A stretch of 33,776 nt of DNA from Paracoccaceae bacterium (lineage in GTDB: Bacteria; Pseudomonadota; Alphaproteobacteria; Rhodobacterales; Rhodobacteraceae). Below are positions 1 to 33,776 of the stretch, one piece after another. The position numbers were made by a program, and so were the translations under genes. The stretch is from the NCBI GenBank assembly GCA_027484915.1, contig JAIXSA010000121.1, forward strand, positions 1-33,776, read 5' to 3'. The notes beneath the pieces were generated by a model. It made no database searches and was not told the origin of the DNA. It saw nothing but the letters and a program-made list of their open reading frames with translations. Position 1 is the first letter of the stretch; each line of letters opens with the position of its first letter.

Positions 1-1
1 C

Positions 2-226
2 GTCGACACGCATGGCACCGGCAAGGTCCCCGAAGCGGTGATCGAAAAGGCCGTGGCCGAGGTCATGGTCCTGACCCCGCGCGGCATCCGCACGCACCTG
101 GACCTCAACCGCCCGATCTATGCCCGCACGTCGGCCTACGGCCACTTCGGCCGCGCGCCCGAGGCGGACGGTGGCTTTTCGTGGGAACGGACCGATCTGG
201 TCGAGGCGCTGAAGAAGGCCGTCTGA
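2..226 (+). CDS. metK: S-adenosylmethionine synthetase, C-terminal 74 residues (5' truncated by window edge)
   Basis: Methionine adenosyltransferase makes S-adenosylmethionine from methionine and ATP in the cytoplasm. Only the C-terminus is present: the frame is open from base 2 and stops with TGA at 224-226. The segment starts with VDTHGTGKV and contains [17 protein letters not shown], the characteristic end of the MetK C-terminal domain. The family is about 390 residues long, so some four fifths lie upstream of the window. In Rhodobacterales a SAM/SAH-type riboswitch commonly precedes metK, but that region is outside the window and cannot be judged. The next gene, trmB, uses the product SAM and is codirectional, 123 bp downstream. 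Confidence 0.93.
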
Positions 227-323
227 CCGGTGGGGCCGTCCTTGGGGCTTCGAGCCCCGCAGACGGCGTCGCCAGTGCCGGCTCCGGTCGCGCTTGACCC
301 TTGCGTGGCGCTCTGATTGAAGG

Positions 324-342
324 CCCCGGATCATCTCCGGGG
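324..342 (+). terminator. GC-rich hairpin between metK and trmB
   Basis: CCCCGGA (324-330) and TCCGGGG (336-342) pair with a TCATC loop, and TCTTGTC follows. It could terminate metK transcripts, but the T-run is short and the trmB start codon is only 8 bases away, so it may instead sit in the trmB leader. A second small hairpin, GGGGCT/AGCCCC, lies at 244-258. Confidence 0.4.
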
Positions 343-349
343 TCTTGTC

Positions 350-1039
350 ATGTCCGAGGCGGGCGAACACCGCAATTTCTACGGCCGCATCCACGGCAAG
401 ACCCTGCGTGCGCAGCAGAAGGCCGACCTGGAGACGGGACTGGCGGCGCTGTCGCTGAAGGACGTGACGCGCGAGGAGAACCCGTCCCGCGCAACGCTGG
501 ACCTGGGCTTCACCGGGGGTCGACCGCTCTGGCTTGAAGTTGGTTTCGGCGGGGGAGAGCATCTGGTCCACATGGCCGCGCGAAATCCCGACATCTTCCT
601 GATCGGCTGTGAGCCGTTCGTGAACGGTATCGCGATGCTACTGGGCAAGCTGCGCGACGGACGGATCGAGAACGTGGCAATCCACCCAGGCGATGTGCGC
701 GACCTTTTCGACGTGCTGCCCGACGGCAGTTTGTCGAAGGTCTTCCTCAACTACCCCGACCCCTGGCCCAAGGCCCGCCACCACCGCCGCCGCTTCGTGA
801 CCCCCGGCTACCTGAGCGCGCTCGCCCGCGTCTGCGCGCCGGGGGCCGAATTCCGCGTGGCGACCGACATCCCCGACTATGTGCGCCAGACGCTTGAGGA
901 AGTGCCCCCCGCCGGGTTCGAACTGGTTCGCCAAGCGGGTCGGGGAGAGGCGTGGGACGACTGGCTGTCCACCCGCTACGAGCAAAAGGCGCTCCGCGAG
1001 GGACGTCCGCCGCACTACCTGACCTTCCGTCGGGTGTAG
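350..1039 (+). CDS. trmB: tRNA (guanine-N7-)-methyltransferase
   Basis: TrmB transfers a methyl group from SAM to N7 of guanosine 46 in the variable loop of many tRNAs. The 229-residue product has the Rossmann SAM-binding motif LEVGFGGGEHL (residues 62-72), the acidic residue E88 in IGCEPF, the family hallmark LNYPDPWPK (133-141), the TD pair at 172-173 and the C-terminal TRYEQKA (208-214) seen in bacterial TrmB. ATG at 350 is preferred to an in-frame TTG at 317, because the extra residues would be read through the GC hairpin at 324-342 and do not resemble the family N-terminus (GEHRNFYGRIHGK). It follows metK, which supplies its cofactor, an arrangement common in Rhodobacteraceae. Confidence 0.95.
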   Translation: MSEAGEHRNFYGRIHGKTLRAQQKADLETGLAALSLKDVTREENPSRATLDLGFTGGRPLWLEVGFGGGEHLVHMAARNPDIFLIGCEPFVNGIAMLLGKLRDGRIENVAIHPGDVRDLFDVLPDGSLSKVFLNYPDPWPKARHHRRRFVTPGYLSALARVCAPGAEFRVATDIPDYVRQTLEEVPPAGFELVRQAGRGEAWDDWLSTRYEQKALREGRPPHYLTFRRV

Positions 1040-1042
1040 GCC

Positions 1043-1087
1043 CCGGAGTTCTCGAAAACTCCGGTCCGATTTCTTCGAAGAAATCGG
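1043..1087. repeat. Two tandem palindromes between trmB and aroA
   Basis: The first palindrome has arms CCGGAGTT (1043-1050) and AACTCCGG (1057-1064). The second, 1066-1087, is a perfect 22-bp palindrome centred on TTCGAA with arms starting CCGATTTC. They are separated by one base and both have a TCGAA-type centre. No T-run follows on either strand. They could be a trmB terminator, an RNA-stabilising structure or a dispersed palindromic repeat; the sequence does not decide. Confidence 0.6.
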
Positions 1088-1147
1088 GGTCGCGCGGGGC
1101 TTTCGCTTGCGCTATCAGGCATCCCGGAACCTGTAGGGGAGACGACG

Positions 1148-2494
1148 ATGTCCGGCCACGGCGAAGCGCAACCGATGAAATCCCGCAAGTCGGGCCCCCT
1201 GAAGGGTGTGGCCGCGGTGCCCGGAGACAAGTCGATCTCTCACCGCAGCCTGATCTTCGGCGCGATGGCGGTCGGGGAGACGAAGATCACCGGCCTTCTG
1301 GAAGGCCAGGACGTATTGGATACGGCCAAGGCGATGCGGGCCTTTGGGGCGACCGTGACGCGGCATGGCGAGGGGTCCTGGACCGTCAACGGCGTCGGCG
1401 TGGGTGGCTTCCAGGAGCCTGCGGACGTGCTGGATGTCGGGAACTCTGGCACCGGGGCGCGGCTGATCATGGGCACGATGGCAACGACGCCGATCACCGC
1501 GACCTTCACGGGTGACGCCAGCTTGCGCAAGCGGCCGATGGGCCGCGTGACGGACCCGCTGTCGCTTTTCGGGGCCCGGGCCTACGGCCGCCAGGGTGGC
1601 CGCCTGCCGATGACCATCGTTGGGGCGGCCAACCCGGTGCCGGTACGCTATGCGTTGCCGGTGGCCAGCGCGCAGGTGAAGTCGGCAGTGTTGCTTGCCG
1701 GCCTGAACGCCCCCGGCGAGACCGTGGTGATCGAGAAGGAACCGACCCGCGACCATTCCGAGCGGATGCTGGTGGGTTTTGGTGCCCAGCTGTCGGTCGA
1801 GAAGACGGGTGAGGGCCATGTCATCACCCTGCGCGGCCAGCCGGAATTGCGGCCTCAGACCGTGGCGGTTCCGCGCGATCCCTCCAGCGCGGCCTTCCCG
1901 GTCTGCGCGGCGCTGATCGTCGAGGGGTCGGATATCCTTGTCCCCGGCGTCAGTCAGAACCTGACCCGGAACGGGCTTTACCTGACCCTCGTCGAGATGG
2001 GCGCGGAGATCGAGTTCCAAAACCCCCGCGAAGAGGGTGGCGAACCGGTGGCAGACCTCCGCGTCCGGTTCTCGGGCAACATGAAGGGGATCGAAGTGCC
2101 ACCGGAGCGTGCGCCGTCGATGATCGACGAATACCCGATCCTGTCGGTGGTCGCCGCCTTCAGCACCGGCAAGACGGTGATGCGGGGCGTAAAGGAACTG
2201 CGGGTCAAGGAAAGCGACCGGATCGACGCGATGGCGCGGGGTCTGGAGGCCTGCGGCGTGCGCGTCGAGGAGGATGCGGATACGCTGATCGTCCACGGCA
2301 TGGGTCCCGGCGGCGTTCCGGGCGGGGCCACGGCCAAGACCCACATTGACCACCGGATCGCCATGAGTTTCCTGGTCTGCGGGCTGGCGGCGAAGGCTCC
2401 GGTCGCGGTGGACGACGGTTCGCCGATCCAGACATCGTTCCCGATCTTCGAGGACCTGATGCGGGGTCTTGGCGCCGAGGTCGAGCGGGGCTGA
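1148..2494 (+). CDS. aroA: 3-phosphoshikimate 1-carboxyvinyltransferase (EPSP synthase)
   Basis: AroA joins phosphoenolpyruvate to shikimate-3-phosphate in the sixth step of the shikimate pathway. The 448-residue protein starts with ATG at 1148 behind a good ribosome-binding site (AGGGGAG). Signatures are [10 protein letters not shown] (25-34), [11 protein letters not shown] (49-59), [11 protein letters not shown] (96-106), [13 protein letters not shown] (122-134), [12 protein letters not shown] and ELRVKESDR. Overall wording is close to the Agrobacterium CP4 (class II) enzyme as I remember it. However, the residue matching CP4 Ala100 is Gly101 here (codon 1448-1450), as in glyphosate-sensitive enzymes. 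The gene stands alone; an 8-bp stem CCGAGGTC/GACCTCGG (2475-2482, 2493-2500) spans its stop and may act as a weak terminator towards the convergent gene. Confidence 0.96.
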
Positions 2495-2510
2495 CCTCGG
2501 CCCGCCTGCT

Positions 2511-2588
2511 TCAGAACACGTCGAGCAGGTAGAGGATGATGATGATCGGGATCGGGATGCCGATCAGCCAGGCAAGGGCGCCTTTCAT
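2511..2588 (-). CDS. 25-residue single-span membrane peptide
   Basis: A tiny open frame reads MKGALAWLIG, then IPIPIIIILY, then LLDVF and stop. ATG is at 2588-2586, preceded by a strong ribosome-binding site (GGAAGGAG, 6 bases away). Apart from one Lys and one Asp the peptide is hydrophobic, with an Ile/Pro-rich core long enough to cross a membrane once. I recall near-identical short hypothetical proteins in other Rhodobacteraceae; this needs a search. An in-frame extension back to 2696 exists, but it reads through the ribosome-binding site and has no hydrophobic character, so the short form is preferred. The gene is convergent with aroA (16 bp between stops) and lies downstream of a terminator that closes the DUF3309 gene, suggesting its own promoter in 2589-2720. 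Function unknown. Confidence 0.7.
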   Translation of the reverse strand: MKGALAWLIGIPIPIIIILYLLDVF

Positions 2589-2720
2589 TGGGGTCTCCTT
2601 CCAAAGGTTCGGTTGCCGGGTAAACGCCGAGGGATGGTGGCGGTTCCGCTGAAGAGCGATGGGACCACCCGGCTTATGGTTTGATTGGCTGCCCACTTGC
2701 GGCCTTTGTTCTCAGAGAAA

Positions 2721-2744
2721 CGGGCGCGCCGGAAAGCGCGCCCG
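2721..2744 (-). terminator. Intrinsic terminator of the DUF3309 gene
   Basis: A perfect 9-bp stem, CGGGCGCGC (2721-2729) with GCGCGCCCG (2736-2744), has a 6-base loop. Read on the minus strand it is followed by TTTCTCTG. It lies 28 bases beyond the stop of the DUF3309 gene at 2773. Nothing else is recognised in 2589-2720, which should hold the promoter of the 25-residue peptide. Confidence 0.7.
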
Positions 2745-2772
2745 TCAGGGTCTGTGCCGTGGATGGTGCGGG

Positions 2773-2931
2773 CTAGACTCGGCCCATCAGGACCAGGACC
2801 AGCAAAACGACCAGCAGGATGCCGACCACGCCCGAGGGGCCATAGCCCCAGCCGCTGGAATACCCCCAGTTCGGCAGCGCACCGATCAGGAGCAGGACGA
2901 GGACGACGAGAAGAATGGTGCCGAGCGACAT
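2773..2931 (-). CDS. DUF3309 family small membrane protein
   Basis: The 52-residue peptide begins MSLGTILLVVLVLLLIGALP, has a polar central turn NWGYSSGWGYGPSG (21-34) and ends with a second hydrophobic stretch and GRV. This two-helix pattern with the SxGWGYGPSG hairpin is the DUF3309 signature; family members are about 50 residues long and of unknown function. ATG at 2931 follows AAGGGCATATC. A longer in-frame start at 2994 would add a Pro/Gly/Arg-rich stretch that is not typical of the family. An intrinsic terminator follows at 2744-2721, so the gene is probably monocistronic. Confidence 0.85.
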   Translation of the reverse strand: MSLGTILLVVLVLLLIGALPNWGYSSGWGYGPSGVVGILLVVLLVLVLMGRV

Positions 2932-3026
2932 GATATGCCCTTTCGCATCGGGGCCGGGGCGGCCCTTGACGCCGGGACAACGCGGGGCGTGCACGGCGGT
3001 TCCGGGTCTGGGGCCGACCGTCTAGG

Positions 3027-3953
3027 CTATGCCGGCCCGGAAACTGGCCAGCCGCCCTCGGCCAGGGTAGTGATGGCGTTGGTGATGCGGGCAAAGCTTG
3101 CGGCGGCACCGGGGACAGAGTGCCGCGCCCGGAGGTAGCCATGGACGAGGCCCGGTTCGGTGATCGCCTGGGCGCGGCCTCCTGCCTGGGTAATCTTCGC
3201 GGCATAGGCCGGGGCGTCGTCGGACAGCGGGTCGCATTCGGCAGCGATGGCCAGCGTCGGGGGCAGGCCGGTGAAGTCGGTGTCCTGCAGCGGGCTGACG
3301 GTCGGGTCGCCTCCCGGCGCGGGGCTGTCGTGGCGGATGTCCTTGTAAAACAGGACGTCGTCGCGGGTCAGCATCGGGGCCTGGGCGTGGGTCAGGTAGC
3401 TGCCGGTGTTCACGTCTCCGCCGAGGCCGGGATAAATCAGGACCTGCCCCTTGATCTGCGGGTTCCCCCGCAGGGCGTGGCAGGTCGCGGCGGCGAGGTT
3501 TGCCCCGGCGCTGTCACCGACCAGGATCAGGGGACCTTTTGCGGCGAGATGGCGGGCGACCAAGCAGGCGTCGTCAAAGGCGGCGGGGTGCTTGTTCTCC
3601 GGGGAGAGGCGGTAGTCGGCCGAGACGACGGTCAGGCCGGTGGCCCCCCGGATGTCGGCGCAGACACCGTCGTGGGAATGGAGGCCGCCCACCACGAACC
3701 CCCCGCCGTGGAGGTAGAGGACGGTCGGTTGCTTGCCGGGGTAGATGCGGCAGGGGACGCCGGCGATGGGGGTGTCGTGGGAGGTCACTCCCGCCGGGTA
3801 GGGGGTGTCGAAGGCCCGGCACATCCGGTCGTAGATCGCCCGCTGCTCGGCGATGGAGAGGGTTGCGGTGTCGGGGGGGTAGGAGGCGTTCGTCTTCTGA
3901 ATGAAGGCCCAGGTAGGGGCGTCGATGAGGGTCTGGTAATCGGGCTGGGTCAT
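3027..3953 (-). CDS. Alpha/beta hydrolase, hormone-sensitive-lipase (HSL) family esterase
   Basis: A 308-residue predicted cytoplasmic carboxylesterase. HGGG (82-85) is the oxyanion-hole motif of the HSL family, GDSAG (146-150) carries the nucleophile Ser148, and the acid and base are expected at Asp241 (AAECDPLSDD) and His271 (LVHGYLR). The N-terminal cap helices typical of HSL enzymes occupy roughly residues 1-60. There is no signal peptide. The substrate cannot be inferred; most relatives act on short-chain acyl esters. The start codon at 3953 has the ribosome-binding site AAGGGGG, which lies inside a small hairpin. The gene is preceded by a G-rich spacer and then by the AT-richer MORN island, so it probably has its own promoter. 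Confidence 0.88.
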   Translation of the reverse strand: MTQPDYQTLIDAPTWAFIQKTNASYPPDTATLSIAEQRAIYDRMCRAFDTPYPAGVTSHDTPIAGVPCRIYPGKQPTVLYLHGGGFVVGGLHSHDGVCADIRGATGLTVVSADYRLSPENKHPAAFDDACLVARHLAAKGPLILVGDSAGANLAAATCHALRGNPQIKGQVLIYPGLGGDVNTGSYLTHAQAPMLTRDDVLFYKDIRHDSPAPGGDPTVSPLQDTDFTGLPPTLAIAAECDPLSDDAPAYAAKITQAGGRAQAITEPGLVHGYLRARHSVPGAAASFARITNAITTLAEGGWPVSGPA

Positions 3954-3959
3954 GGGGTC

Positions 3960-3973
3960 CCCCTTTTGAGGGG
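3960..3973 (-). promoter_or_regulatory. Hairpin covering the hydrolase ribosome-binding site
   Basis: On the mRNA, CCCCT (3973-3969) can pair with AGGGG (3964-3960), loop CAAA. The 3' arm is the Shine-Dalgarno sequence of the hydrolase gene whose ATG is at 3953. The stem is only 5 bp; a role in limiting translation is inference. Confidence 0.35.
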
Positions 3974-4325
3974 AGTGTAGGGGCGGGGGTGGGGGAGGGG
4001 AAGGGTCTGTGGCCGCGCCGCGCGCGGCGCTTTGGGCGGGGTGAGGGATTTCAAGGGGTTGGGTGGGGGCGTTAGGGTGGTGTTAAGGATTGTGGGCCAG
4101 GGAACTGCTTGCGGCAGACCGGCCCGCTTCGGGACACGCGGGACCTAAATTCAATGGTTCTCCGTGCGACAGCTGCCGCTCAGCGCTCACCTCATCAGGA
4201 GTTTTCAGAGCTTTGAGGACGAAGGGTAGGCACCATAAGCGCTGTTATGAAATTCAAGCGAAGCGCGAAGAGCAATACAAGTGGGTCGGCGAAGCCAGGA
4301 CATCAATTCTGGAAGTCAAATATAA
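3974..4325. other. Spacer between hydrolase and MORN gene: G-rich part, then AT-richer part
   Basis: Up to about 4090 the plus strand is very G-rich with a perfect 16-bp palindrome, GCGCCGCGCGCGGCGC (4015-4030). From about 4100 the composition falls towards that of the MORN gene. I see no convincing gene. A plus-strand frame at 4090-4329 starts with TTG, lacks a ribosome-binding site and resembles nothing I know. The segment looks like the left edge of an inserted or decayed region. Confidence 0.5.
4072..4086. promoter_or_regulatory. TTAG-N7-TTAA motif, possible CtrA-like box
   Basis: TTAG (4072-4075), seven bases, then TTAA (4083-4086): one mismatch from the alphaproteobacterial CtrA consensus TTAA-N7-TTAA. 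The same motif inside the same wider context (GCGTTAGGG and GTTAAGG) recurs at 31657-31671, at the left edge of the other AT-rich island. Binding is unproven. Confidence 0.25.
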
Positions 4326-5069
4326 CTAATCCCCGACATAGTTGTCATCAACCCAAAGACCTACCTGTTTTGTTCCGTCGGTGTAATACATTACACCATA
4401 TCCATTGAACTTGTCATTCAAGAACTGTCCTACATACCTGGTTCCGTCGGGATACGTGTATTCACCCTGACCGTCAAACATTCCTTCCTTGAAATTACCT
4501 TTATAAATCCAACCTTCTGCGCTTACATATACGCCAAAGCCGTGCGGCAAATCATTCTCGTACTGTCCAGTGTGTGTAGATCCATCATTGTAAGTCTTTA
4601 CGCCTTGACCGTGCCAATGATCATCCTTTGCCTCACCTTCATATTTGCTTCCGTTTTCCCAAACGTAAACTCCCCGACCCTGACGATTGCCCTTTGAGTC
4701 GATGTCAAAGCCCCAAAACTTATCCCCATCCTTGCATTCATATTGCTGCCGCAAGACCGAATACTCACAACTAGGTACGGTCTCGCAGTTGTTATCATGG
4801 CAAACGGATTGAAGTTCGTTGAAGAAGTAGATATTGCCTGTCCACAGGTTTCCCCCTTTGAACATGCCCTTTTGATTTTCCTCTGACGCGGTACCTTTTA
4901 TGGTCCGCTCGCCATAACAATAGTTCCAAGTTTCCGCTTCCGTACAAGCGGGGTACCTCTTCCTCAAGTCGTCAAGATCAATCGCATCGAGAGCGAAGAC
5001 AGCAATCGCTGATGCAAACCAGGCGACTGACATCAGAGCAGTATATTGAAACACCTTTTGCTTCATCAT
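4326..5069 (-). CDS. Secreted MORN-repeat protein
   Basis: A 247-residue protein with an N-terminal signal sequence (basic MMKQK, hydrophobic core to about residue 25, likely cleavage after FALDA), so it should be exported. Residues 40-115 hold six cysteines (42, 51, 90, 95, 101, 112), enough for three disulphides in the periplasm. The C-terminal half has four full MORN repeats of exactly 23 residues, starting at 143 (YEGE), 166 (HTGQ), 189 (YKGN) and 212 (YVGQ), with partial repeats before and after. MORN repeats form beta-hairpin arrays; bacterial ones are mostly of unknown function. Codon use is clearly more AT-rich than in neighbouring genes, suggesting transfer. The start has two consecutive ATGs behind GGGG. 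The gene is alone, with spacers on both sides. The cysteine-rich domain is not recognised. Confidence 0.8.
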   Translation of the reverse strand: MMKQKVFQYTALMSVAWFASAIAVFALDAIDLDDLRKRYPACTEAETWNYCYGERTIKGTASEENQKGMFKGGNLWTGNIYFFNELQSVCHDNNCETVPSCEYSVLRQQYECKDGDKFWGFDIDSKGNRQGRGVYVWENGSKYEGEAKDDHWHGQGVKTYNDGSTHTGQYENDLPHGFGVYVSAEGWIYKGNFKEGMFDGQGEYTYPDGTRYVGQFLNDKFNGYGVMYYTDGTKQVGLWVDDNYVGD

Positions 5070-5312
5070 TGCCCCAACCCCACGGCTCTTCTTTGTTTGT
5101 CGGCATCTGTCTGGATGGAACGCCGAGTGGTACTCCGGGCTGAGTGACCAGCCAACAACTGCACGAGGCGCAAGCTTCCCCCAGCCGTCGAGATCCGTCT
5201 ATCCTATCTTCTGATAGAGGTGGCGCTGTGGCTCGACGCGCCACCTTCGCCGCGAGCAGCCTACCGCCTTGGGACCTTCTCAAAGGCGGCATGGGTGGAG
5301 GTGATCCCGCGT
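5070..5312. other. Structured spacer upstream of the MORN gene
   Basis: No gene recognised. Three hairpins are visible: CTATC-TTCT-GATAG near 5203-5216, GTGGCGC (5220-5226) with GCGCCAC (5238-5244), and CCGCCTT (5264-5270) with AAGGCGG (5283-5289). The segment should hold the promoter of the MORN gene, but I cannot assign -35/-10 boxes with confidence. Confidence 0.45.
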
Positions 5313-5500
5313 GGCCAGGAATCAAGGGTGTCAGCCCGCCGGGTGTGCCCCCCCTCCCCCTGAGGGCGCTTTTGGGGCGACGGTCGGGAGAACTACGGGG
5401 GGAGGGGTTGAACGGTTAATCGCTTCAGGCGGTCGCTGCGGCGCCCGCCCGAGGGAGGGCGCGGCCCTTTGTTGTGCGGGGTGGTGGGCAGATTGCCCAC
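5313..5500. repeat. Long intergenic repeat, copy 1
   Basis: About 190 bp that recurs, by eye with roughly four fifths identity and nearly the same length, at 33330-33520 in the same orientation. Shared blocks in order: AGGAATCAAGG or CGGAATCAAGG, AGCCCGCCGGG, GAGGGCGCTTTTG, CGGGGGGAGGGGTTGA, GCGGCGCCCGCCCGAGGG, AGGGCGCGGCCCTTT and GTGGGCAGATTGCCCAC. It contains two hairpin-plus-T segments that could terminate transcription. No transposase or conserved protein is encoded: the frames in it are Pro/Gly/Arg-rich and differ between the copies. Confidence 0.75.
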
Positions 5501-5506
5501 CCTACG
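5483..5506 (+). repeat. Short palindromic repeat ending CCCTACG (GTGGGC type)
   Basis: Stem GGTGGGCA (5483-5490) with TGCCCACC (5494-5501), followed by CTACG. It belongs to a family in this window: a short palindrome with a variable core, flanked on one side by CCTACG. Confidence 0.7.
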
Positions 5507-5524
5507 ATGGAGCACGGGTGGGTT

Positions 5525-5551
5525 GGGTGCGCTATGAATGCGCACCCTACG
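5525..5551 (+). repeat. Short palindromic repeat ending CCCTACG (GTGCGC type)
   Basis: Stem GGGTGCGC (5525-5532) with GCGCACCC (5540-5547), loop TATGAAT, then TACG. Close relatives are the two arms at 15800-15864 and the units at 33560-33582 and 33648-33670. Confidence 0.7.
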
Positions 5552-5596
5552 GGTGGAGGGGTGGAATGCCGCACCACTGGCCTGGAGCCTTTGGTG

Positions 5597-5666
5597 TCAT
5601 CCCCGCGAAGGCGGGGATCCATACCCGGGACCAAAAGTTGGGTCCCCGCTTTCGCGGGGACGACAA
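5597..5666. repeat. Inverted pair of REP-like palindromes
   Basis: TCATCCCCGC-GAAG-GCGGGGATCC (5597-5620) faces GTCCCCGC-TTTC-GCGGGGAC plus GAC (5642-5664). Each unit is itself a hairpin and the pair is in inverted orientation about 20 bases apart, as in bacterial BIME or MITE-like elements. A second pair of the same design is at 33687-33757. Confidence 0.7.
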
Positions 5667-5710
5667 GGGGCGAGTCGGGCTGAATACCGACCTACTGGGG
5701 CCGTAAAGGG

Positions 5711-5730
5711 GTCGGGGCGCGGGCCCCGAC
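5711..5730 (-). terminator. Intrinsic terminator of ettA
   Basis: An 8-bp stem, GTCGGGGC (5711-5718) with GCCCCGAC (5723-5730), lies 7 bases past the ettA stop. On the minus strand it is followed by CCCTTTACGG. Confidence 0.6.
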
Positions 5731-5736
5731 CTGCGG

Positions 5737-7392
5737 TTAGCGGGCGAACCGCTTGTACTTCACCCGCTTCGGCTCCAGCGCGTCGGGGCCAAGGCGGCGG
5801 ACCTTGTCTTCCTCGTAGGCCTGGAAGTTGCCCTCGAACCATTCCACATGGGCGTCGCCCTCGAAGGCGAGGATGTGGGTGCAGAGGCGGTCGAGGAAGA
5901 AGCGGTCGTGGCTGATGATGATCGCGCAGCCGGCGAAGTCTTCGATGGCGGCTTCCAGCGCCTGCAGCGTCTCGACGTCCAGGTCGTTGGTCGGTTCGTC
6001 GAGGAGCAGCACATTGCCGCCGGATTTCAACAGCTTGGCCATATGGACGCGGTTGCGCTCACCGCCGGAGAGCAAACCGACCTTCTTCTGCTGATCGGTG
6101 CCTTTGAAGTTGAACGCCCCGGTGTAGACGCGGCTGTTCATCTGCATGTCGCCCAGGTGGATGACCTCGGCCCCGCCGGAGATTTCCTCCCACACGTTCT
6201 TGTTCGGGTCCAAGGCGTCGCGCGACTGATCGACGTAGGCGAGTTTCACCGTCTCACCCAGTTTGATCGTCCCGGCGTCGGGCTTTTCCTGGCCGGTGAT
6301 CATGCGGAACAGGGTCGACTTGCCCGCGCCGTTCGGGCCGATGACGCCGACGATGGCGCCGGGGGGGACGACAAAGGACAGGTCCTCGATCAGAAGCTTG
6401 TCGCCCATCGCCTTCTTAAGGCCCTCGACCTCGATCACCTTGTTGCCCAGACGCTCACCGTTCGGGATGATGATCTGCGCGGTGGTGGCGCGTTCGGTGA
6501 CGGTCTGGCTCGCCATCTCGTTGTAGCGGTTGAGGCGGGCCTTGCCCTTGGCCTGACGCGCCTTGGCGCCGGAGCGGATCCACTCCAGTTCCTTTTCCAG
6601 CGCCTTCTGCTTGGTCTTGTCCTCACGCGCTTCCTGGGCCATCCGCTTGGCCTTCTGGTCAAGCCATGCGGAGTAGTTGCCCTCGTAAGGAATGCCGCGG
6701 CCGCGGTCGAGTTCCAGGATCCAGCTGGTGATGTCGTCCAGGAAATAGCGGTCGTGGGTGACGATCAGGATCGTGCCCTTGTAGTCGATCAGGTGCTTTT
6801 GCAGCCAGGCGATGGATTCGGCGTCAAGGTGGTTGGTCGGTTCGTCAAGGAGGAGCATGTCGGGCTTCTCCAAGAGGAGCTTGCAGAGCGCGATGCGGCG
6901 GCGTTCCCCGCCCGAGAGCGTGGTCACATCGGCATCATCGGGCGGGCAGCGGAGCGCGTCCATCGCGACGCCGACGGTGGCTTCCAGTTCCCACAGGTTG
7001 CCGGCGTCGATCTGGTCCTGCAGGGCGGCCATCTCGTCCGCCGTTTCGTCCGAGTAGTTCATGGCGAGTTCATTGTAGCGGTCGAGGATCGCCTGCTGGG
7101 CCGCGACGCCGAGCATGACGTTTTCCTTCGCGGTCAGGGCGGGGTCGAGGTAGGGCTCTTGCGCCAGATAGCCGACCTTGGCGCCCTTGGCGGCCCAGGC
7201 TTCGCCTTTGAAGTCCTTGTCCATTCCGGCCATGATCTTCAGCAGGGTCGACTTGCCCGCGCCGTTGACACCGACGACGCCGATCTTCACGCCGGGCAGG
7301 AAGTTCAGGTGGATGTTTTCAAAGCAGGTCTTGCCGCCGGGGTAGGTCTTGGAGACGTTCTCCATGTGGTAGACGTATTGATAGCTGGCCAT
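5737..7392 (-). CDS. ettA: Energy-dependent translational throttle protein EttA (ABC-F ATPase)
   Basis: A 551-residue ABC-F protein with two ATPase domains and no membrane part. EttA binds the ribosomal E site and gates the first elongation steps according to the ATP/ADP ratio. Domain 1: Walker A GVNGAGKST (41-49), signature LSGGERRR (159-166), Walker B LLLDEPTNHLD (180-190). The charged linker lies around 245-300. Domain 2: GPNGAGKST (352-360), LSGGERNR (441-448), LLLDEPTNDLD (462-472). Length and the C-terminal PKRVKYKRFA match the roughly 555-residue EttA. ATG at 7392 starts MASYQYVYHM, typical of the family; a much longer open frame upstream runs antisense through nadD and is rejected. 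It is divergent from nadD, with a 126-bp shared promoter region. Confidence 0.95.
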   Translation of the reverse strand: MASYQYVYHMENVSKTYPGGKTCFENIHLNFLPGVKIGVVGVNGAGKSTLLKIMAGMDKDFKGEAWAAKGAKVGYLAQEPYLDPALTAKENVMLGVAAQQAILDRYNELAMNYSDETADEMAALQDQIDAGNLWELEATVGVAMDALRCPPDDADVTTLSGGERRRIALCKLLLEKPDMLLLDEPTNHLDAESIAWLQKHLIDYKGTILIVTHDRYFLDDITSWILELDRGRGIPYEGNYSAWLDQKAKRMAQEAREDKTKQKALEKELEWIRSGAKARQAKGKARLNRYNEMASQTVTERATTAQIIIPNGERLGNKVIEVEGLKKAMGDKLLIEDLSFVVPPGAIVGVIGPNGAGKSTLFRMITGQEKPDAGTIKLGETVKLAYVDQSRDALDPNKNVWEEISGGAEVIHLGDMQMNSRVYTGAFNFKGTDQQKKVGLLSGGERNRVHMAKLLKSGGNVLLLDEPTNDLDVETLQALEAAIEDFAGCAIIISHDRFFLDRLCTHILAFEGDAHVEWFEGNFQAYEEDKVRRLGPDALEPKRVKYKRFAR

Positions 7393-7518
7393 GACGTGCT
7401 CCGGGGATCCTTGGGGTTGGCGCGTATGTAGCGATGAAGGCGCGGCGCTGCAACGGTTGGCGGCTTGTGTGTAAGGGCGGGTTCGGGTTTTCTCGGCCGC
7501 AAGGAACAAGGGGCGCCG

Positions 7519-8121
7519 ATGCGGCAAGGGTTTCCAGTGGCGACCAGGGGGATGGTCGTGGGGCTGCTCGGCGGGTCGTTCGATCCGGCGCATGAGGGGC
7601 ATGTGCATATCACGCGCGAGGCGATGAAGCGGATGGGGCTGGACCAGGTCTGGTGGCTGGTCACGCCGGGGAACCCGCTGAAGGCGCGGCAGCCGGCACC
7701 GCTGGCGGACCGGATCGCGCGGGCGAAGGTGGTGATGCGGGACCCGAGGGTGAAGATCACGGCGCTGGAGGAGAGGCTGGGGACGCGGGCGACCTTCGAC
7801 ACGATCACCCGGCTGAAGGCGATCTATCCCGGTGTCACCTTTGTCTGGCTGATGGGGGCGGACAACCTGGTGCAGTTCCACCGGTGGGGCCGCTGGCGGG
7901 ACATCCTGCGGTCGGTCGCTGTGGGGGTGCTGGCGCGGCCGGGCGCTGGCGTGCAGGCCCGGACATCGGTGGCGGCGCGGGCCTTCCGGGTGCACCAGGT
8001 CGACCGGGGCGAGACGTTGCGGGGCCGCAAGGCCCCCGTCTGGGCCTTCGTGAACCTCCCGATGAACGACGCGTCCTCGACCGAGATCCGGGCGCGGGGT
8101 GGGTGGACGTCGGGGAACTAA
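7519..8121 (+). CDS. nadD: Nicotinate-nucleotide adenylyltransferase
   Basis: NadD adenylates nicotinate mononucleotide to deamido-NAD in NAD biosynthesis. The 200-residue protein has the nucleotidyltransferase motif [10 protein letters not shown] (19-28, with the catalytic HxGH) and the second family motif SSTEIR (186-191). [11 protein letters not shown] (113-123) is also typical. ATG at 7519 follows AAGGGG at a suitable distance; an upstream in-frame start at 7465 has no such site. In many alphaproteobacteria nadD is next to rsfS and rlmH; here it is followed by a convergent gene instead. Confidence 0.93.
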
Positions 8122-8137
8122 CGGCTTCTGAGCAGTT

Positions 8138-8186
8138 GCTCCTCGTGCGCCTTCGGCGTCTCGTCGCGGTACGACCGATGAGGAGC
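8138..8186. terminator. Structured convergent end between nadD and the MarR-GNAT gene
   Basis: GCTCCTC (8138-8144) and GAGGAGC (8180-8186) can pair around an inner hairpin, CGCC-TTC-GGCG (8148-8158). It lies between two convergent genes and may end both transcripts, although no T-run follows. Confidence 0.4.
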
Positions 8187-8208
8187 CGGCGGCGAACGGG
8201 CGCGGTCG

Positions 8209-9084
8209 TCAGAGCCGCTTCTCAAGCCAGACGTCGGCCGGCGCGCCGGTATAAGGCGCGGTCTCGTGCCAGCCGGTGGCGCGGTAGAGCGCCAGCGCCT
8301 CGGAGAGGGCCGAGTTGGTGTCGAGCTTGAGAAGGTGCAGGCCCATGTCCCGCGCCTCATCCTCGATGGTCTGCATGAGGCGGCGGGCCAGGCCCTGTCC
8401 CCGGGCACTGTCGTGGACCCAGAGGCGCTTGACCTCGGCAGTGGCCGTATCAAGCGGGCGCAGCGCGACGCAGCCCACGGGAAGGTCGTCGGACCAGGCG
8501 ACGAGGCAGCGCCCTTGCGGCGGGCGGTAGGCAGGGGCGCCGGGCTCGGGAAGGGTGAAGGTGCCGGACCGTGCGGCGGGCACGCGGACAAGGAGTTCGT
8601 CGAAATAGGCCTGCCAGCAGGACTGAACCTCGGGGCTGTCGGGGTCGGCCGGGCGGACCGTCAGGTGGTCGCGGTTCAGCAGCGTGGCGATCAGGTCCAT
8701 CGCGGCCAGTACCTCGGTGCTGCGGCTGCCCGCGCGGGCAACGAGGCGCGCCGCCCGGTCCCGACCGATATGGTCGTAGGCTGCCATTTCCTGCCGCCCT
8801 GCCTCGGTCAGCCGGGCGATGCGGCGGCGGCGGTCGCCTGGGTCGGTTGCGGTGGCGATCAGCCCCTCGCGCTCCAGCGAGCGCAGGAAGCGGCTCATCA
8901 ACCCCGAATCGAGGTCCAACGTATCCCGGATCACCGCAACGTCGGTGCCCTCGGGCCGGACAAGTTGCAGGACCCGCGCGGCCCCCAGCGGGCGGCCCCG
9001 TCCCAGGAACGAGGTGTCAAGCGCGCCCACTTCACGGGTAACGGCGCGGTTGAAACGGCGGAGGCGGGCGATATCGTCAAGCAT
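8209..9084 (-). CDS. MarR-type regulator fused to a GNAT acetyltransferase
   Basis: A 291-residue two-domain protein. Residues 1-130 form a MarR winged helix: DLDSGLMSRFLRSLEREGLI (57-76) looks like the recognition helix, and DPGDRRRRIARLTEAG (81-96) is the typical wing. Residues 150-291 are a GNAT acetyltransferase with the acetyl-CoA motif RGQGLARRL (228-236) and LYRATGW (266-272). Such MarR-GNAT fusions are a known bacterial family; the acetylated substrate is usually unknown. ATG at 9084 is chosen because AAGG precedes it and because an upstream ATG at 9117 would place the inverted repeat at 9097-9115 inside the gene. Divergent from the dacB-like gene. Confidence 0.85.
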   Translation of the reverse strand: MLDDIARLRRFNRAVTREVGALDTSFLGRGRPLGAARVLQLVRPEGTDVAVIRDTLDLDSGLMSRFLRSLEREGLIATATDPGDRRRRIARLTEAGRQEMAAYDHIGRDRAARLVARAGSRSTEVLAAMDLIATLLNRDHLTVRPADPDSPEVQSCWQAYFDELLVRVPAARSGTFTLPEPGAPAYRPPQGRCLVAWSDDLPVGCVALRPLDTATAEVKRLWVHDSARGQGLARRLMQTIEDEARDMGLHLLKLDTNSALSEALALYRATGWHETAPYTGAPADVWLEKRL

Positions 9085-9096
9085 TGCCGGACCTTG

Positions 9097-9141
9097 GTCA
9101 GATGATTTGCCTGACATTAGTCCGATAAATGGATCACGCAA
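9097..9141 (-). promoter_or_regulatory. Putative promoter and operator of the MarR-GNAT gene
   Basis: On the minus strand TTGCGT (9141-9136), a 16-base spacer and TAATGT (9119-9114) resemble a sigma-70 promoter. The inverted repeat GTCAG-N9-CTGAC (9097-9115) overlaps the -10 end and the predicted transcription start, a usual position for a self-repressing MarR operator. All by pattern only. Confidence 0.4.
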
Positions 9142-9219
9142 GCGCGATCTTCGATAAGGATGTCGGACTGGTGGAATCGCCGGGGATGCGGCTATCACCA
9201 TGGCAGACGGAGGGGTAGG

Positions 9220-10695
9220 ATGCGGATTTCACGGCGGATGATGCTGGCCGGGCTGCTGGCTGGAGCGGCCTTCCCGGCTATGGCCGAGGTCATGGAAAGC
9301 TCGCCCCGCCCGGTGGCGCGGGGCGGCAAGGCTGTGGCGGTGCCGGCGGCCAAGGGGCCGCTTGACGCGTCCGGTCTGATCGCGGCGGCCAAGCTGGGCG
9401 GATCGGTCGCCTATGTGCTGCTGGATGCGCGGACCGGCGATCTGCTGGAAGCGCGCGAGCCGGACCTGCCACTGCCGCCGGCCAGCGTGGCCAAGGCGGT
9501 GACCTCGCTTTACGCGCTGGAAAAGCTGGGGGCAGGGTATCGCTTTCTGACCCGGGTGCTGGCGACCGGACCGGTAGCGGGTGGCGTGGTGCAAGGCGAC
9601 ATCGTGCTGGTGGGCGGGGGCGACCCGACGCTGCAGACGGACCAGCTGGGCGATCTGGTGGCGCGGCTGGCCAAGGCGGGGTTGAAGGGGGCGACGGGAC
9701 GGTTCCTGTTCTGGGATGGCGCGCTGCCGCGCCTGTCGGCCATTGCGGCGGACCAGCCGGACCATGTCGGCTACAATGCCGCCATCGCCGGGCTGAACCT
9801 GAACTTCAACCGCGTGCATTTCGAATGGAAGCGGGTCGCGGGCGCTTGGCAGACCACGGTCGATGCGCGGGGTGAACGCTTCCTGCCGGAAGTGGGCATG
9901 GTCCGCGTGGCGGTGGCGCAGCGCGAGGCGCCGCTGTTCACCTATGGCCGGGGCCGGGTCGAGGAATGGACCGTGGCCTCGGGCGCATTGGGCAAGGATG
10001 GCAGCCGCTGGTTGCCGGTGCGCGATCCGGGCGCCTATGTCGCCGAGGTGTTCCGCACCATGGCCCGCGCCCAAGGCATCCGGCTGGAGCAGGGCGAACG
10101 GGCGGCCGCAGTGCCACAGGGGGACGAGATCGGTCGGATCGAAAGCGAACCCCTGCCCGAGGTGCTGCGCGACATGCTGCGCTATTCGACCAACCTGACG
10201 GCCGAGTGCGCGGGGCTGACCGTCTCGGGCGCAGCAGAGCTGGAAGTCTCGGGCCGGGCGATGTCGGACTGGGTAAGGGCGACGTTCGGGGTGGGCTTCG
10301 ATCTGCACGACCATTCCGGGTTGGGCGGGAACTCGCGGGTCACGGCCCTGGGGATGGCGAAGGTGCTGGTGCAGGCCGCGCGCGAAGGGCGGGGGCTGGA
10401 GCAGATCCTGCGCGACGTGGGCATGAAGGACGACAAGGGCAGGGTGATCGAGGGGCATCCGGTGAAGGTGCTGGCCAAGTCGGGGACGCTGAACTTTGTC
10501 TCGGGGCTGGCCGGGCACATCGTGCCGCCAGGCGGGCGAGAGCTGGTCTTTGCGATCTTCACTGGCGATCCGGCACGGCGGGACGCGGTTCCCGTGGCCC
10601 TGCGGGAGCAGCCCGAGGGTGGCAAGGCCTGGACCGGACGCGCCCGGCGGCTGCAGGGGCAGCTGGTCAACCGTTGGGCGGCACTCTACGGCTGA
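9220..10695 (+). CDS. dacB: D-alanyl-D-alanine carboxypeptidase/endopeptidase, PBP4 type (peptidase S13)
   Basis: A 491-residue periplasmic peptidoglycan enzyme that trims or opens cross-linked peptides. The three active-site motifs are present: SVAK (89-92, nucleophile Ser89), STN (323-325 in RYSTNLTAE) and KSGT (420-423). The long insertion between the first and second motif is typical of PBP4. The N-terminus MRISRRMMLAGLLAGAAF with AMA at 20-22 resembles a Tat signal (SRR followed by hydrophobic residues), so it may be exported folded. ATG at 9220 has an excellent ribosome-binding site (GGAGGGGTAGG); the in-frame start at 9160 lacks one. The symbol is assigned by family similarity. Divergent from the MarR-GNAT gene. 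Confidence 0.9.
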   Translation: MRISRRMMLAGLLAGAAFPAMAEVMESSPRPVARGGKAVAVPAAKGPLDASGLIAAAKLGGSVAYVLLDARTGDLLEAREPDLPLPPASVAKAVTSLYALEKLGAGYRFLTRVLATGPVAGGVVQGDIVLVGGGDPTLQTDQLGDLVARLAKAGLKGATGRFLFWDGALPRLSAIAADQPDHVGYNAAIAGLNLNFNRVHFEWKRVAGAWQTTVDARGERFLPEVGMVRVAVAQREAPLFTYGRGRVEEWTVASGALGKDGSRWLPVRDPGAYVAEVFRTMARAQGIRLEQGERAAAVPQGDEIGRIESEPLPEVLRDMLRYSTNLTAECAGLTVSGAAELEVSGRAMSDWVRATFGVGFDLHDHSGLGGNSRVTALGMAKVLVQAAREGRGLEQILRDVGMKDDKGRVIEGHPVKVLAKSGTLNFVSGLAGHIVPPGGRELVFAIFTGDPARRDAVPVALREQPEGGKAWTGRARRLQGQLVNRWAALYG

Positions 10696-11099
10696 TCCCG
10701 CGGTTCAGGGATGGTGTTCCATTTGTGCAAAGCAGATGGACCTTCGGCCGAGGGACTGGCGCAAGGATGCATGAAAACTGCTAGTGGCATTCCTGAAGTC
10801 TTGGAAACAGGACTACAGGTCGCGTGGGGCGCCGTCCTTAAGCACTCCTGAGGCAGTGTTCGGTCTGGGTGAAATCGACGTTAGACGGGGTCGCGTAGGA
10901 CCAAGCCGGGCAAGTTCCCCCACCCGTCGCGAAAGACCTAAATGCTGGGCCTCAGCCCAGTTGGAAGCAGATGCGCGGGCTTTCGCGGCGTCACCAACTG
11001 CGTCTTTTCGGCAACATCCGGAACCTGTTTGTCCGGGGGCGGGAACGAAGTAAGTCTCGGAAAGTTGAACGGAACCATCGTTCCCAGAAAGGACTTCAC
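10696..11099. other. 404-bp spacer after the dacB-like gene
   Basis: No protein gene or RNA gene recognised. One clear hairpin, CTGGGC-CTCA-GCCCAG, lies at 10945-10960. The right end holds the leader of the small exported protein with ribosome-binding site AAAGGA at about 11088-11093. A GGAAC-N16-AGTT pair near 11041 was considered as an ECF promoter but not accepted. Confidence 0.4.
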
Positions 11100-11315
11100 A
11101 TGAACCGCTTTGCTGCCCCCGTGCTTGCGCTGTCGCTGGCGCTGTCCTCTACTGCTGCCCTTGCCGGCGGACCCATCGTGATCGAGGAAGAAATGCAGCC
11201 TGCTGTCGTCGTCGAAGAGACGCCGCGGTCGGGCTGGATCGTGCCGGTGATCATCGGAGGGATCATCCTGTGCGCCATCGCTTGCGGCAACGACGACGAG
11301 ACGGAACCGGGCTGA
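11100..11315 (+). CDS. Small exported membrane-anchored protein of unknown function
   Basis: The 71-residue product has a clean signal peptide (MNRFAAPVLALSLALSS, cleavage likely after AALA, residue 22), a short acidic segment (VIEEEMQPAVVVEE, 27-40), then a hydrophobic stretch SGWIVPVIIGGIILCAIAC (44-62) and an acidic tail. Similar small proteins occur widely in Rhodobacteraceae, but I know no function. ATG at 11100 follows AAAGGA at a good distance; upstream in-frame sequence has no signal-peptide character. Codon use fits the neighbourhood. Convergent with the flavoprotein gene. Confidence 0.75.
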   Translation: MNRFAAPVLALSLALSSTAALAGGPIVIEEEMQPAVVVEETPRSGWIVPVIIGGIILCAIACGNDDETEPG

Positions 11316-11320
11316 ACACG

Positions 11321-11337
11321 GTTGCGCTAATCGCAAC
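11321..11337. terminator. Short hairpin between convergent genes
   Basis: GTTGCG (11321-11326) pairs with CGCAAC (11332-11337), loop CTAAT. GATTTT follows four bases later on the plus strand. It may end transcription of the small exported protein. Confidence 0.4.
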
Positions 11338-11351
11338 AGCGATTTTGCCGG

Positions 11352-12593
11352 CTAGAACCGAGTCGGGCGGCAAGCGAGCGCCGCCCGACCGGGATCACGG
11401 CCCTGGATGAGGTCGGACACGATGCGCGCCGTGATCGGGGCCATCGTGACGCCAAGATGTCCGTGCCCGAAGGCCAGGAAAACCTCGTCCCCGCCACGCG
11501 AGGCGCCGATGACCGGCAGGCTGTCGGGGATCGAAGGCCGGAAGCCCATCCACTCACGGTCGGGTTCAGGCAGGTCGGGAAAGAAGGCGCGTGCGCCTTC
11601 GACCAGCTTGGCGATCCGGTGTGGCGAGGGGGGCAGCGTGAGCCCGCCCAGTTCCACTGTTCCCGCGACGCGCAGCCGCCCCGCCATCGGGCAGAAGTAG
11701 AAGCCGCGCGACGTCGGGCAGGAGGGGCGCGACAGAAGCGGCTCGGCCATGTCCCATTCGACGTGGTAGCCGCGTTCGGTGTCCAGCGGGATACGGTCCC
11801 CGGCCTGGGCGGCCAGCGCACGCGAATGCGCCCCTGCGGCGATCACCACCCGGCGGGCGTGAAGATGAAGGCCCGGGCCTTCGATCACCACGCCATCGGG
11901 CTTGCGCTCCAGCCGGTCGGCGCGGGCGGGGATGTGGCGGGCCTTTCTCAACACGGCGTCGGCGATCAGGCCCATCATCCGGCCAGGATCGTCAAGGAAC
12001 GTCGCCCCGGTGAAGAACGCGGCCCCGCCAAGGCCCGGGGGCAGGTTGGGTTCCAGTTCTGCCAGGCGGTCGGGGGCGACGAGGTCGACTTCGACCCCCA
12101 GTTTGCGGCGCTGGTCCAAGTCGGTCCAGGCCTTGGTGAAGGCTTCGGGCGTCTCGTAAAGGTAAAGGCAGCCGCGCCGCTGCAGGATGCCTGCACCCTG
12201 GACTCGCAGCGCAAGGTCGTCCCACATCTCGCCCGCCCCCGACAACAGTGTGGAAAGGCTTAGGGCGTTGCGCTTTGCCTGGGCCGGAAGCGACTGCCAG
12301 AGGAAGCGGAGGAGCCAGGGGGTCAGGGATGGCAGCGCCCGGTGGCGGATGGCGAGCGGGGACGTCTTCGAGAGGAGGAGCGAGGGGAGGGAGCGCAGGA
12401 CATCCGGCGTGCCCACGGGGCTGGTGGCATAGCCCGCGATGGTGCCGGCGTTGCCATAGCTCGCGCCCATGCCGGGCTGGCCCGGATCGACCAGCACCAC
12501 CTCGCGGCCCTGGTCGACCAGTTCCAGCGCGATGGTCAGGCCCACTACGCCTGCGCCGATCAAAGCGATGTCGGTTGTCTCATGGGCGGTCAT
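11352..12593 (-). CDS. FAD-dependent D-amino-acid dehydrogenase-like oxidoreductase (DAO family)
   Basis: A 413-residue flavoprotein. The dinucleotide-binding motif GAGVVG (13-18) with the acidic strand end VVLVD (32-36) binds FAD, and GASYGNAG (43-50) is the DadA-type loop. The C-terminal GFRPSIPDSLPVIG and FGHGHLGVTMAP are typical of the DAO/DadA family. Such enzymes oxidise D-amino acids, glycine, sarcosine or related amines. It is the last gene of the minus-strand set and starts 13 bp after the stop of the preceding gene, so it is probably cotranscribed. The ribosome-binding site is weak, consistent with translational coupling. It could act on an amine or amino acid released by the gamma-glutamyl route proposed for this cluster; the substrate is not determined. 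Confidence 0.85.
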   Translation of the reverse strand: MTAHETTDIALIGAGVVGLTIALELVDQGREVVLVDPGQPGMGASYGNAGTIAGYATSPVGTPDVLRSLPSLLLSKTSPLAIRHRALPSLTPWLLRFLWQSLPAQAKRNALSLSTLLSGAGEMWDDLALRVQGAGILQRRGCLYLYETPEAFTKAWTDLDQRRKLGVEVDLVAPDRLAELEPNLPPGLGGAAFFTGATFLDDPGRMMGLIADAVLRKARHIPARADRLERKPDGVVIEGPGLHLHARRVVIAAGAHSRALAAQAGDRIPLDTERGYHVEWDMAEPLLSRPSCPTSRGFYFCPMAGRLRVAGTVELGGLTLPPSPHRIAKLVEGARAFFPDLPEPDREWMGFRPSIPDSLPVIGASRGGDEVFLAFGHGHLGVTMAPITARIVSDLIQGRDPGRAALACRPTRF

Positions 12594-12606
12594 CTGGAGG
12601 CCTGAT

Positions 12607-13239
12607 TCAACGGACGGTCACCCCAGAGAAGAACCCCTCGGTGCCGATATCGACCCAGAGGCCGACCTGTCCCGGCCCGGAAGGCAGCAGGCGGTGGTCG
12701 AGGGTCAGGACCGGGGTGCCGTCGACCTCGATTTCGACCCCGGCTGCAAGCGAGACCCGAAAGTGGTGCCATCGGTCCAGACGGATATCCGCTGCGGCTT
12801 CATACCGGCCGGGCGCGGTTTCGCGCAGCCGATCGAACTTGGCGTCGGGGTAGGCGAAATACTGCACGCCCCGCTGATTGCGTGGCGGTAGCGGAGCGTA
12901 GGAGGTGCCGTTTGCGGGCCGCAGATAGGCCGCCTCGAACCTGTCTGGCTGCACGTTCCAGGCCAGACCGATGAACCCGCGTGCATAGTCCGGGGCATCG
13001 GGCAGAAGGCGGGCGCGGATCTGCGCCTCGATCACAACGGGGTCTCGGGTCTCGGGGAGAAGAAGGAATGTCGGCTCATCGCCGAAATCCCGGCCCAGCT
13101 CTCCCTTGCGCCGCGCGGGGTCCAGCGCCACCCGCAGGCAGTCGCGTCCGTCCAGCGACGTGGATGAGGCATCCACTCCGCAGGTCACTCCCCGGGCGAA
13201 AAGGTCGCCCGGGGACATATGGTCTTTGACCGCGCCCAT
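12607..13239 (-). CDS. Predicted concanavalin A-like (jelly-roll) domain protein, DUF1080-like
   Basis: A 210-residue protein without signal peptide or membrane segment. The pattern of short beta strands, with FIGLAWNVQPDRFEAAYLRP in the middle and then YEAAADIRLDRWHHFRVSL, VEIEVDGTPVL and QVGLWVDIGTEGFFSGVTVR near the end, resembles the jelly-roll fold of DUF1080/LamG-type carbohydrate-binding or 3-keto-glycoside hydrolase domains. I cannot point to catalytic residues. Its start at 13239 is 10 bases from the Fe-ADH stop, and the stop TAA of that gene forms part of its ribosome-binding site (TAAGG), so the two are coupled. A sugar-type fold inside an amine/alcohol oxidation cluster is unexpected. 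Confidence 0.6.
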   Translation of the reverse strand: MGAVKDHMSPGDLFARGVTCGVDASSTSLDGRDCLRVALDPARRKGELGRDFGDEPTFLLLPETRDPVVIEAQIRARLLPDAPDYARGFIGLAWNVQPDRFEAAYLRPANGTSYAPLPPRNQRGVQYFAYPDAKFDRLRETAPGRYEAAADIRLDRWHHFRVSLAAGVEIEVDGTPVLTLDHRLLPSGPGQVGLWVDIGTEGFFSGVTVR

Positions 13240-13248
13240 CTGCGCGCC

Positions 13249-14409
13249 TTAGAGGCAGGCCTCGAACAGCGCGCGGGTGTTCTTCTTCGTCATCTTGACC
13301 GGGTTGCCGCCGCAGGATGGGTCCTCCAGCGCCATCTTGGTCAGCATGTCGAGGTCGGGGTCCTTGACGCCCAGCTTCGTCAGGTTCTCCGGGATGTTCA
13401 GCGCCGTCCGCAGGTCCAGAATGCGCTGGTAGAACCCCTTGTAGCCACCCTTGATCCCGCAATAGGCGGCCGCCGAGGCCAGCCGGTCCTTCACGGCCTT
13501 GCGGTTGAAGTCCAGCACCATCGGCATGACGACGGCGTTCGTGGTGCCGTGGTGGGTGTTGTAGACCGCCCCGATCGGGTGGCTGAGCGCATGGATCGCC
13601 CCCAGCCCCTTCTGGAACGCCACCGCCCCCATCGCCGCCGCCGACATCATGTGCGCGCGGGCGTCGAGGTCATTGGGGTCGGCATAGACCCTGGGCAGGT
13701 TCTCGAACACCAGCCGCATGCCTTCCAGCGCGATGCCCTGGCTCATCGGGTGGTAGAAGGGCGACGAGAACGCCTCCAGGCAATGCGCCAGCGCGTCCAT
13801 CCCCGTCCCGGCGGTGATGAACTTCGGCATCCCCGTGGTCAGCGCGGGGTCGCAGATCGTGACGGCGGGCATAAGTTTGGGGTGGAAGATGATCTTCTTC
13901 TTGTGCGTCTCGGAGATGGTCATCACCCCCGCCCGGCCCACTTCCGACCCCGTCCCTGCGGTCGTCGGCACCGCGATGATCGGCGCGATCTTGCTGGCGT
14001 CCGCCCGGGTGTACCAGTCGTCGATATCCTCCAGCTGCCAGACCTTCAGCTTCTTCGGCTGATGCGCCATCAGCGCGATCATCTTGCCGAGGTCCAGCGC
14101 CGAGCCGCCGCCGAAGCAGATCACCCCGTCATGGCCGCCCGCAAGGTAGACCTCGATCCCGGCCTCCATGTTCTTCTCGTTCGGGTTCGGGTCCACGTCG
14201 GAAAAGACCGCGCGGCCAAGGCCACCGGCCTCCAGCACGTCGAGGGCGTTCTTGGTGATCGGCAGGGACGCCAGCGCCTTGTCGGTCACCAGAAGCGGCT
14301 TCGTCAGGCCGATGGATTTGGCGTGATCGGCAAGCTCCGCGATCCGGCCGACGCCGAACTTGATCGCTGTGGGGTAGGACCAGTTCCGGTGGGGAACGTT
14401 GTGGGTCAT
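13249..14409 (-). CDS. Iron-containing (group III) alcohol dehydrogenase
   Basis: A 386-residue NAD(P)-dependent alcohol dehydrogenase of the FucO/AdhB superfamily. The nucleotide site is GGGSALD (100-106). Metal ligands by comparison with FucO are Asp205 and His209 (GMDALAHCLE), His273 and His287, with His277 as the further conserved histidine (IHALSHPIGAVYNTHHG). PTTAGTGSEV (148-157) is also typical. It would interconvert an alcohol and an aldehyde. It follows the ALDH gene by 4 bp, so the two dehydrogenases are almost certainly made together and probably act in sequence. A role in oxidising a gamma-glutamylated amino alcohol is inferred from context only. Confidence 0.9.
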   Translation of the reverse strand: MTHNVPHRNWSYPTAIKFGVGRIAELADHAKSIGLTKPLLVTDKALASLPITKNALDVLEAGGLGRAVFSDVDPNPNEKNMEAGIEVYLAGGHDGVICFGGGSALDLGKMIALMAHQPKKLKVWQLEDIDDWYTRADASKIAPIIAVPTTAGTGSEVGRAGVMTISETHKKKIIFHPKLMPAVTICDPALTTGMPKFITAGTGMDALAHCLEAFSSPFYHPMSQGIALEGMRLVFENLPRVYADPNDLDARAHMMSAAAMGAVAFQKGLGAIHALSHPIGAVYNTHHGTTNAVVMPMVLDFNRKAVKDRLASAAAYCGIKGGYKGFYQRILDLRTALNIPENLTKLGVKDPDLDMLTKMALEDPSCGGNPVKMTKKNTRALFEACL

Positions 14410-14413
14410 GGTC

Positions 14414-15790
14414 TCAGACTTTCTTGAGGTGATAGGATTTCGGCCGGGTCACCGAATGGAACCCGAGATAGGAGAGCGACGTGCCCCGCCCGGTGTCCTT
14501 GACGCCCGTCCAGGTCAGCGCGGGGTCCAGGTAGTCGGCGCGGTTCATGAAGACGGTCCCGGTTTCCACCTGCGCGCCAAGGGCGGCGGCGGTGTCGTAG
14601 TCTTCGGTCCAGATGCTGGCGGTCAGGCCGTAGGGCGAGTCGTTCATCAGCGCGATGGCCTCGGCGTCGGACTTGACCGGCATGATGCCGACCACGGGGC
14701 CGAAACTTTCTTCCTTCATGACGCGCATGGAGTGATCGACGTTCACCAGGATCTGCGGCGCAAGGTAGGCGCCCCCGTCATCGGCGAACTTCTTCGGATC
14801 GAGGAGCGGCTTCGCGCCCTTGGCAATCGCCTCCGCCGTCTGGTCGCGCACGGTCTGGGCAAAGCGCTTGTGCGCCATGGGCCCAAGGGTGGTGGAGGCG
14901 TCGAACGGGTTGCCGAGTTTCAGCTGGCCGACCCAAGCCACCGATTTCTCTACGAAACTGTCGAAGAGCTTTTCGTGGACGTAAATCCGCTCGATCCCGC
15001 AGCAGCACTGCCCCGCGTTGTACATGGCACCGTCCATCAGGACGTCCACCGCCACGTCGAGGTTCGCGTCCTCACGCACATAGCCCGGGTCCTTGCCGCC
15101 AAGTTCGAGGCCAAGGGGCGTGAAGGTCCCCGCCGCCGCGCGTTCGATGGCCTGCCCGCCGCCGACTGACCCGGTGAAGTTCACGAAGCCGAAAGACCGC
15201 TTGCCGATCAGGCTTTCGGTGGTGGCGTGGTCGAGGACGACGTTCTGGAACACATCCTCGGGCACGCCCGCCGCGTGGAAAGCCTCGGCCAGCCGTTCGC
15301 CGACGAGGAGCGTCTGGCTTGCGTGCTTCAGGACCACCGTGTTCCCGGCGATCAGCGCGGGGACGAGGGTGTTGATCGTGGTCAGGTAGGGGTAGTTCCA
15401 GGGTGCGATGATGAAGACGACGCCGACGGGCTCGCGGGCGAGGTAGCGCCGGAATTTGTCGCTGTCTTCGATCATCTCGGGCGAAAGGGTCTTGGCGGCG
15501 ATGGAGGCCATGTAGTCGGTGCGGGCGTTCACCCCGCCGAATTCCCCGCCATAGCGGGTGGGGCGGCCCATCTGCCAGGCGATTTCCTCGACCACCACCT
15601 CGGACATGGTGTTCAGCTTGGCAACCCCGGCTTTCACCAGGGCAATGCGGTCTTCCAGAGATCGCGCTGCCCAGGGTTTCTGCGCGGCCTTGGCGCGGGC
15701 GACAACGGCATCGGCGGCGTCTGCCGACAGGGGCATGCGTTCCGCATAGACCCGGCCATCGACGGGGGAAATGAGTTGGATGGGTTTCAT
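14414..15790 (-). CDS. Aldehyde dehydrogenase (NAD(P)-dependent)
   Basis: A 458-residue ALDH-superfamily enzyme. Catalytic elements are Asn132 in APWNYP, the general base Glu229 in LELGGKDP and the nucleophile Cys263 in GQCCCG (three cysteines in a row, 262-264). EESFGPVVGIMP is the typical late motif. ATG at 15790 is chosen because GAGGAC precedes it and because the longer frame upstream (to 15817) is read from the repeat at 15800-15864. The gap to the ligase gene is 76 bp and consists almost wholly of that inverted repeat. It should oxidise the aldehyde formed by the neighbouring alcohol dehydrogenase or by an amine oxidase. Confidence 0.92.
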   Translation of the reverse strand: MKPIQLISPVDGRVYAERMPLSADAADAVVARAKAAQKPWAARSLEDRIALVKAGVAKLNTMSEVVVEEIAWQMGRPTRYGGEFGGVNARTDYMASIAAKTLSPEMIEDSDKFRRYLAREPVGVVFIIAPWNYPYLTTINTLVPALIAGNTVVLKHASQTLLVGERLAEAFHAAGVPEDVFQNVVLDHATTESLIGKRSFGFVNFTGSVGGGQAIERAAAGTFTPLGLELGGKDPGYVREDANLDVAVDVLMDGAMYNAGQCCCGIERIYVHEKLFDSFVEKSVAWVGQLKLGNPFDASTTLGPMAHKRFAQTVRDQTAEAIAKGAKPLLDPKKFADDGGAYLAPQILVNVDHSMRVMKEESFGPVVGIMPVKSDAEAIALMNDSPYGLTASIWTEDYDTAAALGAQVETGTVFMNRADYLDPALTWTGVKDTGRGTSLSYLGFHSVTRPKSYHLKKV

Positions 15791-15799
15791 GTCAGTCCT

Positions 15800-15864
15800 C
15801 GTAGGGTGCGCATTCATGGCGCACCGTTCGGTGTGGAAGGTGCGCCATGAATGCGCACCCTACG
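15800..15864. repeat. Inverted repeat (26-bp arms) between ligase and ALDH genes
   Basis: Arm 15800-15825 (starts CGTAGGGTGCGCATTCATGG) is perfectly complementary to arm 15839-15864, with a 13-base loop. Each arm is itself a member of the CCTACG-ended GTGCGC palindrome family found at 5525-5551 and 33560-33670. The element begins 2 bp after the ligase stop and ends 9 bp before the ALDH start, so the operon mRNA would carry a very stable hairpin here. It could lower downstream expression or protect the upstream message. Confidence 0.85.
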
Positions 15865-15866
15865 GG

Positions 15867-17231
15867 TTACGCGCGTTCCAGCAGCCGCTCGCGTTCGAAA
15901 TCCGTGACGACGCGGTCGGTCTCGGAAATCTCCCACTGGGCGGCGTGATGGTAGTGGTCGATCACGTCGTCGCCAAAGGCCTCGCGCAGCATCTGCGACT
16001 TGTTCAGAAGGTCCGCCGCCTCGCGCAGGGTATGCGGGATTTCGCGGATGCCCTTGGCGCTGTACATGTCGCCCTTCATCTCGGGCTCCAGCGCCATCTT
16101 CTTCTCGATCCCGTCCAGCCCGGCTGCCAGAAGCGCGGCACAGGCCAGATACGGGTTTACGTCCGAACCGGGGATGCGGCATTCCACCCGCACGGCCTTG
16201 GTGCCGGTCCCGCAGACGCGAAAGCCCGCGGTGCGGTTGTCGGCGCTCCATACGGCTTTCGTCGGGGCGAACATCCCGATGGTGAAGCGCTTGTAGCTGT
16301 TCACGTAAGGCGCAAGGAACGCGGTGATGTCGCGGGCGTGGTGCAGCTGACCGGCGAGGTAGTGCTTCATCAGGTCGGACATGCCATGCCCGTCGGCCTT
16401 GTCGGCAAACGAGGCCTTCCCGTCCAGCGACCAGAGCGACTGGTGGATGTGGCTCGACGACCCTGCGCGGCGGTGGTCGTATTTCGCCATGAAGGTCACA
16501 GACTTGCCCTTGGACCAGGCGATTTCCTTGATGGCGTTCTTGATGATCACATGGTTGTCGGCGGTGTCGAGGGCGTCCGAATACCGATAGTTGATCTCTT
16601 CCTGCCCCGCTTCGGCCTCACCCTTGGAGTTCTCCACCGGGATGCCCGCGCCATAAAGCCCGTTGCGGACAGCGCGCATGACGTCCTCTTCCTTGGTGGT
16701 CTGGAAGATGTGGTAGTCCTCGTTGTAGCCGCCCACGGTGCGAAGCGCGTTGAGGCCGCCGTCGCGGAGGTTCTCGTAGGAGTTCTCGAAGAGATAGAAC
16801 TCCAATTCGGTTGCCATCATCGGCTCGAAGCCCAGCTTACGGGCGCGGGCGACCTGGGCCTTCAGGATCGACCGGGGCGCATGGGCGACGTCGTGGTGAT
16901 GGTGGTCCTGCGTGTCGCCCAGAACCAGAACGGTGCCTGGCAACCAGGGGATGCGGCGCATCGTGGACAGGTCGGGCTTCAGCACATAGTCGCCGTAGCC
17001 CGTCTCCCAGTTCGAGGACTTGTAGCCCTGCACCGTGGTCATCTCCATGTCCACAGCAAGAAGGTAGTTGCAGCAGTGGGTCTCTTCCCAGCCGCCGTCA
17101 ACGAAGAACTGGGCGTGGAAGCGCTTGCCCATCAGGCGGCCCTGCATGTCGATGCCGGCCGCGATCACGGTGTCGATTTCGCCGGATTTTACGGCCGTCT
17201 TAAGGTCTTCGAGGGTCAGATTACCGGGCAT
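15867..17231 (-). CDS. Glutamine-synthetase-like gamma-glutamyl-amine ligase
   Basis: A 454-residue member of the glutamine synthetase fold. Visible elements are ELEF (142-145) and the following glutamates E205/E212 for metal binding, KYDHRRAGSSSHIHQSLW (250-267), NSYKRFTIGMFAPTK (311-325) and VECRIPGSDVNPYLACA (349-365). It lacks the adenylylated-tyrosine segment of housekeeping GlnA and is closer in length and motifs to GlnT, PuuA, GmaS and IpuC-type ligases, which couple glutamate to an amine using ATP. A His-rich stretch, DHHHHDVAH (109-117), is unusual. ATG at 17231 follows AGAGG. It heads a run with ALDH and Fe-ADH, which argues for amine or amino-alcohol catabolism. Methylamine (GmaS) or putrescine (PuuA) remain alternatives. 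Confidence 0.85.
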   Translation of the reverse strand: MPGNLTLEDLKTAVKSGEIDTVIAAGIDMQGRLMGKRFHAQFFVDGGWEETHCCNYLLAVDMEMTTVQGYKSSNWETGYGDYVLKPDLSTMRRIPWLPGTVLVLGDTQDHHHHDVAHAPRSILKAQVARARKLGFEPMMATELEFYLFENSYENLRDGGLNALRTVGGYNEDYHIFQTTKEEDVMRAVRNGLYGAGIPVENSKGEAEAGQEEINYRYSDALDTADNHVIIKNAIKEIAWSKGKSVTFMAKYDHRRAGSSSHIHQSLWSLDGKASFADKADGHGMSDLMKHYLAGQLHHARDITAFLAPYVNSYKRFTIGMFAPTKAVWSADNRTAGFRVCGTGTKAVRVECRIPGSDVNPYLACAALLAAGLDGIEKKMALEPEMKGDMYSAKGIREIPHTLREAADLLNKSQMLREAFGDDVIDHYHHAAQWEISETDRVVTDFERERLLERA

Positions 17232-17415
17232 ATGGTGCCTCTTTCAATATTGGATTGGGGAAGGGCCGAAGCCCGGAGCGCAAAGGGGACAAACCCCAAG
17301 GCCCCGCCAAACTCGGGCTTGCGCGGCCAGCACGGGCCTTGCGCGGTGTCTTGCGGCTCGGACCGCATCTGATCAATCTCCCCGGCTCGCGGTGCATCGT
17401 GGCCCGCGAATTTGA
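17232..17415. other. Upstream region of the ligase operon
   Basis: No gene. The left part holds GGGG-ACAAA-CCCC (about 17284-17298) and GC-rich, weakly palindromic sequence; the right part holds the TGATCA repeats listed separately. No sigma-70 promoter could be assigned with confidence. Confidence 0.4.
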
Positions 17416-17421
17416 TCAATC
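17367..17421 (-). promoter_or_regulatory. Pair of direct repeats with TGATCA core
   Basis: On the minus strand GATTGATCAAAT (17421-17410) and GATTGATCAGAT (17378-17367) are direct repeats 43 bp apart, about four helical turns. They lie between the transporter gene and the ligase; the first overlaps the transporter stop. Paired direct repeats at whole-turn spacing are compatible with a MocR/GabR-like or other dimeric activator. The regulator is not in the window. Confidence 0.4.
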
Positions 17422-18321
17422 ATTCACAGGTGAGGGCGTTTCCGCAACCCCCTCCTGTCGCGGCCCCCGCGCGCCCATGACGGCGTTGAAGACCACACCG
17501 GCCAGAAGCACCCCGCCGCCGATCAGGGTATTCCGGCTGGCCGTCTCGCCCAGGGCGAGCCAGACCCAGATCGGTCCAAGCAGCACTTCGACCAGCGACA
17601 GAAGCGTCAGTTCTGCCGCAGGGACCACCCGGCTGCCAAGGGTGAATAGGACCATTCCCAGCGCCACGACGAAAAAGCCGATGGCGAAGGCCACGGCCAT
17701 GTCATGGGCCGAGGCCGGGATCGGCTCGCCTTGGGCCAGCAGGACCGCGCCTGCGAAGAGGGTGGAGAAGATGCTGCCGAGGAAGGCCACGGGCATCATG
17801 TCGCCGACCCGGCCCCAGCGCAGCGCAACCGAAAAAAGACCGAATCCCGCCGCCGAGGCGAGGGCCGCAAGGTTTCCGGTGATCGCCCCGGTCTGCAAGC
17901 CATCGCTGACCATCAGGTACATGCCGAAGACCGCGATGGCGATGGCGATCCAGGTCGAGGGGCGCACGGCCTCGCGCAGGACAAGCCAGCCCAGGACGGC
18001 AGCGACGAAAGGCGAGGCGGCGAAAAGCAGGACGGCATTGGCGACGGTGGTGGTCTGGAAGGCGTAGATCGCGCCCGAGAAGGCCAGAACAAGTCCAAGG
18101 CCGCCGGCGACCCCGGCAAAGCCCACCGCCCAAAGCGCGCGCAGGGGTCGGCCGCGCGAGGTCCACCACATGAAGCCCAGGAGCACCGGGATCATGCCCA
18201 CGGAACGCCAGAACAGGATCTGCCAGATCGAGGCGGCCTCGATCTGCCGCAGGCCAAGGCCCATCAGCGACCAGATGGTTCCCGCCGCCAGGCACAGTGC
18301 CACGCCTGTTCCATATCGCAT
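17416..18321 (-). CDS. EamA/DMT family transporter
   Basis: A 301-residue inner-membrane protein with about ten hydrophobic segments in two EamA repeats (roughly residues 5-135 and 145-285). PAAELTLLSLVEVLLGPIWVW in the second repeat is the most recognisable family signature. Members export or import small metabolites; the substrate cannot be read from sequence. ATG at 18321 has a near-ideal site, AAGAGGGCATCGA, and is preferred to the longer frame starting at 18351. It is 184 bp upstream of the ligase and codirectional. It may be part of the same regulon or may simply be a neighbour, because the candidate operator repeats sit between them. Confidence 0.88.
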   Translation of the reverse strand: MRYGTGVALCLAAGTIWSLMGLGLRQIEAASIWQILFWRSVGMIPVLLGFMWWTSRGRPLRALWAVGFAGVAGGLGLVLAFSGAIYAFQTTTVANAVLLFAASPFVAAVLGWLVLREAVRPSTWIAIAIAVFGMYLMVSDGLQTGAITGNLAALASAAGFGLFSVALRWGRVGDMMPVAFLGSIFSTLFAGAVLLAQGEPIPASAHDMAVAFAIGFFVVALGMVLFTLGSRVVPAAELTLLSLVEVLLGPIWVWLALGETASRNTLIGGGVLLAGVVFNAVMGARGPRQEGVAETPSPVND

Positions 18322-18407
18322 TCGATGCCCTCTTTTCGAGCAAGCTGGCATGACAGCCCGACGGCGGCTGTTCCGTTCCCGACCTGTTGCGCGCTGGGAC
18401 GGCTTCT

Positions 18408-18461
18408 CGCTTCCGTCGGTCGCTCTTCGCGGAGGGTAGCGAAGAGCGACCGAAGGAAGCG
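18408..18461. repeat. Large hairpin with 23-bp arms
   Basis: Arms 18408-18430 and 18439-18461 are complementary at 22 of 23 positions around an 8-base loop. Each arm contains GGTCGCTCTTCGC or its complement. It lies between the hydroxyacid dehydrogenase stop and the transporter start, both on the minus strand. No T-run follows, so a classical terminator is uncertain; it may limit read-through or stabilise the upstream message. Confidence 0.8.
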
Positions 18462-18472
18462 ATGAGCGGGGA

Positions 18473-19390
18473 TCAATAGCCGCGCTGGCGGTCGACGAGG
18501 TGAAGGAACGGCTCCCCCGCCTGACCCCGCCGGATGTTCTCGGCGATCACGCGCGACGAGGTCACGGCGCGGGTGTCGGCGGCGATGTGGGGGGTGACGG
18601 TGACCTTTGGATGCGACCAGTAGGGGTGATCCTGCGGCAGGGGTTCCACGCGGAAGACGTCCAGCGTGGCGTAGCCGATGTGGCCGACATCCAGGGCCGC
18701 AAGGAGGGCCTCGTCGTCGATCAGCGCGCCCCGACCTGGGTTCAGGATCGCCGCGCCCTGCGGGAGAAGGGCAAGGCGGTCGGCGTTCAAGAGGTTCTCG
18801 GTCTCGGGCGTCTTCGGCAGCAGGGTGACAAGGATCTGCGCGGTGGACAGCGCCTTCCGCAACCCATGCTCGCCGTGCAACTGCCCCGGCTTCTCGGTGC
18901 GGCTCCACCCCGTCACGGGGAAGTTGAGGGCGCGAAGGGCGTCGGCGCAGGCGGACCCCAAGGCGCCCATGCCAAGGATGGTGACGGGGCGTTCCCGGGC
19001 CAAGGGCGGACAGGTCGGGTCCCAGACATGGCCCGGGTTCAGGATGTGGCGGTCCATGCCAAGATGATGGCGCAAGGTGTGGCCCACGACCCATTCCACC
19101 ATCCCCTCGGTCAGGCCGGGGTCGACCATGCGGGTCAGGGGTTGGGTGAGGGTGGGGTTACCGACGATCCGCTCGACTCCGGCCCAGAGGTTCAGGACGG
19201 CCTTTGTCCGGGTGTAAGGGGCGAAGTCCTGCAGAGGCGAGGCGGGGGCGTAGACGATGTAATCGACGTCCTCCGGTCTGGCTTCGGTGACGAGGGTGGC
19301 ATCGGCGATCCCGGCTTCGGCCAGGGCGGCGGGCAGGGTGTCGCGGTATTCCGGCCAGAGGGCGGGCACGGCGAAGAGGATGGTCGGCAT
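18473..19390 (-). CDS. D-2-hydroxyacid dehydrogenase, GhrA-like glyoxylate/hydroxypyruvate reductase
   Basis: A 305-residue NAD(P)-dependent enzyme. The nucleotide-binding motif is GMGALG (140-145). The catalytic set of the family is Arg220 (NPGRGAL), Glu249 (DVFRVEPLP) and His268 (TPHIAADT). The N-terminal MPTILFAVPALWPEYRDTLP with LWAGVERI (68-75) fits the GhrA branch, which reduces glyoxylate and hydroxypyruvate. ATG at 19390 follows GGAAAG at suitable spacing; the frame upstream to 19450 has no family similarity. It could handle glyoxylate if the neighbouring cluster yields glycine, but this is speculative. A large hairpin separates it from the transporter gene. Confidence 0.85.
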   Translation of the reverse strand: MPTILFAVPALWPEYRDTLPAALAEAGIADATLVTEARPEDVDYIVYAPASPLQDFAPYTRTKAVLNLWAGVERIVGNPTLTQPLTRMVDPGLTEGMVEWVVGHTLRHHLGMDRHILNPGHVWDPTCPPLARERPVTILGMGALGSACADALRALNFPVTGWSRTEKPGQLHGEHGLRKALSTAQILVTLLPKTPETENLLNADRLALLPQGAAILNPGRGALIDDEALLAALDVGHIGYATLDVFRVEPLPQDHPYWSHPKVTVTPHIAADTRAVTSSRVIAENIRRGQAGEPFLHLVDRQRGY

Positions 19391-19492
19391 GGGAACTTTC
19401 CGGTTGGGAACCTCGTCAAGCACTTCGTGCACTCCTTGGAGCGGCGTCAAGCGGGGAGTGCTCGCCAGTACTTGAAGAGCGGCGGTTGGGGA

Positions 19493-20119
19493 TCACTGTC
19501 CCGCCGTCACGGCGGCGTTCACCGCCAATGCCAGGATGCCGGTGTTGTAGAAGAAGGATGCCACGCCATGCAGCAGGACCGCACGGCGCATGGTCCGGGT
19601 GGTGACCTCGACGTCCGAGACCTGGGCGGTCATGCCGATGGTGAAGCTCGCATACAGGAAATCCCACGCATCGGGGTCGCCCTTGCCGGGAAAGCTCATC
19701 CCTTCGCCAGTCTCGCCCGACCGATAGTGCAGGTAGGCATAGTGGAACGCCAGCAGGGTATGGATGGTTGCCCAACCCAAGGGCAGGCTGACCAGCGCCG
19801 TGAGCCGTGAGCCAAGGCCGCTTTCGTCGGCGTTCAGCACCAGGAAGATCGCGGTGACGCTGACGAGGACGGCAAGCCCCGCAAGAAGCAGGATGAGGGC
19901 GACGCCTTCGTCCTCTTCCTCGGCATGGCGGCGGAGGTCGTCGGCACCGGTCTTGCCGACGATCCGCGCGGTCAACAGAAGATAGGTCAGGAAGAAGACA
20001 TCTGCCGCGACCAGAAGCGCGAAGACAGGGGCGAAGGACAAGGCCCAGGCCGCAGCGCCGGCGACGACGCCCAGTCCGAAGGCGGCAAGGAAGCGGGCAT
20101 GGCGGCGGAAAAGGCTCAT
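19493..20119 (-). CDS. DUF1345 family membrane protein
   Basis: A 208-residue inner-membrane protein with about five hydrophobic segments. FLYASFTIGMTAQVSDVEVT, then TRTMRRAVLLHGVASFFYNT and ILALAVNAA near the C-terminus form the DUF1345 signature. Function unknown. Its ATG (20119-20117) directly follows the TAG stop of rodA (TAGATG), so it is translationally coupled to the rod operon and is its last gene. The 102-bp region after its stop has a 7-bp stem, GCACTCC/GGAGTGC (19429-19461), that may help termination. Confidence 0.85.
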   Translation of the reverse strand: MSLFRRHARFLAAFGLGVVAGAAAWALSFAPVFALLVAADVFFLTYLLLTARIVGKTGADDLRRHAEEEDEGVALILLLAGLAVLVSVTAIFLVLNADESGLGSRLTALVSLPLGWATIHTLLAFHYAYLHYRSGETGEGMSFPGKGDPDAWDFLYASFTIGMTAQVSDVEVTTRTMRRAVLLHGVASFFYNTGILALAVNAAVTAGQ

Positions 20120-21259
20120 CTAGCGCGGCCGGTGGACATGGGCGCTTTGCACCAGCCCGAAGCCCACCAGAAGCACCATCATCGCCGAGCCGCCGTAGGA
20201 CAGAAGCGGAAGCGGCACGCCCACGACGGGGGCCATGCCCATCACCATCGACAGGTTCACCGCGATGTAGAAGAAGAAGTTCGCCGCCACCCCGATGATG
20301 AGAAGCGAGGAGAAGCGGTCGCGGTTCTGCCAGGCCGCCACCAGGCAGAAGCCGATGATCAGCGCATAAAGCGCCAGAAGCGAGAAGGCACCCACGAAGC
20401 CGAATTCCTCTGCCAGGGTGGTGAAGATGAAGTCGGTGTGCTTTTCCGGCAGGAAGTTCAGCCGCGACTGTGTGCCCTGCATGAAGCCCTTGCCGCTCCA
20501 CCCGCCAGATCCCAGCGCGATCTTCGCCTGCATGATGTTGTAACCAGCACCCAGGGGGGCGGCCGCCGGGTCAAGGAAGGTGTCGATCCGTTTGTACTGG
20601 TAGTCGTGCAGGAATTGCCACGGTGTCCCGCGCAGGGTGAAGACGCCGACCACGGCCGAGACGCCAAGTGCAAGGACGGCGCCGAAGTACCACAGCGAGA
20701 CACCCGCGACGAACATCACAGTGGCCCCGGCGAGCAGCAGCATCAGCGAGGTGCCGAGGTTCGGCTGCATCAGCACAAGGACCGTGGGCGACACGATCAT
20801 CAGGACCGGGATCAGCACATAAAGTGGACGGGACACCAGCTTTGGGTCCAGCCAGTCGTAATAGACGGCCAGCAGCATCACGAGGGTGAACTTCATCATC
20901 TCGGACGGTTGGAGGCGGATGAAGCCCAGGTCGATCCAGCGCTGCGCGCCCATGCCGACAGTCCCGAAGAACTCCACCACGATCAGAAGCAGGAAGGCGA
21001 CGATGTAGGCCACGCCCGACATTGACCGCCAGAACCAGATCGGGATCATCGCCACGATGAACATCAGTACTAGGCCGACCCCGAAGCGTTCCATCTGCGG
21101 GCGCGCCCAGGTCTCGATATTCCCGCCGGCGATGGAATAGAGCATCAGGAACCCGACCGAGGCGACGGCGGTCACCAGCAACACGAGCGGCCAGTTCATG
21201 TAGAGGATCTTGCGGATCCCCGTGGGCGCGAACTTGACGCGATGTTCCAGGAAGCTCAT
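20120..21259 (-). CDS. rodA: Rod-shape SEDS peptidoglycan polymerase RodA
   Basis: A 379-residue integral membrane glycosyltransferase that polymerises lipid II during cell elongation, working with PBP2 in the Rod complex. About ten membrane spans are visible. Family signatures are GAQRWIDLGFIRLQPSEMMK (spans roughly residues 104-123), QPNLGTSL, LPEKHTDFIFTTLAEEFGF (with the conserved Asp near the active site) and the C-terminal VGVPLPLLSYGGSAMM. It starts 6 bp after the mrdA stop, and its own stop abuts the DUF1345 start. The order mrdA-rodA is conserved in most rod-shaped bacteria. Confidence 0.96.
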   Translation of the reverse strand: MSFLEHRVKFAPTGIRKILYMNWPLVLLVTAVASVGFLMLYSIAGGNIETWARPQMERFGVGLVLMFIVAMIPIWFWRSMSGVAYIVAFLLLIVVEFFGTVGMGAQRWIDLGFIRLQPSEMMKFTLVMLLAVYYDWLDPKLVSRPLYVLIPVLMIVSPTVLVLMQPNLGTSLMLLLAGATVMFVAGVSLWYFGAVLALGVSAVVGVFTLRGTPWQFLHDYQYKRIDTFLDPAAAPLGAGYNIMQAKIALGSGGWSGKGFMQGTQSRLNFLPEKHTDFIFTTLAEEFGFVGAFSLLALYALIIGFCLVAAWQNRDRFSSLLIIGVAANFFFYIAVNLSMVMGMAPVVGVPLPLLSYGGSAMMVLLVGFGLVQSAHVHRPR

Positions 21260-21265
21260 GCGCCC

Positions 21266-23212
21266 TCAGGTTTCGGTCATCACGGGTGGCTGCCCGGTGA
21301 CGGGGTCGCGCAGGGGAAGCTCCTTAAGCATCGTCTCGATCCGGCCGCGCTGGCTGGAGGGGTAGGCGTCCAGCGACGGCAGTCCTTCGGAAAGCGCCCG
21401 CAGGATCACGTCGCGCGCGATCGGGGCCGCCGCCGTCGACCCGCCACCGCCATGTTCGACGACCACCGCCACGGCATAGCGCGGCGCGTCATAGGGCGCG
21501 AAGCCGACGAACAGAGCATGGTCCCGCCGGTTCCAGGGCAGGTCCTCGTTCGAGATCACCCCGGCATCGCGTTCCGCCTTCGAGATGTTGCGGACCTGGC
21601 TGGTCCCGGTCTTGCCGGCCATGACCATCGTCGGCTCGACAATCCGGCTGGACTTCGCGGTGCCGTGTTCGCCGTTCACCACCTCGTACATGCCATTGCG
21701 GACTGCGGCGAGGTATTCGGGCGGGACCTCCAGCGGCACGGCATCGGGGACCGGCATTTCCTTGTCGTTGACCATCCGCACGAGACGCGGCGCGACGGCG
21801 CGGCCCGAGGCGATGCGCGCGGTCATCACCGCAAGCTGCAGTGGCGAGGTCAGAACATAGCCCTGGCCGATCGAGGCATTGATCGTGTCGCCGATGCGCC
21901 AGTCCTGCTTGTGGCGTTCCAGCTTCCACTGCTTGTTCGGCATGATCCCTTCGGTGATCGCCGACATCGGGATGTCGAACTTTTGGCCGAGGCCCAGCTT
22001 GCGGCCCATCTCGGCCATCTTGTCTATGCCGACCTTCTGCGCGACGTCGTAGTAGAAGACGTCGCAGCTTTTCGCGAGGCTTTCGGTCAATCCAACGCGA
22101 CCATGGCCGCCGCGGGAATGGCAATGGAACCGCCTACCGCCGAATTCCAGGTAACCCGGGCAATAGACCGTATGGTTGGTGTCGATCACGCCCGCTTCAA
22201 GCGCAGCGAGGGCTGTGACCATCTTGAAGGTCGACCCCGGCGGATAGGCGCCCGAGACAGTCTTGTTCGCCAGGGGGCGATGGTCGTTGTCCATCAGCGC
22301 CTTGTAGTCGGTGTGGCTGATCCCGCGCACGAAGAGGTTGGGGTCGAAGGACGGGGCCGAGGCGCAACAGACGATGTCGCCGTTCGTCACGTCGATCACC
22401 ACGACAGCGGCACTTTCAGTGCCAAGCCGGACCTGGGCAAAGTTTTGCAGGTCAGCGTCGATCGTCAGGCGGATGTCGGTGCCGGGGTCGCCCTCCTGCC
22501 GTTCCAGCTCGCGCATGACGCGGCCGGCAGAGTTCACCTCGATCCGCTTGGTCCCGGCTTCGCCGCGAAGGGTGTCCTCCATCCACTTCTCGACGCCGAT
22601 CTTGCCGATCTGGAACTTGGGGATCTTCAGCAGGGGATCGGGATTCTCCAGCCCCTCAAGGTCCTTTTCGCTGACCGGGCCGACGTAGCCGACGACATGG
22701 GCAAAGTCCGTGTCCAGCGGATAGCGGCGGGACTGGCCGACCTCGGGGACCACGCCGGGCAGCGCGGGGGCGTTGATCGCCACCTTCGAGAAATCATCCC
22801 AGGACAGACGCTCGGCCACTGTGACCGGGACGAAGGCGGACAGCGCATTCACCTCTTCGACCGAGCTTTGCAGCTCTTCTGCGGTCATCGGGATGATGGT
22901 GGCCAGCCTGCGCAGGACCAGCTCGACATCGCCCGCCGCTTCGCGCGTGATGACGACGCGGTAGTTCTGTTCGCTGCCGGCGATCACCTTGCCGTTGCGG
23001 TCCTGGATCAGGCCGCGCACCGGGGGGATAAGACGGATGTTGATGCGGTTTTCCTCGGCCAGAAGCTTGAATTCGTCGGCCTGGTCCACCTGCAGATAGC
23101 GCATCCGGGCGCCAAGGACGGCCACCATCGCGCCCATCGCGCCGCCCAGCATCAAGGTGCGCCGGTTCAGCGTGCGGTTGCTTTCTTCGGTGTCGCGGGG
23201 GTTGCGCCTCAC
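21266..23212 (-). CDS. mrdA: Penicillin-binding protein 2 (D,D-transpeptidase of the Rod system)
   Basis: A 648-residue class B PBP that cross-links peptidoglycan during elongation. One N-terminal membrane span (about residues 20-36) is followed by the dimerisation domain and the transpeptidase domain with STFK (327-330, nucleophile Ser327), SCD (382-384) and KTGT (534-537). The start is GTG at 23212: its bases overlap the mreD stop as GTGA, and the first residues RRNPRDTEESNRTLNRRTL fit PBP2 proteins. Longer readings enter mreD. It is followed by rodA, its functional partner. Confidence 0.95.
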   Translation of the reverse strand: MRRNPRDTEESNRTLNRRTLMLGGAMGAMVAVLGARMRYLQVDQADEFKLLAEENRINIRLIPPVRGLIQDRNGKVIAGSEQNYRVVITREAAGDVELVLRRLATIIPMTAEELQSSVEEVNALSAFVPVTVAERLSWDDFSKVAINAPALPGVVPEVGQSRRYPLDTDFAHVVGYVGPVSEKDLEGLENPDPLLKIPKFQIGKIGVEKWMEDTLRGEAGTKRIEVNSAGRVMRELERQEGDPGTDIRLTIDADLQNFAQVRLGTESAAVVVIDVTNGDIVCCASAPSFDPNLFVRGISHTDYKALMDNDHRPLANKTVSGAYPPGSTFKMVTALAALEAGVIDTNHTVYCPGYLEFGGRRFHCHSRGGHGRVGLTESLAKSCDVFYYDVAQKVGIDKMAEMGRKLGLGQKFDIPMSAITEGIMPNKQWKLERHKQDWRIGDTINASIGQGYVLTSPLQLAVMTARIASGRAVAPRLVRMVNDKEMPVPDAVPLEVPPEYLAAVRNGMYEVVNGEHGTAKSSRIVEPTMVMAGKTGTSQVRNISKAERDAGVISNEDLPWNRRDHALFVGFAPYDAPRYAVAVVVEHGGGGSTAAAPIARDVILRALSEGLPSLDAYPSSQRGRIETMLKELPLRDPVTGQPPVMTET

Positions 23213-23748
23213 AGCCGTCTCCCGAAATTGTCCACTTCGCCGGTCGCGGGCTTGCGCAGGTCCAGCGCCTGCCGCGACAGGCCCACGACCACCGGATAGA
23301 CCGCGATGGACCAAAGGACCTGCACGATGGCAAACCCGAAGGGAGCCTGCGGCACGAAGGCAATCCCAAGCACCAGCCGGTAGATCAGCATCATGCCCAG
23401 CATGACGCCCGACACAAGCAGCCATTCGACCACGAAGCTTAACTCTCGCGTGAGCGCGATGCGCCCGCGCAGGAATTCGGTCGCCAGGATCACGATGGCG
23501 GTCCATAGGCCGGGGGGCCGCATCAGGATCAGGTCCTCTGCCAGGATCACGACCAGGATCAGCGGCATCGGCAGGAAATCGGGTCGCCGCACGATCCAGG
23601 CCATGATCACGCAGATCAGAAGGTCCGGTCCCGGCAGCGCGCCGGGGGCGTTGCCGAGGGGCAGAAGACGGATGAACAGCAGCACCAGCGCAATCAACAG
23701 GAAGAGACCGCGGAAGATCAGTTGCTCCTGACGCCAGAAGTCACCCAT
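23209..23748 (-). CDS. mreD: Rod shape-determining protein MreD
   Basis: A 179-residue membrane protein with about five hydrophobic segments, part of the MreBCD elongation complex. PDLLICVIMAWIVRRPDFLP with LAEDLILMRPPGLW is the conserved MreD core. The ATG (23748) overlaps the end of mreC by 8 bp, and the stop overlaps the GTG start of mrdA, so all three are translationally coupled. The longer open frame to 24054 only reads mreC in another phase. Confidence 0.92.
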   Translation of the reverse strand: MGDFWRQEQLIFRGLFLLIALVLLFIRLLPLGNAPGALPGPDLLICVIMAWIVRRPDFLPMPLILVVILAEDLILMRPPGLWTAIVILATEFLRGRIALTRELSFVVEWLLVSGVMLGMMLIYRLVLGIAFVPQAPFGFAIVQVLWSIAVYPVVVGLSRQALDLRKPATGEVDNFGRRL

Positions 23749-24742
23749 CGGCGGCCTCCGTCGCGGGGCCCTCGGCGGCGCCGGAGCCTGCGTCCTCGAC
23801 ATTGCCGCCCTCGGTGGGGGCGGGCTGAGCCCCCGCGGCAGCTTCGGCGGCCCCGGCCGAGGTGTCGGGCAGCGGGGCCGAGGCCGGGGGGGCAACCAGA
23901 CTGCCGGGGTCGGTGATCGGTTCCAGGTTGTGGCTGCGCAGCACGCGCAGGAATTCAAGCCGCTGGTAATCGGCAGCCAGCACCACGCGCAACCGCTTGT
24001 CGGTGCCAAGAGCGACCTGACCCACCAGCAGGCCGGCGGGGAAGACCTCGCCATCGCCCGAGGTCACGACGCGGTCGCCGGGGCGGACCTCGTCGGTATC
24101 CTCGATGAACTCCAGCGGCGGCAGGGGCGAGTTGTCGCCAGAGAGAAGGGCCTTCTGTCCGGAGGGCTGGATCGTCACCGGGATCCGGCTGTTGCTGTCA
24201 GTCACCAGGATCACGCGCGAGGTGCGGTGCCCTACGCCCGAGATGCGGCCGACGAGCCCGATGCCATCCATCGTGGCCCAGCCGTCGCGGATGCCGTCCC
24301 GCTCGCCCACGTTCAGCAGGACGGACTGGCGGAAGGGGCTGCCGCTGTCGGCCATGACCACGCCGGTGACATGGGTCAGCTTGGGGTCGAGCCGCACGTT
24401 GTTCAGGTCAAGAAGGCGTGCGTTCTTCTGTTCAAGCTGAAGCGCCGCCTCTTTCCAGGCCTTCATCTGCTGCAACTCGCGCTTCAGTTCCTGGTTCTGT
24501 TCGTAGATGCGGCTGTAGGACTGGAAATCGTCGATCATCCCCGCGACCATCGTGATCGGTCGCATCGCCCAGTCGAAGTTCGGCACGACCGCATCGATCA
24601 GCGCCGCGCGAAAGCGTTCGACGCGCGGGGAATCGATACGCCACAGCAGGAAGATCGCCAGCAGGAACAGCACCGCGATCCAGACCAGCAGCCTACGAAG
24701 CGGGCGCGAGTATTCCTCGGGGGCGGTGCGGTTCTTGGCCAC
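23741..24742 (-). CDS. mreC: Rod shape-determining protein MreC
   Basis: A 333-residue bitopic inner-membrane protein whose periplasmic part scaffolds PBP2 and RodA. A transmembrane helix lies at about 17-34, a coiled coil at about 70-115 (YEQNQELKRELQQMKAWKEA region), and the beta-domain core includes VGRISGVGHRTSRVILVTD. The last 60 residues are an Ala/Pro/Gly-rich low-complexity tail, common in alphaproteobacterial MreC. The start is GTG at 24742, with AAGGAAG about 10 bases upstream, 43 bp after mreB. Confidence 0.94.
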   Translation of the reverse strand: MAKNRTAPEEYSRPLRRLLVWIAVLFLLAIFLLWRIDSPRVERFRAALIDAVVPNFDWAMRPITMVAGMIDDFQSYSRIYEQNQELKRELQQMKAWKEAALQLEQKNARLLDLNNVRLDPKLTHVTGVVMADSGSPFRQSVLLNVGERDGIRDGWATMDGIGLVGRISGVGHRTSRVILVTDSNSRIPVTIQPSGQKALLSGDNSPLPPLEFIEDTDEVRPGDRVVTSGDGEVFPAGLLVGQVALGTDKRLRVVLAADYQRLEFLRVLRSHNLEPITDPGSLVAPPASAPLPDTSAGAAEAAAGAQPAPTEGGNVEDAGSGAAEGPATEAADG

Positions 24743-24785
24743 GTGTCAGGCTTCCTTAGCGGCGCGGCGCGGCGTGCGGGCAGGC

Positions 24786-25964
<1,179 letters not shown>

Positions 25965-26049
25965 TCACCCAGGTTTGCATCTAACTTTCCGGCTTTCTTG
26001 CACTAATCCGATATGTCACCGTCCGAGGGCAACAGGACAGGATCGCGCG

Positions 26050-26802
26050 ATGGCAGGGACCGGGCGGGTGGCACTGGTGACGGGGGCAGGATCGCCGGGG
26101 GGAATCGGTTTTGCGACCGCCAGGGCATTGGTAAACGCAGGCGTGCGCGTCGCGATCACCGCAACCTCGGCCCGCATCCGCGACCGCGCGGCCGAGCTTG
26201 GCTGCTTGGCCCATCTTGCCGACCTGACCGACCCGGCGCAGGTGGAAGACCTGGTCTCGGCGGTCGAGGCACGGCTGGGTCCGGTCGAGATCCTGGTGAA
26301 CAACGCCGGCATGGTGCAGACCGGAAAGACGGTTGCCGACGGGCTTCTCGCCGATATCGACGATGCCGCCTGGGCGCACCATCTGGCGCTGAACCTGAAC
26401 ACCACGTTTCACTGCTGCCGCGCCGTCCTACCCGGAATGGCCGCGCGCGGCTTTGGCCGGATCGTCAACATCGCCTCGGTCACCGGGCCGATGGTCACCT
26501 TCCCCGGCGTCGCGGGCTACTCCACCGCCAAGGCCGCCGTGGCCGGTCTGACCCGGTCCATCGCGCTGGAATACGGGCCGCACGGCGTGACCTGCAACGC
26601 CGTCCTGCCCGGCTGGATCGCCACGGAAAGCCAGACGCCGGAGGAAGCCCGGGCGGGCCTTGCCACACCCTTGGGTCGGTCCGGGACACCTGACGAGGTC
26701 GCGGCCTGTGCGGCTTTCCTGGCGTCGGACGCGGCCAGCTATGTCACCGGCGCGATGCTGGTCGTCGACGGCGGCAACGTGCTGCAGGACATGCGCGGCT
26801 AA
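26050..26802 (+). CDS. SDR family oxidoreductase (FabG-like)
   Basis: A 250-residue classical short-chain dehydrogenase/reductase. Cofactor motif TGAGSPGGIG (11-20), NNAG (84-87), catalytic Ser143 (NIASVTG), Tyr157 and Lys161 (YSTAK). The C-terminal YVTGAMLVVDGG is typical of FabG-like enzymes. The substrate cannot be predicted, and there is no acyl-carrier-protein gene nearby to support a fatty-acid role. ATG at 26050 follows AGGA; a longer frame from 25942 enters the mreB promoter region. It is divergent from mreB, and its stop codon overlaps the stop of the convergent GFA gene by 4 bp. Confidence 0.9.
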   Translation: MAGTGRVALVTGAGSPGGIGFATARALVNAGVRVAITATSARIRDRAAELGCLAHLADLTDPAQVEDLVSAVEARLGPVEILVNNAGMVQTGKTVADGLLADIDDAAWAHHLALNLNTTFHCCRAVLPGMAARGFGRIVNIASVTGPMVTFPGVAGYSTAKAAVAGLTRSIALEYGPHGVTCNAVLPGWIATESQTPEEARAGLATPLGRSGTPDEVAACAAFLASDAASYVTGAMLVVDGGNVLQDMRG

Positions 26803-27212
26803 TCGGGCGCCGCACCGGGAAAGCTGGGCAACAGCGGCTCTGCCGGGTCCCAGGCGACGGCGCTGGCGGTGTGGATCGCGAAGCCTGGCGCAAAGCGGTC
26901 GGGCGCGCCAATACTGCCGGCGTAGAAGATGCGCACCTCGGGGGCCGAGCCGGGAACCGCGTAGGCCCGACTGCCGCAGGTGGGGCAGAAGTGCCGCTGG
27001 ATGCCGCCGCCGTTCTGCGCAGTGTCGGAATAGCTGCTGGTCCGCCCCTCCAGATGCACCTTCGTCGCGGCAAAGCCCAAGAACGGCGTGTGCCCGCAGC
27101 CCGAGAGGCGGCGGCAATGGTCGCAATGGCAGAAGCCCTGGAAATCGGGTGCGCCCTCGGCGCTCCAGCGGAACTGACCGCAAAGGCAGGCGCCAAAAAG
27201 CCGGTCAGGCAT
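26799..27212 (-). CDS. GFA family protein (CENP-V/GFA zinc-binding fold)
   Basis: A 137-residue protein with the GFA cysteine pattern: CLC (9-11), CHCDHC (28-33) and CPTCG (76-80), expected to bind zinc. Members include glutathione-dependent formaldehyde-activating enzyme, but most are uncharacterised. ATG at 27212 follows the strong site GGAGG; a TTG one codon earlier is less likely. It overlaps the end of the methyltransferase gene by 8 bp, so the two form an operon. Its stop overlaps that of the convergent SDR. Confidence 0.88.
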   Translation of the reverse strand: MPDRLFGACLCGQFRWSAEGAPDFQGFCHCDHCRRLSGCGHTPFLGFAATKVHLEGRTSSYSDTAQNGGGIQRHFCPTCGSRAYAVPGSAPEVRIFYAGSIGAPDRFAPGFAIHTASAVAWDPAEPLLPSFPGAAPD

Positions 27213-27627
27213 CAATGTCCTCCACGCGGATCGGGGGGCGGTCGTCGATGACCAGCAGCCCGCCGGGTTTCAAAAGCCGCTTCAATCGTTGCAAGGCGCG
27301 CCTTCCGGCCTCGGGGTGGCGGCCGTCCAGCGCTCCGACGCGGTGGGCATAGGCCAGGTCGAAAGCCTCTCCCTCCGGGGCGAAGTCTTCGATGGCGGCG
27401 ACCCGGAACTCCAGCTGGCCCGAGGCGATCTCGGCGGCAGAGCCCCGGACCGCCTGAGCGATCGCGGTGGCAGACCGGTCGATAGCGACAACCTTGCCGT
27501 CCCCGATGCGTGCCGCCACCGCACGGGCGGCGACGCCGGGGCCGCAGCCGATTTCCAGCACCCGCATCCCAGGGGTCAGGGGCAAGGCCTCGACGGCCTG
27601 CCGCAGCCGGTCGGATATCTGCGCCAT
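27205..27627 (-). CDS. Small class I SAM-dependent methyltransferase
   Basis: A 140-residue protein consisting mainly of the Rossmann core. Motif I is VLEIGCGPGV (23-32), Asp50 ends strand 2 (VVAID), and FDLAYAHRVGAL (89-100) and LKPGGLLVIDD (119-129) correspond to motifs IV and VI. It is shorter than most class I enzymes and lacks an obvious substrate-binding extension. The start at 27627 has GGGAG upstream. The stop overlaps the start of the GFA gene. Substrate unknown. Confidence 0.85.
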   Translation of the reverse strand: MAQISDRLRQAVEALPLTPGMRVLEIGCGPGVAARAVAARIGDGKVVAIDRSATAIAQAVRGSAAEIASGQLEFRVAAIEDFAPEGEAFDLAYAHRVGALDGRHPEAGRRALQRLKRLLKPGGLLVIDDRPPIRVEDIDA

Positions 27628-27651
27628 CGGCTCCCTCGCCTGTCGCCTGCG

Positions 27652-27876
27652 CTACAACGACGCGATGTCCGCCCGGTTCCCTTGTGCGCTCAAGGGGCCG
27701 CGCAGCGGGTGCCGGACGTCGTCGTGCGGGGCCGGTGCAGGGTCTGCCCGACCATGCACCCTGCCTTCCAGGCCTTCGCGGTCCAGCCCCATATCCGCCA
27801 GCAGGCGGTCGTTCAGACCGCGAAGCTGGGCCAGGTCGCCCTCGGCCTGCCACCAGAACTTCAGTCGCTTCCACAT
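27652..27876 (-). CDS. DUF1127 family small protein
   Basis: A 74-residue peptide. LNDRLLADMGLDREGL (21-36) is the DUF1127 core, preceded by a Trp-rich amphipathic N-terminus (MWKRLKFWW). DUF1127 proteins are small, often Arg-rich, and in some alphaproteobacteria bind RNA or affect phosphate and RNA metabolism; here the C-terminal half is unrelated low-complexity sequence. ATG at 27876 has an excellent AGGAGG site, whereas the upstream ATG at 27939 lies in the LysR operator region. Divergent from the LysR gene. Confidence 0.82.
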   Translation of the reverse strand: MWKRLKFWWQAEGDLAQLRGLNDRLLADMGLDREGLEGRVHGRADPAPAPHDDVRHPLRGPLSAQGNRADIASL

Positions 27877-27925
27877 GTCGGCCTCCTGTCTTGCGAGGCC
27901 CTGTTGTGCCACAGGGGAATTTCTG

Positions 27926-27944
27926 CGATAATCCGACATTATCG
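27926..27944. promoter_or_regulatory. Perfect inverted repeat, probable LysR operator
   Basis: CGATAAT (27926-27932), five bases, ATTATCG (27938-27944). It lies in the 95-bp divergent region between the DUF1127 gene and the LysR gene, and contains the T-N11-A arrangement typical of LysR-family sites. Confidence 0.6.
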
Positions 27945-27971
27945 GAATAAGCTTTGAAGCAGAGATAATGA

Positions 27972-28859
27972 ATGCGGGGCAGCGACTACGCCGAGCTTCG
28001 GGCCTTTGCCGCCGTGGTGCGGCACGGCAGCTTTACCAGCGCGGCGGCGCATCTTGGGGTCTCGCCCTCGGCGCTAAGCCAGACGATCCGCGCGCTGGAG
28101 GACCGGCTTGGCCAGCGCCTCTTGAACCGGACGACGCGCAGTGTCGCCCCCAGTGTTGCAGGACAGGCCCTGGCCGAGCGGCTGCTGCCGGTGCTCGACG
28201 ACCTTGACGGGGTGGTGGACACGGCCTTTGCGGCAGCGGGTGAGGTGTCAGGGCCGTTGCGGCTGAACGTTGTCCGCGTGGCGGTGCCCGCCTTGGCGCA
28301 GATGCTGCCCGGTTTCCTGGCCCGCCATCCCCGCGTGACCGTCCAGGTCGAGGCAAGCGATGCGCTGGTCGACATCGTGGCGCAGGGCTTCGACGCGGGC
28401 ATTCGCCTGGCCGAGCGGCTGGAGGGCGACATGATCGCCGTGCCCTTCGGTGGGCCGTTGCGGATGGCCGTGGTCGCGGCGCCTGCCTATCTGGCCGGGC
28501 GCCAGACCCCACAGCATCCGCGGGACCTGGAACAGGAGGAGTGTCTGGTGGCGCTCGCCCCCTCGACCGGCACGCCCTACAAGTGGGAGCTGGACAAGGA
28601 CGGTGTAGACCTGCGCATTCCCGTCACTGGCCGCCTGATCGGGTCGGACCTGCGCCTGCGACTGGCGGCCTGTCTGGCCGGTGTGGGGATCGGCTATTTC
28701 TTCGAATCCGAGGTGGCCGAGCACCTGGCCACGGGTCGTCTGCTGCGGTTGCTGGACGATTGGACCCCGCCGTTCCCTGGCTGCTACCTCTACTACCCCA
28801 GCCGCCGCAACCAGTCGCCGCCCTTGGCTGCTTTTGTGGACCATCTCAGGCAGCAATAG
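27972..28859 (+). CDS. LysR family transcriptional regulator
   Basis: A 295-residue LTTR. The winged helix covers about residues 5-65 (FAAVVRHGSFTSAAAHLGVS and PSALSQTIRALEDRLGQRLL), and the effector domain about 90-295 (SGPLRLNV, FLARHPRVTVQVE, FDAGIRLAERL). The sequence is of the CrgA/DmlR-like subgroup. ATG at 27972 is in frame with the conserved start of the HTH; the ribosome-binding site is weak. The divergent DUF1127 gene and the inverted repeat between them are natural targets. The effector is unknown. Confidence 0.9.
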   Translation: MRGSDYAELRAFAAVVRHGSFTSAAAHLGVSPSALSQTIRALEDRLGQRLLNRTTRSVAPSVAGQALAERLLPVLDDLDGVVDTAFAAAGEVSGPLRLNVVRVAVPALAQMLPGFLARHPRVTVQVEASDALVDIVAQGFDAGIRLAERLEGDMIAVPFGGPLRMAVVAAPAYLAGRQTPQHPRDLEQEECLVALAPSTGTPYKWELDKDGVDLRIPVTGRLIGSDLRLRLAACLAGVGIGYFFESEVAEHLATGRLLRLLDDWTPPFPGCYLYYPSRRNQSPPLAAFVDHLRQQ

Positions 28860-28934
28860 GCTCCCCCGTGAATGCGGGCGCGGGGCCGACACCATTTGCT
28901 GGACCCCGGACATCACGGCGGCTAAACGCCGGGC

Positions 28935-29684
28935 ATGACAGATCCCGTCTTTCTTCCAGGCGTTCCCGCCGAGCGCGTTCTTGCGGCCTTGCGCCGGTCA
29001 CCCGGCGGCGAGCTGGCCTCGGGCAAGTTTGACAGCCCCGAATCCTCGGCCGCGCTTGCCGTCAATGCCTTCGGCTGGTTCCTGGACCGTCCCCGGTCCT
29101 TGCCGCCCCTGCCCGGCGTCCCGATGGGCCATCCTGAAACGGTTGAGGTCGAGGCCGAGATGCGGTTTCCCTGGGCGGGAGGACGGCATCCGTGGCTGGA
29201 TGCGGCAATCCTCTCGGCGACCACGCTGGTCGGGGTAGAGTCTAAGCGCTACGAGCCGTTCCGCCCTCGCAAGGCTGCAGACTTCTCCGAGGCCTACGAC
29301 AGCCGCGACTGGGGCGAAGGGATGGGGCGGTTCGGCGCGGTGCGGCAGGCCTTGGCCTCGGGTCAGCTATCCTACCGGCATCTGGACGCGGTGCAGCTGG
29401 TGAAACACGCCTACGGGTTGCGGACGCAAGGTCTGAAACGGGCGCGGGGGGCGGTGCTGGTCTACCTTCACGCCGAGCCAGCGCATTGGGCGAACGGCAA
29501 GCCGCTTGATCCCGCCGGTTTTGCGCGGCACCAGGCCGAGATCGTCGATTTCGCGGGCCGGGTCCGGGGCGACGCTGTGACCTTCGCCAGCCTGCGTTGG
29601 TCCGAGCTATTGGCTGACTGGACGCACCGGGCCGACCTTGCGGCCCATGCAGCGGCGGTGTCGGACAGGTTCGGGCCGCTTTAG
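28935..29684 (+). CDS. Conserved hypothetical protein with PD-(D/E)XK-like motif
   Basis: A 249-residue soluble protein, not assigned to a characterised family. HPWLDAAIL (85-93) with Asp89, followed by LVGVESKRYEPFR (98-110) with Glu102-Ser-Lys104, matches the D...ExK arrangement of the PD-(D/E)XK nuclease fold; I recall restriction-endonuclease-like hypothetical proteins with the same ESK(R)xEPF wording. HLDAVQLVKHAYGLRTQG (residues 149-166) is another conserved-looking block. No methyltransferase partner is adjacent, so a restriction role is doubtful. ATG at 28935 lacks a clear ribosome-binding site but lies next to a small hairpin, GGCG/CGCC. Composition is like the surroundings. Confidence 0.7.
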   Translation: MTDPVFLPGVPAERVLAALRRSPGGELASGKFDSPESSAALAVNAFGWFLDRPRSLPPLPGVPMGHPETVEVEAEMRFPWAGGRHPWLDAAILSATTLVGVESKRYEPFRPRKAADFSEAYDSRDWGEGMGRFGAVRQALASGQLSYRHLDAVQLVKHAYGLRTQGLKRARGAVLVYLHAEPAHWANGKPLDPAGFARHQAEIVDFAGRVRGDAVTFASLRWSELLADWTHRADLAAHAAAVSDRFGPL

Positions 29685-29748
29685 CGGCTGCCCTTGATGG
29701 CTAACGGATCTTTAATGCCCGCAGCCAAGTGACTGAAATCGTTAAGCT

Positions 29749-29780
29749 GGCCCCGGTGCCCACGCGTGGGCACCGGGGCC
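29749..29780. terminator. Perfect 32-bp palindrome, bidirectional terminator candidate
   Basis: Arms starting GGCCCCGGTGCCCACG meet at the centre without a loop. It lies between the convergent stops of the ESK protein (29684) and leuA (29788). GCTCTCTTTA follows on the plus strand, so it may end both transcripts. Confidence 0.65.
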
Positions 29781-29787
29781 GCTCTCT

Positions 29788-31353
29788 TTACTCGCCGTGG
29801 TACGAGACGGTCTTCACATCCTCGCCCGGCGCGGTCTTCTGACGCCGGATGATCAGGCGATTGAGGGCGTTGATATAGGCCTTGGTCGAGGCGACGATCG
29901 TGTCGGTATCCGCCGAAGATCCTGTCACGATCCGACCTTCCTCCTCCAGCCGGACCGATACCGTCGCCTGCGCGTCGGTCCCTTCCGTGACGGCGTGGAC
30001 CTGATAGACCTGCAGCCGCGCCTTGTGCGGGAAAAGCATCTTCACGCAGTTGAAGGCCGCATCCACCGGGCCATCGCCGGTGGCGTCGATGTGGTGGTCC
30101 TTCCCGTCGATCGTCAGGATCATGTCGGCTTCCTGCGGGCCTTCGGTCCCGCAGATGACCCGCAGCTTCTTCAGCTGGAGGTATTCGTAGGCGTCGTTGG
30201 TCTGCTCGTCACTGACCAGCGCGATGAGGTCGTCGTCGTAGACCTCCTTCTTGCGGTCGGCCAGCGCCTTGAAGCGGACGAAGACGTCGTTCAGCTGGTT
30301 GTCGGCCAGCTCGAACCCCAGCTCCTTGAGCTTCGCCCGCAGGGCGGCCCGTCCGGAGTGCTTGCCCATCGCGATGTTCTTCTGGGTCAGCCCGATGTCC
30401 TCGGGCCGCATGATCTCGAAGGTCTGGACGTTCTTCAGGACCCCGTCCTGATGGATGCCGGATTCGTGCAGGAAGGCGTTCTTGCCGACGATGGCCTTGT
30501 TGAACTGGACCGGGAAGCCCGAGACTTGGGAGACGCGGCGGGAGAGGTTCATGATCTTGGTGGTGTCGATGCCGGTCTGGAACGGCAGGATGTCATTGCG
30601 GACCCGCATGGCCATCACGACCTCTTCCAGCGCCGTGTTTCCCGCGCGTTCGCCGAGGCCGTTGATCGTGCATTCGATCTGTCTTGCCCCGGCTTCAACG
30701 GCGGCCAGGGCGTTGGCGGTCGCCATGCCGAGGTCGTTGTGACAGTGGGTGGCGAAGATGATCGTGTCGGCTCCCGGGACGCGGTCGAGGAGCATCTTGA
30801 TGATCTTCGCGCTCTCCATCGGGTAGGTGTAGCCGACGGTGTCGGGGATGTTGATCGTCGTCGCCCCGGCCTTGATCGCGATTTCGACGACGCGGCAGAG
30901 GTAGTCGGGTTCGGTCCGGGTCGCGTCCATCGGGGACCACTGGACGTTGTCGCAGAGGTTCCTCGCGTGGGTAACCGTCTCGTGGATCCGCTCGGCCATC
31001 TGGTCCATGTCGAGGTTCGGGATGGCGCGGTGCAGGGGGGAGGTGCCGATGAAGGTGTGGATGCGGGGGGACTTCGCGTGGCGAACGGCCTCCCAGCAGC
31101 GGTCGATGTCCTTGAAGTTCGCGCGGGCGAGGCCGCAGATGGTGCTGGTCTTGGCCCGCTTGGAAATCTCGGAGACGGCGGCGAAGTCGCCTTCGCTGGC
31201 GATGGGGAAGCCGGCCTCGATGATGTCGACCCCCATCTCGTCGAGGAGGGAGGCGATCTCCAGCTTTTCCTCGTGGGTCATGGTCGCGCCGGGGCTTTGC
31301 TCGCCGTCGCGGAGGGTGGTGTCGAAGATGACGACTTTATCTTGGGTGGTCAT
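29788..31353 (-). CDS. leuA: 2-isopropylmalate synthase
   Basis: LeuA condenses acetyl-CoA with 2-oxoisovalerate in the first committed step of leucine biosynthesis. The 521-residue enzyme has DTTLRDGEQSPG (11-22), the metal-binding HCHNDLG (203-209), GLGERAGN and HESGIHQDG. The C-terminal 120 residues contain the regulatory LeuA dimer domain that senses leucine. ATG at 31353 follows AAAAGGA. A leader peptide and stem structures upstream (31365-31511) suggest expression is also controlled by leucine supply. The gene is monocistronic here, with a palindromic terminator downstream. Confidence 0.96.
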   Translation of the reverse strand: MTTQDKVVIFDTTLRDGEQSPGATMTHEEKLEIASLLDEMGVDIIEAGFPIASEGDFAAVSEISKRAKTSTICGLARANFKDIDRCWEAVRHAKSPRIHTFIGTSPLHRAIPNLDMDQMAERIHETVTHARNLCDNVQWSPMDATRTEPDYLCRVVEIAIKAGATTINIPDTVGYTYPMESAKIIKMLLDRVPGADTIIFATHCHNDLGMATANALAAVEAGARQIECTINGLGERAGNTALEEVVMAMRVRNDILPFQTGIDTTKIMNLSRRVSQVSGFPVQFNKAIVGKNAFLHESGIHQDGVLKNVQTFEIMRPEDIGLTQKNIAMGKHSGRAALRAKLKELGFELADNQLNDVFVRFKALADRKKEVYDDDLIALVSDEQTNDAYEYLQLKKLRVICGTEGPQEADMILTIDGKDHHIDATGDGPVDAAFNCVKMLFPHKARLQVYQVHAVTEGTDAQATVSVRLEEEGRIVTGSSADTDTIVASTKAYINALNRLIIRRQKTAPGEDVKTVSYHGE

Positions 31354-31364
31354 GGGGGGTCCTT

Positions 31365-31441
31365 TTCTTAGCTGCCGGGTGGGGGGCGCTGGTCACCTCT
31401 GAGCGGTCGCGCCCGGGGGCACGCTCAGAGGCGGCTAAGAA
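31365..31441 (-). promoter_or_regulatory. Leucine attenuator: two nested stems before leuA
   Basis: In the mRNA, TTCTTAGC (31441-31434) pairs with GCTAAGAA (31372-31365), 8 bp, extended by GCC/GGC after one mismatch. Inside it a perfect 10-bp stem, CCTCTGAGCG (31431-31422) with CGCTCAGAGG (31405-31396), forms. The outer 5' arm is made of the Leu codons CTT CTT plus AGC of the leader peptide; the outer 3' arm ends directly next to the leuA Shine-Dalgarno (AAGGA, 31364-31360). No T-run follows either stem, so translational rather than transcriptional attenuation is suggested: a ribosome stalled for lack of Leu-tRNA would open the outer stem and free leuA. Confidence 0.65.
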
Positions 31442-31511
31442 GGAGGAGGCCACGGGGCATCGCGGGGCTGGAGGCCCGTGCGGTGGGGGTGATGTGGGGT
31501 CCCGTGGTCAT
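31425..31511 (-). CDS. leuA leader peptide (leuL-like)
   Basis: A 28-codon open frame starts with ATG at 31511 (MTTGPHITPT...) and ends GLLLLSRL-stop. Five of the last seven codons are Leu: CTC CTC CTT CTT, then AGC CGC CTC. It lies 71 bases ahead of the leuA ATG and its Leu codons take part in the stem described separately. Leucine-rich leader peptides that sense charged tRNA-Leu are well known upstream of leu genes in enteric bacteria; its occurrence here is read directly from sequence. There is no Shine-Dalgarno, but a TATAGT box ends 9 bases before the ATG, so the message may be leaderless. The other minus-strand frame through this region (31623-31435) is Pro/His-rich and is judged spurious. 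Confidence 0.75.
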   Translation of the reverse strand: MTTGPHITPTARASSPAMPRGLLLLSRL

Positions 31512-31519
31512 GGGGCCGG

Positions 31520-31525
31520 ACTATA
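31520..31525 (-). promoter_or_regulatory. -10 box TATAGT of the leuA leader
   Basis: TATAGT on the minus strand with 8 bases between it and the leader ATG. No good -35 hexamer is seen at 16-18 bases upstream, where the sequence is C-rich. Confidence 0.45.
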
Positions 31526-31715
31526 CGGGGGAAATCGGGGAAGGGAAGGGGATTTTTCAGGGGGGGGCGGTGGGGGCCGCAAGGGACTCCCGCGTGGTGC
31601 GCCGCGCGTGGTGGGAATCCCAAGTGGTTGATTTTATTGTGGGATTTCTGTGGGCGTTAGGGATTTGTTAAGGGGTTGGGGTGGTCTCATCTTGAAAAAC
31701 GCGATCACTCTAAAC
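31526..31715. other. G-rich spacer upstream of leuA, left edge of the second AT-richer island
   Basis: No gene. Plus-strand G-runs to about 31620 include a direct repeat GCGTGGTG about 14 bp apart (31590-31612), then AT-richer sequence with GTGGGATTTC and the TTAG-N7-TTAA motif. The same order of elements is seen before the MORN gene at 4050-4090. Confidence 0.45.
31657..31671. promoter_or_regulatory. TTAG-N7-TTAA motif, second copy
   Basis: TTAG (31657-31660), seven bases, TTAA (31668-31671), flanked by GGGCG and GGGG as in the copy at 4072-4086. Confidence 0.25.
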
Positions 31716-33260
31716 CTACCGCTTTTGCAGACTCTTGAATGCCTTCCTTGCGCGCCTCTCGGCAGCGCGCTTTTGTTGCCGAGACATCCTTTCCGGCTCT
31801 CCAGTCGGCGTTGCCGGAAACTCCTGTGTGGAAACCGATGAGAAGACAACTCGATCATCTCTCATGATATCGAACAGTTGCTCGTTCTCGACAACTTCCC
31901 TTTCAAGTTCCTCCGTCCACTCTTCAATCTCTAGCATCGCCAGGTCCTCAGATGATCCGAACTCGTGATGTGGACCGCTGTTCCCTTCCATAGCAATCCC
32001 AATTGCGCGCTTAAGGTGACGATTTCGCCGCAAAACCGCATATGCATAAGTGGCAAGGATTTGGTTTCTTACTCGTCGATACTGATCATAGCCGTCTTTC
32101 AGGGAAACACGTGTGGGAAAAGGCAAGAATACGAATACGTATGCACAAAAAGGGTCTGGAGCGTCATTAAGTGGAAGCACAGATCGCGCAAATCTGGCGT
32201 TTGGTTGCTTTCTACTTGCTTCAAGTGCGCCCATAAAGGCTTCGGATAGAGCACGCCTGCGCGTTCTATCTTCTGCTGCCATTATTCTGAGCGCTCGTTC
32301 TATCTGCTGCGTTGTAACATCCATTTCTGGGGGAGATATGGCCGTGCCCGCCAGTACGGTTTCCGTGAACAAGCCAATCAACTTATCCCATGCGAAGGAT
32401 ATCTCATTGGCTTTCTGCCGTTCTTGGTACTCCGGTCTGGCAACTAGCTTTCCGTAAGTGCCATTTTCAATGTAGTACTCCGTTTTGGAGTGGTCGCCTG
32501 AAACTAGAAAGCGATGATTTCCGTTTTCATCTTCATTGTGCATATAGAAAGAAAGCAAGTCGGCTTCATTCGCCGCATGAACGATACGACCCGATCTGAT
32601 TGCTTCGGCTCGAAGGTTCAAGTAACGTATGAAATCATTGGCTGTATCCAATTCGGAAAGAACAATATCAAGCCCCATTCTATCAAACACGTGAACGAAT
32701 GGCCCATCAGGGTCAACGTCACCTAAAAAGAATGGTTCGCACGGTTCCTCAGACTTTGGAGCGTGTTCATCTCCTTTAATGTTTGATGCTATGATGAAAG
32801 TTGTACTTTGACGGCCGAAGTGGGCATTAGAAGCTTCTTCCGCACCCAGCGCCACGACAACACCATGAACACGTCTATGCTCAAGCGGGGGCAATTCCAA
32901 AGGCAAGGGAAACGTGCAGTCTTTATCTATGAATACGCGATCGGGGTGCTCTCGCAGCCAGCGCTCCGCCCCTCGGACTTGGTCTACGGATTTCTTAATT
33001 GCTCGACGAAACCATCTCTTCCAAGGCGTCGTTACGTCTATTTCGCTATTCCATGTAATTGACTTGTCGCTAAATATTAAGACATCGTTGCCAAACACAA
33101 CGAGCAGATCACATATCTCCTTTCCGTCACCAGTCTTGCTTCCCCTATTGTCATTATAAATGTTTGGATAAGACCAAAGATCCAAAAACGCTCGATCTGC
33201 CAATGCACTAAGGTATCTTTCACTTTCTGTGGTTCCTGCCCCTCGAATAATCGGTTTCAA
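31716..33260 (-). CDS. 514-residue orphan protein with PD-(D/E)XK-like N-terminal domain
   Basis: Soluble, no signal peptide. Residues 10-105 contain KEICDLLVVFGNDVLIFSDK (47-66), then WKRWFRRAIKKSVDQVRGAERWL (starts at residue 80). A helix, Asp51 at a strand start and Ser64-x-Lys66 at the next strand recall the PD-(D/E)XK/NERD fold, with Ser replacing the usual Glu/Gln. I recall uncharacterised proteins with the same FGN-IFSDKS and GAERW wording. The central 350 residues are not recognised. The C-terminus (MSRQQKRAAERRARKAFKSL) is a basic helix, possibly nucleic-acid binding. The start is TTG at 33260 behind AGGGGGTGAT; there is no nearby in-frame ATG. Codon use is much more AT-rich than in leuA, indicating transfer. 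It stands alone, with a repeat block 70 bp upstream. Confidence 0.75.
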   Translation of the reverse strand: MKPIIRGAGTTESERYLSALADRAFLDLWSYPNIYNDNRGSKTGDGKEICDLLVVFGNDVLIFSDKSITWNSEIDVTTPWKRWFRRAIKKSVDQVRGAERWLREHPDRVFIDKDCTFPLPLELPPLEHRRVHGVVVALGAEEASNAHFGRQSTTFIIASNIKGDEHAPKSEEPCEPFFLGDVDPDGPFVHVFDRMGLDIVLSELDTANDFIRYLNLRAEAIRSGRIVHAANEADLLSFYMHNEDENGNHRFLVSGDHSKTEYYIENGTYGKLVARPEYQERQKANEISFAWDKLIGLFTETVLAGTAISPPEMDVTTQQIERALRIMAAEDRTRRRALSEAFMGALEASRKQPNARFARSVLPLNDAPDPFCAYVFVFLPFPTRVSLKDGYDQYRRVRNQILATYAYAVLRRNRHLKRAIGIAMEGNSGPHHEFGSSEDLAMLEIEEWTEELEREVVENEQLFDIMRDDRVVFSSVSTQEFPATPTGEPERMSRQQKRAAERRARKAFKSLQKR

Positions 33261-33329
33261 ATCACCCCCTGAACGATGCTCACAAACTGGAATATCTGCG
33301 ACGATCTATCTTTAGCTTGTCTCTCTCTT

Positions 33330-33520
33330 GGCCCGGAATCAAGGGCGAAGCCCGCCGGGCCGTGCCCTCCCTCCCCCCGGGAGGGCGCTTTTGCAGCGGT
33401 GGTCGGAAGAACTGCGGGGGGAGGGGTTGAGGGATAAAGTGCTTCGATCCGCCGTTGCGGCGCCCGCCCGAGGGAGGGCGCGGCCCTTTCGTTGGGTGGG
33501 GTGGTGGGCAGATTGCCCAC
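33330..33520. repeat. Long intergenic repeat, copy 2
   Basis: Matches 5313-5500 in order and orientation. Its first hairpin is better preserved here: GCCCTCCC and GGGAGGGC followed by GCTTTTG, a terminator-like unit. It ends in GTGGGCA/TGCCCAC (33504-33520). The gap 33261-33329 should hold the promoter of the 514-residue orphan. Confidence 0.75.
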
Positions 33521-33559
33521 GTTACGGTTCGTCGGAAGGGGATGGTGGACGCGGGGGAT

Positions 33560-33582
33560 GGTGCGCTGAAGCGCACCCTACG
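33560..33582 (+). repeat. Short palindromic repeat ending CCCTACG
   Basis: GGTGCGC (33560-33566), TGAA, GCGCACC (33571-33577), then CTACG. Same family as 5525-5551 and the arms at 15800-15864. Confidence 0.7.
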
Positions 33583-33647
33583 ATGGCCCCCCCACCCCAG
33601 CCCTCCCCCACGGAGGGGGGAGGGAGGCGCTTGGGGGTTGGGGAGTT

Positions 33648-33670
33648 GGTGCGCTGTAGCGCAGCCTACG
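33648..33670 (+). repeat. Short palindromic repeat, slightly decayed
   Basis: GGTGCGC (33648-33654), TGTA, then GCGCAGCC (33659-33666) and TACG. One base (G for C) breaks the right arm. Confidence 0.6.
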
Positions 33671-33686
33671 GGGGCGGGCGTTGAGG

Positions 33687-33757
33687 TGTCATCGCCGCGT
33701 AGGCGGGGGTCCATGTCGGGTGACCGGGTTCTGGATCCCCGCCTTCGCGGGGATGAC
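33687..33757. repeat. Inverted pair of REP-like palindromes, second copy
   Basis: TGTCATCGCCGCGTAGGCGG (from 33687, one decayed unit) faces GGATCCCCGCCTTCGCGGGG plus ATGAC (33733-33757). CGCGGGGATGAC at the very end of the window may begin a third unit. Confidence 0.65.
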
Positions 33758-33776
33758 AGGGGGGCGCGGGGATGAC

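Follow-up and report, generated by a model that had tools for sequence, protein, structure and literature searches.

A conserved leucine-rich leader frame upstream of leuA as a candidate translational attenuator in an alphaproteobacterial family

RESULTS

A short leucine-rich frame precedes leuA

A tiny gene without annotation lies ahead of the leucine-synthesis gene leuA in the 33,776-nucleotide stretch of Paracoccaceae DNA analyzed here (contig JAIXSA010000121.1, hereafter the window), and folding models together with comparisons among relatives make a leucine-sensing translational attenuator controlling leuA the probable best explanation for it. The frame occupies 31425..31511 on the minus strand, where 28 codons opened by ATG and closed by TGA encode MTTGPHITPTARASSPAMPRGLLLLSRL, with five Leu among the final seven codons, and a gap of 71 nt (31354-31424) separates its stop from the leuA start codon at 31353. 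A preliminary description, made from the letters of the window, had given these coordinates, the 28 codons, the Leu count, and the 71-nt distance correctly and had assigned no strand. The downstream gene (29788..31353, minus strand, reading from 31353 to 29788) matched both NCBIfam NF002087 and TIGR00973, equivalogs of 2-isopropylmalate synthase, above cut-off, and its product carries a C-terminal LeuA_dimer (allosteric) domain; it is the gene that would be under control.

Two further features of the neighborhood were recorded. A 514-codon frame with a TTG start (31716-33260, minus strand like the leader) lies further upstream, and a search of its product against Pfam and PADLOC gave no match. 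Several short palindromic, REP-like repeats of the CGCCTTCGCGGGGATGAC type were seen by eye at the right end of the window, from about 33340 to 33776.

The leader is conserved across the genus and most of the family

The leuA gene was sought in the genome of the window and 40 relatives. The genus sample comprised 25 genomes (the window's own plus 24), with a usable leuA 5' end in 18, or 19 when one additional locus (L020) is counted. A Leu leader was found before leuA at all 18 genus loci, 71 to 91 nt upstream, and its ending read LLLLSRL at 15 of them, with LLLLSCL, ALLLSRL, and LLLSRL at the other three (L006, L016, and L017, respectively). For the family, sampled as one genome per genus, leuA was present in 119/120 genomes; 117 loci from those 120 genomes and one from another search made up a set of 118, from which G052 had been left out (its leuA match begins at residue 178). 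The Leu leader was detected at 101 of the 118.

When the regions upstream of leuA were dinucleotide-shuffled, the same leader test was passed by 0/180 sequences for the genus and 19/1180 for the family, and none of the antisense strands passed it (0/18 and 0/118). The preliminary description had considered a chance run of Leu codons at this place improbable, a judgment that these counts bear out. Among the named loci of the genome collection, 50/80 passed (shuffles, 13/800; antisense, 2/80). A class group, in which leftover loci of the first leuA search were placed, among them the same-genus L020 with a leader, passed at 31/96 loci (shuffles, 23/960; antisense, 2/96), a figure from which RLxRP-type leaders may be missing because the test demands four Leu in ten codons.

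By eye, and among the matches listed, named leaders ended in LLLLSRL in Rhodobacterales, in LLLLSRP and similar strings in Rhizobiales, and in LLLRLSRP in Rhodospirillales, acetic acid bacteria, and Sphingomonas, and several SAR11-like and gammaproteobacterial loci were without this leader type. Also among the matches listed, the gammaproteobacterial leuA loci L090, L105, and L110 showed a Leu leader of another kind, with LLP at its end. Within the family, L184, L186, L190, L191, and L193, as well as L183 and L208, end in LLILIRL or a similar string with an Ile codon inside the Leu run, and leaders of that type may perhaps sense isoleucine too. Two family loci in which the chosen frame was unlike the leader (L151 and L173) were dropped after the leader test, which reduced the 101 loci to 99 for the tests of pairing and of the Shine-Dalgarno sequence (SD); both were still counted for the promoter columns and the stop hairpin, and the frame test described below used all 118 loci.

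The leader start codon lies at the predicted transcript start

Column composition was examined in those 71 of the 119 genus and family leaders that have just one in-frame ATG. A -10-like box, TATAGT, lies at 31520..31525 (minus strand), 8 nt before the leader ATG, and in 61 of the 63 leaders without a tie (8 ties; n = 71) the unique best position for a box of this kind fell 6 to 9 nt ahead of the ATG. The base at -1 was C in 91% of the 71 leaders, and no evident SD preceded the leader ATG. The -35-like position (TTCCCT, 31542..31547, minus strand) was assigned by geometry because TTGACA was not matched; in the family, positions -36..-32 relative to the leader ATG have the consensus TTTYC. The leader promoter thus has a good -10 box but TTTYC instead of TTGAC as its -35, which is perhaps an activator site or the mark of another sigma factor.

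The integrity of the frame was assessed by a noncircular test, in which the stop was located from hairpin letters alone and the start from an ATG, whatever its frame, preceded at 6 to 9 nt by a -10 box (5/6 matches). Among the 118 family loci, 16 were without the hairpin motif and 10 without a promoter-anchored ATG, and the remaining 92/92 each had one open frame joining the two, with 4 to 7 Leu among its last 10 codons. From the spacing of 6 to 9 nt and the frame shared in 92/92 loci, the leader start codon falls at the predicted 5' end of the transcript. The leader mRNA is therefore probably leaderless, with its transcript start inferred from the promoter.

Codon choice in the Leu run was skewed. 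The codon at position -4 encoded Leu in 117/117 leaders, as CTT in 87, CTA in 29, CTC in 1, and CTG in 0, whereas the Leu codons of 29 family leuA genes (n = 1061) were CTG in 675 cases, CTC in 236, TTG in 80, CTT in 67, and CTA in 3. This pattern supports a constrained Leu run, with rarity and pairing inseparable as its cause.

The Leu codons are predicted to pair with the region upstream of leuA

The preliminary description had also noted a stem reaching the leuA ribosome-binding site, and such a stem is present as a prediction: the fold of the leader-leuA region had a minimum free energy (MFE) of -66.4 kcal/mol (z -4.7), and none of 200 shuffles was as low. In this base stem, stem A, the 5' arm UCCUCCUUCUUAGC (31434..31447, minus strand) is formed by the Leu codons together with that for Ser, and the 3' arm (31360..31372, minus strand) comprises GCUAAGAA and the leuA SD, AGGA (AAGGA at 31360-31364). 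The MFE structure and the pair probabilities predicted both arms, and the arm-swap tests described below also bore on the first. Across the genus, CTTAGC stood opposite GCTRRG at 18/18 loci, fully Watson-Crick in 15 and with one G-U in 3. Pairing of AGGA with the Leu/Ser segment had a probability of 0.91 in this genome and at least 0.5 in 15/18 genus loci, the exceptions being L009, L011, and L016.

Outside the genus, whole-region MAFFT alignment visibly misaligned stem A, and alignment-free swap tests were therefore used. When 3' arms were swapped among 99 family genera, the pairing energy rose from -15.0 for native combinations to -12.9 (sd 0.25), and 0/10000 permutations reached the native value, a significance inflated by some amount here and in the other permutation and swap tests, which ignore kinship among genera. 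The signal was concentrated in the Leu arm (z -8.9), the two preceding leader segments giving z -2.0 and -2.7, and pairing of the Leu arm with leuA coding sequence, used as a swap control, gave z -0.3. By position, the family partner of the Leu arm lay mostly at -38..-19 of leuA (z -6.8), with z -2.2 for -19..0, where the SD lies. An SD motif was present in 36/99 family loci, and in 9 of these its pairing with the Leu segment had a probability of 0.5 or more. A fixed 7-nt core pairing was found in 40/99 family loci (permutation mean, 22.8; maximum, 35). The swap test gave z -5.7 for 56 other named and class loci and z -1.6, no clear stem A signal, for 21 Rhizobiales loci, a set assembled from the titles of their records (that of L054 says only Alphaproteobacteria). 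With these counts for core and SD pairing in the family and this Rhizobiales value, a universal stem A was rejected. Comparison of the sequences indicates instead that stem A co-varies across the family but that its predicted lock on the SD is largely confined to this genus.

In named Rhizobiales loci such as L053, L061, L077, and L083, a Leu leader and stop hairpin were seen with neither stem A nor a clear promoter-anchored start, and the hairpin showed, by eye, constant GGCCGGCCGGGC and GCCTGGGCG strands. Rhizobiales leaders possibly use a different output mechanism.

The leader stop codon sits in a conserved hairpin with a possible pseudoknot

A second structure, hairpin B, contains the leader stop. 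Its 5' arm, CCUCUGAGCG (31422..31431, minus strand), spans the last Leu codon and the UGA, and its 3' arm is CGCUCAGAGG (31396..31405, minus strand). Complementary arms enclosed the stop codon in 18/18 leaders of the genus, 96/101 of the family, 43/50 of the named set, and 30/31 of the class group, compared with 75/1000 control placements. Over 52 sequences the outer helix of hairpin B was paired in 99.4% of cells; covariation within the hairpin was slight in the family because its letters scarcely change. The relatives' leuA upstream regions, compared as the preliminary description had proposed, kept the frame, the Leu run, the start position, and the stop hairpin in most of the family. The refuting outcome named in that description, relatives lacking a conserved frame or Leu run, was not observed.

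The 5' side of hairpin B itself co-varied with the segment upstream of leuA (z -5.9), and this signal led to the search that found helix C. The 5' strand of helix C, GGGCGC (31409..31414, minus strand), lies on the loop side of hairpin B, where GGYGC occurs in 93 of the 95 family leaders passing the hairpin test; the 3' strand, GCGCCC (31384..31389, minus strand), lies downstream of the hairpin. A GCRCC partner was present in 86/93 family linkers versus 388/1860 dinucleotide shuffles, and swapping linkers lowered the helix C match from 6.39 to 6.11 (z 4.35, 0/10000). The flanking pair was Watson-Crick in 52/86 linkers against 28.1 expected (0/10000 permutations), with C-A in 25/86, and the next pair outward gave no signal (27/86 versus 26.6 expected). 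Helix C and the outer stem of hairpin B could form a pseudoknot, and helix C and the inner stem of B would be mutually exclusive.

The element is found almost only at leuA

A covariance model, R1, was built from the Leu codons and hairpin B, with rows supplied by 49 of the 120 family genomes. It gave 117 matches in 115/120 family genomes, 115 of which lay upstream of leuA on the leuA strand, at a median of 64 nt from the leuA match and within 30 to 200 nt in 106 cases; the other two were weak second matches (E about 0.0065). In a class sample, 34 matches were obtained in 33/192 genomes, with 31 at leuA, 38 to 416 nt before it. The element therefore sits at leuA and hardly elsewhere. A search of the window with Rfam gave no match at gathering score, and around the leader, at E up to 5, there was no match to Leu_leader (RF00512). 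Weak Rfam matches to a CRISPR repeat, the HDV ribozyme, and a snoRNA (E up to 5) each lay far below their own cut-off and were rejected, and for six relatives Rfam gave one tRNA and nothing else.

Cupin genes inserted between leader and leuA

Thirteen elements lie far from leuA, and the loci were read for nine of them. In six (L124, L139, L209, L205, L192, and L185), a cupin gene stands between leader and leuA; its product has 118 amino acids, and the L205 copy matched PF07883. A cupin gene was also seen by eye directly before leuA at the named loci L033 and L086. A partner of the Leu arm of 7 to 10 bp was present before the ATG of the cupin gene, the new first gene, in 5/6 loci, and L192 had one of 5 bp. 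The duplex was better on the cupin side than on the leuA side by at least 2 kcal/mol in L139, L209, and L205, about equal in L192 and L185, and favored leuA in L124, where the leuA SD also pairs. As read from these predicted duplexes, the cupin loci lean towards a lock on the ribosome-binding site of the first gene.

DISCUSSION

A model for leucine-dependent control of leuA

Attenuation by leucine, which the preliminary description had suggested for this lineage, is supported as the best explanation in our modeling, drawing on the conserved frame, Leu run, start, and stop hairpin. Two features characteristic of amino-acid attenuators were found: a short open reading frame with codons for the end product lies just upstream of the biosynthetic gene, and in the genus RNA folds over these regulatory codons are predicted to gate expression.

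In the mechanism that we propose, RNA polymerase would start at or within one or two bases of the leader ATG, and a ribosome would load on the leaderless mRNA and read the leader. With charged Leu-tRNA plentiful, the ribosome would pass the Leu run, reach the UGA in hairpin B, and leave. The Leu codons (CUC CUC CUU CUU) and AGC would then pair with the 3' arm and the AGGA of the SD to form stem A, with hairpin B, and perhaps helix C, forming inside it, and leuA would be translated poorly. When leucine is scarce, the ribosome would instead stall on the Leu run and cover the 5' arm of stem A, leaving the leuA ribosome-binding site free. Leaderless initiation, stalling, and the leucine response are the parts of this scheme that we infer; computation supplied the conserved frame, the spacing from promoter to ATG, the skewed Leu codons, the hairpin at the stop, the co-varying stem A, the partner of the hairpin loop, the missing U-run, and, for this genus, the modeled sequestration of the SD and its release by a stalled ribosome.

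The cost of opening the SD was modeled at 30 C with an assumed ribosome footprint. In the genus, this cost fell from 9.5 to 5.0 kcal/mol with the ribosome stalled on the Leu run, a gain of at least 2 kcal/mol in 13/18 loci and of less than 2 in 5/18. A ribosome at the stop codon gave 4.9 kcal/mol, as low as the 5.0 of the stall, and so a terminating ribosome would have to depart fast. At L001 the modeled gain was 7.4 kcal/mol compared with 0.6 (sd 1.3) for shuffled linkers including the SD (0/60), and L003, L014, and L008 likewise gave 0/60; these four loci were hand-picked, three of them for large gains. Modeled release averaged 0.8 kcal/mol in the family, where 24/99 loci gained and 2/99 lost at least 2 kcal/mol, and was 1.4 in Rhizobiales (7/21 gaining at least 2) and 1.7 in other named loci (10/29). 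The attenuator reading is accordingly most secure in this genus and weaker in the family, other members of which may have a looser or a different output.

Alternative explanations

The best surviving alternative, itself unlikely, is transcriptional attenuation, in which the ribosome, stalled or released, would determine whether an antiterminator or a terminator forms ahead of leuA, or would expose RNA to Rho. This is the classic kind of control for amino-acid operons, and a leader with competing helices is present here. Termination by Rho, which does not depend on a U-run, could operate in Rhizobiales and among those family members in which the SD is not sequestered. A terminator-like U-run was missing, however: no run of four or more T was found within 15 nt after hairpin B (0/113), and up to leuA a T4 occurred in 6/117 loci and a T5 in 0/117, and an intrinsic terminator was rejected on these counts. 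The predicted stem in this genus, moreover, includes the SD. Because the Leu codons are predicted to pair with the SD and no terminator-like U-run was found, control of leuA translation is favored over transcription termination in this genus.

A considerably less likely reading holds that the leader frame is incidental and that a structured RNA is itself the direct binding partner of leucine, uncharged tRNA, or a regulatory protein. The compact fold, the base stem predicted over the SD in the genus, the possible pseudoknot, and the strong conservation of the hairpin letters in the family would suit such an RNA, and for the LEU element of Actinobacteria PMC1262725 favored a regulatory protein. 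An incidental frame is nevertheless hard to reconcile with one that runs open from the promoter in every locus where both ends could be placed, or with a codon -4 that remains Leu throughout while it switches between CTT and CTA. As for a ligand pocket, the unpaired bases 3' of GGCGC, the part inspected, vary across 52 sequences.

A functional small protein, or an upstream frame whose sole role is to supply leuA with reinitiating ribosomes, appears very improbable. The leader holds His-Ile codons at a fixed place, codons 6 and 7 (31491-31496), as CAT ATC in the family and CAC ATC here, and these stay constant while the other N-terminal codons drift; this conservation could speak for a peptide with a function. 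Yet over codons 2 to 18 of the 14 genus leaders with 28 codons, variation at codon positions 1, 2, and 3 was 0.21, 0.22, and 0.23, and comparison by pairs gave 412 nonsynonymous and 267 synonymous differences (the pairs are not independent). No strong purifying pattern between the start and the Leu run was found in these 14 leaders, and a functional peptide was rejected on that ground. Leader frames have been proposed as reinitiation antennas in the part of PMC4833913 available to us, which places the peak effect at 10 to 13 bp; the genus leaders stop 71 to 91 nt from leuA, beyond that distance. A chance Leu run in a GC-rich leader can be dismissed, such frames arising in 1.6% of family shuffles as against 18/18 genus and 101/118 family loci, with the shared frame and the R1 matches at leuA standing against it as well.

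Significance and comparison with known systems

A leucine-sensing translational attenuator, if this reading is true, would add a leucine regulatory RNA, represented in 115/120 sampled family genomes, to a class with few charted amino-acid attenuators. Leaders of this kind precede leuA in most sampled genera of the family, and leuA is probably translated mainly when leucine is scarce. In the open literature searched, we recognized no report of a leuA leader in Alphaproteobacteria, and an earlier description may exist.

The leu operon leader of enterobacteria (Rfam Leu_leader, RF00512) has consecutive Leu codons before leuA and works as a terminator/antiterminator attenuator. The element described here has no match to that covariance model, and no terminator hairpin followed by a U-run, of the E. 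coli trp and leu kind, was found before leuA. In erm-type translational attenuators, a drug-induced ribosome stall on the leader frees a sequestered ribosome-binding site; here the stall would come from a shortage of Leu-tRNA, and it is the regulatory codons that are predicted to pair with the SD. Leader peptides of ilvB and ilvI in Alphaproteobacteria were reportedly described by Vitreschak et al. in 2004 and predicted to be transcriptional; they are branched-chain amino acid leaders of the same class at other genes. The part of PMC1273637 available to us credits the ilvB leader peptide to Vitreschak et al. (2004). A survey of Rhodobacterales with Rfam attenuator models (PMC3766115) suggested, in its available part, that the motifs are gammaproteobacterial in origin with very few transfers.

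The tryptophan attenuator trpL of S. meliloti (rnTrpL), as described in the available part of PMC10117765, makes its leader peptide from a leaderless mRNA, the leader AUG being its first codon, and it yields a small RNA. To judge from that account, both are alphaproteobacterial leaders, and the one described here, from the 6- to 9-nt spacing of its -10 box, is probably leaderless too. They differ in that the S. meliloti system senses tryptophan and gives rise to a small RNA, whereas no terminator-like U-run is present here.

The closest likeness is to the actinobacterial LEU element (Seliverstov et al., 2005, PMC1262725), a leuA leader for which the available part of that paper describes a Leu run and a base stem between the Leu codons and the leuA SD, with a pseudoknot and an alternative hairpin inside that stem. 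According to that text, mutations in the Streptomyces leuA leader had effects inconsistent with classical attenuation, because of which its authors held classical attenuation unlikely in Actinobacteria. As far as that text describes it, the LEU element shares with ours the gene, a leader frame with a Leu run, and the want of an obvious terminator. It also shares the base stem between Leu codons and leuA SD, predicted here in 15/18 genus loci and in 9 of the 36 family loci with an SD motif. The pseudoknot described there may have a counterpart here in helix C, which has a partner in 86/93 linkers, against 388/1860 shuffles, and one co-varying flank pair, with no signal at the next pair. On the same partial account, the two, compared here in topology, differ in phylum, and in our element the predicted transcript begins at the start codon and a conserved hairpin holds the stop codon. 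Because a similar topology occurs here with clear evidence of a kept leader frame, the present element bears on the unsolved working of the LEU element. We tentatively suggest that the Leu codons themselves may act as the anti-Shine-Dalgarno half of a lock on leuA that includes a pseudoknot and is read by ribosomes starting on a leaderless mRNA. This would be a purely translational attenuator of LEU-element topology, full in the genus and looser in most family genera, and either an old element common to two phyla or a repeated invention. The resemblance of CUC and CUU codons to the 16S anti-Shine-Dalgarno sequence would favor repeated invention.
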